Positions 1 to 64,000 of a stretch of 64,000 bases of DNA are shown here, piece after piece. Both the position numbers and the translations under genes were made by a program. This DNA is from Proteiniphilum saccharofermentans (GTDB lineage: Bacteria > Bacteroidota > Bacteroidia > Bacteroidales > Dysgonomonadaceae): contig NZ_LT605205.1 in assembly GCF_900095135.1 (NCBI RefSeq), forward strand, positions 1,736,001 to 1,800,000, given 5' to 3'. The notes beneath the pieces were generated by a model. That model searched no databases and was not told the origin of the DNA. It was given only the letters and a program-made list of their open reading frames with translations. Numbering within the stretch: the stretch's first letter is position 1; every line of letters starts with the position of its first letter.

Positions 1-106
1 ATTGATGGGAGATTGATGGGAGATTGAATGAGATTGAATGAGATTGAATGAGATTGAATGAGATTGAATGAGATTGAATGAGATTGATGGGAGGTTGAAT
101 GAGATT
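1..106. repeat. Short tandem repeat, 10-11 bp unit
   Basis: Perfect head-to-tail copies of agattgaatg occupy about 21-80, flanked by 11 bp variants (gattgatggga) on both sides. The array ends some 25 bp before the first gene. It is a simple microsatellite-like repeat with no spacers, so not CRISPR; copy number may vary between strains. Confidence 0.85.
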
Positions 107-132
107 GGTGGTTTTTGTAAAAAGTAACTAAT

Positions 133-1032
133 ATGCTGATAAGAATGAAGAGATTGATTGTTATCTTTTCTATGGCGGTAATTGCAGTGTCTTTTTCCTC
201 CATGGTTATCGCTGAGATCTCCCCGGAAAGGGTATATACTCCGGAAGATCGGCAGATATTTGATCGTTATATCGGCTATATTGCTCCTTGGCGCTTAGCT
301 CCTGCCGACAGCCTGCTGGAAAAGACGGCTCTCTTTTTTTTGAATGCTCCTTATGTATCCCATACACTGGAGATGCCCGGTGAAGAGAAATTGGTTGTTA
401 ACCTGCGTGAGTTTGACTGTACCACTTTTGTTGAATCGGTAGTTGCATTGGCTCGTACCGCTCGTTCGGATAATCCTGATTTTGATACCTTTCTCAGTGA
501 ATTGCAATATATCCGCTATCGGGATGGTAACCTTCGGGGATATGTTTCCCGACTTCATTATACCTCCGATTGGCTCTATGATAATGAGAAGAAAGGGGTG
601 ATGAAAAACATTTCCGCCGGATTAGGTGGTATCTGTGAGAAGAAGACGATTGATTTTATGACTTCCCATCGTGATGCATACAGGCAATTGAAGAATGACG
701 ATGTGATGCTCAAAGAGATGCAAGTGATGGAGAATCGGATTAATGAACGGGATGGTTTTTATTATTTGCCCAAGAGTTCCATATCCGGAAAAACCCCTAT
801 GATACCACATATGTCTATGGTTGCTTTTACTACCGGTATTAAAGGGTTGGATGTCACCCATATGGGTGTCGTCTTCCACAAGGGTGAAAAACTTACTTTT
901 ATACATGCCTCATCCACGCAGAAAAAAGTGGTGGTCGATCAAAAGAGTCTTAGTGATTATTGCGCCGCTCAATCTTCCTGTACCGGCATCATCGTTTTCC
1001 GCATTGCCCTCATTGACACTACTTCCCGATAG
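133..1032 (+). CDS. DUF1460 secreted protein, N-acetylmuramoyl-L-alanine amidase-like
   Basis: 299 residues. A hydrophobic signal sequence follows MKRL, so translation may begin at the second ATG (145). The body matches the DUF1460 family, an NlpC/P60-like cysteine peptidase fold acting on peptidoglycan fragments. Cys96 in EFDCTTF is the likely nucleophile and His243 in VTHMGVVF the likely base. It is probably exported to the periplasm to trim muropeptides. It runs convergent to the S41 protease gene with only a hairpin between them. The family call is firm; the exact substrate is inferred. Confidence 0.82.
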   Translation: MLIRMKRLIVIFSMAVIAVSFSSMVIAEISPERVYTPEDRQIFDRYIGYIAPWRLAPADSLLEKTALFFLNAPYVSHTLEMPGEEKLVVNLREFDCTTFVESVVALARTARSDNPDFDTFLSELQYIRYRDGNLRGYVSRLHYTSDWLYDNEKKGVMKNISAGLGGICEKKTIDFMTSHRDAYRQLKNDDVMLKEMQVMENRINERDGFYYLPKSSISGKTPMIPHMSMVAFTTGIKGLDVTHMGVVFHKGEKLTFIHASSTQKKVVVDQKSLSDYCAAQSSCTGIIVFRIALIDTTSR

Positions 1033-1039
1033 ATCGGGA
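1024..1039. terminator. Short hairpin between convergent genes
   Basis: tcccgat-ag-atcggga is a perfect 7 bp stem with a 2 nt loop. It overlaps the stop codon of the DUF1460 gene and abuts the stop codon of the convergent protease. It could end transcription from both sides, but it has no strong T-run, so the terminator role is inferred. Confidence 0.45.
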
Positions 1040-2836
1040 TTAGCACATTAAAAATACCTTTCTATCATTCCATTGTTCCACCTTTTTACTTTCCCATGAA
1101 TACTGATTTTCCGGTTTTTCCTTTATTTCTGTCGCAGGCGGTACCTTTGCCGGTAGCGGCCGAAGTACCGAGCGGTACATCTCCGGGTTCCGAAGTATCT
1201 CCACTGCCTTGTCATATACTTTGTCGTCCGACAATTGATGCAGAAGTACTCCCTTTTTATAATAGAAACGCTGCACAATCTCCGATTCGATCATACTGGT
1301 AATGTCCTCTTTAAAGAGTTCCAGGTCCCGATCCAGATTGGCATGCAATTTTGCCTCTAAGGCTGCGAATTCTTCTTTGGCTACATCCATATATCCTTCG
1401 AATTCCATCATGGCCTTTAGTTGTTGCAGTGAACGTTCGCTCAATTGGTCATATTCGAAATCCCGCTTCTTTACGAACTCCTTGAACGCTTCGTAATCAC
1501 TCCCCGGAAGCCTGAACTGATGGGGTGGGGCAATCTCTTTGTGTTGTTGTGCCCACTCTGTTACATAGTCAAAGATGACATTATCTGCCATCAGGTAGTA
1601 TGCGATTGTCCCCCCTGTAGGTTGCGGAATGATAATATCAGGCGTAATTCCACCGCCGTCGCGTACTTCACGTCCGTTACGGGTTTTAAATACATTTGTC
1701 AGCGAGTCGGGTACCCGCGCCACACTTCCGTCAGGGTTACGATGTGAGTAGTCCAGCGCCTGGATACAGCGTCCGCTGGGGATATAATATTTTGAGGTGG
1801 TAATCTTGATGTTTCCACCGTACGGCAGGTCACGGGGTGTTTGTACCAAGCCTTTTCCAAACGACCGGTTGCCTACGATCACTGCGCGGTCAAGATCCTG
1901 AAGCCCTCCCGCTACAATCTCCGAGGCAGATGCCGAGCCGGTATCGATCAGTACCACGATAGGGATGATCTCATCCAATGGCTGATTGCGTGTAAGGTAA
2001 GTTCTGTCCCATTGCTTTACCTTTCCCTTAGTCGACACTATTTCTTCTCCCTTCGGTACGAATAGATTTACTACATCCACTGCTTCGTCCAGAATACCTC
2101 CCCCGTTACCGCGCAGGTCCATAATCAACGAAGTCGCTCCCTTCACTTTCAAATCCTGTACAGTTTTCTTCACCCGGTCAGCACTTCTTGTCGTAAAGCT
2201 GCCAAAATGAAGATAACCGATTTTATCGTCTGTTACTCCCGAGTATGTAATGGGATCGACTTCAATCTTTTCTCGCACTATCTTCAATTTCCGGTCCTTT
2301 TTTTCTCCTGGTCGACGGATAGTCAATTCGAGTGAAGTACCCGGCGTTCCCTTCAATTTGTCGCTTACCTCTTTTACCGTCGATTTCCGCATGTCTTTGC
2401 CGTCAATTTCGAGGATGGCATCGCCTGCCTTCAGGCCTGCTTTATCAGCAGGAAGTCCCTCATAGGGTTCATTGATCACTACCTGCCCGTTATTATAAGA
2501 TATGATCGCACCGATACCTGCATATTCGCCTGTCGTCATGAACTGAAGATCTTCCATATTCTCTTCCGCATAATACTCGGTATAGGGATCCAGGCGTGTT
2601 AACATGTTTCGGATACTGTTCTGTACTAAGTTGTTCACCTCAACACTATCCACATAAAACATATCCAGTTCACGCAGTACAGAGTTGAAGATGTCGATGT
2701 TCTTATTAATGTCGAAATAACGTTGGTTTCTGTTGTCAGCCGGTGCCGGTGCCTCTGCTTGTGCAAACGCATGTAACGTTATAAAAACCACCAGTATACC
2801 AAGAATAATTCTTCTCATATAATATAATTGATTCAT
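1040..2836 (-). CDS. S41 family C-terminal processing peptidase (CtpA/Prc-like)
   Basis: 598 residues; start at 2836, with an alternative ATG (MRRI) at 2818 that gives a better signal peptide. Order: signal sequence, N-terminal helical part, PDZ domain around 90-180, then the S41 catalytic core. The expected Ser/Lys dyad is visible as Ser303 in SASASE and Lys328 in SFGKG, together with the RGNGGG loop near 242. These periplasmic proteases cut at protein C-termini. The roughly 150-residue C-terminal helical extension is common in Bacteroidetes members. A protease role is well supported; the substrate is unknown. Confidence 0.92.
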   Translation of the reverse strand: MNQLYYMRRIILGILVVFITLHAFAQAEAPAPADNRNQRYFDINKNIDIFNSVLRELDMFYVDSVEVNNLVQNSIRNMLTRLDPYTEYYAEENMEDLQFMTTGEYAGIGAIISYNNGQVVINEPYEGLPADKAGLKAGDAILEIDGKDMRKSTVKEVSDKLKGTPGTSLELTIRRPGEKKDRKLKIVREKIEVDPITYSGVTDDKIGYLHFGSFTTRSADRVKKTVQDLKVKGATSLIMDLRGNGGGILDEAVDVVNLFVPKGEEIVSTKGKVKQWDRTYLTRNQPLDEIIPIVVLIDTGSASASEIVAGGLQDLDRAVIVGNRSFGKGLVQTPRDLPYGGNIKITTSKYYIPSGRCIQALDYSHRNPDGSVARVPDSLTNVFKTRNGREVRDGGGITPDIIIPQPTGGTIAYYLMADNVIFDYVTEWAQQHKEIAPPHQFRLPGSDYEAFKEFVKKRDFEYDQLSERSLQQLKAMMEFEGYMDVAKEEFAALEAKLHANLDRDLELFKEDITSMIESEIVQRFYYKKGVLLHQLSDDKVYDKAVEILRNPEMYRSVLRPLPAKVPPATEIKEKPENQYSWESKKVEQWNDRKVFLMC

Positions 2837-3020
2837 TTTTTACTTCAAATTTCAAATTTCGAATTTCACAATTTCAGGATTTACCACTCAACCACCTTCC
2901 CACTTTAATCAAGTGGCAAAGGAACAAATTTTTGACGAAAATGAAATATAGTTTTAGTTATATGTTTATAAATCCCTGTTTCCATCAATGAATAAGACCA
3001 TTTATTGTCGTTTATTTTTT

Positions 3021-3028
3021 TATATTTG
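3021..3028 (+). promoter_or_regulatory. -7 box TATATTTG upstream of the VanZ-like gene
   Basis: TATATTTG fits the Bacteroidetes -7 consensus TAnnTTTG and lies 68 bp before the proposed ATG. A -33 TTTG at ideal spacing is not evident, so support is partial. Confidence 0.35.
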
Positions 3029-3095
3029 ATCTATTACAACAAAAACAGTTAGTTTATTGTTATGTTTGCAGTTTTTTACAGTTCAATTCTTATTT

Positions 3096-3503
3096 ATGAA
3101 GGCTCTATTGCGTTATATGTTTCTGCCACTACTTATAGTAATATTGATTTTTATTGCTACCTGTCTCATTTCATCTTCCCAAATGCCCGGTTTACCGGAA
3201 GGATTTCCGTGGGATAAACTGGTGCACTTTGGAATGTTTTTTGTCCTTTCTGCTGTCTCATTGTTCGATTATTACAGGTTGTGCAAGGGAAATCCACCTA
3301 CTTTACGATGGATTTTCTGGGGTTTTATCATTCCCGTCTTTTATGGTGGTGTTATAGAACTGTTGCAGAAATATTTCTTCGCATCGCGTAGTGCGGAATG
3401 GGCTGATTGGATTGCTGATATCCTCGGATCATTGGTGGCAACAGTGATAGTAATTATTTTCCTCAATAGACGACGATATTCGGAAAAAAATATATCTTTG
3501 TGA
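3096..3503 (+). CDS. VanZ-like membrane protein
   Basis: 135 residues from the ATG at 3096; an in-frame TTG at 3057 exists but the ATG matches the usual N-terminus. Four hydrophobic segments are visible, with the VanZ-like signature WDKLVHFGMF in the first periplasmic loop and a conserved acidic residue in the GGVIELLQ segment. VanZ-family proteins are small inner-membrane proteins, some linked to teicoplanin resistance and many of unknown role. It stands alone between the protease gene and a MITE-like repeat. The role here cannot be assigned. Confidence 0.72.
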   Translation: MKALLRYMFLPLLIVILIFIATCLISSSQMPGLPEGFPWDKLVHFGMFFVLSAVSLFDYYRLCKGNPPTLRWIFWGFIIPVFYGGVIELLQKYFFASRSAEWADWIADILGSLVATVIVIIFLNRRRYSEKNISL

Positions 3504-3529
3504 AGTTGAACATGTTTAAAAAAGTTATA

Positions 3530-3723
3530 GAAACTGTTTAAATTTTATTGCTATACTATTTTGAATCTATTTTGAAATAGATTTTTTATTTTTTTCTTGC
3601 AGATTTAGCGGGCTAAATCAAAAGGAAAAAGTGAAAAAGATGCGCAAAAGAGACCAAAATAGTAGCAAAGAAAAATAAACAGTACAATTATAAAAAATAT
3701 TTCGGTAAAATTTAAACAGTTTC
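3530..3723. mobile_element. MITE-like repeat, copy 1 (194 bp)
   Basis: The ends are perfect 18 bp inverted repeats, gaaactgtttaaatttta at 3530-3547 and its complement at 3706-3723, flanked on both sides by ATA. In the centre lies a second palindrome, gatttagc-gg-gctaaatc (3602-3619). No reading frame is present. A second copy in opposite orientation lies at 10733-10923 with the same architecture, so this is a dispersed non-autonomous element. The mobilising transposase is not recognisable here. Confidence 0.75.
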
Positions 3724-3803
3724 ATAATATACGAAAGTATAAGTAAATTGTCTTGTTCTTGAACTTTAGTTCCAAATTCAAAGTCCTGAGTTCTTAATTA
3801 ATA

Positions 3804-4412
3804 ATGATCAATATGCATAAGATTTTTATACTCCATATTCTCCTCGCAGGAGCTTTGTTGATTTCTTGTACTGCCTCTTCCGAAAAAAGAGCTGCAGCAT
3901 CCGGGACATCTGCCGACACTGTAGCTGTAGCAGAGGAAACCGTAAGTGATGGCGATCGCCAATTCCTGGTCAAAGTGGGCGATCAGGCTCCTGATTTTAC
4001 TATGCAATTACCCGACGGCAATCAGGTTACTCTTTCCTCCCTGCGAGGAAAAGTAGTGATGTTGCAGTTTACTGCCAGTTGGTGTGGTGTGTGCCGTAAG
4101 GAGATGCCCCACATTGAGTCGCGTATCTGGCAGCGTCATAAGGATAATAAGGAATTTGCTTTGTATGGTATCGATCGTGAGGAACCGGTAGAGAAAATAG
4201 AGGAACTTATCAAGGCTACCGGGGTGACCTATCCCATCGGTATGGATCCTGAGGCCGATATTTTTGGCCTGTTTGCCGAAAAGAAGGCCGGCATCACCCG
4301 CAATGTCATTATTGACCGCGATGGAAAGATTGTGATGTTAACACGCCTGTTCGAAGAAGAGGAGTTTGAGCAGATGGTGGAGACTATCGACTCCCTATTG
4401 CGCAGTTCCTGA
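3804..4412 (+). CDS. TlpA-type thioredoxin-like lipoprotein
   Basis: 202 residues with a lipobox ending LLISC (Cys22), so it is exported and lipidated. A low-complexity linker (30-55) leads to an AhpC/TSA-TlpA thioredoxin fold from about residue 57 (VGDQAPDF). The redox pair is Cys94/Cys97 in WCGVC, and a DREEP motif follows. Such proteins reduce periplasmic disulfides or support cytochrome and outer-membrane maturation; the partner is unknown. An internal ATG at 3813 is possible. Genes downstream run the same way but about 75 bp away. Confidence 0.87.
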   Translation: MINMHKIFILHILLAGALLISCTASSEKRAAASGTSADTVAVAEETVSDGDRQFLVKVGDQAPDFTMQLPDGNQVTLSSLRGKVVMLQFTASWCGVCRKEMPHIESRIWQRHKDNKEFALYGIDREEPVEKIEELIKATGVTYPIGMDPEADIFGLFAEKKAGITRNVIIDRDGKIVMLTRLFEEEEFEQMVETIDSLLRSS

Positions 4413-4486
4413 TCCAAAATTCTTAGTTCTTACTTTTTAGCTTTTACTTTTTACCTTTTAATTTTCACTTTTAATTTGTTTATTGT

Positions 4487-4954
4487 ATGAAATATGAAGA
4501 TTTAAAAATTCTCGATGAGTTGCGGGAAAAAGGAAGTATTTCCGAGGAGGAATATCAACGCGAGAAAGAAAAAATTCTCAATGAACAGGAAAATACCTTT
4601 AGTAATGCTGGAAGGAAGCCATTATTCGGGCTTGAGGAAAACACCTATCTGATGCTTATGCATCTTACTCAATTTGCGGGAGCTATTGTTCCGTTGGCCG
4701 GTTTCATAATTCCTATTCTTATGTGGACTACTAATAAAGATAACAATCCCAATGTTGACAAGCATGGTAAGAACATTCTCAATTGCATGATCAGTTATGC
4801 CATTTATGCGGTTGTGCTCTGTATCACTGTGATAGGTATTCCTGTGGCTGTGGTATTAGGTGTACTTTATGCCGTTTTTGTCGTGATTGCTACTGTCAAA
4901 GCCAATAATGGAGAGTATTGGAAATATCCGTTTATAATTCAATTCATTAAATAA
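4487..4954 (+). CDS. SHOCT/DUF4870 membrane protein
   Basis: 155 residues. The first about 40 residues form a SHOCT-like helical pair (LKILDELREKGSISEEEYQ), followed by a DUF4870 domain with two or three membrane spans (70-150) and the conserved segment HGKNILNCMISY. The function of the family is unknown. It ends only 6 bp before the FtsE-like gene, so they are probably co-transcribed. Confidence 0.75.
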   Translation: MKYEDLKILDELREKGSISEEEYQREKEKILNEQENTFSNAGRKPLFGLEENTYLMLMHLTQFAGAIVPLAGFIIPILMWTTNKDNNPNVDKHGKNILNCMISYAIYAVVLCITVIGIPVAVVLGVLYAVFVVIATVKANNGEYWKYPFIIQFIK

Positions 4955-4960
4955 ATTAGC

Positions 4961-5632
4961 ATGGTGCAGGAACAACTTGTCAATTATTCCAATGTACAAC
5001 TCAATCGTGAGGAAAATATCATCCTTCGCAATGTCAATCTTACTATCAATCGCGGCGATTTCCTCTATATCATCGGCAAGGTCGGTTCCGGAAAAAGCAC
5101 CCTGATGAAAAGTATGTATGCCGAGCTTCCCATCGAAGAGGGGAGTGCCCGGGTATTCGATTATGAACTGGCCGGTATCAAACGCCGGCTGGTTCCTTTT
5201 CTTCGTAGGAAGATAGGAATTGTTTTTCAGGATTTTCAGTTGCTTATCGATCGTACCGTCGAGAAGAATCTCGAGTTTGTGCTGCGTGCTACCGGATGGA
5301 AAAACGGCCGTGAGATCAGGGACCGGATCAATGAGGTCCTGGTACAGGTCGGCATGCAGAATAAGACCTATAAGATGCCTCATGAACTATCGGGTGGGGA
5401 ACAGCAAAGGGTGGTGATTGCCCGTGCCTTGCTTAATTCTCCTGCCCTCATACTGGCCGATGAACCGACAGGTAATCTCGATCCCGAAACCGGAAGCCAG
5501 ATCGTCGCCCTCCTGCAGGAAATATCCAGCCGGGGTACTGCCGTGATCATGTCCACACACAACTACTCCATCGTGCAGGCCTTCCCCGGCAAGATCATGC
5601 GTTGCGAAAACGCATCCCTACTTGAAATGTAA
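4961..5632 (+). CDS. ftsE: Cell-division ABC ATPase FtsE
   Basis: 223 residues, the usual FtsE length. Walker A GKVGSGKST (about 39-47), Q-loop VFQDFQ, signature LSGGEQQRV and Walker B LILADEPTGNLDP are all intact. FtsE works with the membrane protein FtsX to regulate peptidoglycan hydrolases at the septum. FtsX is not adjacent, so a LolD/MacB-like role cannot be excluded by sequence alone, but the short length and sequence favour FtsE. It follows the DUF4870 gene closely. Confidence 0.85.
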   Translation: MVQEQLVNYSNVQLNREENIILRNVNLTINRGDFLYIIGKVGSGKSTLMKSMYAELPIEEGSARVFDYELAGIKRRLVPFLRRKIGIVFQDFQLLIDRTVEKNLEFVLRATGWKNGREIRDRINEVLVQVGMQNKTYKMPHELSGGEQQRVVIARALLNSPALILADEPTGNLDPETGSQIVALLQEISSRGTAVIMSTHNYSIVQAFPGKIMRCENASLLEM

Positions 5633-5679
5633 TTACCAATTACCAATTACCAATTACCAATTACCAATTACCAATTACC
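5631..5679. repeat. Seven tandem copies of AATTACC
   Basis: Exactly 7 x 7 bp copies begin at the ftsE stop codon and run into the intergenic region. A pure short-period repeat like this is prone to slippage. No regulatory role is evident. Confidence 0.9.
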
Positions 5680-5781
5680 TCCCCAGTCTCCCGGTCTCCT
5701 TTTACACTATCGTGTGAAGCGCATTATCCTTTTATCGTGCGCGGCACACTATCATTTTCCCATATTATTCTCATTGGCATA

Positions 5782-5815
5782 TTGGCACATTATTCTCATT
5801 TTTTTACTACCTTTG
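5782..5815 (+). promoter_or_regulatory. Predicted promoter of pyrG
   Basis: TACCTTTG at 5808-5815 matches the Bacteroidetes -7 box, with TTGG at 5782-5785 as a reasonable -33 element about 22 bp upstream. Transcription would start near 5820, giving a leader of about 35 nt before the GTG start of pyrG. Confidence 0.6.
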
Positions 5816-5845
5816 CAACTTCAAAAATTCATTCACGTTAAATAA

Positions 5846-7474
<1,629 letters not shown>

Positions 7475-7483
7475 AAACTGATA

Positions 7484-9457
7484 ATGGATAAAAATACAGT
7501 CACAGGATTGCTGCTTATCACAGCCATCATCATAGCTTTTACTATTTATAACAGGCCTGATCGTGAGCAGATTGAGGCACAACAGCGCATGCGCGACTCC
7601 ATTGCAATGGTGGAAATAGAACGTGCGCAACTCGAAGCTCTACAAAAAGCCGGTGGAGAGACTGACTCGACCCTGCCTGGTGCAGGAAGTAATGCTGTCG
7701 CCGATTTTTTCAATGCAGGTGCACCTTCATCACCCACCGATACTACTGCCCTGTCTTTAGCGACAGAAGCGGTCGTTCCATCTTCGGTCCAGGAGGAAAC
7801 TATCGTCCTGGAGAACGAAAAAGTACGTATTCTCCTCAGTACCCGTGGTGGTTCTATCCGGTCCGTACAATTGAAGGAGTACCTCCATCATACGGGAGAA
7901 AATCTCTTATTGTTCGATGGCCCTGACGAAGCGCGCTTTAATCTCAACCTGTTTAATCGTAACAGTGTTCATCTCTCTACTGAAGATCAGGTTTTTACTC
8001 CTGTCTCAGGTAGTGATGCCCATTCTGTCACTATGCGCCTGCAACAAAGTCCCGGCCAATATATCGATTTTGTATATACACTCCCGGCTGATGAATACAT
8101 GATGGATTTCGAGGTACGGCTGGCCGGTATGAAAAATGGACTTCACCCGGAAAGTCTCACCAATTTCCGCATGAATTGGGCGCAGAAAATCCGTCAACAA
8201 GAAAAGGGTCGTATGTTCGAGAACCGTTTTACCCGCATTCATTATAAATATGATAAGCAGGATGTGCAGAAAATGAGTGAGTCCAAGAATGATCATAAGG
8301 AACTCTCCGAACCGCTCAAATGGTTCTCTTTCAAAGATCAGTATTTTACCTCCATCATCATCGGCAGGCAGCCCTTCAGTAACACCATACTCAATTCTGA
8401 AGTGCTTAACGACCCTGATTATACGAAACAGTATAAGGCCGAAGGGTGGATCCCTGCGGTGATTAGTCCTGACAGCGACCTGATTACTGCCGGTTTCAAC
8501 TATTATTTCGGTCCGGTACATTACAATACGCTTAAAGCTTACGATAAGGATGTCGCCAACAGTGTCGATAAGTTGCAGCTCGAAGAGAACGTATACCTTG
8601 GTTACCGCTGGTTGAGTTGGGTTAACAAATGGTTTGTGATCCCGGTCTTCAACTTCTTCCTCTCCCTCAACTGGGGAATGGGCCTTATTATCCTCATCCT
8701 TACTCTGATGGTGAAGTTGATCACCCTGCCGCTTACTTATAAATCGTTTATGTCATCGGCAAAAATGAGGGTATTACGTCCGCAGATACAGGAGTTTGAA
8801 AAGAAATATCCCGGTAATGACCAGGAGATGATGATGAAGCGGCAACAGGCTACTATGGAGCTTTATAACAAAGCAGGAGTTAATCCTATGAGCGGTTGTT
8901 TACCCATGTTGATACAAATGCCTGTATTGCTGGCTCTCTTCTTTTTCTTCCCGGCTGCTATCGAATTGCGTCAGCAGGGTTTCCTTTGGGCGGATGACCT
9001 GTCCACCTACGACTCCCTTATATCATGGAGTGGCAATATTCCACTGATCACCCGTTTCCTAGGTAACCATATCAGTATATTCTGTTTGCTGATGACGGTA
9101 GTCAACGTCTTCTACACCAAGTATAACATGTCGATGACCGATACCGGTTCGCAGGCGATGCCGGGTATGAAGTATATGCCAATCTTTATGTCGGTATTCA
9201 TGTTCTTCTTCCTTAACTCTTATCCGGCCGGATTGAACTATTATTATTTCCTTTCCACGCTGATCACGATTGGGCTTACTCTTATCATGAAGCAAGTGAT
9301 CGACGAAAATAAGATCCTGGCACAGTTAGAAGCAAATAAGAAGAAACCCAAAAAGAAATCGGGTTTTATGGCGCGACTGGAAGAGGCTCAAAAGATGCAG
9401 GAGAAGATGGCTCGTGAGCAAGCCAAGGAGAATGCTAAACGCAATGCCCGCCGTTAA
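7484..9457 (+). CDS. yidC: Membrane protein insertase YidC
   Basis: 657 residues. An N-terminal membrane anchor (MDKNTVTGLLLITAII) is followed by a large periplasmic domain (about 60-360). The conserved 60 kDa inner-membrane domain from about 375 has five hydrophobic segments, including NWGMGLIILIL and the SGCLPMLIQMPVL segment. The tail is basic and Lys-rich, typical of ribosome binding. YidC inserts and folds inner-membrane proteins with or without SecYEG. The 9 bp spacing after pyrG points to co-transcription, and a terminator follows. Confidence 0.97.
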   Translation: MDKNTVTGLLLITAIIIAFTIYNRPDREQIEAQQRMRDSIAMVEIERAQLEALQKAGGETDSTLPGAGSNAVADFFNAGAPSSPTDTTALSLATEAVVPSSVQEETIVLENEKVRILLSTRGGSIRSVQLKEYLHHTGENLLLFDGPDEARFNLNLFNRNSVHLSTEDQVFTPVSGSDAHSVTMRLQQSPGQYIDFVYTLPADEYMMDFEVRLAGMKNGLHPESLTNFRMNWAQKIRQQEKGRMFENRFTRIHYKYDKQDVQKMSESKNDHKELSEPLKWFSFKDQYFTSIIIGRQPFSNTILNSEVLNDPDYTKQYKAEGWIPAVISPDSDLITAGFNYYFGPVHYNTLKAYDKDVANSVDKLQLEENVYLGYRWLSWVNKWFVIPVFNFFLSLNWGMGLIILILTLMVKLITLPLTYKSFMSSAKMRVLRPQIQEFEKKYPGNDQEMMMKRQQATMELYNKAGVNPMSGCLPMLIQMPVLLALFFFFPAAIELRQQGFLWADDLSTYDSLISWSGNIPLITRFLGNHISIFCLLMTVVNVFYTKYNMSMTDTGSQAMPGMKYMPIFMSVFMFFFLNSYPAGLNYYYFLSTLITIGLTLIMKQVIDENKILAQLEANKKKPKKKSGFMARLEEAQKMQEKMAREQAKENAKRNARR

Positions 9458-9462
9458 ATAAG

Positions 9463-9507
9463 AAATCTCCGGATAATGTTTCCTACTGTTGTCCGGGGAT
9501 TTTTTCT
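9463..9507 (+). terminator. Rho-independent terminator after yidC
   Basis: The stem aatctccggataa pairs with ttgtccggggatt across a 12 nt loop and is followed by a T-rich run. It sits directly after the yidC stop codon, marking the end of the pyrG-yidC unit. Confidence 0.75.
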
Positions 9508-9631
9508 GTTCCTTGTAGAGAAAAACCACATATACATTGAAAGAGGAATTTTTAACAATTTGTTGAACTTATTTTTCTCATCTTTGTTCTTAAATAAGTA
9601 AAGCGACGTTTACTTTAAAATACATATTCAC

Positions 9632-9970
9632 ATGAGTCAAGAAGGTAAAGTACTTGAGTATGACGAGGACGATTCTCTGCGTTTTATACGGGAGAACCTG
9701 CCGGAAGAGATGCAGGACGAGTTCTCGGATGACGAGATCAATTACATTGTAGATCTTATTTATGACTTCTACGAAGAAAAGGGATATCTCGATGAGAATG
9801 ACGACGATGATTCCGAAGTCGAAATCAATGAGGATGAACTACTGGAATATATCGGCCGGAATGCCCGGAAAAACAAAGAGATATTGGGACGAGATTACAC
9901 TGACGAACAGATCGAAGCCATCGTGGCGGGAGAGTTAGCTTATTGCGATACACTCAATTTGTTCGATTGA
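9632..9970 (+). CDS. Small acidic protein, conserved hypothetical
   Basis: 112 residues, very rich in Asp and Glu (for example DENDDDDSEVEINEDE), with no signal peptide or membrane span. A repeated helix pattern is visible: DDEINYIVDLIYDF in the first half and DEQIEAIVAGEL in the second. It looks like a conserved Bacteroidales cytosolic protein of unknown role. An imperfect -7 box (CATCTTTG) lies near 9580. No function is proposed. Confidence 0.75.
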   Translation: MSQEGKVLEYDEDDSLRFIRENLPEEMQDEFSDDEINYIVDLIYDFYEEKGYLDENDDDDSEVEINEDELLEYIGRNARKNKEILGRDYTDEQIEAIVAGELAYCDTLNLFD

Positions 9971-10033
9971 CCAAATAAACGTTTAAGATTTAAAGATTTA
10001 AAATTCAAAGATTTAATTAAAAAACAACGAACT

Positions 10034-10714
10034 ATGAAACAATTTTCAAAATTATTTGCCATCGCCCTCTTGGGAGGCGCATTGGTGTTATCGGGTTGTG
10101 GAGCAAGCAATACGGTGAAAGGCGGAGGTCTCGGCGCAGGTGCCGGTGCAGCTGTCGGAGCCGGAGTTGGAGCCATTGCCGGAGGAGGTAAGGGTGCTGC
10201 CTGGGGTGCCGGTATAGGGGCTGTGCTGGGAGGTACTGCCGGAGCTATTATTGGTAACAAGATGGATAAGCAGGCTGCCGAACTTGAGCAGATCGAAGGA
10301 GCCCAGGTAGAGAAAGTCAATGAGGGGGAAGCTATCAAAGTTACTTTTGAATCAGGTATCCTTTTTGCCACCAATTCAAGCACCCTGAATACTGCTTCAC
10401 GTGCCTCACTCGATAAGTTTGCCACTTCACTCCAAAACAACCCTGATACCGATGTGAAAATATATGGCCATACCGACAGTACAGGTAGTGACGCTATCAA
10501 CAATCCGTTGTCACAACGTCGTGCCGAATCGGTATATAATTATCTCGTATCTAAAGGGGTTTCCGGTGCACGTATGGCATCTGAAGGATTCGGTTCCACA
10601 CAGCCTGTGGCCGACAACAATACGGTGGACGGTCGCGCGCAAAATCGCCGTGTGGAAGTGTATATTCTTCCTAATGCCAAGATGATCCGCGAAGCACAGG
10701 AACAGGCACGATAA
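10034..10714 (+). CDS. OmpA-family lipoprotein with glycine-zipper segment
   Basis: 226 residues. The lipobox VLSGC places the lipidated Cys at 22. Residues about 30-75 are Gly/Ala-rich with GxxxG zipper repeats, able to insert in or line the membrane. Residues about 100-220 form an OmpA/MotB peptidoglycan-binding domain with the typical GHTDSTGS, NPLSQRRAESV and GRAQNRRVE motifs. The organisation is like the Pal/YiaD group, tethering the outer membrane to peptidoglycan. Confidence 0.9.
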   Translation: MKQFSKLFAIALLGGALVLSGCGASNTVKGGGLGAGAGAAVGAGVGAIAGGGKGAAWGAGIGAVLGGTAGAIIGNKMDKQAAELEQIEGAQVEKVNEGEAIKVTFESGILFATNSSTLNTASRASLDKFATSLQNNPDTDVKIYGHTDSTGSDAINNPLSQRRAESVYNYLVSKGVSGARMASEGFGSTQPVADNNTVDGRAQNRRVEVYILPNAKMIREAQEQAR

Positions 10715-10732
10715 GTTTTATTGTGTAGTTTA

Positions 10733-10923
10733 GAAACTGTTTTGAATTTTACGAGTAATTATTTTACACTTATTTTTTCACTCTTTCATCTTGTTTTTTG
10801 CCCTTTTTTGCGCCTTCGAATTTTCATTTCTTTCAAGTAGCCCGCTACATTTCAATAAATGAAAATCCAAATCCATCAAAAAATTACTAAAAAACAATTG
10901 ATGAAAAAATTCAAAACAGTTTC
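10733..10923. mobile_element. MITE-like repeat, copy 2 (191 bp)
   Basis: Perfect 18 bp terminal inverted repeats (gaaactgttttgaatttt at 10733-10750, complement at 10906-10923) are flanked on both sides by TTA, consistent with a 3 bp target duplication. The central palindrome gtagc-cc-gctac (10837-10848) corresponds to the centre of the copy at 3530-3723. The reverse complement of this copy aligns with copy 1 (shared gcgcaaaa tract and ends), so the two are inserted in opposite orientation. Confidence 0.78.
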
Positions 10924-11006
10924 TTAAATTTTTTTCTAAGTATACGTTTTTGAATCGCGTTGCCTACCTGGCAGCGCGATTTTTTCACAGGGATAGAATA
11001 GAGGTT

Positions 11007-11480
11007 ATGGCAGAAGATTTACACATCCCGCACGGGGTATCCAAAGAGGAAGTATATAAAGCGTTATACCCCCAGTTGCAGGCATTGACAGATGGAGAAT
11101 CCGACCTTATTGCCAATATGGCTAATATCACCTCCGCACTCAAGGAAGCCTTTGGCTTCTTCTGGGTTGGTTTTTACCGTGTAGTGGATGATAAATTGGT
11201 TCTCGGCCCTTTCCAGGGACCTCCGGCGTGTACCCGTATCATGTATGGTAAAGGAGTTTGTGGCACTGCCTGGAAAGAGGGGCGTACCCTTATTGTCCCC
11301 GATGTCGATAAGTTCCCCGGCCATATTGCTTGTAGCAGTTTGTCCCGTTCAGAGATCGTCATTCCTGTAAAGAAAGGTGATTCTGTTACAGCAGTATTGG
11401 ATGTGGACAGTGACCGGCCCGATCATTTCGACGAAATCGATGCCTTCTATCTGGAAAAAATATGTAGTCTATTTGGTTAA
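11007..11480 (+). CDS. msrC: Free methionine-(R)-sulfoxide reductase (GAF domain)
   Basis: 157 residues from the ATG at 11007, which has a GAGG-like ribosome site just upstream. A longer TTG start at 10950 would add a non-conserved basic extension. The single GAF domain carries the three Cys expected for fRMsr: PACTRI, GVCGTA and IACSS. The enzyme reduces free Met-R-sulfoxide to methionine in the cytosol using thioredoxin. It stands between a MITE-like repeat and the tRNA-Gly unit. Confidence 0.87.
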   Translation: MAEDLHIPHGVSKEEVYKALYPQLQALTDGESDLIANMANITSALKEAFGFFWVGFYRVVDDKLVLGPFQGPPACTRIMYGKGVCGTAWKEGRTLIVPDVDKFPGHIACSSLSRSEIVIPVKKGDSVTAVLDVDSDRPDHFDEIDAFYLEKICSLFG

Positions 11481-11496
11481 TTTTCCCCTCTGATAT

Positions 11497-11527
11497 TTTG
11501 TAGAGACGAAACAAAAAGGTATCTTTG
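11497..11527 (+). promoter_or_regulatory. Strong consensus promoter of the tRNA-Gly unit
   Basis: TTTG at 11497-11500 and TATCTTTG at 11520-11527 are spaced 19 bp apart, a near-ideal Bacteroidetes -33/-7 promoter. The predicted start near 11533 is just before the first partial tRNA copy, so the two half copies and the intact tRNA would lie on one transcript. Confidence 0.75.
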
Positions 11528-11537
11528 CACAGCAATT

Positions 11538-11648
11538 GCGAAAGTAGCTCAGTTGGTAGAGCATAACCTTGCCCCAAATAAGGAAATGGAAACTAACCTT
11601 GGCAAGGGAACCGGAAAAGAGATTCTGGAGAAAATTTTAAACATTATT
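11538..11648 (+). pseudogene. tRNA-Gly 5' half, tandem unit 1
   Basis: The first 36 or so bases match the intact tRNA-Gly at 11758 up to and including the anticodon GCC; after that the sequence diverges (ccaaataagg). The unit then contains accttggcaagg, complementary to the anticodon arm, so ccttgcc and ggcaagg could form a 7 bp stem. The unit is repeated in the next 109 bp. It lacks the T arm and 3' acceptor strand and cannot be a working tRNA. Confidence 0.8.
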
Positions 11649-11757
11649 GCGAAAGTAGCTCAGTTGGTAGAGCATAACCTTGCCCCAAAAGGAAATGGAG
11701 ACTAACCTTGGCAAGGGAACCGGAAAAGAGATTCTGGAGAAAATTTTAAACATTATT
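11649..11757 (+). pseudogene. tRNA-Gly 5' half, tandem unit 2
   Basis: Near-identical to the preceding unit, 2 bp shorter (ccaaaagg instead of ccaaataagg) and with aatggagact in place of aatggaaact. It leads directly into the intact tRNA. The breakpoint relative to the true tRNA is again immediately after the anticodon. Confidence 0.8.
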
Positions 11758-11830
11758 GCGAAAGTAGCTCAGTTGGTAGAGCATAACCTTGCCAAGGTTA
11801 GGGTCGCGGGTTCGAGTCCCGTCTTTCGCT
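11758..11830 (+). tRNA. tRNA-Gly (GCC)
   Basis: 73 nt cloverleaf: acceptor GCGAAAG/CTTTCGC, D stem GCTC/GAGC, anticodon stem TAACC/GGTTA with loop TTGCCAA (anticodon GCC), T stem GCGGG/CCCGT with loop TTCGAGT, and discriminator T. CCA is not encoded. It shares a promoter with two upstream half copies. Mobile DNA begins about 230 bp downstream, although no copy of its 3' end was seen further on. Confidence 0.97.
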
Positions 11831-12059
11831 CACTTCTTTTTTAACTCCTTCAATAGGTCCCGTAGAATTTTTTGGTCATTATTTAGTATTTCCTTGTGAA
11901 GTTTGCCACATGGTGATAATTAATTTGTTTCTATGTGAAATAATAAAGATAATTCCCATTTCTTGGCGGGTGTTAAATATCGGATTAACCGCTTCATGGA
12001 AAAAATGGTGACAATTAGTTCGCTGATGACAAATCAGAATAAATTCACGAAATTTTTAG

Positions 12060-14161
12060 CCCAACTTTCACTTACATTTCCACGCAATCCTGTCCAGAAT
12101 GAGTCAGGACGATCCCCTTGGCGGTGACTGTGACCTACATATTTTTATTTTCTTGAACGGCGCCTGTTTCATCTTTAGGATGGAGTATATCCTCTCCGCT
12201 TGCTTTGTCGGCCGACTGCATTGTCTCAGTTCCACCTTCTCACCCAGGGCATTGACGGCTTCTGTAGTCACCAATTTCTGCGTAGACATGCGGCGAACAA
12301 TCTCTGTCCAATAAGCGTTTTCTCCCGATTGCTTGAGTTGAAAGCGTATCGTATTGACAATCCAATAAGAAAGTAGTCCGAAGAATAAATGCGCATCACT
12401 GCGTTCATCCTTTTGATGATAGATGGGTCGTAGATTGAGATCCGTTTTTAGCTGCCGGTTGGTGCATTCTATCTCACGAATCAAATTATAATACTCCCAG
12501 GTCGTCTGTTCGCCAAAAGTCCGTACGTTGGTTCTCAGGAAATAGACTCCCGTGTTTTTGTCTATTGCGGTAATATCCTTGATCGTCCAGTTTACTTTTT
12601 GCATTTCAGCTGGTTTCCTCTCATTGCACAGGTACGTTATTTGATAATGTCGCGCGATGGAGGGATAACGCTCAATGGCTCTGCCGACTCGTTCAACTAC
12701 TTTTTCGTAACGTTTGGTACCTCCTTTCCTTGTAATGGCCTCGTTGATTTTCTCCATCTCACCTTCAAAGCGTTCTTTCCATTGACGGTTCATGGAGGCT
12801 TCCGTCATTGCTTTTGAGGGAGAGGTGATCTCCAGATAATAATCCTCTTCAGGCCGGGTCTGCACTTCCCGCAAGGTAATCTCCTGTTTTCTGGTGTCAT
12901 GTACGGTTACCGTCCGGTGATCCTTCGAGAGGCTGTAGTCTTTTAACCGTGTGCGGGATACGCAAAGATAATTGTATCCTTTTTCTTTTATGCCTTGCAG
13001 GTTCTCTTCGGTGGAGATGCCTGCATCGATTACAACCAAGGTCTTTTTACTGGTGACGGAGGTTTTGACAGCCAACTTGTCAATCATACCGGGAAGTGAT
13101 TTGGGGTCTGAGGTATTGCCTGCAAGAATAGAGGAATAACGGATAAATCCCTCCCTGTTTATGCACAAGGCCAATACCAGTAATCGACAGTCGTTGCGCT
13201 TCTCCTTGCTGCGTCCGAAACGCGCTTTGCGACTTCCTGCTTTACGGCCTTCAAAATAGAAGTTGGTCAGGTCAAAAAGCACGATACGATTATCTATATT
13301 GAACAGGTTATCCGTCCTTTGGCAAAGATGTCGTTCCAATTTATCTTTGATCCCATAAAGACGATCCGGCATTTGGTAGAGTGCATTGATGCCCGGAGTC
13401 CAATCCGGAGTACCTGAATAAAGTTCGCAAGCAGCGGAATTCTCCTTCATGACACGGTGTGTAGCCCATTCCGATGGACTATAAACGGTTCGGACAATCA
13501 GATGGGAGAGAGCGGCATGAATGGCGTTTTCATTCCAGCCCTGGCCTCTTAGAAAATCTTCCAGCCCCAGGCGGTCAATGGTTTGTTTGCAAAGCCATTC
13601 CGCGCCGATGTTACGGGCATCGGTATGTTCTACTGTATCCAAATCTATATACCTTTCGGACTCTTCTTTGGATTGGTTCTCTTTTTGGTTGAACCGGTCG
13701 ATCCCTCCTTCGGCAAGCATGCGTTGCCAGTATCGTTCGGCAAAGAGGCGCTCTTCGTGAGAAAGTCCATCCTTATTTTCCGGGAAAAGAGATCCATGAT
13801 GCCGGTGTTGAAAACGCATAGTCAAGGCACGTGCAATACGTTTGACCTGGAGAGGCTTCAGGCATGGTTCAAAACCGATATTCAGTACAATCAGGGAATG
13901 CACATGTCCGCGCACATCTCGATAAGACTCCTTCAGTCGATAGTAAGGAGCTTCCTGTCCCGTGGCGGAATTGAAACGTAGTTGTACATTCACGTGCATG
14001 AGACAAAAATACAACAAGACTTGCATTCAAAAGTGTCCTACAATCCGGATTTGACATACTTCCGAAAAATACGATCGCTGAATATCAAATGGCTATCACA
14101 TCAAAGGAGCATAAAACAGGCTCATTTTTTATCAAAAATAATTTTGAGGGTGAAAGTTGGG
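12060..14161. mobile_element. IS1634-like insertion sequence, copy 1 (2102 bp)
   Basis: The ends are inverted (cccaactttcac / gtgaaagttggg) and the element is flanked by a 4 bp direct repeat TTAG (12056-12059, 14162-14165). It carries one long transposase on the minus strand. It matches the copy at 20062-22163 over its whole length with only two base differences noticed (near 13862 and 13934). It is a complete, recent, simple insertion. Confidence 0.9.
12104..14026 (-). CDS. IS1634-like DDE transposase, copy 1
   Basis: 640 residues; Met10 (MHVNVQLRF) may be the true start. The DDE catalytic region is visible as LFDLTNFYFEG, VVIDAGISTEENL and the later YYNLIREIE segment, in the order expected for IS4/IS1634-type transposases. 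It acts on the inverted ends of the surrounding element by cut-and-paste. The frame is intact, so it is probably active. It differs from copy 2 by one residue (Lys31 instead of Gln31). Confidence 0.88.
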   Translation of the reverse strand: MQVLLYFCLMHVNVQLRFNSATGQEAPYYRLKESYRDVRGHVHSLIVLNIGFEPCLKPLQVKRIARALTMRFQHRHHGSLFPENKDGLSHEERLFAERYWQRMLAEGGIDRFNQKENQSKEESERYIDLDTVEHTDARNIGAEWLCKQTIDRLGLEDFLRGQGWNENAIHAALSHLIVRTVYSPSEWATHRVMKENSAACELYSGTPDWTPGINALYQMPDRLYGIKDKLERHLCQRTDNLFNIDNRIVLFDLTNFYFEGRKAGSRKARFGRSKEKRNDCRLLVLALCINREGFIRYSSILAGNTSDPKSLPGMIDKLAVKTSVTSKKTLVVIDAGISTEENLQGIKEKGYNYLCVSRTRLKDYSLSKDHRTVTVHDTRKQEITLREVQTRPEEDYYLEITSPSKAMTEASMNRQWKERFEGEMEKINEAITRKGGTKRYEKVVERVGRAIERYPSIARHYQITYLCNERKPAEMQKVNWTIKDITAIDKNTGVYFLRTNVRTFGEQTTWEYYNLIREIECTNRQLKTDLNLRPIYHQKDERSDAHLFFGLLSYWIVNTIRFQLKQSGENAYWTEIVRRMSTQKLVTTEAVNALGEKVELRQCSRPTKQAERIYSILKMKQAPFKKIKICRSQSPPRGSS

Positions 14162-14684
14162 TTAGGCGATGTATGCTGGTAATACAATGTGACATCCACC
14201 GTGTTGATGGCCTTTCCCATCCCGGGGATATTGAGCAGGTTTACTCCGGCATTGATCGAGTGCTTGTCATTCCATTCGATGGTGCCCATGGGGTTGAGCC
14301 AGATACCGTTCATGGTTTCGGAATCCAAAAAGGAAGAGTTTTCGTATTCCGTGTTGTCAAAAAAATAGTCCAGCCCCACTTTCCAGTAGTATTCTTGAGC
14401 CTGTAAGGTAGAGGCTATCAGCGCGACAAACGTGAATAAGCATATTTTTTTTTGCATTGGGGGTGTCTTTTCGCGTATTCAACAGGTAAAGATAGGAAGA
14501 ATGTCCGATTGTCCCAAAAAATGAGTATTTTTGTTCATTGCAGTCTTCTTGGGTTTTGAATACAAAGCTACGATTATTAGTACGTCGGGCAAACCACAAT
14601 TTGCCTGCATGCTTCTGTTGAAAGCTTTATCGGACAAGAGTGAATTAGAATATTCAATTTTTTAAAAATACACTATCATAGAAA

Positions 14685-15854
14685 ATGACACACTATTTTT
14701 TTACCGTGATGCCCCTGTTCGTAGTTTTCTTTTGGTTGATCCTCTTTTTGCTGGACATTAAAAAAAACGGTGTTGCAAAACGGTTTCTCACACTTTTTTT
14801 AGGAGTCGCTTTGGTAAATTATCTTGCCCACTGGTTTTATTTCAACAACAACTATTCGGTTTATCGGTTGCTCGACAGCGTATGGGTGTTTACCTCCCTG
14901 GCGGTTTATCCGTTGTATTACTACTATATTCGTCTGTTGACCGTGGATTTGAAGCTCGACTGGAAATGGGGATGGATATTGGTCCCTGCAATTCTGCTCT
15001 CCTTCTTTTCCGCTGTGCTCTACCTGCTAATGAGCCCGGCTGAGCTAGATGTGTTCACACATGAGGTGCTGTATCATAACCGGGAGTACCGGGCCGGTTA
15101 CCCATTGCTTGTCCGTCTCCAAGCAATGAGGCTCGTCCTGTTCAAGGTGATTTTTGCCATGGAAGTTTTGCTGACCCTCTATTTCGGGCTTCGTCTGATC
15201 AGACTTTTCAACGAGAAAGTACACGCTTTCTATTCAAACGTGGAAAACAGGGAGATCTCCAAAATCAGGACGTTGTTGTTTTTTCTGGTTTTGACAGCCC
15301 TGATTTCTTTGGTATCCAATTTGGTGGGGAAACATTTTTTTTCAGATCATCCCTCGCTTCTGGCTCTTCCCTCCCTTGCTCACTCGATGGCTCTTTTCGG
15401 TATCAGCTATGTGGGTTACCGGCAACATTTTTCTATCCGTGACCTGTGTAAGGATCAGCAGGACGGGGAGTGCTGTTGTAGCGTTGAGTCGGAGAGTGAG
15501 GCAATGACAGGGATGGAATATGACCTGCTCTTCTCGAAGCTGGAAACCCTTTTCGAGGAGAATCAGATCTTTAAAAACCCCGAACTGCGGTTGAACGATG
15601 TGGCCCAGGAGTTGGGAACCAACCGCACTTACCTGTCTAGGCTGATCCGCCACAGGCGGGACACTACCTTTTGCGATTTTGTGAACGATTACCGGGTTCG
15701 CTACGCCGAGGCGGTGCTCTCTTCACCGGAGCACTTCCGCCTGACTATCGATGAGGTTGCTTTCAACTCCGGTTTTTCCGGGAGCAGCTCCTTCTACCGC
15801 GCTTTTGTCAAGAAGAACGGAATCCCACCCGGCAAATTCAGGAAACAGGTTTAG
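14685..15854 (+). CDS. AraC-family regulator with membrane-spanning sensor half
   Basis: 389 residues. The first about 250 contain roughly seven hydrophobic segments (MPLFVVFFWLILFLL first), and residues about 290-389 form an AraC double helix-turn-helix (LNDVAQELGTNRTYLSRLI and IDEVAFNSGFSGSSSFYRAF). This layout is common in Bacteroidetes and implies a membrane-bound regulator sensing an envelope or external signal. It runs convergent to the fimbrillin-like/BACON pair with 16 bp between stop codons, so those genes are the obvious candidate targets. Confidence 0.85.
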   Translation: MTHYFFTVMPLFVVFFWLILFLLDIKKNGVAKRFLTLFLGVALVNYLAHWFYFNNNYSVYRLLDSVWVFTSLAVYPLYYYYIRLLTVDLKLDWKWGWILVPAILLSFFSAVLYLLMSPAELDVFTHEVLYHNREYRAGYPLLVRLQAMRLVLFKVIFAMEVLLTLYFGLRLIRLFNEKVHAFYSNVENREISKIRTLLFFLVLTALISLVSNLVGKHFFSDHPSLLALPSLAHSMALFGISYVGYRQHFSIRDLCKDQQDGECCCSVESESEAMTGMEYDLLFSKLETLFEENQIFKNPELRLNDVAQELGTNRTYLSRLIRHRRDTTFCDFVNDYRVRYAEAVLSSPEHFRLTIDEVAFNSGFSGSSSFYRAFVKKNGIPPGKFRKQV

Positions 15855-15870
15855 GGGTGCGAAAGCAACA

Positions 15871-18414
15871 TTAATCGGCCGGGAGCTTATTTCCCCGAAA
15901 GGTGAAATACCTGAGTCCATAGTAGTCCGTGCTGTTTACCGGCATATCCCCGAAATTTCCGCTGCCAATAGTTCCATTAGCCGGAAGGATGCCATAATAT
16001 CCTCCGGGCTCGGGCGTGAAGGGAAAGGTATGTTCAAATAGCTCGAAATCATCGTACACAACCCTGTTGTCCTCCCGTCGCGACATGCCCGATCCAATGT
16101 AACTTCGTCCGAAATCAACCTCCATGATCCTTTCTGTGGGTTTGAAGCCATACGGCATCCCGCTTTCCAAATAGCCGTATGGTACACCGCTGTATAGGAT
16201 GGCACCGATCTGCACCGGCTGCAACAGGTGGCGCATCACCTTGAACTTGCAATGAACCTGTGTGCTGTCGGCCGACAAGTTGACATCACTGGCATAGAGA
16301 TCGCACAGGGGAGAGAAGTACCGCTCCCAGATGGGATCTCCTTCCAGTGTCAGTTCATCGGTCTCGTAGTTGAAGACTCCTCCCAGCGTGGTGAGCGATC
16401 CCTTGATCTTGCTCTCAGTGTTGAGTGACATCTTCTGGGTCTGTTCAAAGACGTCCCAGTAGTATCCCATCTTTATCCGCGCATCGGCACTGCAAAGTGC
16501 TTCCATCACGCCCCATACCTTGATGCCCGCATCTACCCTTACGCCTGCCGTGGTGTGCACATTAGCCGACAGCTCACCCCCTGTGAAGGAGAGGCCATTC
16601 TCGCTGAATTTGGATGCCCGGGTGCTGCTGCGGGTTCTGAATCCCTCGTTGCTGTTGTAGGAGAATCCGAGATCCATCGCGGCACTGTAGCTCATACCTG
16701 CCCTGATCTCTACTTCTCCCCCCACACCGGCAACACCGTAAAAATGGATCACCGGTACAATGGTGAGCGGCGGCACGGGGATGGGGGCGAAATAGGCGGT
16801 TAGCAGGTGAAACGATTTGTCCACCGCATCGGCCTCCACCTGGATGCTCATATCGGCTGAAAGCTGGATGTCGGGGGATATGCTGGCATGGAAATAGTGC
16901 AGTTTCTTGTCGAAGATGCCCACCAGCAGCCGCATGCTGAGATCCATGCTGGCCGATACCTCAATTTCGGAGTTGTCGCCAGGCTCCAGCGTAAAGCTCA
17001 TGTTGCCGGAGGAATAGTTGTAGTTTTTTCTTCCACTGGCCCTTGTTGCAGGCATAGAAAGTTCAATTTGTGAACCGTTCCGGGTGAAGCTCACCGCTTC
17101 CCCGTCGGGCGTTTCCACCCGGCTGAGATAGGCCCCTAGTTCCAACTCAACACCACCCTCTTCGTTGAGGGAGCCATCCTCGTTCCAGATCGGTTCTCCC
17201 AGCGATAGCTCCTCAAATACCTCGGTGATATCTGCCACCGGTTCAGCCACCACGGCGATGTATTCGCTTTCCGGGTTGCCCACCGAGACGATTCTGCCGA
17301 TATATCCTTCCGGGAACAATTTGGAGGGAGTATTGAAAAGCAATACCTCACCCATCCTGGGCTCAAATTCTTTTTTCACCGTCATAAAGAGGGTATGGGT
17401 CTCGAACTTCACCTCACCAACCCACTTGTCGTAGCTCGCCAGTCGGGCATCCACGATGTAATCCATCCTGTCAGCATCGACCAGGGTAGCATCCTCCTGC
17501 AGTTTATATTCCGCCTCGTCCGATGCGGTGACTGTCTCGCCCACCGGGTAGACCCTGCTGCGTTCAATCTTTTTTCCAGATGTCGTACCGATCGTCTTTA
17601 TCACTTCCCTGCCGTCATCCATCACGAATTTCACCTCAAACCCTTTGGTATAATCGCGGGGAGGGATAAAGAGATAGAAATGGTGTAGGGTGCCATCGAG
17701 CTCTAGCCCTTCACCACAGTCTACGGTAAGGATGAGTGCCGGGCCGCTGCCGCTCTCCGGGAAGCGTGCTTCCGGGAGATCCTCGTTCCAGGCCACCGTG
17801 AAAGAACCACTAACCGGTCTCCCCGAGAGATCCCGGAAATGTACCTTGCGCAGACGGTCACCCTCAGTACCGCTGTAACCCACCTTGAGCAGCGCAAAGA
17901 GGTTGCGGAAGCCGATGCCCGACGCACTGCCCTTGCCGGCCATGAAGTTGGCCGGCCCGTAGGGTTGCGACACCCGCTCCTTGAGGGTATAAGGCTGTAT
18001 GGCCGGGAAGGTGAGCGTCAACTCGCTGTTGTTGCCAATAGAAGTTCCCTCCCGATAGGGGTAATAGGCCGTCACCTCGCCCGTGGGCATGCTGTCTTCC
18101 GTCCTGAACCGGGCTTTTTTACCGTTTTCCAGGATGTCATCCACACCGGCAGTGAAGAGCAGGTTGCTTCCCCCTCTCTTGCCGAAGACGCCGATCCGGT
18201 CGTTCACCTCCCAACGGACTTCTGCCTTGATGCCGGGTTGATCAATCACTGCGGTTCGGGTCGTTTCTTCACCGTCAATGATGGTAGCTGTCAATACGTT
18301 GTCGCCGGGAGCTGCTCCCTGTTCAAAAGGCTCGTTGGTACATCCCAGTAGTGCGAGGCCAATCACCAGCAGGGATGATTTTATCAGGTTGTTTGTTTTA
18401 TCTGTTCTCTTCAT
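15871..18414 (-). CDS. Fimbrillin-like lipoprotein, large
   Basis: 847 residues from the ATG at 18414 (MKRTDKTNN), giving a signal peptide and lipobox LALLGC; a start 60 bp upstream would add an unlikely leader. Residues about 30-310 resemble fimbrillin-like (Mfa/FimA-type) adhesin domains: VRWEVNDRIGVFG, then TAYYPY and FRNLFALLKV. The C-terminal about 500 residues, beta-rich with repeated TRASGRK/TRASKF-like segments, were not recognised. It probably sits on the cell surface. It follows the BACON lipoprotein by 19 bp, so both are likely one operon. Confidence 0.75.
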   Translation of the reverse strand: MKRTDKTNNLIKSSLLVIGLALLGCTNEPFEQGAAPGDNVLTATIIDGEETTRTAVIDQPGIKAEVRWEVNDRIGVFGKRGGSNLLFTAGVDDILENGKKARFRTEDSMPTGEVTAYYPYREGTSIGNNSELTLTFPAIQPYTLKERVSQPYGPANFMAGKGSASGIGFRNLFALLKVGYSGTEGDRLRKVHFRDLSGRPVSGSFTVAWNEDLPEARFPESGSGPALILTVDCGEGLELDGTLHHFYLFIPPRDYTKGFEVKFVMDDGREVIKTIGTTSGKKIERSRVYPVGETVTASDEAEYKLQEDATLVDADRMDYIVDARLASYDKWVGEVKFETHTLFMTVKKEFEPRMGEVLLFNTPSKLFPEGYIGRIVSVGNPESEYIAVVAEPVADITEVFEELSLGEPIWNEDGSLNEEGGVELELGAYLSRVETPDGEAVSFTRNGSQIELSMPATRASGRKNYNYSSGNMSFTLEPGDNSEIEVSASMDLSMRLLVGIFDKKLHYFHASISPDIQLSADMSIQVEADAVDKSFHLLTAYFAPIPVPPLTIVPVIHFYGVAGVGGEVEIRAGMSYSAAMDLGFSYNSNEGFRTRSSTRASKFSENGLSFTGGELSANVHTTAGVRVDAGIKVWGVMEALCSADARIKMGYYWDVFEQTQKMSLNTESKIKGSLTTLGGVFNYETDELTLEGDPIWERYFSPLCDLYASDVNLSADSTQVHCKFKVMRHLLQPVQIGAILYSGVPYGYLESGMPYGFKPTERIMEVDFGRSYIGSGMSRREDNRVVYDDFELFEHTFPFTPEPGGYYGILPANGTIGSGNFGDMPVNSTDYYGLRYFTFRGNKLPAD

Positions 18415-18433
18415 GATGCGGTGCTGTTTGTGG

Positions 18434-19411
18434 TTAATCCCATCCCGTGGGGTCATTGTAATCGTAATCATCATTGTCGGAAGCCTCTTCCGCCTCTTCT
18501 TCGTATACCCATAGTTTTCGAGTCAGCGTGCTGGCATAGACAATGATCTCCTGCTCCGGTCTCATCTGGGTGCTGTTGTTGGGCGTTGAGGTGATGGTGA
18601 ACTGCGTATCGTTGATCTTATTCACCTGCAACCACTCTCCAACATATCCCAGGGTGAACTCGGTCACGTTGGTCATCACCGTGACCACGATGGTGCCGCC
18701 GTATGAAGGGAGGGGTATGTTGGTGTTCCCATGAGAGGAGAAGAGGTCGAGCTCCGGCAAAGGATCCTGGTAAACCGTGATGGAGGCTAGCGAGTCGCCC
18801 TCATTCCCATAGAGGGTGACCAAGGCTTGTCGGGGAATGTTGCCCGTCCAACTTTCATCAACGGTGATGTTAATGCCTTCGTCCGAAATTTTTTCAAGCT
18901 GGCACCAGGACTGATCAGAACGATAGCTCCAGCCGGTTACGTTGGTTTCAATCCCAATTCCGTTATTACCCCCCTGATAATTCATGATCACCTTATCGGT
19001 AACCGGTTTGATGAAAGCTTTCGCCGGTTCAACGGCCGCAGCCTGCGTCACCTCGATGGTCACCTTTTTGGCGGTTCCCTCCGCTGTGACGGTCACTATT
19101 GCTTTCACCGGAGGTGTGAAGGCTTTGTTCTCGGCTGCAGTTACCGTGAAGTGGGAGGTCTCCTTGCTGACCGTGCACCAGTTTTTACTGGATGTGACGC
19201 TCCAGCTTTTAGCATTTGTGGCGACTGTGATCTCTTTGCTTCCTCCTTCGGCTGCGAAGTGGATGGGTGAAGCGGATACCTCCAGGGTGGTTGTCTTGCT
19301 CCCACCTCCGTTACCGTTTTCACCGTTGACGGGGATCTCATCCTTGCCACAGCCCAGCAATAAAAGTAAAATCAGGGTCGTGATGAAGAGTGTAAAAGTT
19401 GGTGTATGCAT
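18434..19411 (-). CDS. BACON-domain lipoprotein
   Basis: 325 residues. The signal peptide ends in a lipobox LLLGC, followed by a Gly/Asn-rich linker. Three BACON-like beta-sandwich repeats are seen, each with the W-S-V/Y-x-S-x-x-W-C core: SWSVTSSKNWC, GWSYRSDQSWC, and a diverged third around GEWLQVNK. BACON domains are Bacteroidetes surface modules thought to bind mucin or carbohydrate. The C-terminus is acidic. It lies directly upstream of the fimbrillin-like gene, pointing to a shared surface-adhesion role. Confidence 0.82.
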   Translation of the reverse strand: MHTPTFTLFITTLILLLLLGCGKDEIPVNGENGNGGGSKTTTLEVSASPIHFAAEGGSKEITVATNAKSWSVTSSKNWCTVSKETSHFTVTAAENKAFTPPVKAIVTVTAEGTAKKVTIEVTQAAAVEPAKAFIKPVTDKVIMNYQGGNNGIGIETNVTGWSYRSDQSWCQLEKISDEGINITVDESWTGNIPRQALVTLYGNEGDSLASITVYQDPLPELDLFSSHGNTNIPLPSYGGTIVVTVMTNVTEFTLGYVGEWLQVNKINDTQFTITSTPNNSTQMRPEQEIIVYASTLTRKLWVYEEEAEEASDNDDYDYNDPTGWD

Positions 19412-20057
19412 AATATTTTCAGGGTGTTTATGTTTTATTCATTCAACAGCGGGAGACTTGCCTTTTGTAATAAGATAATTTTCTTACTATTCTTATAGGG
19501 TTGTAGTCTATCGACTGTCTATTGAGATTCCCTTTTTTGGTACAAATTAAAAGTAAAAGTAGTACGGACTGTTTGGATTTTTTTCCCATAAAGACAAAAA
19601 AAACTTTTGGATTCACAAAAAAAGGCATTTACATACAAAATCGGGTCATATATTGGGGAAAAGCTAATGTTTGGACAGAACCATGTAGATGTTCTAAAAA
19701 ACTATTCCGAAGAAGTATGGACTTGAATAATTTAAATGGAATCGAGTAGGGAGATAAAGATAAATTTCGTCTTTGCAGCTGAGATCAATATAATTGCCGT
19801 TCTTGGCGACCTCGTTTCTCGTGTTCGGGCCAATTGTTATTCGCACCTAAGTTCAACTTAGAAGTGCAACACTCGGGGTAGTTTCTTTCATGGATTTTAT
19901 TCAAACATAAACCATGAAAAACACCGCTGGGGTTTGCCCCACGGCCGGGGGCGCGCGGCCCCCGGAGAGTGTCAAGTAGCAACATGATTTAACAAAAAAG
20001 GAGACCGGAGTCTCCCTAAAATTAACTATTATGTTGTCTATGAAAACTTACAAACAG
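19412..20057. other. Gene-free stretch with a dense run of hairpins (19847-20015)
   Basis: No credible gene is present. From 19847 there are five stem-loops in 170 bp: ctaagtt-c-aacttag (19847-19861), tttcatgg with ccatgaaa (19886-19919), gggg-tttg-cccc (19929-19940), ccgggggc-gcgcg-gcccccgg (19945-19965) and ggagac-cgga-gtctcc (20000-20015). The GC-rich core is out of character with its AT-rich flanks. It abuts the left end of IS1634-like copy 2 and may be the non-coding end of another mobile element. The 19412-19846 part shows nothing clear beyond the presumed BACON promoter region. Confidence 0.55.
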
Positions 20058-20061
20058 TTAA

Positions 20062-22163
20062 CCCAACTTTCACTTACATTTCCACGCAATCCTGTCCAGA
20101 ATGAGTCAGGACGATCCCCTTGGCGGTGACTGTGACCTACATATTTTTATTTTCTTGAACGGCGCCTGTTTCATCTTTAGGATGGAGTATATCCTCTCCG
20201 CTTGCTTTGTCGGCCGACTGCATTGTCTCAGTTCCACCTTCTCACCCAGGGCATTGACGGCTTCTGTAGTCACCAATTTCTGCGTAGACATGCGGCGAAC
20301 AATCTCTGTCCAATAAGCGTTTTCTCCCGATTGCTTGAGTTGAAAGCGTATCGTATTGACAATCCAATAAGAAAGTAGTCCGAAGAATAAATGCGCATCA
20401 CTGCGTTCATCCTTTTGATGATAGATGGGTCGTAGATTGAGATCCGTTTTTAGCTGCCGGTTGGTGCATTCTATCTCACGAATCAAATTATAATACTCCC
20501 AGGTCGTCTGTTCGCCAAAAGTCCGTACGTTGGTTCTCAGGAAATAGACTCCCGTGTTTTTGTCTATTGCGGTAATATCCTTGATCGTCCAGTTTACTTT
20601 TTGCATTTCAGCTGGTTTCCTCTCATTGCACAGGTACGTTATTTGATAATGTCGCGCGATGGAGGGATAACGCTCAATGGCTCTGCCGACTCGTTCAACT
20701 ACTTTTTCGTAACGTTTGGTACCTCCTTTCCTTGTAATGGCCTCGTTGATTTTCTCCATCTCACCTTCAAAGCGTTCTTTCCATTGACGGTTCATGGAGG
20801 CTTCCGTCATTGCTTTTGAGGGAGAGGTGATCTCCAGATAATAATCCTCTTCAGGCCGGGTCTGCACTTCCCGCAAGGTAATCTCCTGTTTTCTGGTGTC
20901 ATGTACGGTTACCGTCCGGTGATCCTTCGAGAGGCTGTAGTCTTTTAACCGTGTGCGGGATACGCAAAGATAATTGTATCCTTTTTCTTTTATGCCTTGC
21001 AGGTTCTCTTCGGTGGAGATGCCTGCATCGATTACAACCAAGGTCTTTTTACTGGTGACGGAGGTTTTGACAGCCAACTTGTCAATCATACCGGGAAGTG
21101 ATTTGGGGTCTGAGGTATTGCCTGCAAGAATAGAGGAATAACGGATAAATCCCTCCCTGTTTATGCACAAGGCCAATACCAGTAATCGACAGTCGTTGCG
21201 CTTCTCCTTGCTGCGTCCGAAACGCGCTTTGCGACTTCCTGCTTTACGGCCTTCAAAATAGAAGTTGGTCAGGTCAAAAAGCACGATACGATTATCTATA
21301 TTGAACAGGTTATCCGTCCTTTGGCAAAGATGTCGTTCCAATTTATCTTTGATCCCATAAAGACGATCCGGCATTTGGTAGAGTGCATTGATGCCCGGAG
21401 TCCAATCCGGAGTACCTGAATAAAGTTCGCAAGCAGCGGAATTCTCCTTCATGACACGGTGTGTAGCCCATTCCGATGGACTATAAACGGTTCGGACAAT
21501 CAGATGGGAGAGAGCGGCATGAATGGCGTTTTCATTCCAGCCCTGGCCTCTTAGAAAATCTTCCAGCCCCAGGCGGTCAATGGTTTGTTTGCAAAGCCAT
21601 TCCGCGCCGATGTTACGGGCATCGGTATGTTCTACTGTATCCAAATCTATATACCTTTCGGACTCTTCTTTGGATTGGTTCTCTTTTTGGTTGAACCGGT
21701 CGATCCCTCCTTCGGCAAGCATGCGTTGCCAGTATCGTTCGGCAAAGAGGCGCTCTTCGTGAGAAAGTCCATCCTTATTTTCCGGGAAAAGAGATCCATG
21801 ATGCCGGTGTTGAAAACGCATAGTCAAGGCACGTGCAATACGTTTGACCTGGAGAGGCTTCAGACATGGTTCAAAACCGATATTCAGTACAATCAGGGAA
21901 TGCACATGTCCGCGCACATCTCGATAAGACTCCTGCAGTCGATAGTAAGGAGCTTCCTGTCCCGTGGCGGAATTGAAACGTAGTTGTACATTCACGTGCA
22001 TGAGACAAAAATACAACAAGACTTGCATTCAAAAGTGTCCTACAATCCGGATTTGACATACTTCCGAAAAATACGATCGCTGAATATCAAATGGCTATCA
22101 CATCAAAGGAGCATAAAACAGGCTCATTTTTTATCAAAAATAATTTTGAGGGTGAAAGTTGGG
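20062..22163. mobile_element. IS1634-like insertion sequence, copy 2 (2102 bp)
   Basis: Same length and ends as copy 1. The flanks differ: TTAA on the left (20058-20061) and TTAG on the right (22164-22167), so there is no clean target duplication. The DUF262 gene on the right has no continuation on the left. This fits a product of recombination between two IS copies or an adjacent deletion. Confidence 0.88.
20106..22028 (-). CDS. IS1634-like DDE transposase, copy 2
   Basis: 640 residues, intact, identical to copy 1 except Gln31 for Lys31; one other base change (near 21864) is silent. It has the same DDE motifs (LFDLTNFYFEG, VVIDAGIS). An intact frame in both copies means either could supply transposase. 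Confidence 0.88.
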   Translation of the reverse strand: MQVLLYFCLMHVNVQLRFNSATGQEAPYYRLQESYRDVRGHVHSLIVLNIGFEPCLKPLQVKRIARALTMRFQHRHHGSLFPENKDGLSHEERLFAERYWQRMLAEGGIDRFNQKENQSKEESERYIDLDTVEHTDARNIGAEWLCKQTIDRLGLEDFLRGQGWNENAIHAALSHLIVRTVYSPSEWATHRVMKENSAACELYSGTPDWTPGINALYQMPDRLYGIKDKLERHLCQRTDNLFNIDNRIVLFDLTNFYFEGRKAGSRKARFGRSKEKRNDCRLLVLALCINREGFIRYSSILAGNTSDPKSLPGMIDKLAVKTSVTSKKTLVVIDAGISTEENLQGIKEKGYNYLCVSRTRLKDYSLSKDHRTVTVHDTRKQEITLREVQTRPEEDYYLEITSPSKAMTEASMNRQWKERFEGEMEKINEAITRKGGTKRYEKVVERVGRAIERYPSIARHYQITYLCNERKPAEMQKVNWTIKDITAIDKNTGVYFLRTNVRTFGEQTTWEYYNLIREIECTNRQLKTDLNLRPIYHQKDERSDAHLFFGLLSYWIVNTIRFQLKQSGENAYWTEIVRRMSTQKLVTTEAVNALGEKVELRQCSRPTKQAERIYSILKMKQAPFKKIKICRSQSPPRGSS

Positions 22164-22845
22164 TTAGGATTCTCTTTAGTCATTTCAATCACAGGAAGCG
22201 AGTAATTATTAAAACCCAGAATAATTCTTCTGTGGAATTCATTCCAAAACTTAATTTTTTCCTTGTCATATTCCCAAAATTCGAAAAAAGATGGGAACCA
22301 TGTATCATACTCGTCTATAAGGCTAACGGGGTACATCATGTTCTCAAATTCCTTCTCTCGGGTTGTTAGATCTAAAACTACATCGCGACCAATATTCTCA
22401 GTTATAATTTTATTTTCGTTGATTGAAAATATTGCTTCTTCAAGATCAGTATCCGGATCCAGCGCTTTCTGCATATCAATATAATACCACCTGTTTATCT
22501 CATACCCCTTAGCGTTTCTTGTTTTTACAACCTTATTGGATATGATGGCCTGGTAAAGTGACGTGAGCCGTTGCTGTCCATCAAGAATCAACATTTCTGG
22601 TTTTTTGCCGTTTACCTCAGGGGCGCCCTCAATGGCTTTTGTTTTGAACCGGATGGATTCATTTCCGTTTTCAAGCAGCATCACTGCTCCTATGGGAAAT
22701 GACTTCGCGACACTAGCTAATATTCCTTTTATGCGATTGTCATCCCATACCCATCCTCGTTGAAAGTCGGGCAATTGAATTTTCCCTTCATGGATACTCT
22801 TTAATATCTCATACAGACTGGTTTTTTTGAATCAAATGTTTCCAT
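22164..22845 (-). pseudogene. DUF262 (GmrS-like N-terminal domain) gene, frameshifted and truncated
   Basis: The coding sequence shows the DUF262 core LPDFQRGWVWDDNRI and DGQQRLTSLYQAI, a ParB/Srx-like nucleotide-binding fold found in modification-dependent restriction enzymes and other defence proteins. The natural ATG at 22845 (METFDSKK) is out of frame with the rest because of a run of seven A (22822-22828); an eighth A would join them. The 3' end is cut by IS1634-like copy 2 at 22164, leaving about 225 of several hundred residues, then 13 IS-encoded codons. It is non-functional as sequenced. Confidence 0.8.
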
Positions 22846-22910
22846 AGCAGATCAAGCTAATTCAAATATTTAGAAAAATTATTTTGTTCTACAAGTTAAA
22901 ATGATTTTGA

Positions 22911-23174
22911 TATTCCGGTGATATGCACCCAGCGCTTCCGGCGATATGCACCCACTTGTTAAACTATTATTTTGACAAAGTTATCTTTTTTTTCTTAAAC
23001 TCTCACCTTTTTTATGAATAGCTTTCCATAAGAACGGAGACTCCCTGAGAAGAAAAAATCGATAATTTTGTACTTGCCTTTTTTGATAAATCAAAAAAGG
23101 ATGACCTTCGGAGTGCCCTCCGGGAGAACGGAGGGGGTCAACATCCCGGACAAGGGGTCAGCATCACCGGAATA
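22911..23174. mobile_element. Ends-only IS21-like relic (264 bp)
   Basis: The outer ends tattccggtgat (22911-22922) and atcaccggaata (23163-23174) are a perfect 12 bp inverted repeat. Inside the left end the motif tccggYgatatgcaccca occurs twice; inside the right end ggggtcagcatcaccgg and ggtcaacatcccgg form a comparable pair. Multiple repeats at both ends are typical of IS21-family termini, but no istA or istB lies between. A perfect 11 bp hairpin, ccttttttgat-aa-atcaaaaaagg, sits at about 23078-23101. Confidence 0.6.
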
Positions 23175-23346
23175 CGCAAGTAGCCTTAATATCATTTTTA
23201 TGGTTATAACCACAAAAATAATAATTTAAATTCATTTGTTATGGGTGTAACCCTAATATTTTTTCTTTTACTTCGGAAATCACGGTGCTGATTTCCAGAC
23301 GAACAGTGTGTGCCACTGTCCTGCGGGGATATGGATGCCGTGCAGA

Positions 23347-24294
23347 TTATACTGTTTTCATTAATCGGAATTTCATTCCGTAGATGCCGACTAATGTGAC
23401 TACCAGTATCAGGAAGATCCACCATCCCACAATGGGGTAAAGGGCAATGATCAGTGTGGAACAGAGCAGTTGCGCCAGGAAATAGGACATGGAGACTGTC
23501 CTGTGCCCGGTTTTTAGTTCGTTGGCCATGATCTGGTAGAAGTGCAGTCGGTGCGCCTCCATGATATTCTGTTTCAGGTAAATCCTGTGTGCTATTGTGC
23601 ATACCGTATCCACCCCGTACACCATCAGGAACCCGATCCATACCAGGTTCTGCGTTTTAATGATCAGCAGCAGTTACAGGGTTACGATCCAGAAGGCGAT
23701 GCCCACGCTTCCCACATCGCCCGCGAAGCATTTCGCCCTTTTCCTGAAGTTAAAGAACAGGAATACCAGTGAAGCGAGTAGGGGAAAAAGCAGGAAATCG
23801 TTATCGGTGAAAGGTTGTATATATATGTTCACATAGATCATTGGGAGCAGTACCGCCAGCGTGTACAATCCCGTCATGCCGTTGATGCCGTCCATGAAGT
23901 TGTATGCGTTCATAATGCCCGTAAACAGGATATATCCAATCACAATAGCCCACCAGGGATAGCCCCCGAATATGTCTGTCATGTAAAACACACACGTCAT
24001 GGCCAGCAGGGGGATTATTAACCGGATATTTTGGCCCAAGCCTTTTATATCGTTCCAAAGGCTGATTCCCGCAATGATGGTGATACCTGTAAAAAACCAC
24101 ACTGCCGCTTCCGATGGATTGAGCAACACGTAAAGCAGGGCGGCGACCCAGTAGATAATGCCGCCTCCCCGCAGCGTGATCCGGGTGTGAGAACTCCGCT
24201 CGTTGGGCTTGTCTATGATGTTATATTTGTCCGCGATACGGAAGTAAACGATTTCCGCGGCGAAAAGTAAGACAATGACAAATAGATAAATCAT
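23347..24294 (-). pseudogene. WecA/MraY-like initiating glycosyl-1-phosphate transferase, one nonsense mutation
   Basis: The frame runs for 316 codons with one internal TAA at codon 207. The intact paralogue at 34991-35962 has TTA (Leu) at this place, in the run TLLLLLIIK, so a single T-to-A change killed the gene. Motifs of the polyprenyl-phosphate HexNAc-1-phosphate transferase family remain: DKPNERSSH, AYNFMDGINGMTGLY and FAGDVGS, with about ten membrane spans. The two halves are otherwise well preserved, so inactivation is recent or the site is misread. Confidence 0.85.
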
Positions 24295-24325
24295 TTCAAC
24301 TTATATTTTAATCATTTTGACACAT

Positions 24326-27154
24326 CTACCACTTCCATTTTTCCCGTCTCTTCATCTCCTTTTCCAATTTCTTGTGGTATTCCCTGGCCTCTTTTTCGGC
24401 TATCTGCAAGGCATTCTGCCTGATCTCATCGTCCGCCAGGTCTGTGCTCCCGAAAATTTCTGCTACCGACACCCATTGCCCGTCAATCAGTATCGATAGT
24501 GCCGGATTAAGCAGGTAATAACCCCTACTGACCCGTTTGAATAATTTTTTATTGTAAGGATTGTTGCTGTCAACTTCATGTTTGGCGAGAAGCGACAGCA
24601 GGTATTCCCGTTTCTTGCGATGGGAAGGTACTACCGCGCCCGAAAAATGCTGGATACTCCCGAGCAGGTCATCTACTTTGACCCCCATCTCCTCGTAATA
24701 CGATTTCTTTTGAAGGATCACTTGTTGCACGGCGATGAACAGGTTGATCAGCAGGTATTCCACCTTGTGGGCGTCAATCTTGATCAAATGCCCGTCCGCC
24801 TCTATTTTCATTGACTCGGAAAGCAACAAGGAATAAATTTTACCCAGTTTGTTTTTGGCATAGTCGGTGGATACAAAAGCCTGCTCGAGCGCTATCTGAA
24901 GAGGTGTTCTCCGGAAAGTATCTTGTAGGTCGGGGTTGGCGCCGTTACCAAGCAACGCCTTGACGATGAGGGTGGCTCCCGCGAAAGCGGCCGCGTGCAA
25001 GGGGGTGAAATTATGCGCGTCCCGGTAGTTTATCCCGTACTTGTTGAGTAGGGGGATGATCATTTTCACATTGTCCACCCTATAGGATTGGTAATATTTT
25101 CTGAACAACGAAGGCCGTTCGGACTCGTAACGCTCAGCCCGTTTGTAATTTAAGCCGGCCAATTGGTTCATAATCACGGTTTGGTTATGTAGCAGGGCAA
25201 AGTCAAAAAGCCTGTCTTTCGCCTTTTTGTTAAAATTATCCGGGTCAAGCGCCTCTTTTCGGGCTTTCCGGTACAGTTCGATGGTCATCGGCTCCCAATT
25301 CGGTTTTTCGGTAGCCAGGATGCCTTTTCTGATGGCCTCCACCTGTTCTGTTTTTCCCTGCATTTCGAGACGCCTTGCTTCTTGCTTCCAGTCGTCGGCC
25401 GAAGATATCTCTTCTCTCAGATCTTTCGGCGGTGTCTCTTCCGCTACTTCCAATAAGCGGAGCAACTTGTGCCCTTTTGCCTGCTCAACGATATAGATGT
25501 TTTTTACGGCCCGCGTGACAGCCACATACAACGAGTTGATATAAAACTTGTAAGCGTCGAGAGACTTGTCGGTTTTGTCCTTCGCCCGTGCATAAGCCAG
25601 TTCTTCAACCGACAGGTCTCCGGGGGTTACCCCGTCGCAAATGGCATTGTATTCAGAGGTGTTGCCGGAAATGAAATTGTAGAGGATGACATTTTCATAT
25701 TCAAGTCCTTTTAATTCCTGTACCGAAAACAACAAGGGTGTCTGGAACAGTTCCCTTGCCTTGGGCTTGTCCTCGTTTCGCAATACCAACACGGCATATT
25801 TGACCGACCGGCGTGTTTTTCGTTCCACTTCGGCGATGGTATTTCCCTTGTTGTCAATGAAAACGGCTTCCCCTTTCGCTTCGGCGACCGTGTTGACCAA
25901 GTAATTGCTTTCTTTGTCGATGGAGCCGAAACGGGCATTTTTAATTTTCAATAACCTGTTGGCCAAATCCGAGATGGTCTGGCTGTTGCGATAGTTCGCA
26001 TGGAGTATTTTCATTTCGTTTTCTTTCATGTCGCTATGGTAAAACATGCTTTTCAGGTGCGACCATGAAAAGAAATTGGGGTGTACTATCTGATTGGAAT
26101 CGCCGCATAATATGAAGTTGGCCGGTGATTTCAGCGACTTGAGGATGATGTGTAACTGTATGTTGGTGAAATCCTGCACTTCGTCCACCACGATAAAGTC
26201 ATATATCGGAGTGCAGTAGGGCTGCCATTGATGCGAAAGGATATTGATGTCGTAATGGCCGTTTCCTTTCAGGTAATCCAGGTATTTTTCAAACAGGTTA
26301 TACACCGCGTTCCGTTCGTTGGCCAGGAAGATGGATTGTTTTACCCCGAGCGAGAGGTATTCTTCGAGCGGGAGGTACTCTTTTGTGACATCGTACCCGG
26401 TGATCACACCCCGGAATTCTTCGAATGTCTTATGGGCGTCTTTCAGTTTGGAGGCTTGCCGGTGCTTGGAGAACCATGCTTCGAATGTTCTGAAATCCAT
26501 CTCTTTCCCTTTCGGTATCTTCAGTGTTTCGATGAATTCCCGGTAAGAAAGAAAATCAATTTCCAGTTTGTCGTTTTCGTAATTGTAGGAATAAAACAGG
26601 CGCGCCGAGTTTTCCGCGAGAAAGGGGGAGAGGGTGATATAGAGCACCCGGCCCGAGAGCGATTTGATCTTTTCAAGTGTAAGTGCCGTCTTCCCGCTTC
26701 CGGCCGATCCGATGATGATTTGCGGCAAGGGCAGAGATAGTATCTCGTCTTGGTGGTCATCGAACGACAACACCTTGTCGAGCAGGTGGAAATGACGATA
26801 CTTGGGGTTCACATAAGTGAGCGGCATAAAATCACCATCAGGTATTTCCCGCGTGTCCTTGACCGGGACCATCTTGGCTTCATCTGCTTTACTTCCCCGC
26901 AAAAAACGGGATTTGTCATACGCATGGTTAAAAATGATTTCCATGATCATCAGGCAGGTCTGGCCCTTGTGGCGGCCAAATTTGAACAGCAATCGGTTTT
27001 CGTAGTCCAGCCTGGCCCGGTAGTAGCCGGTTCCCGTCATCTTTTTCACTTCGGCCGATGCAAAATCGCCCCGTGAAAGTTGTTCCACTGTTTTGTCAAA
27101 TAGCTTCCTGATTTTACCGGGTTTTATATCGTTGTATATGAGTACACTGAACAT
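24326..27154 (-). CDS. ParE/RelE-like + UvrD-type helicase + ankyrin-repeat fusion
   Basis: 942 residues from the ATG at 27154 (MFSVLIYND). Residues 1-85 resemble a RelE/ParE-fold domain (GTGYYRARLDYENRLLF, then FNHAYDKSRF). Residues about 120-565 are a superfamily 1 helicase: GSAGSGKT (149-156), DEVQD (324-328), GDSNQI, ANYRNSQ, QELKGLEYENVIL and YVAVTRA (542-548). About 694-760 carries ankyrin repeats (FTPLHAAAFAG, RTPLQIALEQA). The rest is helical and ends in a basic tail. It lies 90 bp downstream of a RES-Xre toxin-antitoxin pair, same strand. A DNA-processing defence role is inferred. Confidence 0.8.
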   Translation of the reverse strand: MFSVLIYNDIKPGKIRKLFDKTVEQLSRGDFASAEVKKMTGTGYYRARLDYENRLLFKFGRHKGQTCLMIMEIIFNHAYDKSRFLRGSKADEAKMVPVKDTREIPDGDFMPLTYVNPKYRHFHLLDKVLSFDDHQDEILSLPLPQIIIGSAGSGKTALTLEKIKSLSGRVLYITLSPFLAENSARLFYSYNYENDKLEIDFLSYREFIETLKIPKGKEMDFRTFEAWFSKHRQASKLKDAHKTFEEFRGVITGYDVTKEYLPLEEYLSLGVKQSIFLANERNAVYNLFEKYLDYLKGNGHYDINILSHQWQPYCTPIYDFIVVDEVQDFTNIQLHIILKSLKSPANFILCGDSNQIVHPNFFSWSHLKSMFYHSDMKENEMKILHANYRNSQTISDLANRLLKIKNARFGSIDKESNYLVNTVAEAKGEAVFIDNKGNTIAEVERKTRRSVKYAVLVLRNEDKPKARELFQTPLLFSVQELKGLEYENVILYNFISGNTSEYNAICDGVTPGDLSVEELAYARAKDKTDKSLDAYKFYINSLYVAVTRAVKNIYIVEQAKGHKLLRLLEVAEETPPKDLREEISSADDWKQEARRLEMQGKTEQVEAIRKGILATEKPNWEPMTIELYRKARKEALDPDNFNKKAKDRLFDFALLHNQTVIMNQLAGLNYKRAERYESERPSLFRKYYQSYRVDNVKMIIPLLNKYGINYRDAHNFTPLHAAAFAGATLIVKALLGNGANPDLQDTFRRTPLQIALEQAFVSTDYAKNKLGKIYSLLLSESMKIEADGHLIKIDAHKVEYLLINLFIAVQQVILQKKSYYEEMGVKVDDLLGSIQHFSGAVVPSHRKKREYLLSLLAKHEVDSNNPYNKKLFKRVSRGYYLLNPALSILIDGQWVSVAEIFGSTDLADDEIRQNALQIAEKEAREYHKKLEKEMKRREKWKW

Positions 27155-27216
27155 GATTATTTTGTTGACTTTTTCATTTTTGCATCCATTATTGGATGGA
27201 AAGCACAATGACTGAT

Positions 27217-27244
27217 GTTGTCTAAAGTTTGGGGGTAATTATAT
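27217..27244. repeat. Intergenic repeat, copy 1
   Basis: gttgtctaaa..gggggtaattata recurs at 34256-34283 with four mismatches over 27 bp. Each copy lies 60-95 bp upstream of an ATPase gene on the minus strand (the helicase fusion and the PtuA-like gene). It may mark module borders or a shared control site. Confidence 0.45.
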
Positions 27245-27245
27245 C

Positions 27246-27704
27246 TTACTTGAAAATTCGCCTGTCAAAAGGAAACTCCACTATATTGACGATTTTTATC
27301 CTGTTGAAGTCTTTATGATGGGGATTAATGAGGATATTATAATCGCCTTTCGTTACTACTGAAGGAGTTTTCAACAGGCAAAATTTATTCTCCGACACAA
27401 AATCATCTCCGAACTTCTGGGTGGAAAGCGGATGAGGAAAGAAATTCCAGTCGTCTGGTAGATCCGTTACCAAAACCTCCTTTATGGCAATATTGTCCGG
27501 AATATAAATCGTGATCATCCGGTAATCATCCGGGAGCGTGGCCAACGTGAGATGCACGGCTACTTCGGCCATTGCCAGCGACCGGTTGCTTGCCGTATAA
27601 ATCAGTTCAATCCCTTTGGAGTTCCAACGGGCGCCCCTGATTGCAGCCCCTTTTCCCGAGAGTTTATGGGCATATGCTTCCCTTGCAAGCCTGAATACCT
27701 CCAT
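27246..27704 (-). CDS. RES-domain toxin
   Basis: 152 residues, the typical RES length. The Arg-Glu-Ser type core is visible: FRLAREAYAH near the N-terminus, GARWNSKGIELIYTA, then SLAMAEVAVH. RES toxins deplete NAD+ in the cytosol by phosphorolysis or hydrolysis and are neutralised by an Xre-type partner. It lies 12 bp downstream of the antitoxin gene in the standard antitoxin-toxin order. It is intact. Confidence 0.9.
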   Translation of the reverse strand: MEVFRLAREAYAHKLSGKGAAIRGARWNSKGIELIYTASNRSLAMAEVAVHLTLATLPDDYRMITIYIPDNIAIKEVLVTDLPDDWNFFPHPLSTQKFGDDFVSENKFCLLKTPSVVTKGDYNILINPHHKDFNRIKIVNIVEFPFDRRIFK

Positions 27705-27716
27705 TCTTGGATTAAT

Positions 27717-28205
27717 TTATACAAGTATCCCCTGGTTCAACCTTATCAATTCATCCATTACCAGCTCTTTTCCATACGAGCTGCTAAGTAATTCCATCGG
27801 CTTTAAATTTCCCAGGGCATAACTGGGCGTATTCAGCCACTCTTTAAATTTATCGATATTACCGAACAAATCCATGCCGGCTTTGGTAACTTCCGTCATA
27901 GCGATTATTTTTTCGGATTGAAGGGGTTTGAAACGATAATTTTCAGTCGATTTATAGCGTTGCAACGACTTGGTTGAAATACTCAAAAGCGTGGCCCATT
28001 CACTTTCCGTGAAAGGCGAGTAATCCTGGATCCGGTTAAAAAAAGAATAAGGTATCCCTTTGTTAATCGTTTCAATAACCTTTATCTTATCTATAAAAAA
28101 GTACTGATCGGGCGTGTTTGGCAACTTGATTTTTTTATCATATTGCTCTAAAATATCAGATACTTCGTCAGTACACGTTTTCTTATTTTTTTCGCTGTTC
28201 ATCAT
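27717..28205 (-). CDS. Xre/MbcA/ParS-type antitoxin of the RES toxin
   Basis: 162 residues; Met1 or Met2 could be used. The middle contains a helix-turn-helix (FTESEWATLLSISTKSLQRY) and the C-terminal half the MbcA/ParS toxin-binding domain (AGMDLFGNIDKFKEWLNTPSYALGN in part). These proteins bind the RES toxin and repress the shared promoter. The start codon overlaps the stop of a decayed upstream frame (ATGA arrangement), so the pair may once have been coupled to a longer operon. Confidence 0.88.
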   Translation of the reverse strand: MMNSEKNKKTCTDEVSDILEQYDKKIKLPNTPDQYFFIDKIKVIETINKGIPYSFFNRIQDYSPFTESEWATLLSISTKSLQRYKSTENYRFKPLQSEKIIAMTEVTKAGMDLFGNIDKFKEWLNTPSYALGNLKPMELLSSSYGKELVMDELIRLNQGILV

Positions 28206-28386
28206 CTCATGTGTGGATAATCGTCTTCAAAAATAAGACAAATGTCCAAATCCTCCAAACTTTTCTCTTTAATTTTATCTAAAAGACGTAAGGATTTACC
28301 ATCAATACCGTGGACACCACAATATCAATATCATTCTGATTGCCTTTAGGTTCCCACCATGAACCGATAGCACGGTATTGGAACTC
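28202..28386 (-). pseudogene. Decayed gene remnant ending at the antitoxin start
   Basis: Two short out-of-frame pieces are readable. First, FQYRAIGSWWEPKGNQND and IDIVV, like the C-terminal nuclease-like part of DUF234-type ATPases. Then, one frame on, GIDGKSLRLLDKIKEK, ending PHMR and a stop that overlaps the antitoxin ATG. This is a frameshifted 3' end; the second piece has no recognised family. Confidence 0.45.
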
Positions 28387-28560
28387 TTATCTCCTAATGC
28401 GGCTTCTATGGAGTATGGATATAAACTGTTCCCCTTCTGTATCATTGATTAATTCCGTATTGGGATGCTCTTTCAAGGCGCGTCTTATACCGGAGCCGAG
28501 TCCTCTGTACTTCATCAGTTTTGAGGCGGAAGAGACAATAAGATTATTTTACCGCCGTAT
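28387..28560 (-). pseudogene. C-terminal relic of an AlbA_4 (RecG-like) protein
   Basis: The minus strand reads KLMKYRGLGSGIRRALKEH, then NDTEGEQF and a stop at 28387. This is the characteristic tail of AlbA_4-domain putative DNA-binding proteins (the YRGLGSGI motif). An in-frame stop precedes it, so only the last about 55 codons survive. Confidence 0.6.
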
Positions 28561-28639
28561 TTCCCGATTTTATGTTTTCAACCGTCAGGTTATTAGGCAA
28601 ATATCTTATATTTCAAAACTAACGAATTGAATATAAGGT

Positions 28640-28990
28640 TCTTAAATATAACATTTAGGCTTTATTAGTAACAAAATAGTGACAAAAAAGACTTTGCCTT
28701 ATAAACATAAACAGATAATACAGCGTGCTTTTTAATAGATGGATATGTACCGATATTTTTTGCCGTGGTATATATTGCTAATGTGTGGTTATCCTTGCAT
28801 CATTTTTTAGGGACGATTGCAAACGTTGTGCAATAGTTGTCCGTATATCTCTCGTTTAGTTCAAAAAGTCACATCAAAAAATGCTTCGGCTTGCCGGTCT
28901 CGTGCCCCGCCGGATGCTGTTAACGAATGTTAACTGCTTGTTAGGCCTAAGCACTTTTTGTAAACTGCCCTTACATCAGCAAGCTGACCG
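28640..28990. other. Gene-free stretch
   Basis: About 350 bp between two gene relics with no supported coding sequence on either strand. A short segment near 28920-28960 (gttaacg, gttaactgc, gttaggcc) has core-like GTTAGGC words but no paired structure that would make it an integron attC site. Confidence 0.5.
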
Positions 28991-28995
28991 CTATT

Positions 28996-29330
28996 TCATC
29001 TATCATTGCCTTGCAATAGCCAATCTGCTACATTCAACTTGCGTATTCCGTCATAAACCGGATTTAAGTCAATATCGGTTGTGAGCAGATATTTCGGATT
29101 GGAATCTTTTATTGCCCGCAGTGAAGCGAGTTCACGTTCAAGCGTTTCGGGCTGCATTGTAGTCCATGCCACTTGGTAATATGAGGTATAACCGTCATCA
29201 TCGGTAACAACAAAATCGACTTCCATATTATTGATTTTTCCTACATAAACATTTTTATATCTGCGTAGTAACTCAAAATAGACCATGTTTTCGAGCCAAT
29301 GTGAAATATCCGTCTGCAAGATAACTTGAT
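28996..29330 (-). pseudogene. C-terminal fragment of an AAA/DUF4143 ATPase
   Basis: About 110 codons: ISHWLENMVYFELLRRY, YVGKINNMEVDFVV and YYQVAWT, ending at 28996. This is the DUF4143 nuclease-like domain normally found after an AAA ATPase domain of about 200 residues, which is missing. The break at about 29331 coincides with IS-derived repeats, so insertion events removed or separated the 5' part. Confidence 0.75.
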
Positions 29331-29339
29331 CTTTTCAAA

Positions 29340-29394
29340 GTGGCACAAATCGAACCGTAAAAAGTGGCACGGTTTGAACCGAAAAAGGTGGCAC
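29340..29394. repeat. Three GTGGCAC repeats at 24 bp spacing (IS end relic)
   Basis: gtggcac starts at 29340, 29364 and 29388, exactly 24 bp apart, each followed by caaatcgaaccg- or ggtttgaaccg-like sequence. A near copy of the first (tggcacaaatcaaaccgt) lies at 31897-31914 on the other side of the IS21 element. Spaced terminal repeats suggest the end of an older IS into which the IS21 inserted. Confidence 0.5.
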
Positions 29395-29484
29395 TGTAAT
29401 CAGTAACTTCGCATGTACAATTTTCGGCAAGATTGAATGTACAGAAATTGGCAATATGCAATGTACATAAAAAGGGTTAAAGAA

Positions 29485-29534
29485 GAGTCTTCATATATTT
29501 GTAATTCACGAAAATACAAACACTATGAAGACTC
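29485..29534 (+). promoter_or_regulatory. istA promoter with start-codon-sequestering inverted repeat
   Basis: gagtcttcat (29485-29494) is the exact complement of atgaagactc (29525-29534), which contains the istA ATG. The -7 box TATATTTG (29494-29501) lies between the arms. A transcript entering from outside would carry both arms and could hide the start codon, whereas one from the internal promoter would start after the left arm and leave it free. Confidence 0.6.
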
Positions 29535-31001
29535 AGATACATGACCTTAGAAAGGTACGTATGTGGTACGAAGTTAAAGAACTTTCCAGTAATCCGGGCA
29601 ATTCGGACAGTAAAATTGCAAAAAAGTTGGGTGTTGATCGCAGAACTGTTTCCAGGTACAAGAAGATGAGTGAAGAAGAGTTTCATGAGTTTTCAATGAA
29701 ACAACGTGTATACGAACTTGTTCTGTCGCCATATTACCCGGACGTTCTTTCCTTATTGAGTATAGACAATGGTTTGCCGGCGGCAGTGATAGAAGACCGG
29801 CTGAAGGAGAAATACGCCGACTTGCCGAAGGTGAACAGCAAGACTGTATACAACTTTGTCCAGCACGTGCGGCGTCAGGAGAAGATCCCTGTACCGGAGA
29901 AGATCCGCCAGACGGAAGCCCTGGAAGAGTTTGCATATGGCAGCCAGGCGCAGGTTGACTTCGGTACAGCACAGATGCGACGTTTGGACGGCAGTAGGCG
30001 CAGGGTTTATTTTTTTGCCCTTGTCCTGTCACGCAGTCGCTACAAATATGTGTTTTTCCAAACAACTCCCTTCACCGGGAAAACAGCCGTCCAGGCTCAC
30101 GAGCAGGCCTTCAAGTATATAGAGGGTATCCCCGGGAAGCTTCTCTATGATCAGGACTCGGTGTTTCTGAAAAGTGAGAACCTTGGCGATTATCTCCTGG
30201 CTGATGATTTTCGTCGCTACAGGGATGAACGCGGTATCAGCGTTGAGTTCTGCCGCAAGGCCGATCCCCAGAGCAAAGGCCGGGTCGAGAACGTGGTAGG
30301 ATACGTGAAAAACAACTTTCTTCGCGCGCGTACCTTTCACGATATAGATCGCCTCAACGAGGAAGTCCTGAGCTGGTTGGAGCGCAAGGCGAACGGCACC
30401 AAACATGCCACGACGAAGCGCCTGCCCCATGACGTGTGGTTGATTGAAAAGGAGCATCTCTCCTTTTTTCGCCCCTCACCGGCAATCCCCCGGGATGAGA
30501 TTCCCACCTACACGGTGAGAAAAGATAACACAATCAGTTACAAGGGGAACTTCTACAGGGTCCCATATGGCACCTATAACGGGAAGGGACCGGAGGTATT
30601 ACTCAAGGTCAAGGATGGCACCCTTTCGCTTTCCAACCGGCAAGGCATCCTTCTGGCCGAGCACCCCGTCAGTCTTGAAAAAGGCAAGGTAAGAGGAGAT
30701 ACACAAGTATAAGCCCCGTTATCTGAGAGACAATCTGAAAATGATAAGGGAGGTGATGGGCGAATATGGTGAGGAGATCGTTGGCAGTGCACTTGATTAC
30801 TGCCTCGACAATGGGCTCTACAACGCCCTTTACCTGAAAGAAGCCGCATCACATTACCGGGAGTTAAAACGCCGGGAGAAGAAGCCCTTGCCTGTTGTAA
30901 GCGTGTTGCATGACGGTGTTCAAACAAGTCAGTATGACACGGATGCATACATCCCCGAGAGAAGCAAGATAAACCGGTACGATCAAATCATGGAGCTATG
31001 A
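29525..31001 (+). pseudogene. istA: IS21 transposase IstA, frameshifted
   Basis: Frame 1 (29525-30712) encodes the N-terminal helix-turn-helix (KIAKKLGVDRRTVSRY) and the DDE core (QVDFGTAQMRR, LLYDQDSVFL, RKADPQSKGRVENVV). It ends prematurely after residue 395. The C-terminal part continues in the +1 frame (KPRYLRDNLKMIREVMGEYG) and ends at 31001, overlapping istB. One extra base between about 30685 and 30712 explains the break. IstA cuts and joins the IS ends. The element may need transposase in trans unless the frame is read through. Confidence 0.85.
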
Positions 31002-31750
31002 AGCAGATAGAAAACATGAAGCAATATGCCGGCATACTTCGTTTGGGATACCTGAGCAAAAACTTGCAGCCGATGCTTCACCAGGCGAGCATAGATACAC
31101 CGGGATACGCGGACTTCCTGGAGAACATGCTTATAAAAGAGCTAGAGCAGCGACAGCTGAATGATTACCGGCGCAGGACTAAACTGGCCCGTCTGCCACG
31201 TGCACACGAGCTTGACGAGTACGATTACAAGGCCTCGAGCAGCATCGGCATAAGGCAGATGACACAGCTCAGGGAGCTGCTCTGGGTCGATCAGCTATAC
31301 AACCTGGTGCTGATGGGGCCAAGCGGTACGGGCAAAACATACCTGGCCGGGGGACTGGTCAATGATGCCATCAAGAAAGGTTATAGGGCCTATTTTACCA
31401 CCATGGCTGACCTGATAGGCGTGCTCAACAGGAAAGAAATCATCTCATCGGCAATGAGCACCTACAAGCGATACACCAAGGCACACCTGATTGCCATAGA
31501 TGACATCATGATGTTCCCGGTGCAAAAGAGTGAAGCGGTGGCTCTGTTCAATCTGATCAATCACCTGCATGAGCAGTGCTCGATCATCATCACCACTAAC
31601 AAGTCACCCAGCCAGTGGGCGGAGACACTGGATGATGAAGTGTTAGCCACAGCCATCCTGGATCGACTGCTATATCGTTGCGAGGTGATCAGGTTCGAGG
31701 GAAACGGTTACCGTATGGACAACCGGAAAACTTTCCTTGAGAAAGAATAA
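30998..31750 (+). CDS. istB: IS21 helper ATPase IstB
   Basis: 250 residues, full length. AAA+ ATPase motifs: Walker A GPSGTGKTYL (about 108), Walker B LIAIDDIMMF, and the ILDRLLYRCEVI arginine-finger region near the C-terminus. IstB selects target DNA and stimulates IstA. The start overlaps the istA stop (ATGA), as usual in IS21. Confidence 0.93.
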   Translation: MKQIENMKQYAGILRLGYLSKNLQPMLHQASIDTPGYADFLENMLIKELEQRQLNDYRRRTKLARLPRAHELDEYDYKASSSIGIRQMTQLRELLWVDQLYNLVLMGPSGTGKTYLAGGLVNDAIKKGYRAYFTTMADLIGVLNRKEIISSAMSTYKRYTKAHLIAIDDIMMFPVQKSEAVALFNLINHLHEQCSIIITTNKSPSQWAETLDDEVLATAILDRLLYRCEVIRFEGNGYRMDNRKTFLEKE

Positions 31751-31915
31751 AAAAACAGTTGAATACAATAAAAAAGAGATAGTTAATGTAATGTTAAACC
31801 TGTACATTGGATATTGCCAAAAGTTGTACACTCAACATTGCCATTTTTTGTACATTGTAAATTTGCTAATTACAGGCACACATAGACCGAAATCACTGGC
31901 ACAAATCAAACCGTT

Positions 31916-32139
31916 TTATCCAAAGTTTTCCATAAGTAGTAGATCACCAGTCCGCCGTGCTCCATGTGCAATGCTTTCATGCTCGTGCAATGACGGTTCA
32001 GAAAGATGAACACGTCACCGCTGCGTACATCCTGTCCCATCCCCTCAGTGACCAGCCCGCTTAAAGTGTAGAACCCTTTACGCATGTCCGTTGGAAAAGG
32101 GTAAAGCCAGTAACGCATCGAGGCGTTCAGATTGAACAT
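31916..32139 (-). pseudogene. tnpB: IS66 TnpB (Orf2), truncated
   Basis: The start MFNLNASMRYWLYPFPTDMRKG and the segment GDVFIFLNRHCTSMKALH identify IS66 Orf2, normally about 115 residues. Here the frame leaves the family after about residue 74 and runs into foreign sequence. It lies 3 bp after tnpA. Confidence 0.82.
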
Positions 32140-32142
32140 GGC

Positions 32143-32499
32143 TTACTGGGTTAAAAGGATTAATGAACGCAGCTGAGTCGGATCAGTCCCAATGGGAACA
32201 CGCACTTTAACGCCATTGGGATAGACTATTTCTAGAAAATTCCCTGGTATGGGATCAACATGCACCGGAATCGGTTTTTGATGGACTGCTTTGTTTGCAG
32301 GCAATGAATTGGAACCGGTAAAGACGATCGGAACAAAACCGGACTCTCGAGCTGTTCTGTAGTTGTGCTCCTGCAATCTCTTCTGCCAGTAATAAAACCT
32401 GGATTCAACGATTGACTCGTTCCGGCAAAACTCTTTTATGCGAAGCCCGCTGGACTGGTAACGATCAAATATCTCCTCAAACTGCTGTAATGTCCACAT
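32143..32499 (-). CDS. tnpA: IS66 TnpA (Orf1)
   Basis: 118 residues from MWTLQQFEEIF (32499); a start nine codons upstream is less likely. N-terminal helix-turn-helix-like part (SSGLRIKEFCRNESIVESRFYYW in part) and the C-terminal IS66 Orf1 signature LEIVYPNGVKVRVPIG. It is an accessory transposition protein. It is intact but stranded in a truncated element. Confidence 0.82.
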   Translation of the reverse strand: MWTLQQFEEIFDRYQSSGLRIKEFCRNESIVESRFYYWQKRLQEHNYRTARESGFVPIVFTGSNSLPANKAVHQKPIPVHVDPIPGNFLEIVYPNGVKVRVPIGTDPTQLRSLILLTQ

Positions 32500-32536
32500 G
32501 TTATTTTTTATGGGCAAATATAGCAAGGATCAGAAG

Positions 32537-32917
32537 TTAAAATAGGACGGGGTTTACCGAATGCTTACGATTATCTACAACCGGATTAAATATTTCGTTG
32601 TAAATTTCCTTCCTATTAATTTGTTTGTCCTTATATCTGGCACCAAAATCATCGTCTAGGGTAGCCATGATAAGATTATCCCAGCAAAAGCATTTTTCGG
32701 GATATAGTACTCGTTTATGATAATGATCTATGTGTTTATTATTCAACGGTAACTCTGTATAACCACAGAGATTATTCTGTTCTTTTAAAAGCACCTCACA
32801 GATATCTTCATATATCCGAAGTTGAGACTTATGTATATCATCCCACACGGCAGGGCTATTTTTCAGGATGAAATCCTGAAAAACCTCGGGCGAATTTTTT
32901 TTTTCAATATGTCTCAT
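32537..32917 (-). pseudogene. PtuB-like HNH endonuclease, C-terminus removed by IS66
   Basis: Native sequence covers about 120 residues. A TIGR02646/PtuB-like HNH core is visible: LLKEQNNLCGYTELPL, IDHYHKR and FCWDNLIMA. The usual CxxC is reduced to CGYT. At codon 121 the gene runs into the IS66 end, adding six IS-encoded residues (VNPVLF) before a stop. PtuB proteins are normally around 200 residues or more, so the nuclease is probably damaged. It is 6 bp downstream of the ATPase gene. Confidence 0.75.
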
Positions 32918-32923
32918 ACAACA

Positions 32924-34162
32924 CTACTTCCATAAATGGTAGGCCTCTAATGTCATGGCTATAACATCTTTATCGGATGGGGGTAATTGATTCTTTATTT
33001 TATCCATCAACCTGTTGTATTCCTCTCTATTGTTGGATCTGAGCGCTTTTTTTGCCTCTTCTATGGATCGTTCCATTTCGATGCCTCTCGGACTGCTTAG
33101 GTTGAAGAAATCAATCAAAATATCATTCACTTCTTTTCCGAAGGACAGGGAAGATGTGTACACTCTTTCGCCTTCTCTCATTAAAATCAATTGCTCCGCA
33201 TTGATATTTGATACAACTAGAGGAGAGTGGGTGGTGATGAAAAATTGTATATTCGGGAAAACCTCTTTTAATTTATCTATCACTCCTTTTTGCCATGATG
33301 GATGTAAATGTAATTCTATTTCGTCCAGCAGAACGATACCGTGTCCCTTCAGGGGATCTTGCGATTCGGGATTCGCAATAACCAGCTTACGCGATAGATC
33401 CGATATCAATGCCAGATAGCATTGTTCTCCGTCGGAAAGTTGATTCAAATTAAATAGGGTGTCTCCTTTTTTAAGCACCATAGACATGGGATTGCGTCTG
33501 ACATGCAGATCGTTGTAATCCGGGAAAAAAGAGGACAGTGCGCGGCGTACGGCTGAGAGTTGCGGATCTTCCCCCGCATTTTCAAAACGCATTCTTTGAT
33601 TCTCCAGATCTTCCCGGTTGCGGTACCACGAAAAGAATGCCCTGAAACCGGTCTTATTCTCAAACGCAGTTTTATATACCTCAAAAATATTCCCATATTC
33701 CATTTTTTTTACTCGCAGAGGGATCTCCGTTACCGAGCGGTTGACCCGGTAATATGCCACAATGGGAACGGATGATATAGAATTACTATCTTTTAATGAT
33801 AACAATGATTTTACATAATTCATCAATTCAGACAGGTCTGTTTTGCCTGCTTTCTCCAGTTTGTTCCGGGAACCGTATAGGTTCCACGCTATTTCGGGAG
33901 TATTGTTGCCGGGATCTAAACATACACTTATTTCTGCGTCTCTTTCCGTTACGGATATATCGTCGGATTTAATGGTGTTTCCATTACCTTTCAAGTTTAC
34001 GATCCGTGCTGTAAACCAGGAAAGCAAGTATGCTATTGCATCCAACAGCGACGATTTCCCTGCTCCGTTTTCCCCGATAATTACATTAATTTGACGATCG
34101 GGTAATATATGCAGATTGTCGATCCTTCTGAAGTTTCGTATTTTTAGCTCTTTAATTTTCAT
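32924..34162 (-). CDS. PtuA-like AAA ATPase (Septu-type defence)
   Basis: 412 residues. SMC/OLD-like ATPase: Walker A GENGAGKSS (about 31-39), ABC-type signature LSDGEQCYLAL, Walker B IVLLDEIELHLHP, and the H-loop ITTHSPLV. The paired downstream HNH gene fits the two-gene Septu anti-phage system, in which PtuA gates the PtuB nuclease. ATPase-HNH pairs of this kind also accompany some retrons; no reverse transcriptase is nearby. The gene itself is intact. Confidence 0.8.
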   Translation of the reverse strand: MKIKELKIRNFRRIDNLHILPDRQINVIIGENGAGKSSLLDAIAYLLSWFTARIVNLKGNGNTIKSDDISVTERDAEISVCLDPGNNTPEIAWNLYGSRNKLEKAGKTDLSELMNYVKSLLSLKDSNSISSVPIVAYYRVNRSVTEIPLRVKKMEYGNIFEVYKTAFENKTGFRAFFSWYRNREDLENQRMRFENAGEDPQLSAVRRALSSFFPDYNDLHVRRNPMSMVLKKGDTLFNLNQLSDGEQCYLALISDLSRKLVIANPESQDPLKGHGIVLLDEIELHLHPSWQKGVIDKLKEVFPNIQFFITTHSPLVVSNINAEQLILMREGERVYTSSLSFGKEVNDILIDFFNLSSPRGIEMERSIEEAKKALRSNNREEYNRLMDKIKNQLPPSDKDVIAMTLEAYHLWK

Positions 34163-34255
34163 GATAGTTCATGCTTTATTTCAAATGAGTTATACGAAGA
34201 TACGGCTTGTTTTTCAACTGACAAGTTTTACATCAAAAATTTATTAATGATACTT

Positions 34256-34283
34256 GTTGTCTAAGATTCAGGGGTAATTATAG
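34256..34283. repeat. Intergenic repeat, copy 2
   Basis: Second copy of the sequence described at 27217-27244 (gttgtctaag..ggggtaattata). It lies 94 bp upstream of the PtuA-like gene. Confidence 0.45.
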
Positions 34284-34294
34284 TTTTATCCTGC

Positions 34295-34360
34295 CCCTTC
34301 ATTCTAAAGCAATTGGAACCCGCAAAACCATTGATGCCGGTAATGAGTGAGGTAATTATA
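34295..34360 (-). pseudogene. N-terminal scrap of a nucleotide-sugar epimerase/dehydratase
   Basis: The minus strand reads SLITGINGFAGSNCF, the dinucleotide-binding start of short-chain epimerases, and then runs out. Only about 20 codons survive. It suggests that the glycan locus once extended further in this direction. Confidence 0.35.
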
Positions 34361-34388
34361 TTCAAAATAGTTTAGGAGATATTTCATT

Positions 34389-34967
34389 TCAAAAGAGGTA
34401 TACCAATGAGATAGCCCCTTTTGTAGGGCCGATATAATGTTTTTGACCGTAGTCTGTCTTATATCCATTGTCACCATTTGTAAAAACATCGTACTTCAAA
34501 CGCCCATATCCAGCCCCTGCGCTTACTTCAAGAAGTAAACTATTGCCGATTATCCAGGCATATCCGTAGCTTAAACCTATTCCGTTTATATTTCCCTCGA
34601 CACGTCTATTCTTGAGTTCGGGTACCAGATTAAACGGTAATTCCAATCCACCCACATCGAATCCGGCAAACACGCCATGCAGGCCAATAGAATGACCATT
34701 AAATGTCTCATTCAGCCAATAACGTGCTTCCGGCCAGATAATCCAATGCTTCCACTGCTTGTCGTTTCCAAACTCAAAGGGATTATATCCGCCGGATAGC
34801 TCGAAGGTCATTTTGTGGCGGAATGCCACTTCCACACCCAAATTCGGAGAAGCCGTTGCCCAATACGGTATATTTGTTTTTACGGCTATTGTTTTCTGTG
34901 CCTGGGTATGGGCGGATAACGAAATACACAAAATGAATATAAAAAAAGTCCTCTTTAAATATCTCAT
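34389..34967 (-). CDS. DUF3575 outer-membrane beta-barrel-like protein
   Basis: 192 residues from MRYLKRTFF (34967); the start nine codons upstream is less likely. The signal peptide ends near AHTQAQ. The mature part has the DUF3575 pattern KTNIPYWATASPNLGVEV, NPFEFGNDKQWKHW and PEARYWLNE, with alternating beta strands and a C-terminal Phe (SLVYLF). The family lies in the outer membrane and often near fimbrial or glycan loci; its function is unknown. It follows the WecA-like gene by 23 bp. Confidence 0.8.
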   Translation of the reverse strand: MRYLKRTFFIFILCISLSAHTQAQKTIAVKTNIPYWATASPNLGVEVAFRHKMTFELSGGYNPFEFGNDKQWKHWIIWPEARYWLNETFNGHSIGLHGVFAGFDVGGLELPFNLVPELKNRRVEGNINGIGLSYGYAWIIGNSLLLEVSAGAGYGRLKYDVFTNGDNGYKTDYGQKHYIGPTKGAISLVYLF

Positions 34968-34990
34968 ATGACTATATATATGTCTTAAAA

Positions 34991-35962
34991 TCATTTTTCA
35001 ATAATGGCTGTTTTCATTAGCCGGAATTTCATTCCGTAGATGACGACTAATGTGGCTACCAATAGCAGGAAGATCCACCATCCCACGATGGGGTAAAGGG
35101 CGATGATCAGTGTGGAGCAGAGCAGTTGTGCCATAAAATAGCTTAGAGAAACTTCTCTATGATCCGTTTTACATTCGTTGGCCAGTATCTGATAGAAATG
35201 CAGGCGATGCGCCTCCATGATGTTCTGTTTCAGGTAAATCCTGTGTCCTATTGTGCAAATCGTATCCACTCCATAAACCAGCAGGAAACCGATCCATACC
35301 AGGTTTTCTGTTTTGATAATCAGGAGTAGTAACAGCGTTACGATCCAGAAAGCAATACTCACGCTTCCCACATCACCTGCGAAGCACTTTGCCTGTTTCC
35401 TGAAGTTAAAGAACAGGAACACAATGGATGCCAGCAGGGGGAAAAGAAGGAAATCGTTTTTGGTGAAAGTTTGGACGTAATTGTTCACATAGGTCAAAGG
35501 GAGCAGTACTGCCAGCGTGTATAATCCCGTAATACCGTTGATGCCATCCATAAAGTTATATGCGTTCACTATGCCGGTAAACAGAATATACCCGATTATA
35601 ATGCCCCACCAGGGATACACCCCGAATACGTTTGCAAGATAAAACGCACAGGTCATGGCCAGCAGATGGAAAAATAACCGGATCTTTTGCCCCAGACCTT
35701 TTATATCGTCCCGGAAACTTACTCCGGCCATCAGGGTGATTCCCGCGAGGAACCACCAACCTACCTCCGAAGGATTGAACAGCGCATAAAGTAGGGCAGC
35801 CACCCAGTAGATAATGCCTCCTCCCCGTATGGTAATGTAATTGTGCGAACTCCGTTCGTTCGGTTTGTCGATGATGTTGTATTTGTTTGCGATACGAAAG
35901 TAAAAAAGTTCTGCTACAAGCAGCAAAACAAAAACAATCAAATATATTATTATTACACTCAT
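34991..35962 (-). CDS. WecA/MraY-like undecaprenyl-phosphate glycosyl-1-phosphate transferase
   Basis: 323 residues with about ten membrane spans. Family motifs are intact: DKPNERSSH in the first cytoplasmic loop, NAYNFMDGINGITGLY (Mg2+-binding Asp) and FAGDVGSV, plus a His-rich C-terminal loop EAHRLHFYQ. It would transfer a HexNAc-1-phosphate to undecaprenyl phosphate, starting the repeat unit of the surface glycan. In Bacteroides capsule loci this gene typically comes near the end, as here. A paralogue at 23347-24294 is broken. Confidence 0.88.
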   Translation of the reverse strand: MSVIIIYLIVFVLLLVAELFYFRIANKYNIIDKPNERSSHNYITIRGGGIIYWVAALLYALFNPSEVGWWFLAGITLMAGVSFRDDIKGLGQKIRLFFHLLAMTCAFYLANVFGVYPWWGIIIGYILFTGIVNAYNFMDGINGITGLYTLAVLLPLTYVNNYVQTFTKNDFLLFPLLASIVFLFFNFRKQAKCFAGDVGSVSIAFWIVTLLLLLIIKTENLVWIGFLLVYGVDTICTIGHRIYLKQNIMEAHRLHFYQILANECKTDHREVSLSYFMAQLLCSTLIIALYPIVGWWIFLLLVATLVVIYGMKFRLMKTAIIEK

Positions 35963-35971
35963 TCTCCCTTG

Positions 35972-36085
35972 TTATCTGAAACTATCCAGCGTTTTTCGAA
36001 TATCCTCCTTTGCCGATATCGACATTTTGTCGATGCCCAGTGCTTGCTTTATTTTCCCGTTGTTCACCACGTGGTTCTCTGTCAT
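35972..36085 (-). pseudogene. 3' tail of a nucleotide-sugar epimerase, relic A
   Basis: A 37-codon frame (MTENHVVNNGKIKQALG.., ending RKTLDSFR) matches the C-terminal tail of an NAD-dependent epimerase/dehydratase. A homologous tail (relic B) lies at 37278-37373, about 75 percent identical at the base level. The PIN toxin-antitoxin pair is between them. It abuts the WecA-like gene, so an epimerase gene was probably its former upstream neighbour. Confidence 0.5.
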
Positions 36086-36131
36086 ATATATCTATTTTCA
36101 GCGAAAACACCAATTATTCAGTAGACCCGAC

Positions 36132-36695
36132 TTAAAGAAGGGCATGTAGGTAGTCGGCAGTATCTTTCAGCCCGTTTTTTCTTAAACAGTCCAACACTTC
36201 ATATTCATCTAATTCAGGATTTTTTTTGTTAAGCACCATCTCTTTGAAAGCCTCAACCGCAATTTCAGTATTCAAGTCAATGATATCCGTCAGAAAATCA
36301 TCGGGTGTTTTAATTTTCAGGCCATATCTATCCAGAACATCTTCCGGAAAATCCTTTATATTGTTTGAAACAATTACATGTGCATTCGTTTTGATAGCTG
36401 CGGCCAATACATGCCTATCTTTTTCATCCGGCAATTCAAGATGATCAATAAGGGTTTCGTAATGTGTCACCAAAGCATCGGGAAAGGCATTGTTCAGGTT
36501 GAGTGTACGTTTTTCTGATTCATCTGGTGAAACTCCTTTTCTATGCATCACGTCCTTCCATTCATCAAAAATATGATTACTCCATTTTGGAGTATACATA
36601 TCATAATAGGCAAACCAGAGAAGAAGGTCTCTGATAATTACCGGATAAATCACATTGGTATCCAGGACTGCCGTAAATCGAACGCTATGAATCAT
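36132..36695 (-). CDS. PIN-domain toxin (VapC-like)
   Basis: 187 residues. PIN ribonuclease acidic residues are visible: Asp in VLDTNVIYP (about 12), the middle acidic pair in HIFDEWKD, Asp in DEKDRHVLAAAI, and the late SNNIKDFP. These toxins cut RNA in the cytosol. The length exceeds that of minimal VapC (about 130), with a helical C-terminal extension. The start overlaps the antitoxin stop by 11 bp, so translation is coupled. Confidence 0.85.
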   Translation of the reverse strand: MIHSVRFTAVLDTNVIYPVIIRDLLLWFAYYDMYTPKWSNHIFDEWKDVMHRKGVSPDESEKRTLNLNNAFPDALVTHYETLIDHLELPDEKDRHVLAAAIKTNAHVIVSNNIKDFPEDVLDRYGLKIKTPDDFLTDIIDLNTEIAVEAFKEMVLNKKNPELDEYEVLDCLRKNGLKDTADYLHALL

Positions 36696-37140
36696 AAAGC
36701 CCTAGATCTTCATCTGCATGCATCATCTCGATGAGCCGTTTCTTTTGCTCCTCTTTCATTTTCTTTTTGTAGTCAATCACATCCTCATATTTAATGCGAC
36801 GATGTTTTCCTACTTTTGTATATTCAATTTTTCCCTCCTCTAGTAATTTCACGAGATAGGGTCTTGAGCATCCCAAAATCTCTGAAGCTTTTTGAGTTGT
36901 TACTTCCGTTGCAATAGGTACTATTGAAATAGGTTTACCCTGACTCATTGCCTTTAATATTTCGCCTAATAAATTCAATGCTTTTACAGGAAGAATAATT
37001 CTCTCACCGGTCTCTTCAATTTCAATTTCGGCCTGGTCCGATTTTAACTGTTCAATCGAGGAAATGAGAGAAGTGTAAGACTCCTGTGCTAATTTTCGCT
37101 CACGTTTATTAGGTCTTCTTATCTCATTTGTCGTTACCAT
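36685..37140 (-). CDS. Excisionase-type HTH antitoxin partner of the PIN toxin
   Basis: 151 residues. An N-terminal linker region (to about 85) is followed by a MerR/excisionase-like helix-turn-helix, TTQKASEILGCSRPYLVKLL, with the recognition wing VGKHRRIKYEDV. The protein probably represses its own promoter and binds the PIN toxin through the C-terminal helix. The operator-like sites upstream fit this. Confidence 0.82.
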   Translation of the reverse strand: MVTTNEIRRPNKRERKLAQESYTSLISSIEQLKSDQAEIEIEETGERIILPVKALNLLGEILKAMSQGKPISIVPIATEVTTQKASEILGCSRPYLVKLLEEGKIEYTKVGKHRRIKYEDVIDYKKKMKEEQKKRLIEMMHADEDLGLYDS

Positions 37141-37166
37141 AACTGTATTTTTTAATGTTGTAGCTG

Positions 37167-37207
37167 CAAATATAAACGAAATATTCGAATTATGTGTAAT
37201 ATTCGAA
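37167..37207 (-). promoter_or_regulatory. Promoter and paired TTCGAA operator of the PIN module
   Basis: On the minus strand TATATTTG (37167-37174) matches the -7 box, about 27 bp before the antitoxin ATG. Upstream of it two aatattcgaa boxes, each with the palindrome TTCGAA (37184-37189 and 37202-37207), are spaced 18 bp apart and would overlap the -33 region. The spacing of nearly two helical turns suits a dimeric autorepressor. Confidence 0.55.
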
Positions 37208-37277
37208 ATATTTAACTCGCCTAATTCACTAACTTATTCTGCAAACCTCATAAAAAGCCACAATGAGACTCGCTTTT

Positions 37278-37373
37278 TCACCTAAAACTCTCCAACGTTT
37301 TTCGCATACCCTCTTTGGTCGACACGGGCATGCGATCGATACCCAGTGCCTGCTTTATTTTGGCATTACTCTC
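37278..37373 (-). pseudogene. 3' tail of a nucleotide-sugar epimerase, relic B
   Basis: Reads SNAKIKQALGIDRMPVS and ends KTLESFR, homologous to relic A. It starts exactly at the stop codon of the intact epimerase but in another frame, so it belonged to a different, lost gene or to a shifted end. Confidence 0.5.
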
Positions 37374-38272
37374 TATTCGATTTTGAAATTATTCAATACA
37401 TTTAATGGTTGCCAATTTAGTTCCCTTTTTGCTTTTTCATTGGAGAATGTTAGTGATTCCGTAATTTTAGATAATTTCAAAGAATTTATGGGAGCTTTCT
37501 GTCCCAACAGATCTCCCACCAAAGCCATGGGTTTTGCCAGCCAATATGGAATAGATTGAGAAAGCTTTTTCCCCGATTGTTGGGCAATCAATACTTCCAG
37601 TTCTCTGAAAGTAGGTTGTGAGTCATCGCATACGTTGTAAACGCCACCTTTCTCTATTAAAGCTGGAAGCAGACGGGCAATATCGTGAACCATCAGTACG
37701 CTCTTTCTTGCTTTACCTCCGGCAATGGATAGGTATCTGCCGGTTTTAATCCCTTTTATCATTGCTCCCAGATTTCCCGGAGGATTTGGTCCTGCAATTA
37801 AGGAAGGCCTAATAATACTCAGTACTACGTTATTTTTGCTGCACCATTCAGTAAGGAACTGTTCTGCCTCTATTTTACTCAACGCATAAGGGGTATCGCC
37901 ATTCAATGGATACTCTTCCGTTATGTTTTCACCGGTTTCCAATCCATAGACCGCTACTGTACTGACAAAAATAAATGCTTTTGGTAAATGTGCCTTCTCC
38001 AAAGCCTTACACAGATTTTTAGTACCCTCGTAATTCACATCAAAAAACAACTTTTTCTCCTTCTCCGTTTTCGGTACTATATGCGCTTTACCCGCAGCAT
38101 GTAAAATAACTTCAAACGGCTCGTTAAATTCAGGAATATTGTTGGCAATATTTACGTTGTAAGTATCCTCATCGGTAAGCCCCAATGTTTTTATATCGAA
38201 ACTCTCTTTCAACAAAGGTTTCAAATTTACACCCAAAAATCCGGAAGCTCCTGTAAATAATAATTTGTTCAT
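37373..38272 (-). CDS. NAD-dependent epimerase/dehydratase
   Basis: 299 residues, an extended short-chain dehydrogenase. The Rossmann motif TGASGFLG lies near residue 7-14; the catalytic Ser/Tyr/Lys is seen as VSTVAVYG and TPYALSK (YxxxK). It probably epimerises or reduces a nucleotide- or lipid-linked sugar feeding the WecA-like step. It overlaps the glycosyltransferase gene by 4 bp (ATGA), so it is in the capsule operon. Sugar specificity cannot be read from sequence. Confidence 0.83.
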   Translation of the reverse strand: MNKLLFTGASGFLGVNLKPLLKESFDIKTLGLTDEDTYNVNIANNIPEFNEPFEVILHAAGKAHIVPKTEKEKKLFFDVNYEGTKNLCKALEKAHLPKAFIFVSTVAVYGLETGENITEEYPLNGDTPYALSKIEAEQFLTEWCSKNNVVLSIIRPSLIAGPNPPGNLGAMIKGIKTGRYLSIAGGKARKSVLMVHDIARLLPALIEKGGVYNVCDDSQPTFRELEVLIAQQSGKKLSQSIPYWLAKPMALVGDLLGQKAPINSLKLSKITESLTFSNEKAKRELNWQPLNVLNNFKIE

Positions 38273-39024
38273 TTTTTTAGAAATTGAAGTAACTTTGGTA
38301 ATAGCCGATAAATAGGATACAATACAGGAGATTTAAATCCATTGGCCCTGAAAGCTTCCATACACTCAAAATTTTGTTTTCTTACATTTTCCCAGTTTTT
38401 GCTGGTTGCACCTCCTAACCTCATTCTTATCGTTGTGATAGGGAGGTGTTTTGTTTTTATGTTGTGTTTTTCAAAAAAACGAAGCATTAGCTCAAAATCG
38501 GCAGCTAAAGGAAAATTTAAATTAAATAATCCGTATTTATCATATACATCTTTGCGTAAATACAAGGTGGGATGCGGAGGATGCCATCCTTTAAAAAAAC
38601 TTTTCTTTTTAAAGGGTCCTGAAATCCAATGCCTGACAATTTTTGAAGGGTCATTCTGCTGAACATAGTAAAGATTTGTGTAAACAGCTTCCAATTCAGA
38701 ATTCTCTAGAAATTCATTTGCAATTTTGGCAATTACATCCTTATCTGCAAAAAAATCATCCGAATTAAGAATGCCGATAACATCACCCGTTGCTGCTTGT
38801 ATGCCTTTATTCATGGCATCGTAGATACCTTTATCCGGTTCGGAGATAATAGTGGTGACTCTTTTTCCGTATTTCGTTACCAGTTCCAAAGTGTTGTCCT
38901 TACTTGCTCCGTCCACAATAATGTGTTCTACATTTGGATAAGTTTGAGCATTTACACTCTCGAGCGTGTCTAAAATAGTTACTGCACTATTATATGTAGA
39001 AGTAATTATGGATATTTTCATCAT
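38269..39024 (-). CDS. Glycosyltransferase family 2
   Basis: 251 residues; Met1 or Met2 start. GT-A fold: KISIITSTYNSAVTILDTL at the N-terminus, HIIVDGASKDNTLE, and a DxD-like LNSDDF metal site near 90. There is no membrane anchor. It adds one sugar to the lipid-linked repeat unit in the cytosol. It sits 10 bp after the beta-helix gene. Confidence 0.88.
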   Translation of the reverse strand: MMKISIITSTYNSAVTILDTLESVNAQTYPNVEHIIVDGASKDNTLELVTKYGKRVTTIISEPDKGIYDAMNKGIQAATGDVIGILNSDDFFADKDVIAKIANEFLENSELEAVYTNLYYVQQNDPSKIVRHWISGPFKKKSFFKGWHPPHPTLYLRKDVYDKYGLFNLNFPLAADFELMLRFFEKHNIKTKHLPITTIRMRLGGATSKNWENVRKQNFECMEAFRANGFKSPVLYPIYRLLPKLLQFLKK

Positions 39025-39034
39025 TTTAAATAGC

Positions 39035-41050
39035 TTAGAGATCAGCTTTCTTCCAATTATTAGAATCAGTCACACCCGCTTTTCGATAATCAAAAGGCTT
39101 AAAATTTATTTTACTAATATTTGTTGTACTCTTAAACGTAAAATCTTTGGCTTCAGGATTCCGAAAGAGAGGATCCATAACATAAGAATGAATATCTTTT
39201 TTATTCTTATTCTTCCATTGAGTGATGGAGCTATTATAAAACTTAACATCTTGTTGACGTGGATTCCAATAGATATTCTTATCCGCGATAAAATTAGCAA
39301 TATCCCATCCTGTTCTATCGGATAACTTTCCGGTAGTAAAATAAACAATATTATTCGTAAACGTGAAAGAATTATGTTCCTCTTTTCGGGAAACCTCTAA
39401 CTGACTGTTTACTTGATTGGCAAAAATATTATTCCTGACGATGTTGTTTTTCCCGTAATGCTGGTGAAAACCGGCACTTTTACAATTATACACCAAATTA
39501 TTTTCAATTAAGATATCAGATGAGCCTTCATCCAAATAAATTCCCCAGCCCCGAAAATCATTCGAAAAAACATCATGAATGACATTATTACTTATTTCAG
39601 TTCCAGGCGAAGGACCTAGAGTATAAATTCCTCCCAAATCGCTTAATTGTGAAAATCCCAGATGATGAATATGATTATAGATAATTTTATTATTTTTTGC
39701 TACACTGTTTCTATATCCCCATACCCAACCAACAGAAACTCCCGAATAGTAAAAATAAGATATTTCATTATGCGAAATAGAGTTGCTTCCAGAGTGGAAT
39801 ACGGTCACCCCTATCCCTGTAGGGAGCTCAAAACCTCCTCGTGTGATGATATTATTTTCCACTATGGTATTACTCGTTTCAAATTTACTATTGGCGGGTG
39901 GAACAATATCCCCTATCTTAATACCTCCAACTCCTAAATCATGTATATAAGAATTAATCACTTTCACATTATTGCATCCTTTTCTTATCCAAATAGCATT
40001 ATTACTCACGTTACCAATTTCACAGTTATCAAAACTTACGTTCTCAGAAAAATTAAGAGTAATAGCAGCAGAAGTAGGAGAGGCAGCTTGAGCGGGCATA
40101 TCCCCATGAGCAGGCATTATGCGATTTGTATGCTGAAACGAAATATTTTTAAATGCGATGTTCCTCACCTTGTTCCCGGTCGTTCCTTCTATTTTCAGCA
40201 ACTCGCCTAACAAAGGAATTTCCACGGTTGTACTGGAAAACACTTCACCGGCACGAGGTACATAATATAATATGTTTTTATCATCGATAAACCACTCTCC
40301 GGGAGCATCCAAAAAGCTCTTATCATTTTCAAAATAAAACTGCGATGCCATGCCCAATTTAGTCCAATCGGCAAAGAGAGATGTTTCCAATTGAATTGAT
40401 TTTGTTGTGTTGGATGAGTTTTTTATATGTGCACGTGTTCTGTTCCACTGATGATTAAATGCTGCCAAAATATATTTCTTATTCTTTGCAGCACTGAACG
40501 TGTTCCATTGTTCGGGAGTCAAATAAACGGTGTGGTTCGATTTTTTATTGGGTTTATCTTTTACTTCTTCTGTCTTTAATGTAGTATAAAGATTATCAAT
40601 ATTGGGTGTTCGGGCAAGCGTAGCTCTTTTTCCATTTACAAAAATTTGCTGCACGGCAACTTTGTTATTCCTTAAAAAAGTTGAGAGGTCTAAGGTCCAA
40701 AAATTACCGGCGCGTTTTGTGAATTTCCCCGCGGAAACACTCCCTTTAATAACAGGCATATTCTCTTTTTCGCCTTCAACAACCAAGTTATTAGTTCCCC
40801 GCCAAAGAGCGGGATTTATTTCTATGGGTGCATCAAGAATGTATTCCCCACTTGCTAATATTATTTTAATCTCTTTCTGATTGCCGCTTCGGTAATTTGA
40901 GGCAGTTGTCATTGCCTTTTTTATGCTTTTAAACGGGCGATCTTTGCTACCATTATAACTATCATTACCGGCATTTGAAACGTAGATTTGACTGTAAATT
41001 AATGAACTATTACTTATCATGATAAGTATAAAAATGAATATTTTTCTCAT
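39035..41050 (-). CDS. Secreted right-handed parallel beta-helix protein
   Basis: 671 residues with a signal peptide (MRKIFIFILIMISNSSLIYS). The mature N-terminus IYVSNAGNDSYNGS and PFKSIKKAM, then about ten Asn-rich coils such as SNTIVENNIITRGG and ENNLVYNCKSAGFHQHYGKNN, are typical of parallel beta-helix (PbH1) carbohydrate-active enzymes. It may be a lyase or epimerase acting on the polysaccharide in the periplasm. Embedded in the capsule operon, it is probably a tailoring or trimming enzyme. The exact activity is unknown. Confidence 0.8.
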   Translation of the reverse strand: MRKIFIFILIMISNSSLIYSQIYVSNAGNDSYNGSKDRPFKSIKKAMTTASNYRSGNQKEIKIILASGEYILDAPIEINPALWRGTNNLVVEGEKENMPVIKGSVSAGKFTKRAGNFWTLDLSTFLRNNKVAVQQIFVNGKRATLARTPNIDNLYTTLKTEEVKDKPNKKSNHTVYLTPEQWNTFSAAKNKKYILAAFNHQWNRTRAHIKNSSNTTKSIQLETSLFADWTKLGMASQFYFENDKSFLDAPGEWFIDDKNILYYVPRAGEVFSSTTVEIPLLGELLKIEGTTGNKVRNIAFKNISFQHTNRIMPAHGDMPAQAASPTSAAITLNFSENVSFDNCEIGNVSNNAIWIRKGCNNVKVINSYIHDLGVGGIKIGDIVPPANSKFETSNTIVENNIITRGGFELPTGIGVTVFHSGSNSISHNEISYFYYSGVSVGWVWGYRNSVAKNNKIIYNHIHHLGFSQLSDLGGIYTLGPSPGTEISNNVIHDVFSNDFRGWGIYLDEGSSDILIENNLVYNCKSAGFHQHYGKNNIVRNNIFANQVNSQLEVSRKEEHNSFTFTNNIVYFTTGKLSDRTGWDIANFIADKNIYWNPRQQDVKFYNSSITQWKNKNKKDIHSYVMDPLFRNPEAKDFTFKSTTNISKINFKPFDYRKAGVTDSNNWKKADL

Positions 41051-41061
41051 GATTATTGTTT

Positions 41062-42279
41062 TTAACTTTTACTTAATAGTTGGTGATAGAGTTGAATATA
41101 CTGCTCATATCTGTCTTCTTTATTAAAAAAACTTACTGCTCTTTCTCTGCAAGCATCCTGATATACGACCTTGCCATTTGACTTAACGGTGTCAATTGCT
41201 CTCCTGATTTCGCTGAAATCACCTTGAGTTACGATAAATCCCGTACTTGCAGACGTTAGTTCCGGACTTGCAGTACAATTATACACTATACTGGGTGTTT
41301 CACAAGCAAACCCTTCTACAGTTGTTAATCCAAAAGTTTCTTCAAAAGAAAGATTTAAAACAACATCTGCCAAAGAATAAAATTCTATTAATTGTAAAAC
41401 ATCGTCGGTTCTTTCAATACCTATAATATTATTAGGGAGTAATTTAATTTGTTGTTTATTTAAACCAATCAAAATAATTCTTTCATTTTTATCTAATACT
41501 CTACTTAATTTGATGAAATCATACAATCCTTTTCTTTCCGACCATACACTGGCAACTCCTAACAAAACAAACTTATTTTCAAGATGATACTGTTTACGCA
41601 GATTAACAGTATTCCGAGGCTTAAAAACCTCTATGTCAACTCCATTATATATTACTCTAATGGGGTATTTACTAAAGAATGATTCATTTACCACTCCTGC
41701 CAGCCAATTAGAAACCGGAACAATGGTCATATCTTTTATTGAGGTGAAAAGTTTTTGCTTTTTTAGGAAATTCTTATACGAATTATCTATCCAATAACTT
41801 GCCGGATACTCTTTTTTTTGAGGACATTTTTCACACTGGACTTTCCATTTATTGCAATCAACATAAGAGAAATGCGTACAATGCCCGGTAAATGCCCAAC
41901 AATCGTGCAAAGTCCACACCACGGGCGTATTCACCCTTGAAAGGTAATTAAAAAGTAACTCAATATTCAAATAATAGCCATGCAGGTTATGCAAGTGAAT
42001 AATATCGGGTTGTATGAGTTTTATATCTTCTATTAGTTTTTTTGTGGCTTTTGCCGAGACAAATCCGTGCCGGTCAAACAAGCGCGTTGCAATCCCGTGC
42101 CATTTCATATCCCACTCGTTACCTATTTTCATTTTATGTGAAGCGCTGGGCTTGTCATTTCTTCCGTAGGCGATATAGCTATCCCAGCCTTGTTCCATGG
42201 CTTTTATACCTATTTCTTCCGCAATCCGCCCTGTGGAACCGGAATTTATAACTGTATTTATTTGTAATAAAGTTTTCAT
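41062..42279 (-). CDS. Glycosyltransferase family 4
   Basis: 405 residues, GT-B fold. Early Gly-rich segment NSGSTGRIAEEIG, VWTLHDCWAFTGHCTHF with a Cys-rich insertion (CNKWKVQCEKCP), then VIYNGVDIEVFKP and the nucleotide-binding EETFGLTTVEGFACETP. The insertion with several Cys is typical of capsule-locus members in Bacteroidetes. The start overlaps the stop of the polymerase gene (42276-42279). Confidence 0.88.
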   Translation of the reverse strand: MKTLLQINTVINSGSTGRIAEEIGIKAMEQGWDSYIAYGRNDKPSASHKMKIGNEWDMKWHGIATRLFDRHGFVSAKATKKLIEDIKLIQPDIIHLHNLHGYYLNIELLFNYLSRVNTPVVWTLHDCWAFTGHCTHFSYVDCNKWKVQCEKCPQKKEYPASYWIDNSYKNFLKKQKLFTSIKDMTIVPVSNWLAGVVNESFFSKYPIRVIYNGVDIEVFKPRNTVNLRKQYHLENKFVLLGVASVWSERKGLYDFIKLSRVLDKNERIILIGLNKQQIKLLPNNIIGIERTDDVLQLIEFYSLADVVLNLSFEETFGLTTVEGFACETPSIVYNCTASPELTSASTGFIVTQGDFSEIRRAIDTVKSNGKVVYQDACRERAVSFFNKEDRYEQYIQLYHQLLSKS

Positions 42280-43607
42280 TTTACTTTTAAAGACCCAATT
42301 TTATTAACAATTAATATGGCAAGTATAAAACCTACAGTATAAGCAAAAGAACTCATTAAATCTCCACGAAGCATAAAAAATAACATACCCAATAATACAA
42401 AGTAAATTACTTTGAAAAAGTTGTTTTTATCGTTACTAATCACTTTCCAATACAATTTATCCATTTTTGCGGTAAAAAAAGCCAGTAAAAAAATAAAAAG
42501 TAATATTCCAAAAAAACCAAAATTAATATATCCTTCGGCAAAATAGTTGCAGGAAACATTATCAAAGAAAAACCCCATCTTATCAGCTATAAAAGCTCCG
42601 GAACCAATAGGTTTTGCAGGCCAGATACTTCGTGGAACCCAAAAAAAGAAAACCCCCAATAGTTGGCGGCCCCCGGTTATAATATTATCAAATACTATTA
42701 AGGCAAAATTCTGGTAACTGTCAAAATGTCCTTCCGTAAACATTTCGAAGTTGAATCCATACTTAAATTCTGAGCTGCCAAAATACCTGAAGTTATTTAA
42801 AAAAGGAAAAACTACCAATAAACCTAATATAAATACAAGAGAAAATACATTCTTTTTCTTAAAGAAGGGAAAAATAAGAAGCATTAAGGGTATATACATG
42901 GCTGCTGCTGCAAAGCGCGCCATACTCAACGGAAAACATGTGAGCAGGGTAAGCAGCGTTAAAATAAAATAGACTAAAAAGTTTTTAGATTTTGACGATA
43001 TATAGTAGAGTAAACACATCATGGATATGGGCTGAAAAAAACGAAAGATTATTAGTGTCGTCGTGGATGAATTTGAAGAAAGTTCTTTCATTTCACCACC
43101 TCTAATCAATAAGCTAAAAAAACTAAAGCTATTTGCTTTAAAAACAAGAAAAAACGATAATAAAGAAAATGCAATGAGTGTTAATACCTGTTTTATATCG
43201 GGTTTACCATGAATGGAAAAAATACGAGAAATTCTCATATCATTTTTGGTAAGTCTTAATTTTTGAAATTGAGTGTAAAGTAACTGAAATAGTATCAGAA
43301 TGAAAAAAATTAGCAAATTGAAATAAAAATATTCGTTTTCAGTTATTTCTCTCGCCCCAAAAAGAGCGGTACGATGATAGAACTGCAAAACAGGAGAAAT
43401 ACCAAAAAAGAAAAGAGAAAACAGATAAAATATTTTCTTCAAGGAGAAAGGAATGCTACGTTGATTAAAAATCTGAATTATGGAGAAAACCTGAATAGCC
43501 AAACTGCTCAAGTATACCCGAGAAGAAAAATGAAGTACCGATTGTCCTGCACTAAACATCAGAACAGCGCATAATAACGAAAAAACTATGATTAATAATT
43601 TATTCAT
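42276..43607 (-). CDS. wzy: O-antigen/capsule repeat polymerase, Wzy-like
   Basis: 443 residues with about eleven to twelve hydrophobic segments and little else conserved, as usual for Wzy. A large periplasmic loop in the second half contains RQLLGVFFFWVPRSIWPAKP in part and GSGAFIADKMG, matching the oligosaccharide repeat unit polymerase pattern. It would join flipped repeat units in the periplasm, with chain length set by the Wzz encoded at 55302-56489. Confidence 0.75.
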   Translation of the reverse strand: MNKLLIIVFSLLCAVLMFSAGQSVLHFSSRVYLSSLAIQVFSIIQIFNQRSIPFSLKKIFYLFSLFFFGISPVLQFYHRTALFGAREITENEYFYFNLLIFFILILFQLLYTQFQKLRLTKNDMRISRIFSIHGKPDIKQVLTLIAFSLLSFFLVFKANSFSFFSLLIRGGEMKELSSNSSTTTLIIFRFFQPISMMCLLYYISSKSKNFLVYFILTLLTLLTCFPLSMARFAAAAMYIPLMLLIFPFFKKKNVFSLVFILGLLVVFPFLNNFRYFGSSEFKYGFNFEMFTEGHFDSYQNFALIVFDNIITGGRQLLGVFFFWVPRSIWPAKPIGSGAFIADKMGFFFDNVSCNYFAEGYINFGFFGILLFIFLLAFFTAKMDKLYWKVISNDKNNFFKVIYFVLLGMLFFMLRGDLMSSFAYTVGFILAILIVNKIGSLKVK

Positions 43608-43658
43608 TTACCACAAAACTTGCATCACTACTGATATAACAATTTTTTTTTATAAAAC

Positions 43659-44723
43659 TCACAATGATGTACTTTTTGAAATTTTAATTTTAACTCTATA
43701 ATAACGGGTATATCCTTGTGTGGTTGCTCTGTCGTTATGAAATCGGCTATCGCCATAATAGTAAATCCAGTAGACATTCGGTTCCTCAGTAGGAATGAGA
43801 CTGGGGCTGACAATTCCCCATAATATATTTTGATTATAAAAAAGTTCCTGTGTAATATCTATGTTTGTCATTGAATAGTCATTCTTGGTTTCATATGCAA
43901 CTCCTATAAACATTTTGTCTGTATTGTGATCATACAGAGTTGGAAAAAATAAAGTTAAACTATCATTTACGTAGCTAGCTGCACTATTATAAACATGTAT
44001 AAAATTATAGTTTCCACTATTACTGAATATTACATCAGGTCCTTTAACAATATTCATATTACTGTCAAGTACAGTTTTTGCAACTCCTCGGGTACCTTCA
44101 TTTATTATTAACCGATGATAAATATTATACTCATTTTCCTTAAGTATTACAGAAAACTGGGTATCATAATAAGCATCGAATAATAGTGTTTTGTCTGTCC
44201 ACCTGATTTTATCGATAGAAGCCCAAATAAAGGTTTTTAGTTTCTTTTCAATTTTGTCCCAAGCCGCACCTATTAATTTATATTGATTGTTCAAGGTGTC
44301 TTTAAAAACAAATTGTTCAACTACCCCGTCATAGTTTCCAGTTCCGAAAATAGTGTTTGGAATGGTATCTGATTCTATATTGACATCATTTATTGAGAAA
44401 CTCTTAATCCATGTTTTACCCTTATCGATAGAATATGCATAGTTTAATGTTTGCGATAGGTCTCCTTTTTTATTTATAGTACCGCGGGAGTTGTACCACA
44501 TACTCCACACTTTGTCTTCAGGAATAATATTAAAGTAGCCCAACGTTTTATTCTCCCATGCCCGCGTCTGTTCTAACACAATTTCTCGTGATTCTTGTAA
44601 TACTTCAATTTTAAAAGGAATTTCCTTCTCAGTTTTAACGGATACATTATCTATAATATCTGTAAGACAAGATGTTAACAAAAGGATTAGAGTAGAAAGT
44701 GCAAGAGCCTTATTTTTTTTCAT
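43659..44723 (-). CDS. Lipoprotein, predicted glycosidase-like beta-propeller
   Basis: 354 residues, lipobox LLTSC (Cys19). The repeated strand patterns WSMWYNSRG, YAYSIDKGKTWIKS, FIWASIDKIRW and YWIYYYGDSRF look like a five-bladed propeller as in GH43/GH32/sialidase-like proteins. No catalytic set could be assigned. It lies between the flippase and polymerase genes in the same direction, so it probably acts on the exported glycan. The fold call is inference. Confidence 0.5.
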   Translation of the reverse strand: MKKNKALALSTLILLLTSCLTDIIDNVSVKTEKEIPFKIEVLQESREIVLEQTRAWENKTLGYFNIIPEDKVWSMWYNSRGTINKKGDLSQTLNYAYSIDKGKTWIKSFSINDVNIESDTIPNTIFGTGNYDGVVEQFVFKDTLNNQYKLIGAAWDKIEKKLKTFIWASIDKIRWTDKTLLFDAYYDTQFSVILKENEYNIYHRLIINEGTRGVAKTVLDSNMNIVKGPDVIFSNSGNYNFIHVYNSAASYVNDSLTLFFPTLYDHNTDKMFIGVAYETKNDYSMTNIDITQELFYNQNILWGIVSPSLIPTEEPNVYWIYYYGDSRFHNDRATTQGYTRYYRVKIKISKSTSL

Positions 44724-44729
44724 ATGTTA

Positions 44730-45962
44730 TTATTTTAGTATTTTTTCACCTTGCATTTGCCTACTGTACATTAATGCAAAAGTAAATGTTAAGAGGATCG
44801 ATAAAATATAAAATGCTAATTTTAAAAACATAATCATTTCGAAAGAATTTGTATGTTTAAGAGTAAAAATTAATCCGACAAAATACAATATAGTACTTAT
44901 AGAATCAATAAACAATAGCGTTTTCCTCTTATCTATACCATGCATATAATAAAAAAGAACAGAACGCAAAGAAAAAGGAATAACTGCCCAAATAACAATT
45001 CTCATTAATTCAATATCCTCTTTATAATTTGGCATAAATGTCTTTATTAAAAAAGGAAGAAAAAGAAATGCTAAAACGACTATTATTAGCATGAACAAAA
45101 ATAAGAATAAAATATGCCTTGAAGCATATTTGAATGAACGAGTTGTTATTAGTCTATTCATAATCATTTCGGTATAGTTTACAGGAAACAACCGAAAAAC
45201 TGAAAAGAAAAACATAATAACCGAAAAACGTCCAACGGCTTCCAACCCCCAATAACTTTCAATAAAAAAACGATCTGCGGATGTCGAAAAGAAAGCGATT
45301 AAGGAACTTAAAAACAAGAGCCATCCTTTTTTCTGAATTTTTTTCCAAATAAGTATAAATCTCTTTTTCTTAATATTTAGTTTAATTGCATATTTTTTTT
45401 GAACAAAGATTAGTAAGAAAATATATGATGCAAAAAATGCAATCACATAACCTAAAACATTAAATAATAGAAAACCTATTAATTCACATAAAGGTGGAAC
45501 TAAAATAGTATAAAAAGATAAAGATACAAATTTTTTTTTGTCGGATTGAGCTCTATAATAAATACGATACAACGTTGTTAATGAATAAATGATTCCAGAA
45601 ACAGAAAAGGCTGAATAAAATAGAAAAAAGTCAGACTTATAGATGCTCCAAAAAATAAGAAATAAAAGTGAAACAACAAACGTACTTATGAAACCTACTG
45701 AAAAAATATCTCCAACAACATTTTTCCCTTCTAACTGAGGAAACAATCTGTCGAACCCATTGCGAATTCCTAAATGAGTGAAATCATAAGATTGAAAAAT
45801 TGTTTTTCCGATTGATATTTTACCAAAATCATATGCGGAAGTTTTATTTATAAGAATTAAATTTATTAATACATTGAGACCTACATTTACATAACTTAGG
45901 CTTATGTATTTAATAATACTTTTATTAATTTTGGGTAGCCAATTCATGATTGTAAATTTCAA
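44730..45962 (-). CDS. wzx: Lipid-linked oligosaccharide flippase, Wzx-like
   Basis: 410 residues with about twelve membrane spans; MATE/PST-type polysaccharide transporter. The N-terminal VNVGLNVLINLIL and the DFGKISIGKTIF segment, then repeated Arg-containing loops, fit Wzx. It moves undecaprenyl-linked repeat units across the inner membrane. The start at 45962 overlaps the preceding gene by 38 bp; Met6 (45947) is an alternative start. Confidence 0.8.
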   Translation of the reverse strand: MKFTIMNWLPKINKSIIKYISLSYVNVGLNVLINLILINKTSAYDFGKISIGKTIFQSYDFTHLGIRNGFDRLFPQLEGKNVVGDIFSVGFISTFVVSLLFLIFWSIYKSDFFLFYSAFSVSGIIYSLTTLYRIYYRAQSDKKKFVSLSFYTILVPPLCELIGFLLFNVLGYVIAFFASYIFLLIFVQKKYAIKLNIKKKRFILIWKKIQKKGWLLFLSSLIAFFSTSADRFFIESYWGLEAVGRFSVIMFFFSVFRLFPVNYTEMIMNRLITTRSFKYASRHILFLFLFMLIIVVLAFLFLPFLIKTFMPNYKEDIELMRIVIWAVIPFSLRSVLFYYMHGIDKRKTLLFIDSISTILYFVGLIFTLKHTNSFEMIMFLKLAFYILSILLTFTFALMYSRQMQGEKILK

Positions 45963-47379
45963 TAGCTTTAATAAGTGGTTCCGCGAACCTGCCTATATCC
46001 TCTTTCTCATAATTAGAAAAACCTGTACGTCCCTCACTTGTACAAAGATAATAAGCTGTAACAAAATTTCTTGCCACCTCTCTATCACAAGGAGGTTGCT
46101 TCAACTCTGTTAAAATATTAAATAAATTTTCATAGCTATCCAACTTGATACAATTTGGATGACATTTATAAAAAACATTACCAAAGACAATAACTTTTTT
46201 GTACATTAACAACGCCTCAAAACCCATTGTACTGGTAAGTGTAATAAGGGCTTTACAATTTTTTATTAGTTGCATTGTATCCTCATTACTGTGTATAAGC
46301 CGAACATTAGGTATCCTTTTTAGTTCATGATAGAATGAAAGAGGAAGATTTCCATAATTTACAAAATGTTCTTTTATATATAATTTTTCACCGATTGGTA
46401 GGTTGAATGCAATATTTCGAAGTACAGCTAAATCATCACAATAATGTCTTGCAAGAACAGATGTAGATGCTTCAGGCTTCATATGTAATGGAAATAAATA
46501 GTAAATTTCATCTTTTGCCGGCTTCTCAAATATATTGTTTCCTATTGTTGTTCTTATTTTTTTTAAAATATTCCTTTTAAATAAATTATAATAATACTTT
46601 ATTGGATTGTTAGATTGGTAAGCATACTTAAAATCAGCCGATTTTGTTTTTTTATAAAATTTAAAAGCGCCTTTTAATAATAAGCTTTTTTCATTGTTAA
46701 TGTACTTTTTTACGAGAGAATAATCCGCTGTCAATTTATTCTTTCGTGCTAAGTAAGATGGTATGTGATTTCCTAAATATTTTGCTAAATAGGATTCAAC
46801 AAAATCTTTTATTTCTGGAGTTTGTGCATGAAAGGAACTGTTTTTAAAGATTTTCTCAAACCGATTTGTCATGCCAAATTCTTCGGTGTGTAATTCAAAC
46901 CGATTTGCAATACGTGAACCTATATATCCCCTATAACCTATATCATTAACTTTTGCTACTTCATAACAAACGTATGCAAAACTATTTGAAATCGCTTCAT
47001 ATATAAAAAAATCAATATTCTCATTCTGAAAAATTGTATCAAAAAAATTGATTAGATTTTTCAATAAGGAGTCGTAATATTTGTTATCATAAGTTGGACC
47101 TGAGTAATATCTATTCCTATCGTAATCACTAAAATAAGTTTTCAACCAATTTATTTTGGAATATTTATTATCAATAAGAGGGTTCTTGTCATTAACTTTA
47201 AAATACTCTGAAAAGATATATATTCTTTCTTTACTAAAATCCATGCTATAAGTTAATAAGGGTAGCTCGTCTGCAAAAGCATATATAACAGAATTCCCTT
47301 TTCTTTTTAAGCTATCGCCTAGTCCCTTATGATAAGTAATCATTTTAGGAGCATTATTTATTAAAATCAGGTATTTCAT
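45925..47379 (-). CDS. Capsule polysaccharide biosynthesis protein, KpsS/LipB-like
   Basis: 484 residues, no signal. The second half shows the capsule-synthesis family pattern: YYLFPLHMKPEAS, LPIGEKLYIKEHF, then LITLTSTMGFEALLM and KVIVFGNVFY. KpsS/KpsC relatives are Kdo-type transferases, so this protein is a candidate for transferring the CMP-activated nonulosonate made next door. That role is inference from context. Confidence 0.7.
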   Translation of the reverse strand: MKYLILINNAPKMITYHKGLGDSLKRKGNSVIYAFADELPLLTYSMDFSKERIYIFSEYFKVNDKNPLIDNKYSKINWLKTYFSDYDRNRYYSGPTYDNKYYDSLLKNLINFFDTIFQNENIDFFIYEAISNSFAYVCYEVAKVNDIGYRGYIGSRIANRFELHTEEFGMTNRFEKIFKNSSFHAQTPEIKDFVESYLAKYLGNHIPSYLARKNKLTADYSLVKKYINNEKSLLLKGAFKFYKKTKSADFKYAYQSNNPIKYYYNLFKRNILKKIRTTIGNNIFEKPAKDEIYYLFPLHMKPEASTSVLARHYCDDLAVLRNIAFNLPIGEKLYIKEHFVNYGNLPLSFYHELKRIPNVRLIHSNEDTMQLIKNCKALITLTSTMGFEALLMYKKVIVFGNVFYKCHPNCIKLDSYENLFNILTELKQPPCDREVARNFVTAYYLCTSEGRTGFSNYEKEDIGRFAEPLIKAIEIYNHELATQN

Positions 47380-47393
47380 TACTTAATCATAAA

Positions 47394-48389
47394 TTATAGA
47401 GGTGTTCCCTTGCTTATGTCTTTTTTGGCAACTTCATTTAAGAGTTTTGAAAAATATTTAGGATGCAACCCATGTCCCGGCCTTACTGAACGAATATTTT
47501 TTTCCGTAAAAATCTCGCCTGCTTTAATATTCTCTGCTGCAAATAGCGAACGCCTTCTTAGTCGGTTTTTTTCGGTAAGTTCGTAAGTAACACTACCCAA
47601 TGCCAAATGGGCTTCTCTTACCGCTTTTACCATTTCTGCAAACTCGTTTGGCTCCATTGAAAACGCGGAGTCAATACCACCTAAACTTCTATCCAATATA
47701 AAATGCTTTTCCACAACCGTTGCTCCCAATGCCACTGCTGCAATAGGGACGGTGCAGCCCATGGTGTGATCGGATAAACCGACCCGCACCCCAAAACGCT
47801 TCTTCATATCGGGAATTGTAAGCAAATTAGCCATTTCGGGCGTTGCCGGATATTCCGACGTACATTTCAATAACGTAACGTCTTTATTCCCATTTTTCTC
47901 ACAAGTTTCAAGTGCCAATTGAATGTCTTGTTCATCGGCCATGCCGGTAGATATAATCATCGGTTTTTGTTTAGAAGCCACATAACTTATTAACGGAATA
48001 TCCGTAATCTCTGGGGATGCGATTTTATAAATGGGATTATTGATTGTTTCCAAAAAATCCACATCTTTTGTAGCAAAAGGAGCGGAAAAAAAAACAAGCC
48101 CATTATCAACAGCTGTTTTTTGCAATGTTTCGTGCCATTCAAATGGCAAGGCTCCTTGCTGATATAACTCAAAAAGTCTTCGCCCTTTCCACAGGCCATC
48201 CTTTCGAGGCCCGAAAAATTCATTGTCCACATCAAGCGTCAAAGAATCCGCCGTAAAGGTTTGCACTTTCACCGCGTCGGCTCCGGAACGGGCAATCGCC
48301 TCTATTGTTTTTATGGCTAACGCCAAATCATTGTTATGATTGGCTGAAAGTTCGGCTACAATAAACAATTCCTCTTTTATCTTATTCAT
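47394..48389 (-). CDS. pseI: Pseudaminic acid synthase
   Basis: 331 residues from the ATG at 48389, directly after the pseG stop; the longer start at 48425 would overlap it. NeuB-family TIM barrel: FIVAELSANHNNDL, ADAVKVQTFTADSLTLD, KIASPEI and GLSDHTMGCTVP, then a C-terminal antifreeze-like SAF domain (about 270-331). The FTADSLTLD wording fits PseI rather than NeuB or LegI. It condenses the 6-deoxy-altrose derivative with phosphoenolpyruvate to Pse. Confidence 0.9.
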   Translation of the reverse strand: MNKIKEELFIVAELSANHNNDLALAIKTIEAIARSGADAVKVQTFTADSLTLDVDNEFFGPRKDGLWKGRRLFELYQQGALPFEWHETLQKTAVDNGLVFFSAPFATKDVDFLETINNPIYKIASPEITDIPLISYVASKQKPMIISTGMADEQDIQLALETCEKNGNKDVTLLKCTSEYPATPEMANLLTIPDMKKRFGVRVGLSDHTMGCTVPIAAVALGATVVEKHFILDRSLGGIDSAFSMEPNEFAEMVKAVREAHLALGSVTYELTEKNRLRRRSLFAAENIKAGEIFTEKNIRSVRPGHGLHPKYFSKLLNEVAKKDISKGTPL

Positions 48390-48391
48390 AG

Positions 48392-49402
48392 CTATAATTT
48401 CTCTAAAATATCTACAACCCTGCAAATTCCTTGTGTATCCAATATGCGCTTCGCTTTTTGAGACATGGCTGCCAACTTTTCCGTATTGTTAATCAAAGAA
48501 TTTAGTGTAGCGTTAAACGTCTCTTTGCCTAAATCGTCAATAAGCCCCAGATCGTATATGGCACCGGTTTTCGCGGACAATATCCTTAACGCTTCCGCAT
48601 TGGATTTCTGATGTCCGATGCCGATAACGGGCATTCCCAAACACATAAACTCATAGGCGCTCACGCCAAAAGAGGCTATAAGCAGATCGTATGTTACTAT
48701 TTTACCGGTAGAATATGGTAAAAAAGAAACATAATCTTTCAGTTTCTCCGGAATATTATTTTTATATAAATAATCGTTTCCATAAAAAAACGCGACCTCA
48801 ACCTGCTGCGATATGTTTCCCTCATCCAATATTTCGTACAAAGTAAGCAATATATTCCGAGGATCGCTACCTCCGGCTGTAACCGCTATTTTATTAACAG
48901 ATTTGTCTTTCTCGAATGTCAAGGAATCATATTTTTCTATTTCTTTATTGAATGTAAAATATTCAAGACCTTTATATACAACCGTACCGGAGTTTTCAAA
49001 AGGAGCAAAAAAAGCGTCATCTTGATGGATGGAAGGTAAAATAAAAACATCTGCCAATACCTTGGCATCCGTCAGGTTTTGATAAAAAATAACTTTGGCT
49101 GTTTTTTTTATTTCTTGAATAAATTGCGGACTAAATTGAATGATACCATCTGCATAAAAAACAGCTGCTTGTTGATCCCTGCAAATTGATATCATATCGT
49201 TTTCGGCAGTTTCAGGAAACAACTCGTAATGCTTAAAAGGAAAATCTTTTAAATTATCCCAGAATTCAGAAGCCTGATGTACAAATAATATTTCGTATCC
49301 TCTATCCTTAAGCGTCAAAGCTAAATTCAAGCTACGATAATAATGTCCCAATCCGACTTGACCACCGGCATCAACACGAAAAAGTATTTTTTTCTGCATC
49401 AT
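48392..49402 (-). CDS. pseG: UDP-2,4-diacylamido-trideoxy-altrose hydrolase
   Basis: 336 residues, GT-B-like hydrolase. FRVDAGGQVGLGHYYRSLNLA at the N-terminus and AVTAGGSDPRN in the middle, then ASFGVSAYEFMCLGMPVIGI, match PseG. It removes UDP before the PseI step. There is no fused GNAT domain, so it does not supply the missing PseH activity. Tightly spaced with pseI and the acyltransferase. Confidence 0.88.
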   Translation of the reverse strand: MMQKKILFRVDAGGQVGLGHYYRSLNLALTLKDRGYEILFVHQASEFWDNLKDFPFKHYELFPETAENDMISICRDQQAAVFYADGIIQFSPQFIQEIKKTAKVIFYQNLTDAKVLADVFILPSIHQDDAFFAPFENSGTVVYKGLEYFTFNKEIEKYDSLTFEKDKSVNKIAVTAGGSDPRNILLTLYEILDEGNISQQVEVAFFYGNDYLYKNNIPEKLKDYVSFLPYSTGKIVTYDLLIASFGVSAYEFMCLGMPVIGIGHQKSNAEALRILSAKTGAIYDLGLIDDLGKETFNATLNSLINNTEKLAAMSQKAKRILDTQGICRVVDILEKL

Positions 49403-49405
49403 TTT

Positions 49406-50062
49406 TTACTCCACACTTCCAATCTGTCGTGCAGGATTACCAACCATTTTCGCAAAGTCTGGCACATCTTTCAACACAACTGCTCCAATACCGCATATAG
49501 ACCATTTCCCCAATGTGATAAACTCCAATGTGGAGGTGTTGGTCCCTAAATAAGCCCCTTCCTTAAGATGAACATCCGCTCCAATACAGGCATTGTTAGC
49601 AACATAACTGTAATTATCGAGTTTAGCTCCATGTCCGACTAAGGCTTGGGCATAAATTTGAACATGATTTCCAATTACAGTATTGGGACCTACCGATACA
49701 AAAGGTTGAATACATACGCCATGTCCTATTTTAGCAAATTTAGAAATTACGGCCGTTGGATGTATAACAGTGGCAAAACGCTCTTCCGGAATTTGCAAAT
49801 CGAGGAGTTTATGCAAAAACTTATGGTTCATTTTTACGGAAATCAGCGTATAGAAAAAATAGACATCCTTATCAGGCAAGTAACGGTCAACCGTTTCTTT
49901 GTCTATTTTACCCAAAACCGGATATCCATTAATGGGTTCGGTCTCTCTGTCATTTAAAAAACCAAGAATTTCCCATTCCGGCTTTACGGCATTGATGTCT
50001 TCTACGGTTGATTGTACAACAGTGCCATTGCCATAGCCACCCATAATGATAAGTTTTTTCAT
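49406..50062 (-). CDS. PglD/NeuD-like sugar acyltransferase (left-handed beta-helix)
   Basis: 218 residues. N-terminal Rossmann-like domain (IIMGGYGNGTVV, LGFLNDRE) and C-terminal hexapeptide repeats (IGHGVCIQPFVSVGPNTVIG, ACIGADVHLKEGAYLG) define the NeuD/PglD family. PglD uses an acyl-CoA to acylate the 4-amino group of UDP-amino sugars. As no GNAT-type PseH is in the operon, it is the best candidate for that step. Its start overlaps the CoA-lyase stop by 4 bp. Confidence 0.82.
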   Translation of the reverse strand: MKKLIIMGGYGNGTVVQSTVEDINAVKPEWEILGFLNDRETEPINGYPVLGKIDKETVDRYLPDKDVYFFYTLISVKMNHKFLHKLLDLQIPEERFATVIHPTAVISKFAKIGHGVCIQPFVSVGPNTVIGNHVQIYAQALVGHGAKLDNYSYVANNACIGADVHLKEGAYLGTNTSTLEFITLGKWSICGIGAVVLKDVPDFAKMVGNPARQIGSVE

Positions 50063-50946
50063 GCCTGCTTAGTAATTATTTGTTCGTGTTTTCTTAAAAT
50101 TTTCTTTGCTTTTGCCACAAACGGAGGCCCTATGAATTTACCGTTCATTATCGCCACTCCTCTTCCTTCTTTTCGAGCTTCCTCATCAAGTCGCAACATC
50201 TCTCTCGCGTTTTCAACCTCTTCTTCCGAAGGAGAAAAATATTGATGAATAAGAGGCAATTCAATGGGATTAAGCGCCATCATGCCTCCAAAACCCAATT
50301 TGCGGGAAATATTTAAATTAACTTCTAAATCCTCCAAGTCTTTTACTCTTACGTGAACTGTATCAATCGGCTCAATATTGTTTGCACGAGCTGCCATGGC
50401 AATCATTGCACGTGGAGTGAATAAACTTTGATGCTCCTCGTCATGAACGCCTTGTAAATCATTAATAAAATCTTCGGAACCATAAGCTATGGCTATAACT
50501 CTCGGAGACGATGTGCATATTTCCTGCACATTCATCACGGCAGAAGCCGTTTCTATTAAAGGTATAATTTTGAAAGTACCTTTTGGTATTTCTTTTTCAT
50601 ATTCAATAGTCTCCAACAATTTATCAAAGAAGTAAATATCTTCTCCGCGCTTTGCTTTGGGATACATAAAGCCTGTTACTCCTCTCACGGCTAATTGTGT
50701 AACATCCTTTAGCAAATGCCCGCTTTCCCGGTCATTTATTCTTGGAAATATTACTCTTCCTTCAAAAATTCCTTCGTTGAGTAACTCTACCACTTTATTT
50801 CGGGCTGCTTGTTTGTTCTCGGCAGGTTGCACGCTGTCTTCTATATCAAACAAAAGAATATCGGCATCCGATTTTGCTGCGCTGCGCATAAATTTCTCGT
50901 TATGAGCAGGGACAAACATCAGACTTCGCATTAGAAAATCAGTCAT
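50059..50946 (-). CDS. CitE-like CoA-ester lyase 1
   Basis: 295 residues, HpcH/HpaI aldolase/citrate lyase beta family. SLMFVPAHNEKF, ILLFDIEDSV (metal-binding Glu/Asp), IPLIETASAVMN and AIAYGSEDFINDLQG are visible. Such enzymes cleave or form beta-hydroxyacyl-CoA thioesters (for example malyl-CoA). The start overlaps the MaoC stop by 8 bp and the stop overlaps the acyltransferase start. Presence inside a Pse operon is unusual; supply of an acyl donor is inferred. Confidence 0.82.
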   Translation of the reverse strand: MTDFLMRSLMFVPAHNEKFMRSAAKSDADILLFDIEDSVQPAENKQAARNKVVELLNEGIFEGRVIFPRINDRESGHLLKDVTQLAVRGVTGFMYPKAKRGEDIYFFDKLLETIEYEKEIPKGTFKIIPLIETASAVMNVQEICTSSPRVIAIAYGSEDFINDLQGVHDEEHQSLFTPRAMIAMAARANNIEPIDTVHVRVKDLEDLEVNLNISRKLGFGGMMALNPIELPLIHQYFSPSEEEVENAREMLRLDEEARKEGRGVAIMNGKFIGPPFVAKAKKILRKHEQIITKQA

Positions 50947-51406
50947 TTTGATTGCTTTTTTGGATTAATACTTTTCTTCTAAAACTCAGCACATCTTCTC
51001 CACGCTGATTATATCCGATGGTTTCTACATACACAATACCTCTATCGCTTTTCGAGCGCGATTCTCTTTTATCAAGAACCTTCGTACGGGCATATATGGT
51101 ATCGTTTATGAACACGGGAGCCAAGTGCTTTACAGATTCATACTCCAAATTAGCAATGGCTTTGCCGCTAATATCCGGCACAGTCATCCCCACTACAAGA
51201 CTAAACACCAATGTTCCAACAACCAGTATCTGTCCGTGTTGCTGATTTGCTGCATAATCGATATTGGTATGAACAGGATGATGGTTCATTGTGAGTAAAC
51301 TAAAAAAATTATTGTCGCTTTCAAAAATGGTTTTCGATAAAGCGTGCTCTATCACCGAACCCACTTCAAAATCTTCGAAATAATTTCCTAAATTAGATGT
51401 TTTCAT
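50939..51406 (-). CDS. MaoC-family acyl-CoA (de)hydratase
   Basis: 155 residues, single hot-dog domain. FEDFEVGSVIEH at the start, then TMNHHPVHTNIDYAA where classic R-hydratases have GDxNPxH; the usual Asp appears as Asn, so the chemistry may be altered or the subfamily distinct. The later VVGMTVPD and FINDTIYARTKVL strands are typical. It would hydrate or dehydrate a short acyl-CoA handled by the flanking lyases. It overlaps both neighbours (8 and 14 bp). Confidence 0.82.
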   Translation of the reverse strand: MKTSNLGNYFEDFEVGSVIEHALSKTIFESDNNFFSLLTMNHHPVHTNIDYAANQQHGQILVVGTLVFSLVVGMTVPDISGKAIANLEYESVKHLAPVFINDTIYARTKVLDKRESRSKSDRGIVYVETIGYNQRGEDVLSFRRKVLIQKSNQND

Positions 51407-52220
51407 TATAGTAATTTAAAATTTTTGCTGCACGCCTTAAGTGTGGCTTTTCTATTATTACTCCATCAATAACTACCGGATTAAACTCATCCGCTTTTCC
51501 TTGTGTTTGTTTGAATGCATCCTCTACTCCGTGTGCCCAAGCCAGTTCATCGGTGCTGTAAAGTTTTATGCTTTTGAGTACTTCAAGCTGTTTAGGATGT
51601 ATATATAATTTCGCATCAAATCCTTTATACACGCCATCCTTTATTTCTGCCTCCAAACTTTGAGTATCTTGTAATTCCATGGAAGCAATATCTATAGCCT
51701 TAACATGGATCATTCGGGCTAAATATAAAATCTGCAATCGAAAAAACTCTAAATTTCGCAAGGAATGCACTCCGCCCACCGTATTCATAAAGTCATGACT
51801 TCCTACAGCTACGCCCGAAATAAACTTTTTATATTTCAATAATAAGTCTTTTGCCTCCAAGAGTAAGCGAGGCGTTTCAACTAACAGAATGATTGCAGGG
51901 GAAAAGTTTACAAAATAAGAGTGTATGAATTCAAAATCCTCCAAAGAGGATATTTTTGGAAAAACCAACTTACGAAATCCGTTCTCAAGAAGGGATAGCA
52001 ATAGTTGAGCATCTATCTTTCCTTGATAATCATAAAGAGGTATCCGTATATAGTATTCTTTATAATTTATATCGTCGGATAATAAACGTGATAAAATCAT
52101 CTGTCTGTCGGAAGCCTTCACGGCATCTTCCAAATCAATAATAATTTCATCAACGCCTAACGCTTTTATTTTATCAATATTGCCTAACTTGTATCCCGGG
52201 ACAAAAAAATAAGAGTCCAT
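51393..52220 (-). CDS. CitE-like CoA-ester lyase 2
   Basis: 275 residues, same superfamily as lyase 1 but clearly diverged: SYFFVPGYKLGNI, EIIIDLEDAVKA, ILLVETPRLLLEA, GVAVGSHDFMNTVGG and KLYIHPKQLEVL. The metal-binding Glu and Asp appear conserved. Two non-identical lyases around a MaoC gene recall the lyase/hydratase pairs of C4-C5 acyl-CoA pathways. It starts 2 bp after pseF. Confidence 0.8.
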   Translation of the reverse strand: MDSYFFVPGYKLGNIDKIKALGVDEIIIDLEDAVKASDRQMILSRLLSDDINYKEYYIRIPLYDYQGKIDAQLLLSLLENGFRKLVFPKISSLEDFEFIHSYFVNFSPAIILLVETPRLLLEAKDLLLKYKKFISGVAVGSHDFMNTVGGVHSLRNLEFFRLQILYLARMIHVKAIDIASMELQDTQSLEAEIKDGVYKGFDAKLYIHPKQLEVLKSIKLYSTDELAWAHGVEDAFKQTQGKADEFNPVVIDGVIIEKPHLRRAAKILNYYNENI

Positions 52221-52222
52221 TT

Positions 52223-52897
52223 TTATCCTTTCAGAAGTTTAAACTTCAATTCAGCCATTTGCCAATCTGTTTCATTGTCAATATCCTGACATTCCATTTC
52301 CGATATCTCAAAACCGAATCTATTGTTTCCTTTCAACCCTTTGTCTGATCTCATCCAATAAAACATACCTGCATCGTGAAAAGCCGGTTTTAAGTCCTGA
52401 GAACGTGTCCGGTAACATTCCGGATAAAACATACTGACAGACCCTTCTGCATCCATCATAAAAGCCCTTTGTACGGGATAGCCAAAACGTACAACCGGAC
52501 GTACAGAATCGGCTTTTTTTGCTATTAATTCGTTAAGCCCGCACTGCAAAAGTTCCTTTGTCAGCAGTGGCGAAGTTGCCAGAATACAGCAAATATGCTC
52601 AAACTCTACCTTATGCGAAGCATAGATGTTTTTCACCTCTTCAATCACATCAGATAGAGAAGCAGTATCATTTGCCGTTTTTTCACTTCGCATAAAAGGC
52701 ACAGAAGCTCCATATCTTTTTGCAATATCGGCTATCTCTTCGTCATCTGTCGACACCATTACTTCCTCAAATAATCCGGATTGTAATGCTGTTTCAATAG
52801 AGTAGGCAATAATTGGCTTTCCCAGAAAGTCTTTAATGTTTTTTCGGGGAATTCGTTTGCTTCCTCCACGTGCCGGGATAATAGCTAAATTTTTCAC
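52223..52897 (-). CDS. pseF: Pseudaminic acid cytidylyltransferase
   Basis: 224 residues. The CMP-nonulosonate synthetase motif IPARGGSKRIPRKNIKDF is at the N-terminus, with SVETALQSGLFEEVMVSTDD-type SIETALQSG and VSTDDEEIA following. It activates Pse with CTP to CMP-Pse. Lacks the second domain of NeuA, as expected for PseF. Located between pseC and the CoA-lyase genes. Confidence 0.9.
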   Translation of the reverse strand: MKNLAIIPARGGSKRIPRKNIKDFLGKPIIAYSIETALQSGLFEEVMVSTDDEEIADIAKRYGASVPFMRSEKTANDTASLSDVIEEVKNIYASHKVEFEHICCILATSPLLTKELLQCGLNELIAKKADSVRPVVRFGYPVQRAFMMDAEGSVSMFYPECYRTRSQDLKPAFHDAGMFYWMRSDKGLKGNNRFGFEISEMECQDIDNETDWQMAELKFKLLKG

Positions 52898-52899
52898 TT

Positions 52900-54105
52900 T
52901 TAGTTACTGTAAAATTCGTCGATTGTCTTTATTACGTATTGTTGCTCTTCGGAAGTCAGCGTAGGGAACATGGGTAAGCTAATGCAATGTGAATAATAAT
53001 TTTCTGCGTGAGGAAAATCTCCTTCTTTATAGCCGAACTCTTGGTAATAGGGCATCAGATGAGCGGGTATATAGTGTATCTGTGAAAAAATATGGTTTTT
53101 ACGCAAATACAGATATAGGTTCAATCGATCCTTCACTTCCAGCACATAAAGATGATAGGCATGTCCTTCTATATCACCAGATTGACCTAAAATATAAGGC
53201 TTGTCCCTGAATGCCTCACTGTAGATATGGGCTATCTCACGTCTCCGTTCCAATCCCTTATTCGCACGTTTTAATTGACTGGTACCCAAGGCGGCTTGGA
53301 AATCGGTTATCCGGTAATTGTATCCTAATTGCTGCATTTCCATGTACCATCCGGGATATTCGGTTTCATCTTTATATCCTCCGGAGGCCAATTCAATAGA
53401 GTTTATATATGGGTAAACATTATCACCCTTTGTGATTCCATGTGTACGGAGCAATGTTAATTTATGGAATAACTCTTCGTCGTTTGTTGTTACCATGCCT
53501 CCTTCTCCACAGGCAATATGTTTTACCGGATGGAAAGAGAAAATAGACAAATCTGCAAAATTTCCGTTTCCGCAAAATTGCTTATGGTTATTTGAGTCAA
53601 GAAAAAATCCACCAGGAGCGTGACAGGCATCTTCAATGATCCAAAGGCCATATTCGTTCGCCAGTTCCTTATATGCTTCCAGATTTACAGCTCTACCGGC
53701 AAAATCAACCGGAATAATCCCTTTGTAAGTTCCTTTTGGCGAAGATTCTAATAAAGCTTTTACAGAATTGATATTTAATAAGTAAGTTTCAGGGTCAATG
53801 TCTGCAAAAACAACCTCCCCACCACAATAGCGTATACAGTTTGCAGATGCTACAAATGTAATAGGAGTTGTAATCACTTTGTCGCCAGGTTTTATCCCCA
53901 AAGCCATGGCACATAAGTGCAATGCAGCTGTTCCATTGGATACCGCAACGGCATATCTACAACCGATATATTCGGCAAATACTTTTTCAAACTCGGCTAT
54001 TCTAGGCCCTTGTGTAAGATAGTCGGACTGTAGGGCTTCGGTTACAGCGGTAATATCCTCGTCTGTGATATGTTGCCGTCCGTAAGGTATAGGTTGTTTA
54101 GACAT
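52900..54105 (-). CDS. pseC: UDP-4-amino-4,6-dideoxy-altrose-type aminotransferase
   Basis: 401 residues, DegT/DnrJ/EryC1 PLP enzyme. IPYGRQHITDEDI and YLTQGPRIAEFE at the N-terminus; the PLP Lys lies in SFHPVKHIACGEGG; GYNYRITDFQAALG is present. It aminates the 4-keto product of PseB. It follows pseB by 2 bp, a classic pseB-pseC pair. Confidence 0.93.
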   Translation of the reverse strand: MSKQPIPYGRQHITDEDITAVTEALQSDYLTQGPRIAEFEKVFAEYIGCRYAVAVSNGTAALHLCAMALGIKPGDKVITTPITFVASANCIRYCGGEVVFADIDPETYLLNINSVKALLESSPKGTYKGIIPVDFAGRAVNLEAYKELANEYGLWIIEDACHAPGGFFLDSNNHKQFCGNGNFADLSIFSFHPVKHIACGEGGMVTTNDEELFHKLTLLRTHGITKGDNVYPYINSIELASGGYKDETEYPGWYMEMQQLGYNYRITDFQAALGTSQLKRANKGLERRREIAHIYSEAFRDKPYILGQSGDIEGHAYHLYVLEVKDRLNLYLYLRKNHIFSQIHYIPAHLMPYYQEFGYKEGDFPHAENYYSHCISLPMFPTLTSEEQQYVIKTIDEFYSN

Positions 54106-54107
54106 TG

Positions 54108-55124
54108 TTAAACTGTAAAATTAGGATCAACGTATTCTTTTATTTTGCTTCTGAGAGAGTCTATTGTTTCCCACTCAGTATTATCTCCTGAATTGTAACT
54201 AAACCCGTCAGGTACTTTTTTTGCGTTAAAATAAGCAATGTACTCTTCCATTTTCCAAACTGGTTTTTGTGGAAGAATAGTATAATAAGTACCTAAATCA
54301 TAGGTGTGGAAAGCATCTGAAGGTGTGATCATTTCTTCATGAATTTTTTCCCCCGGACGTATGCCAATCACCCGATGTTCACACTCTGGAGCTATCGCCT
54401 CAGCTAATTTCATTATATGATATGAGGGTATCTTTGGTATGAAAATTTCGCCTCCCCAGGCATTCTCCAATGCATAAAGAACCATATCTACTCCTCCTTG
54501 AATGGGGATGTTGAAGCGAGTCATGTGCGGTTCGGTAATGGGGATTACTCCTTCTTTTTTCTTTTTTATAAAAAAAGGGATTACAGAACCGTTGGATCCC
54601 ATCACATTTCCATATCTTACAACCGAAAATTTTATTGGATTACTACCTTTTATATTATTGGCTGCTACAAATAGTTTATCTGATGCCAATTTTGTTGCTC
54701 CGTAAAGATTTATTGGAGCACAAGCTTTATCTGTTGAGAGAGCAACAACACTCTTTACCCCTGTGACTAAGCAAGCATCAATTACATTTTGAGCCCCTCC
54801 AATATTCGTTTTTACGCATTCTGTGGGATTGTATTCTGCAATATGTACATGCTTCATAGCTGCAGCATGGATAACATACTCAATTCCGTTTAAAGCTCTC
54901 GTAAGTCGCTCTTTATCACGTACATCACCGACAAAAAAGCGAATAGCCGGATATTGCGAGTGAGGATACTCTTGGTCCATGACAAACTGCTTTTGTTCAT
55001 CGCGGGAGTATATTACCAATCTTTTTATATTTGGCCATTTTTCAAAAATAGTTTTGGTCAATGCTTTACCCAATGACCCTGTACCTCCAGTAATCAAGAT
55101 ACCTTTACCGTTTAAATCTAGCAT
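54108..55124 (-). CDS. pseB: UDP-GlcNAc 4,6-dehydratase (inverting)
   Basis: 338 residues. Rossmann motif ILITGGTGSLGKAL (about 9-22), AAMKHVHIAEYNP, and the catalytic NLYGATKLASDK. TRFNIPIQGGVDMV in the C-terminal half is diagnostic of PseB. It converts UDP-GlcNAc to UDP-4-keto-6-deoxy-L-AltNAc, committing the sugar to pseudaminic acid. It is the first gene of the Pse operon, about 180 bp downstream of wzz. Confidence 0.94.
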   Translation of the reverse strand: MLDLNGKGILITGGTGSLGKALTKTIFEKWPNIKRLVIYSRDEQKQFVMDQEYPHSQYPAIRFFVGDVRDKERLTRALNGIEYVIHAAAMKHVHIAEYNPTECVKTNIGGAQNVIDACLVTGVKSVVALSTDKACAPINLYGATKLASDKLFVAANNIKGSNPIKFSVVRYGNVMGSNGSVIPFFIKKKKEGVIPITEPHMTRFNIPIQGGVDMVLYALENAWGGEIFIPKIPSYHIMKLAEAIAPECEHRVIGIRPGEKIHEEMITPSDAFHTYDLGTYYTILPQKPVWKMEEYIAYFNAKKVPDGFSYNSGDNTEWETIDSLRSKIKEYVDPNFTV

Positions 55125-55218
55125 CTTTTTGAATTTAGTTTTTCTTTTAAATACAATCTTATAGTATATATTATTTCTTCAGGAATAAAATTTTTCGATA
55201 TCTCACTATCTGATTAGT

Positions 55219-55267
55219 TTTAAACAGACTTCGTGACTACCAGTTACATAACCTATAAAGGTAGTCA
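55219..55267 (-). promoter_or_regulatory. Leader element upstream of pseB: shared 14-mer plus hairpin
   Basis: acttcgtgactacc at 55228-55241 is identical to 58932-58945 upstream of the Wza gene. Here gactacc (55235-55241) also pairs with ggtagtc (55260-55266). Two operon leaders sharing a 14-mer suggests common control, perhaps transcript processing or antitermination; this is inference. Confidence 0.35.
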
Positions 55268-55301
55268 TCACTTCGAAGGTCATAAAAAGACATAGCAAAC
55301 T

Positions 55302-56489
55302 CTATCCTATCATGTTATCGTGTATGGGGGATACGGTTATTTCTTCTTCTTCTTTTATACTTTGTACTATATTCTGAAAGAGAGGCTTCGTAAATATCCA
55401 TCCAATTCCTGTTATAAACCCCAAGAAGATAAAAACGACCAGTATTATGATGCGACGTGGTGCGCTTTTTTGTACTGGTACCACCACGGGTTCAATAACC
55501 GTGAGTACCGGTTTGGATTCCTTTACCGCCAGTTTGGCTTGTTCTAACTGTTTGGCTAGTTCATTGTACACAGTAAAGGCGATATCGTATTCGCTGCGGA
55601 GCCGCTGTTCGGTGGCGCGCGCCGAAGCGGTGGTCAATCCGCGGTTGGCGTCCTGGAAGATGGCGAGGCGCTCCTGCTTTTGTTGAAAATCCTCTTGCGC
55701 TTCATCAAAACTTTGTTGCACGAACGCGAGGTTGTCTTCCATCTTCTCCGACTTGAATGCCATCACGTATTGTTCCAATGTTTTGCGCACCTTATCTGTG
55801 ATCCGCGCTGCCGCTTCGGCTTCGGGAAAAGTATAATCGATAGTGATATACCCCTCTTTGGGGTTCAGGTTCAATTGCATCGAATTTTGGATAGTCTGAT
55901 ACACTTCCTCTTCCTCTTTATTGAGGGTGGGCAGAGATACATTGTCGGCGGGAAGTATCTCTTCCTGTATACCACTTTCCCGGATAGCGTTTATAAGCAG
56001 GAAAGGCAACCCGATGGTATATTTTTTGACGCTTCCTATAAGATTGAACGGCTGGTATTCTTTATTCGTATAGAAGTCGTACAGTGTGATTTCTTTGCCT
56101 TCAGATCGTTCTACCTTGATGGGGGTTTGCATGATCTCCCGGGTAAAAGGCACACTCTTTACGATCTGCGGATAAACGTTAGGAGAGAGGGTCTCCCCTC
56201 CGCTGGCCCCGGTACCGATATTGACACCCATCATGGCGGCAAGTCCGCCTAGGTTACTGCTTGCCCCGTCTTTACCGCTCTGTGGTACCACCGTGCAGTG
56301 GGCGGTATATTTTACAGGGGAGAAGAGGGCGATAAAGAGGCCTATCAGGAGAAAGATACCGGTGGTCTTCAGGATAAATTTCCGCTTGATCCATAACTTC
56401 CGTAGAATCTCGGTCAGGTCGATTTCATCGGTTGTTTCGGGAGACGGAAACCTGTTTTGGTTTTCCTCTGTATAGTTATCTTGTGTCAT
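55302..56489 (-). CDS. wzz: Chain-length determinant, Wzz-like
   Basis: 395 residues. Two membrane spans (about 37-57 and 350-372) flank a periplasmic coiled-coil (about 240-330). KLWIKRKFILKTTG and FIALFSPVKYTAHC at the N-terminus and PVQKSAPRRIIILVVFIFLG before the second span (P-rich) are typical of Wzz. There is no C-terminal tyrosine kinase domain. It sets polymer length with Wzy and connects to Wza, encoded 14 bp upstream. Confidence 0.88.
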   Translation of the reverse strand: MTQDNYTEENQNRFPSPETTDEIDLTEILRKLWIKRKFILKTTGIFLLIGLFIALFSPVKYTAHCTVVPQSGKDGASSNLGGLAAMMGVNIGTGASGGETLSPNVYPQIVKSVPFTREIMQTPIKVERSEGKEITLYDFYTNKEYQPFNLIGSVKKYTIGLPFLLINAIRESGIQEEILPADNVSLPTLNKEEEEVYQTIQNSMQLNLNPKEGYITIDYTFPEAEAAARITDKVRKTLEQYVMAFKSEKMEDNLAFVQQSFDEAQEDFQQKQERLAIFQDANRGLTTASARATEQRLRSEYDIAFTVYNELAKQLEQAKLAVKESKPVLTVIEPVVVPVQKSAPRRIIILVVFIFLGFITGIGWIFTKPLFQNIVQSIKEEEEITVSPIHDNMIG

Positions 56490-56503
56490 AGATTCTTGAT
56501 TTA

Positions 56504-58873
56504 TTATTTAACAAGGTTACTGATAAGCAGAGCGATGGAAGCGATGGAAGTGGAGATTCCAAGGATTCCCTGTAAAGACATTGGTTCCCTATCGGGTTTC
56601 TCGGGAACCACGATCTCACAGCCTGGCTCGATCCTTGCCCAGCGGCCGGTGGCGACCTTACCATTGGCGTAAATTACGAATGGTTTGCTCTTCATCGCGA
56701 GACGCGAATAGCCGCCCGCCTGCCGAACATAGCCGCCCAGCTTCAGATTTTTCTGGTAGGTGACCGTATTGGGATACATCACCCCGCCAGAGATTTTGAC
56801 GGTATTGTTGAACTGTGGTATGGTCAGTACATCACCCTCACGGAGGATGATATCATCACTTCCTCCCGGATTTTTCAACGCTTTTTCCAGGTCGATCCCC
56901 ACATACTGCATCGAGAGATCGAGCTCATCGACAAAGGTGGAATCACTTCCTATCCGGGCTTGGGTCATCAATGCCTTACGACTTCTCTCAATCTCTTCGG
57001 GAGTGGATCTGCGCTGTAGTTTGGCCCCTTTAACGTATGCATATTCCGTCAGTCCACCGGCTCTCTCCACCAGTGAGGAGAGTCGTTCATTCCGCATTCT
57101 CTTGGCATAGCGGCCACCGAAGAGTATTTCTCCGGCAATAGTGACATTTTCCTGGGCTTCGTAGCCGGGAGAACGACGCACCACAATCTGGTCGAACGGT
57201 TGCAAGACGAAAGTGGGATCGCTGGAGACGATCTTCCCTTCCTCTAGGGTGAAGGTATATACTTCGCTCATCGTACGTGGGACGGTGGTGCTGGAGGGAT
57301 CCTTGATGCGCCGGTAAATATCGACCCGCGCCGTTGAGGCTTCTTCGCTCAGCCCGCCCGCCCGCAGGAGAGCATCTTCTATACGCATATTCAAGGCAAA
57401 GGGATAGTTACCCGGAGCACGGACAGAACCGCCAACAGATATGGTGAGGCTGTCCTCGATGGAAAAAATGGAGGGGACATGGAGCCGGTCGTTCTTCCGC
57501 AAGGGGATGTCGGCAATACGGTTGTTGAGCAGGGCGTCGAGGTCGAACGACTCCATGGTCTGCCGCAGGTCGTCCTGCTCACGGTAGAGTAGCGCGCGGT
57601 AAAGGTAGGCGTCGCCCGTAGGCCCGAGGGCGATCTCTACCAGGTCGCGCACGGTTTTGATGCGGTCTCCCACGGCATATTTACCGGGACGCTCCACAGC
57701 TCCTGTAATCTCTACCATATTGGAGTATTTATCTAAGATGTCACCTACCTCTATCCGGTCACCGTCCTGCATTTTGAAGGAGGCGTATTCGGGTTGATTG
57801 AGGGTATGGGCTTCCATCTCGTTAACGCCTTTCCGGTGCAACGTCACATTGGCGCGGTAGGCGTTGCCGCTAAACCCGCCGGCAAAACGGATAAGATCTT
57901 CAAGCGTTTCATCTTCCCGCATTTCGTACCACATGGGACGCCTGACCTCTCCTGTGATTTGTGCCAGTGTACTATACGGTTCCACCATCACAATATCGCC
58001 GTCATGCAGGTTGATGTCGCCGGTGTTATCTCCTTTCATCAGATACTCATAAAGGTCTACAGTTGCCACGTTTCTACCGGCCCTGAAAATGCGGATATTG
58101 CGCAGGCTCCCTATTTTCGAGGGGCCGCCCGATACATAGAGGGCATGGAACGCTGAGGCGAAAGAGGAGAGGGTATAGGTGCCCGGAGTAACCACTTCTC
58201 CCATCACATTCACCTTGATGGTGCGCACATTGCCTACGGAGATGGCAAGGAAAGTGCCGGGCGCGGAAGAGTCGAGATCGGAATAAATAGAGGAGAACTC
58301 GTTGCGTATTTTCGCTTCAGCCTGTTGTACGTTGAGGCCGTTGAGCATGATGCGCCCCAGGCCCGGTACGGTGATGTGGCCGTCGGGGGTGATGGTGTAG
58401 CGCACGTTGAGTTCGGAATTGCCCCACACATCGATAATCACTTCATCACCGGGTCCCAGCACGTAGTTGGCCGGGGTGGGCATATTCATGTTGGGCGCGA
58501 AAGTGAGGTTGCCAGCGGTGAAAAAGTCCTGACCGTAAACCCGGTCTTCGGGTGCTGCCTGTACTGTCTGTGCCGTGATGACCGGTATCTCGGACATATC
58601 CCGGAAGCTTTTCTCCGAAGGGTCGTAGTTAGATTCCACGCCGCCGTCGGTAACATTCTGCCTCTCTTCATACTGCGCACGGAGCCGTTGCAGTTGGGCG
58701 GTGGTGACACCCTTTCTTTGCAGTTCTGTGAGTATCTGCTGTTGCGACATGCCTGAGTTTTCGTATTTTCGCAACTCCTGTATGACCTGCTGGTCGCTCA
58801 TCTGGGCAAACAGCCCGCAGGACAGGAAAAACAATAACGTAATCAATACGGTAATCCTGGTCTCTCTATGCAT
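56504..58873 (-). CDS. wza: Polysaccharide export protein, Wza-like with multiple SLBB domains
   Basis: 789 residues. Signal peptide (to about LFAQM), a helical repeat region, a Poly_export domain near 135-220 (YVLGPGDEVIIDVWG, ISVGNVRTIKVNVMGEV) and about five SLBB repeats after it (VEITGAVERPGKYAV, LTISVGGSVRAPGNYP, VTIAGEILFGGRYA, VKISGGVMYPNTVTY). A C-terminal span ends the protein. It forms the outer-membrane export channel. Longer than enteric Wza, as usual in this phylum. Confidence 0.9.
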   Translation of the reverse strand: MHRETRITVLITLLFFLSCGLFAQMSDQQVIQELRKYENSGMSQQQILTELQRKGVTTAQLQRLRAQYEERQNVTDGGVESNYDPSEKSFRDMSEIPVITAQTVQAAPEDRVYGQDFFTAGNLTFAPNMNMPTPANYVLGPGDEVIIDVWGNSELNVRYTITPDGHITVPGLGRIMLNGLNVQQAEAKIRNEFSSIYSDLDSSAPGTFLAISVGNVRTIKVNVMGEVVTPGTYTLSSFASAFHALYVSGGPSKIGSLRNIRIFRAGRNVATVDLYEYLMKGDNTGDINLHDGDIVMVEPYSTLAQITGEVRRPMWYEMREDETLEDLIRFAGGFSGNAYRANVTLHRKGVNEMEAHTLNQPEYASFKMQDGDRIEVGDILDKYSNMVEITGAVERPGKYAVGDRIKTVRDLVEIALGPTGDAYLYRALLYREQDDLRQTMESFDLDALLNNRIADIPLRKNDRLHVPSIFSIEDSLTISVGGSVRAPGNYPFALNMRIEDALLRAGGLSEEASTARVDIYRRIKDPSSTTVPRTMSEVYTFTLEEGKIVSSDPTFVLQPFDQIVVRRSPGYEAQENVTIAGEILFGGRYAKRMRNERLSSLVERAGGLTEYAYVKGAKLQRRSTPEEIERSRKALMTQARIGSDSTFVDELDLSMQYVGIDLEKALKNPGGSDDIILREGDVLTIPQFNNTVKISGGVMYPNTVTYQKNLKLGGYVRQAGGYSRLAMKSKPFVIYANGKVATGRWARIEPGCEIVVPEKPDREPMSLQGILGISTSIASIALLISNLVK

Positions 58874-58931
58874 ATAGTCTTAGTTTTGTCGTTATAAACC
58901 CCGGTTGTGGCAAAACGGTTATTTTGAACAC

Positions 58932-58993
58932 ACTTCGTGACTACCTGTCACAATACGTGCAGGCAGTTCCAATCGAAATACCGTGCAAAAATA
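58932..58993 (-). promoter_or_regulatory. Wza upstream region: shared 14-mer and -7 box
   Basis: On the minus strand TATTTTTG (58986-58993) fits the -7 consensus; the 14-mer shared with the pseB leader (58932-58945) lies downstream of it in the predicted 110 nt leader. No clear -33 box was seen. Confidence 0.35.
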
Positions 58994-59110
58994 CAATAAA
59001 AAACCATATTTCCGACTGTTTGGAAAACGAAATCGGGGAAAAAGCACGGACATCGGATTAAGTTTTTGTTATCCCGGCCGGATAACCCGCATCGGGGCGC
59101 GGATGACAGT

Positions 59111-60280
59111 TCAGGTAAATACTATTGTATTTGAAAGTTCCGGCCACGGGAGGACTTCTCCGGATGAAGTGGAAAAACCGCGGTCACCGTTATATATAAC
59201 ATGGCAATCCTCCGGCTTGGTTTGTGATAGCTTGGCCCAGACTTTAACCCCCTTGAAGTCATCGGGAGAGTAAGTGGCGCCTGATTTTATCTCGTAGGCT
59301 TTTTGTTTGCCTTTGACAGATACCAGGAGATCTACTTCGTTGCCCGTGCTGTCTCGCCAAAATGTGAGGCGGGGAACTTGTCCCACGTGTGATGAGTCTT
59401 TTATGAATTCATTGATCACCATGTTCTCGAACAAGCCTCCCCGTAAAAAATGGGTAGATACCTGTGCTGCCTCCTCGATCTCCAGTAACGAGCATGCTAA
59501 CCCGGTATCGTAGAAATAGAGTTTGGGCGATTTGACCAACCGTTTGGCGTAATTTTGATGATCGGGTTTTAACAGGTAGAGTATATAGCTGGCTTCCAAT
59601 GTGGATAGCCATGATTGAACGGTAGATACAGCTACTCCTGCTTCATTGGCAAGAGAGGAAAGATTAAGTAATTGTCCGATACGGCCGGCACATAGTTTGA
59701 TGAACCGGATAAATTTGCTCAGGTCTTCAATATTTTTCAACAACCGCAGGTCTTTCTCAACATAGGTTTGAATATAGTTTGGGTAGAAGTCGGCAGGATG
59801 AATGCTTTTATCGTAAATTCTGGGGTATCCTCCATGAAAAATTTCTTCGTCGCTCGTTGACGGGACTATGCCGGCTTGCTTTAACTCTTCGTGTGAAAGT
59901 GGTAATAACGTGAGGATGGCGGTCCTGCCCGCGAGCGATTGACTGATGGACTGCATCAGGAGGAAGTTCTGTGATCCGGCCAGGTAATACATTCCTTCCC
60001 TGTTCTCATTGTCGACGTGCGTTTGCAAATAGGAGAATAAATCGGGTACGCGTTGCACTTCGTCGATGATGGTTTTATCGGAATAGGTGCGAAGAAAGCC
60101 CCGCGGATCATCTATCGCGAGCAGCCGACTGTCAGGATCTTCCATGGAAACATACTTGTAACCTGCTAATGTCGATTTTAGTAACGTGGATTTTCCTGAT
60201 TGCCTGGGCCCGGTAAGCGTCACAATAGGAAATTTGGCCCCCATTGCGATTAGTTTTTCGGATATGGTTCGATGTATCAT
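59111..60280 (-). CDS. AAA ATPase with DUF4143 domain
   Basis: 389 residues from the ATG at 60280; the upstream ATG at 60295 falls inside the predicted promoter. Walker A TGPRQSGKST, Walker B TIIDEVQRVPDLF and the sensor motif YLAGSQNFLLM are clear, followed by a DUF4143 nuclease-like half (TFWRDSTGNEVDLLV, KAYEIKSGATYS). Function unknown; these genes are common and gain/loss-prone in Bacteroidetes. It interrupts the order between Wza and UpxY with its own promoter, so it is probably an insertion into the locus. Confidence 0.85.
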   Translation of the reverse strand: MIHRTISEKLIAMGAKFPIVTLTGPRQSGKSTLLKSTLAGYKYVSMEDPDSRLLAIDDPRGFLRTYSDKTIIDEVQRVPDLFSYLQTHVDNENREGMYYLAGSQNFLLMQSISQSLAGRTAILTLLPLSHEELKQAGIVPSTSDEEIFHGGYPRIYDKSIHPADFYPNYIQTYVEKDLRLLKNIEDLSKFIRFIKLCAGRIGQLLNLSSLANEAGVAVSTVQSWLSTLEASYILYLLKPDHQNYAKRLVKSPKLYFYDTGLACSLLEIEEAAQVSTHFLRGGLFENMVINEFIKDSSHVGQVPRLTFWRDSTGNEVDLLVSVKGKQKAYEIKSGATYSPDDFKGVKVWAKLSQTKPEDCHVIYNGDRGFSTSSGEVLPWPELSNTIVFT

Positions 60281-60292
60281 CTTTTTTTCATG

Positions 60293-60323
60293 CAAATTTA
60301 CGATTTAAAAATAAATCTGCAAA
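60293..60323 (-). promoter_or_regulatory. Promoter of the AAA/DUF4143 gene
   Basis: On the minus strand TTTG (60320-60323) and TAAATTTG (60293-60300) are separated by 19 bp, a near-perfect -33/-7 pair. Transcription would start about 60287, only some 7 nt before the ATG at 60280, which rules against the longer start and implies a very short leader. Confidence 0.6.
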
Positions 60324-60540
60324 TTTTATGGTGTGAAAACTTGGCTCGTTCCTTATCCCGGTTTAAGGTAAATGCTATTGGAATTATCCTGCCCGACATA
60401 TCCGCTAAATTTGAAAGGTCTATTGTTCCCATGATGATCTGTTTTATGGCCGTATAATGTAGCAACGATCATGAATTTTCGGGAGAAAGTCAAGACATAG
60501 GCTTAAAATACGCAGCTTGGGAGTCGTGGTTGGGTAGTGC

Positions 60541-60966
60541 TCAGAAAAACCAACGTTTTTTCTTCTTCGGTTCTGCCATAGATGATTGACCTGCCATGAT
60601 CTTTAGAACATTCGCTCCTTCGGCAGTTGCTTTAACAGCGTTGTAAATGGTACCCCAGTCGGGAAGTCCTCCCAGGTTGCGGTCGTCGATAAACATATCG
60701 ACACCCAGTTTGCGTGAAACCTCTTCTCCCAACTCCTTGTTTTCACCCCGGTAGTTCTCATTCTCCGCATAGAAATAGAGTCCCCGTTGGGCGCAGTAGT
60801 CGATGGCATCCTGCAGGAGGCGGCCGCGGCGTACCGTCCACAGGATCAACCTGTGTCCGTCTTTCTGCATCTGCAGGAGTGTGTCGATGGCGAAAGGGAT
60901 GGGTTTGCCGATGTCGGGGTAGGCATGTTCCACAATAGTTCCGTCGAAGTCGATAGCGATGATCAT
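60541..60966 (-). CDS. HAD-like hydrolase (BT0820-type)
   Basis: 141 residues. The HAD nucleophile motif IAIDFDGTIVEH begins the protein, LWTVRRGRLL gives motif II (Thr), and MFIDDRNLGG the acidic motif. A minimal HAD phosphatase without large cap; a Bacteroides homologue (BT0820) has a solved structure. Substrate unknown. TACCTTTG at 60993-61000 (minus strand) fits a -7 box. Confidence 0.82.
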   Translation of the reverse strand: MIIAIDFDGTIVEHAYPDIGKPIPFAIDTLLQMQKDGHRLILWTVRRGRLLQDAIDYCAQRGLYFYAENENYRGENKELGEEVSRKLGVDMFIDDRNLGGLPDWGTIYNAVKATAEGANVLKIMAGQSSMAEPKKKKRWFF

Positions 60967-61014
60967 GTTCCTGAATGTTTCAATTTCGACAACAAAGGTA
61001 AGAAAAATGCGTGA

Positions 61015-61695
61015 TTACTGCCTTTTATAGGCTGTCTTTACCTTGCGATCCATAAATTCGGCAATTTCCCGTGAGGAAATATCATATTTAGGTTCTAATT
61101 GCTTAAAGGCTTCATCTTTTGTAAATCGCTCATAATTACCTAATTTACCCAATAGGTTTTTGCTTTTCATTAAATGGCCCGAATATTTGAGGGAATTGTC
61201 GATAATCCGGATTATTTCTTCATCCGATTTTTCTTTGAGAATACAGTAAAGGTCATAATAATCTCGAAAACTGTTTCTGCGCTGCATCGTCTCCATTTTA
61301 AGGGATGCTATCGTATCTATATCCGCCAGATATAAATTATTAAGAAAATGTACTTTATTTATTCGAGGAGCTTTTCTTTCCGGCGCATAAAAGGAAAGTT
61401 TAACTCCACCGTCAATAAAAAACTCCACTTGATTGCTGTCCAAAATATTTATTTTGTCTATGATATGCCCAGACTCTACTTCTTTAGTAATGGATTTGAT
61501 GTCTATATCCATCTTTTCACCGTTGTGTTGTTGCCATCTCATAAAATCGAGGTCTTCACTAAGCCTGTTTTTTATTTGTAAAGAGAGGGCTGTACCTCCG
61601 ACAAGGATGTAGGGCCTGATCGATTCCATTCCGGATATGGATTCGATAACTTTTTTCGTTTTATCGACTAATGATTTATCCATAAACGATTTCAA
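61015..61695 (-). CDS. AbiEii-like nucleotidyltransferase (toxin-type)
   Basis: 226 residues. GGTALSLQIKNRLSEDLDFM is the AbiEii/AbiGii nucleotidyltransferase core (GG and DLDF metal-binding Asp), followed by DIDTIASLKMETMQRRNSFRDYYDLY. AbiEii toxins modify tRNA ends. The 5' end overlaps the upstream partner by 4 bp (ATGA), as in toxin-antitoxin operons. Confidence 0.82.
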   Translation of the reverse strand: MKSFMDKSLVDKTKKVIESISGMESIRPYILVGGTALSLQIKNRLSEDLDFMRWQQHNGEKMDIDIKSITKEVESGHIIDKINILDSNQVEFFIDGGVKLSFYAPERKAPRINKVHFLNNLYLADIDTIASLKMETMQRRNSFRDYYDLYCILKEKSDEEIIRIIDNSLKYSGHLMKSKNLLGKLGNYERFTKDEAFKQLEPKYDISSREIAEFMDRKVKTAYKRQ

Positions 61696-62024
61696 GCTCT
61701 GTTTAAATAATAGGTTTCCATCCTTTTCAGATATTGGACAGGATGTTTGATGTCGAAGTACAGATTGGCTAAACAGATATTCATATTCCTTAAATAATTT
61801 CCCTGGATAACCGCCTCGTCAAGCCAAACCCGTTTTATTTTCCCTTTGGGAAACACCTTGAATAATAAATCAATTTCGGGAAGATCCAGATGAATAAGCG
61901 CATACTTGATAAGGTTCCAATCACTTATTTTCTGACAAGAACTTTTATCAAAAGACCAAAAAACATTTTCTTTTTGTAATTTGGCCAATAAATACGACTT
62001 AATTTCATCTTTGTTGCGCATCAT
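61692..62024 (-). CDS. Uncharacterised partner of the AbiEii-like gene
   Basis: 110 residues, no signal or membrane span. It lacks the N-terminal HTH typical of AbiEi, with segments WSFDKSSCQKISDWNLIKYAL and HLDLPEIDLLFKVFPKGKIKRVW (given in part) that look like a conserved family found before such nucleotidyltransferases. The position suggests an antitoxin or substrate adaptor. TATTTTTG (62028-62035, minus) is a possible -7 box giving an almost leaderless transcript. Confidence 0.6.
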   Translation of the reverse strand: MMRNKDEIKSYLLAKLQKENVFWSFDKSSCQKISDWNLIKYALIHLDLPEIDLLFKVFPKGKIKRVWLDEAVIQGNYLRNMNICLANLYFDIKHPVQYLKRMETYYLNRA

Positions 62025-62070
62025 TTACAAAAATACAAATAAATCTCCGGATATGTCATGGCAAACTATA

Positions 62071-62116
62071 AAATCTTTTCTACCATGAAAGCATTTATCT
62101 CTACTTCGGCGCAACC
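62071..62116 (-). pseudogene. UpxY 3'-end relic, copy 1
   Basis: The minus strand reads GCAEVEINAFMVEKIL and a stop, matching the last about 15 codons of the intact UpxY (GCAEVEMSVSMVEKI at 62497). It begins right after the stop codon of the DUF4143 ATPase relic, so recombination joined them. Confidence 0.7.
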
Positions 62117-62117
62117 T

Positions 62118-62393
62118 TCAATAATTTAACCCAAAAGCCCACAGGGGAATAACATTTTTATATCCGTACTCAATATTGTCTTTCACGATGAAAGCGTTTG
62201 GCCTGTTTTTTATTTGTTCCTGCGTTTTACTTCTGCCTCCCACTTCAAATGTATATTGCGCTATTTTAAAATCGCCGACAACGGAAGAAACTACCATACG
62301 GTCATTCCAGGGGATTTTACCGTACATGTATCGCTTGAACGACACGTTTGTACGGGCAAGCAGCTGTTGTTGTTTTTGATATAGCGAATCCAT
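62118..62393 (-). pseudogene. AAA/DUF4143 ATPase with internal deletion
   Basis: 91 codons from MDSLYQKQQQ (62393). The first about 38 (LLARTNVSFKRYMYGKIPW) are the N-terminus of the DUF4143 ATPase family just before the Walker A region. The next residues (FEVGGRSKTQEQIKN, YGYKNVIPLWAFGLNY) are its extreme C-terminus. About 300 residues, including the whole ATPase core, are missing, with the frame kept. It cannot be an active ATPase. Confidence 0.75.
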
Positions 62394-62496
62394 GTTTCTT
62401 GAGAATTGCACTACAAAGTTAATGATTTTTCTTAATATTGTTCAATGAGGAGTGCATTTTTTTTGCCTATAATTTGACATGTTCAAATTGAACGGG

Positions 62497-63000
62497 TTAT
62501 ATCTTTTCTACCATGGAAACACTCATTTCCACTTCCGCACAACCAAGCTGATGGATGCGGATGGCAATTTTGGATTTTCCTTCCACAGTGATTAATTCAC
62601 CTTCGAGGCCGGCAAGCGGCCCTTTGATCACTCGCACCTTCTCGCCCGGTTGCAGGTCGTCGGTGCTGAAACTGACGGCACTGTCGGAATGGTCGAGCAT
62701 AAAGCGGAAGCGTTCCATCTGTTCCGCAGGTATCTCCGTAGGCGTATGTTCGCCGCGTAGTGTCAGATAGCGCAGTATTGAGGGGTGGGTAATGACGGCA
62801 CGTTGTTCTTCAGTATTGACACGTACAAAGATCATCATTGGGATAAGTACCCGCTCCACCTTCTTCTTACGGTCGCTCCACTGCCGCACTTCTTCCTGCA
62901 CCGGCAGGAAGTTCTCAATACCCATTGCCGTGAGGCGGTCACGTACCCGCTTTTCGTGGTGCATCTTCACATAAGATGCCAGCCATCTTTTTTCTGTCAT
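62497..63000 (-). CDS. UpxY-type transcription antiterminator (NusG paralogue)
   Basis: 167 residues. NusG N-terminal domain: RWLASYVKMHHEKRVRDRL, MGIENFLPVQEEVRQW and RVLIPMMIFVRV; KOW segment: LQPGEKVRVIKGPLAGLEGEL. UpxY proteins start Bacteroidales capsule operons and let RNA polymerase read through the long polysaccharide locus. It heads the minus-strand locus here. Two broken copies of its 3' end lie at 62071 and 63750. Confidence 0.9.
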   Translation of the reverse strand: MTEKRWLASYVKMHHEKRVRDRLTAMGIENFLPVQEEVRQWSDRKKKVERVLIPMMIFVRVNTEEQRAVITHPSILRYLTLRGEHTPTEIPAEQMERFRFMLDHSDSAVSFSTDDLQPGEKVRVIKGPLAGLEGELITVEGKSKIAIRIHQLGCAEVEMSVSMVEKI

Positions 63001-63014
63001 ACTTAATGGTTATT

Positions 63015-63338
63015 TTATTCTTTACTATCTGTTTTAATTACCTCCCAGTAACCTCCTTTGGCAGGGCCTATACGCCTTATTAATCCTAACTCTTTCATTT
63101 TGTTGGTGTTATTTATGACTGCTCTTCGGGATATTCCTATTTGATTAGCTATTTGATCTATCGTGATTTTGGAATTATTCCTCATGAGATTGAAGATGTG
63201 TTTAGAGTTTTCGGTGAAGTTTTCGGTGAAGTTTTCGGTGAAGTTCCCCACAGTCTTACCCGGTGCATTTGGTGTCAGGGGAATTCTCACAGAAATCCCT
63301 TCTCCTCTGGCTAATAATTGTGGAATGTTGATGTTCAT
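63015..63338 (-). CDS. Winged-helix protein, likely tail of an AlbA_4 protein
   Basis: 107 residues. Residues 45-105 are a winged helix (ITIDQIANQIGISRRAVINN, then LIRRIGPAKGGYWEV) of the type that ends AlbA_4/RecG-like putative regulators; the rest of that protein is absent and an in-frame stop precedes the start. A NFTEN triple repeat (residues about 32-44) links to the N-terminus. It ends 15 bp before UpxY, so it may be co-transcribed and could be a truncated regulator. Confidence 0.55.
   Translation of the reverse strand: MNINIPQLLARGEGISVRIPLTPNAPGKTVGNFTENFTENFTENSKHIFNLMRNNSKITIDQIANQIGISRRAVINNTNKMKELGLIRRIGPAKGGYWEVIKTDSKE
63208..63243. repeat. Three perfect 12 bp repeats inside the winged-helix gene
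   Basis: ttttcggtgaag occurs three times head to tail, in frame, encoding repeated FTEN units in the linker. Unit number could change without shifting the frame. Confidence 0.9.
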
Positions 63339-63749
63339 TTGCTTCTCAGTTTTCTGTTACCTAATCGCCCCACGGATGAAAATACTCAACCTCATCACGG
63401 GTAACCTTATTTTTAATCCATCACTTTCTATTCCCGAAATTAGTGCTTTTTCCATTCATGTACAAGGAATGGTATGGAATTTAGTCGATTTCTTTGCCAT
63501 TTCTTGTAGTAATATTTGGGTATTTTTTGTAGTAAAATGGAGACATTTCTTGTAGTTTTTATTTAATTTTTTGTGTATTAAATTTTTATTGAAATGGATG
63601 CAATAGGATACTATCCACGTGTTTATGAGCGCACATTGGATAGTTATTTGAATGTGTTACGGCGTATTTTGTAGTGGAAGATGTGCCTGCGTGGTCTCCT
63701 TCTTTACGGTCGAAAATTGCATGTGGTGCCCCTGGCATACCTGAAAGAT
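63339..63749. other. Gene-free stretch upstream of the winged-helix/UpxY pair
   Basis: About 410 bp with only short interrupted frames on either strand. The motif ttgtagt recurs (about 63503, 63535, 63552). It may hold the capsule promoter, but no convincing -33/-7 pair or invertible-repeat pair was found. Confidence 0.45.
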
Positions 63750-63834
63750 TAGGATATTTTCTCTACCATGGAAGCACTCATTTCTACTTCAGCACAACCG
63801 AGCTGATGGATGCGGATGGCGATTATGGATTTGC
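63750..63834 (-). pseudogene. UpxY 3'-end relic, copy 2
   Basis: The minus strand reads GKSIIAIRIHQLGCAEVEMS then MVEKIS and a stop, matching the last about 27 codons of the intact UpxY (SKIAIRIHQLGCAEVEMS). The rest of that gene copy is missing. Confidence 0.8.
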
Positions 63835-63844
63835 CACCTATAGG

Positions 63845-64000
63845 TTATTCTTTATCATACTCTTGCAAATCGGCAATTATTTGTTGTATGGTTGCCAACA
63901 AAGGGTGGATGTTATTTTGTACGGTGTCGAAAACTACTGCGGCATCGATATAGAAATAGGCATGGGCTATAAAGTCTCGAAAACCCATGATATTCTTCCA
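63845..64000 (-). CDS. HepT-like (DUF86) protein, partial
   Basis: The last 51 codons are inside the window; the 5' end is beyond it. IMGFRDFIAHAYFYIDAAVV is the HEPN motif (RxxxxHxY type: Arg then His-Ala-Tyr), and HPLLATIQQIIADLQEYDKE is the usual tail. HepT proteins are RNase or AMPylated toxins paired with an MNT nucleotidyltransferase, which should lie just beyond the window. Confidence 0.8.
   Translation of the reverse strand, partial: WKNIMGFRDFIAHAYFYIDAAVVFDTVQNNIHPLLATIQQIIADLQEYDKE

Follow-up and report, generated by a model that had tools for sequence, protein, structure and literature searches.

The pseudaminic acid (Pse) operon of Proteiniphilum saccharofermentans, which is contained in a window of 64,000 nucleotides (genome positions 1736001 to 1800000), raises the question of how its sugar is N-acylated, as the operon combines a NeuD/PglD-like hexapeptide protein with three genes for CoA enzymes. 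The antigenicity of surface sugars is partly set by non-acetyl N-acyl groups, known examples of which are N-glyceroyl in Tannerella forsythia and 2-hydroxyglutaryl in Tenacibaculum maritimum, and in many cases it is not known where the acyl donor comes from. With a probability of roughly 0.7, we propose that the operon makes a CMP-pseudaminic acid bearing a non-acetyl acyl chain, in whose synthesis the hexapeptide protein, AcylT, replaces PseH and uses a donor supplied by the accompanying CoA enzymes.

The ORF listing of the window places all nine genes on the minus strand in the order pseB-pseC-pseF-citE2-maoC-citE1-acylT-pseG-pseI, in agreement with the order and families given by the first-pass annotation of this DNA. 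The products of pseB (54108 to 55124; predicted inverting UDP-GlcNAc 4,6-dehydratase), pseC (52900 to 54105; 4-aminotransferase), pseF (52223 to 52897, GTG start; CMP-pseudaminic acid synthetase), and pseI (47394 to 48389; pseudaminic acid synthase) each pass the relevant NCBIfam equivalog cut-off, scoring 494 bits against 408 (TIGR03589), 462 against 424 (TIGR03588), 280 against 206 (TIGR03584), and 470 against 340 (TIGR03586), respectively. The mechanical ORF of pseI extends to 48425, with TTG as its start codon; a start at the ATG of position 48389 is likelier. Between pseF and pseG lie citE2 (51393 to 52220; CitE/CLYBL-like CoA lyase family protein, PF03328 at 1.4e-17), maoC (50939 to 51406; single-domain MaoC hydratase, PF19315 and PF01575, RipB/Ich at 3.8e-43), citE1 (50059 to 50946; malyl-CoA-lyase-like protein, PF03328 at 3.3e-40), and acylT (49406 to 50062). 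The overlaps of 4 to 14 bp claimed earlier for these four genes were measured as 14 bp (citE2/maoC), 8 bp (maoC/citE1), and 4 bp (citE1/acylT); pseF and citE2 are separated by 2 bp, and acylT and pseG, which do not overlap, by 3 bp.

AcylT is predicted to be a NeuD/PglD/VioB-like hexapeptide N-acyltransferase (TIGR03570, 145 bits, cut-off 160.8), with its Hexapep and PglD_N domains (PF00132 and PF17836) above the Pfam cut-offs. Its His144, which we take to be the catalytic His, is invariant in all four sequences aligned, and it shares 93, 59, and 72% identity with its counterparts at loci L027, L023, and L170, respectively. A profile of the pse-type AcylT (E of 1e-55), applied to 395 genomes of the phylum, matched the genome of origin and G564, whose locus L195 holds citE2-maoC-citE1-acylT (AcylT identity of 41%) and has no pseF, pseG, or pseI within 18.5 kb. 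The divergent product of pseG (48392 to 49402) scores 78 bits with TIGR03590 (cut-off 153.55); both gene position and the PseG tree support its identity as a putative UDP-sugar hydrolase. In that tree, the PseGs from five loci with a hexapeptide transferase form one clade (100/98; 0 of 500 shuffles equally low), separate from the remaining 19 PseGs compared, a pattern which could be explained by joint inheritance alone.

That no PseH is visible, as previously noted, was borne out by the GNAT searches, in which PF13302 and PF00583 gave 5 and 15 matches in the genome, respectively, and none within the window, the nearest lying at genome position 1830402, 30 kb beyond it. None of the six genome-wide matches to the PseH model TIGR03585 exceeds the cut-off, which is weak evidence because just 2 of 38 pse genomes yield a match above that threshold; PseH absence was, therefore, rejected as a strong argument. 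Among 37 fetched Bacteroidales pse loci (from 36 genomes, with 18 of the 37 left unclassified on account of short contigs or lack of resolution), a GNAT match adjoins PseI or lies within 1.5 kb of it in 11 and a formyltransferase takes this place in 5, which suggests that the acylating gene is exchangeable, being a GNAT, a formyltransferase, or a hexapeptide transferase accompanied by a dedicated CoA module. The acylating gene of the GNAT and formyltransferase loci is located between pseG and pseI, or is seemingly fused to pseG, whereas acylT precedes pseG, a difference in position which counts against the proposed explanation. Loci L147 and L168 carry a DegT-like/ATP-grasp filling, assigned by likeness; their DegT-like proteins gave no Pfam match above the cut-off.

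MaoC and CitE1 most resemble relatives of mesaconyl-CoA hydratase and malyl-CoA lyase, respectively. MaoC is a single domain of 155 amino acids which aligns to each half of its best PDB matches, 4e3e and 8hgn, relatives of mesaconyl-CoA hydratase (Mch); its Asn41/His46 pair corresponds to that in the second half of these proteins, unlike the Asp-His pair of 1q6w, 4ffu, and 6jql. It does not have the two domains that define Mch, and it reaches 147 bits with its best NCBIfam model, RipB/Ich, against a cut-off of 340. As CitE1 and CitE2 score 124 and 79 bits with the RipC model (cut-off 375), and no CoA transferase (RipA) occurs among the nine operon proteins, the set falls outside the itaconate RipABC system. 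CitE1, whose family score is above the Pfam cut-off and whose best PDB match is the malyl-/beta-methylmalyl-CoA lyase 5ugr, retains E132, D159 (both presumably Mg ligands), and R69 (presumably the substrate Arg) in 87 of 87 sequences. At the position of the family's catalytic Asp near the C terminus, which we take to be that of D320 of CLYBL, CitE1 has Gly273, Gly being found in 84 of 87 CitE1 sequences; the loss of this residue counts against donor synthesis. CitE2 has Glu257 at the same position, as do 15 of 15 relatives, in alignment with Asp in three of the four chains shown (the three that cover it). Genome-wide, PF03328 has three matches, namely, citE1, citE2, and a 492-amino-acid frame elsewhere that is matched weakly (2.3e-5). 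A plasmid search with CitE2 returned 19 records, all below 60% identity, the annotated ones as CoA ester lyase, and NF046086 had matches in 6 of 393 genomes.

Co-occurrence of the trio between pseF and pseG, the check suggested for this operon, was found at three further loci. The order citE2-maoC-citE1-acylT-pseG-pseI follows pseF in L027 and in two more distant loci, namely, L023 (genome G090), with one additional gene (436 amino acids) between pseF and citE2, and L196, which belongs to a genome of the genus that includes Tenacibaculum discolor; at all three, as in the window, maoC-citE1 overlaps or abuts upstream of acylT. Random insertion of the trio was rejected on the basis of this repeated order. 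At an E of 1e-60, CitE1 was matched in 2 of 58 genomes of that genus, T. discolor included.

A working set of 83 loci, comprising the best 80 of 256 relatives plus L022, L023, and L026, was then considered; maoC of L045, L049, and L084 was lost to the ORF filter, leaving 80 maoC loci, with apparent redundancy (L026 and L068 represent the same contig stretch, and L036 and L037 are near copies). Among these 80 loci, a CitE gene immediately follows maoC in 79 (median junction of -4 bp), and within six genes of maoC a hexapeptide acyltransferase is present in 69, an AAC(3)-like acyltransferase (family assignment checked for L052) in 6 more, and a DegT aminotransferase in 51; neither acyltransferase type was called in 5, among which L027 does carry one. 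CitE2 is present in 14 of the 80 and absent from 66, and was rejected as an essential part. The maoC-citE1 pair is a general module and the core of the set, with CitE2 optional. Since the acyltransferase varies with sugar context, the four middle genes do not form the strict, integral cassette envisaged in the first-pass annotation.

With sugar-context labels assigned by hand from neighboring genes and mapped onto quick trees (53 rows), the acylT tree required 8 label changes, compared with 18 for CitE1, 19 for MaoC, and a shuffled mean of 24. The acylT tree thus tracks sugar context tightly and the MaoC and CitE1 trees much less, although the CitE1 and MaoC trees also follow it more closely than expected at random (of 200 shuffles, 0 and 1, respectively, gave a value as low) and the poorer resolution of the short, conserved MaoC could add label changes. 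Presence of citE2 (71 rows) changed 4 times on the CitE1 tree, 5 on MaoC, and 9 on acylT, with a shuffled mean of 14. L027 is absent from the context trees because the ORF filter missed its pseF and acylT, which were found by tblastn.

In the proposed pathway, PseB and PseC would produce UDP-4-amino-4,6-dideoxy-AltNAc, while MaoC and CitE1 (here also CitE2) would form a short acyl-CoA from central acyl-CoA, with a small keto acid as the probable partner, CitE-like enzymes being expected to perform Claisen addition or cleavage and MaoC dehydration or hydration. AcylT would place the acyl group on the 4-amine of the hexose precursor in place of PseH, PseG would free the sugar, PseI would add the C3 unit, and PseF would activate the product, in which the acylated amino group would become N-7. 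We infer the direction of the CoA reactions, the use of their product by AcylT, and the site of acylation; gene identities, order, recurrence, module behavior, and the PseG clade are read from the sequences themselves. The earlier suggestion that a PglD-like enzyme moves a special acyl-CoA in PseH's stead gains comparative support from the recurrence in L027, L023, and L196, the two unrelated acyltransferase families, the tree contrast, and the PseG clade, albeit not as one indivisible cassette. A malyl-type chain (beta-hydroxy- or unsaturated dicarboxylic) is our best guess at the acyl group, held tentatively and suggested by the nearest relatives of MaoC and CitE1, the main alternatives being 3-hydroxybutyryl or glyceroyl types.

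One competing explanation is that AcylT is an ordinary N-acetyltransferase which replaces PseH and yields the common Pse5Ac7Ac, the CoA enzymes serving another step or sugar and traveling along. Proteins of the NeuD/PglD subfamily carry the annotation of sugar acetyltransferase, which speaks against a non-acetyl donor, as does locus L170 of genome G360 (pseC-pseF-acylT-pseG-pseI), where the same transferase type lacks an adjacent trio; the maoC-citE1 pair of G360 is located on a different contig (L179), where it is accompanied by an acyltransferase of its own, so that the transferase of L170 may simply transfer acetyl. The pairing of maoC-citE1 with two unrelated acyltransferase families, its position against acylT at four loci, and the separate PseG clade nevertheless render such a passive role quite unlikely. 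Should the module instead supply 3-hydroxybutyryl-CoA or another short monocarboxylic hydroxyacyl-CoA, MaoC acting as an enoyl-CoA hydratase, a Pse5Ac7Hb of known type would result. Many MaoC proteins act as (R)-specific enoyl-CoA hydratases, which favors this possibility; the Asn-His pair of MaoC does not, and a hydratase alone would be enough, leaving unexplained a CitE1 with fully conserved Mg and Arg residues. Also in its favor, N-hydroxybutyryl is listed among Pse/Leg substituents in excerpts of PMC6388019; we consider this outcome unlikely.

Synthesis of N-glyceroyl, as on Pse5Am7Gra of T. forsythia, is a far slimmer prospect, since no simple CitE/MaoC route to glyceryl-CoA is apparent. 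In its favor, excerpts of PMC6120980 give the locus of strain ATCC 43037 as pseB, pseC, pseF, unassigned ORFs, a gene called pseH, another ORF, pseG, and pseI, and state that the glyceroyl gene “remains elusive.” The excerpted descriptions (PMC6120980, PMC6388019) thus resemble the present operon in gene order with extra ORFs and in a non-acetyl N-7 group, as proposed here, and differ in the assigned pseH.

Our preferred reading, that of a dedicated non-acetyl donor, may be set against other known systems. The operon matches the canonical CMP-Pse pathway (PseB, C, H, G, I, F) in its four above-cut-off proteins and PseG-like hydrolase, and departs from it in the hexapeptide protein in place of a GNAT PseH, the three added CoA-enzyme genes, and the below-cut-off PseG. 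The MaoC and CitE-like pair recalls malyl-/beta-methylmalyl-CoA lyase with mesaconyl-CoA hydratase (4e3e, 8hgn, and 5ugr being the nearest solved relatives) and the itaconate enzymes RipB/RipC (Ich/Ccl), from which it is set apart by a MaoC of one domain, the missing catalytic Asp of CitE1, location in polysaccharide loci, and scores far under the RipB/RipC cut-offs. Excerpts of PMC6519341 describe the wfp O-polysaccharide locus of Flavobacterium psychrophilum, also of the Bacteroidota, in which the PglD homolog WfpG is predicted to use ACP-bound 3,5-dihydroxyhexanoyl, a product of the neighboring ketoacyl synthase and reductase genes; dedicated donor genes thus adjoin a PglD-like transferase in both cases, although wfp employs a fatty-acid-type ACP route and a different sugar. 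In line with the first-pass annotation, literature searches for a pathway with this gene set found no description.

It is possible, if short of an even prospect, that maoC-citE1, with CitE2 optional, represents a general, hitherto undescribed Bacteroidota CoA-thioester route to a carboxylate-bearing donor, which here would give a novel nonulosonic acid whose N-7 substituent adds a negative charge; Claisen/dehydratase chemistry by lyase-fold enzymes without the usual catalytic Asp would then serve N-acylation of surface amino sugars. The maoC-citE1 loci adjoin genes for several amino-sugar types, and if the pair marks dedicated donor synthesis across these roughly 80 loci (the best of 256 relatives), such acyl groups would become predictable from genomes.

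The operon consists of nine minus-strand genes running from position 55124 to 47394 in the ORF listing, in the order pseB, pseC, pseF, citE2, maoC, citE1, acylT, pseG, and pseI, with overlaps of 14, 8, and 4 bp among the middle genes, which confirms the order and overlaps described in the first-pass annotation. PseB, PseC, PseF, and PseI each score above their NCBIfam cut-off, while the PseG match is weak (78 bits versus a cut-off of 154). The operon is located within a polysaccharide locus, with a capsule-synthesis-type protein, glycosyltransferases, a family 4 glycosyl transferase (domain search), and a Wzy-like protein scoring barely above its cut-off encoded downstream, and large upstream ORFs which are read as chain-length and export proteins. 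The same locus harbors a toxin-antitoxin-like pair at 36132-37140, composed of a PIN-domain protein (PF13470) overlapping a helix-turn-helix protein (PF12728), and, amid its glycosyltransferase genes, a beta-helix protein with a match to the GH141 insertion domain (39035-41050).

The set citE2-maoC-citE1-acylT between pseF and pseG was found in three loci of other genomes. L027 (Bacteroidia bacterium 43-41; 93% identity for acylT and 77% for pseF) repeats the pse arrangement in full; L023, from a genome (G090) of another family of the same order, carries pseF, one 436-aa gene, and then citE2-maoC-citE1-acylT-pseG-pseI; and L196, a 5,280-base contig from the genus of Tenacibaculum discolor, extends from pseF to pseI (acylT, 83%; pseG, 42%). 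A CitE2 relative at E 1e-20 is present in only 8 of 393 genomes of the order, the host genome included, and neither PseI at E 1e-60 nor CitE2 at E 1e-20 was detected in the five sampled members of the host's own family, an absence in line with what a variable surface-antigen locus would show. The PseG proteins of the five pse loci with a hexapeptide transferase, among them L170, which lacks the trio, form a single clade among 24 PseGs (support 100/98; 0 of 500 shuffles as low), which may point to a hydrolase fitted to an acylated product or simply to joint inheritance of the genes.

Beyond pse loci, a MaoC-profile scan of named genome contigs yielded 256 relatives, of which the best 80 were kept; with three others added and three lost to ORF filtering, 80 maoC loci were counted. 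A CitE gene directly follows maoC in 79 of these (median overlap, 4 bp), and a DegT sugar aminotransferase lies within six genes in 51. Within the same distance, a hexapeptide acyltransferase is found in 69 loci and an AAC(3)-like acyltransferase in 6 more, leaving five with neither called; of these, L027 does carry a hexapeptide acyltransferase, the contig ends close to L035 and to L065, and ORFs in L029 and L064 match acylT weakly by blast. The four genes do not form one integral cassette as proposed on first reading: maoC-citE1 is the core, CitE2 is present in 14 of the 80 loci, and the acyltransferase may be of either type. One representative each bore out the neighbors read as AAC(3)-like, FdtA, sugar transferase, and ATP-grasp. 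Some maoC loci are on contigs whose labels, binning errors aside, read Akkermansia, Lachnospiraceae, Selenomonadaceae, Tissierellia, Delongbacteria, and Omnitrophota.

In L052 (by Pfam for this locus), L063, L073, L091, L096, and L106, the AAC(3)-like gene stands one to two genes downstream of maoC-citE1, where others have the hexapeptide transferase. In the sugar locus L022, a ketopantoate hydroxymethyltransferase gene (PF02548; 11267-12202) follows citE2-maoC-citE1; its product may provide, or modify, a keto acid that goes into the acyl group. L020 (8079-10434; Pfam for this locus only), L021 (3587-5945), and L024 (8185-10579) hold a CitE2-like gene without MaoC/CitE1, flanked by a hexapeptide transferase on one side and by a Gfo/Idh/MocA-type oxidoreductase on the other, a setting read as a 2,3-diamino-uronate pathway in which the CitE2-like protein possibly provides the malyl donor used at the 3-amino group.

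In the PDB comparison, MaoC comes closest to 4e3e and to 8hgn, a structure named beta-methylmalyl-CoA dehydratase; Asn41 and His46 align with Asn/His in the second half of both, whereas Asp/His occupies these positions in 1q6w, 4ffu, and 6jql. The closest structure to CitE1 is the malyl-/beta-methylmalyl-CoA lyase 5ugr, and Arg69, Glu132, and Asp159 of CitE1 are kept in 87 of 87 CitE1 sequences. In 84 of the 87, however, Gly replaces the family's catalytic C-terminal Asp, at a site where all 5 of the 5 chains shown in the alignment have Asp; because this Asp is missing, CitE1 activity is uncertain. CitE2 is nearest to CLYBL, with Glu at the family Asp site in 15 of 15. Judged by the nearest relatives and residue changes of MaoC and CitE1, these two enzymes look suited to CoA esters of dicarboxylic acids, although their catalysis would be altered. 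The first guess for the acyl group is a malyl-type one; marine bacterial polysaccharides are reported to contain amino sugars with 4-malyl amides, as well as a 2-hydroxyglutaryl amide (PMC3210612).

Sugar-context labels taken from neighboring genes change 8 times on the acylT tree, 18 times on the CitE1 tree, and 19 times on the MaoC tree (53 labelled rows; shuffled mean, 24), and 16, 30, and 31 times, respectively, with all labels (71 rows; shuffled mean, 38). CitE1 and MaoC track context beyond chance (on 53 rows, 0 of 200 shuffles reach as low a count for CitE1 and 1 of 200 for MaoC), although far less than acylT does; poorer resolution of the short, conserved MaoC may add to its changes. 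CitE2 presence changes 4 times on the CitE1 tree, 5 on MaoC, and 9 on acylT (71 rows; shuffled mean, 14). Such a pattern is what a donor module moving between sugar pathways, combined with an acceptor-specific transferase, would give.

Against a link between trio and transferase, genome G360 carries the same transferase in pse locus L170 without the trio beside it, its maoC-citE1 being located on a separate contig, where a transferase of its own accompanies it (L179). Of the 38 pse genomes, 5 have a MaoC match at E 1e-15, namely the three with the hexapeptide pse locus and two others; since the trio is in place in two of those three, G360 is the sole independent case, which makes for a weak association.

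Among described systems, the wfp locus of Flavobacterium psychrophilum comes closest in concept: a PglD homolog there is predicted to take its acyl group from dedicated fatty-acid-type genes (PMC6519341). For Tannerella forsythia, PMC6120980 calls the gene behind the N-glyceroyl substituent of Pse elusive and places unassigned ORFs between pseF and pseG. No description of the present gene set was found in searches of open-licence papers, in keeping with the initial statement that none was known.

As first noted, PseH is not apparent: GNAT models PF13302 and PF00583 have no match within the 64-kb window, nor does PseH model TIGR03585 exceed its cut-off anywhere in the host genome (a single contig of 4,414,963 bases). 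This is weak evidence, because PseI passes its cut-off in 38 of 393 genomes and PseH in only 2 of those 38. The NeuD/PglD-like protein is the sole acyltransferase candidate in the operon, its gene preceding pseG instead of lying between it and pseI. Among 37 other pse loci fetched, 18 of which fall outside the classification, 11 have a GNAT match adjoining PseI or at most 1.5 kb away (9 from match positions, 2 added by domain search), several such matches sitting in long frames resembling PseG-GNAT fusions. A formyltransferase gene (PF00551) lies between pseG and pseI in five (L142:4024-4605, L143:3902-4774, L144:7593-8459, L153:3998-4603, and L169:8289-8924), which predicts N-formyl pseudaminic acid in those Bacteroidales. 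Two loci appear, from a reading of their sequences, to have a DegT-like/ATP-grasp pair, and one, L170, has a hexapeptide protein of the type described here. Given these variants, pse loci of Bacteroidales have an exchangeable acylating gene.
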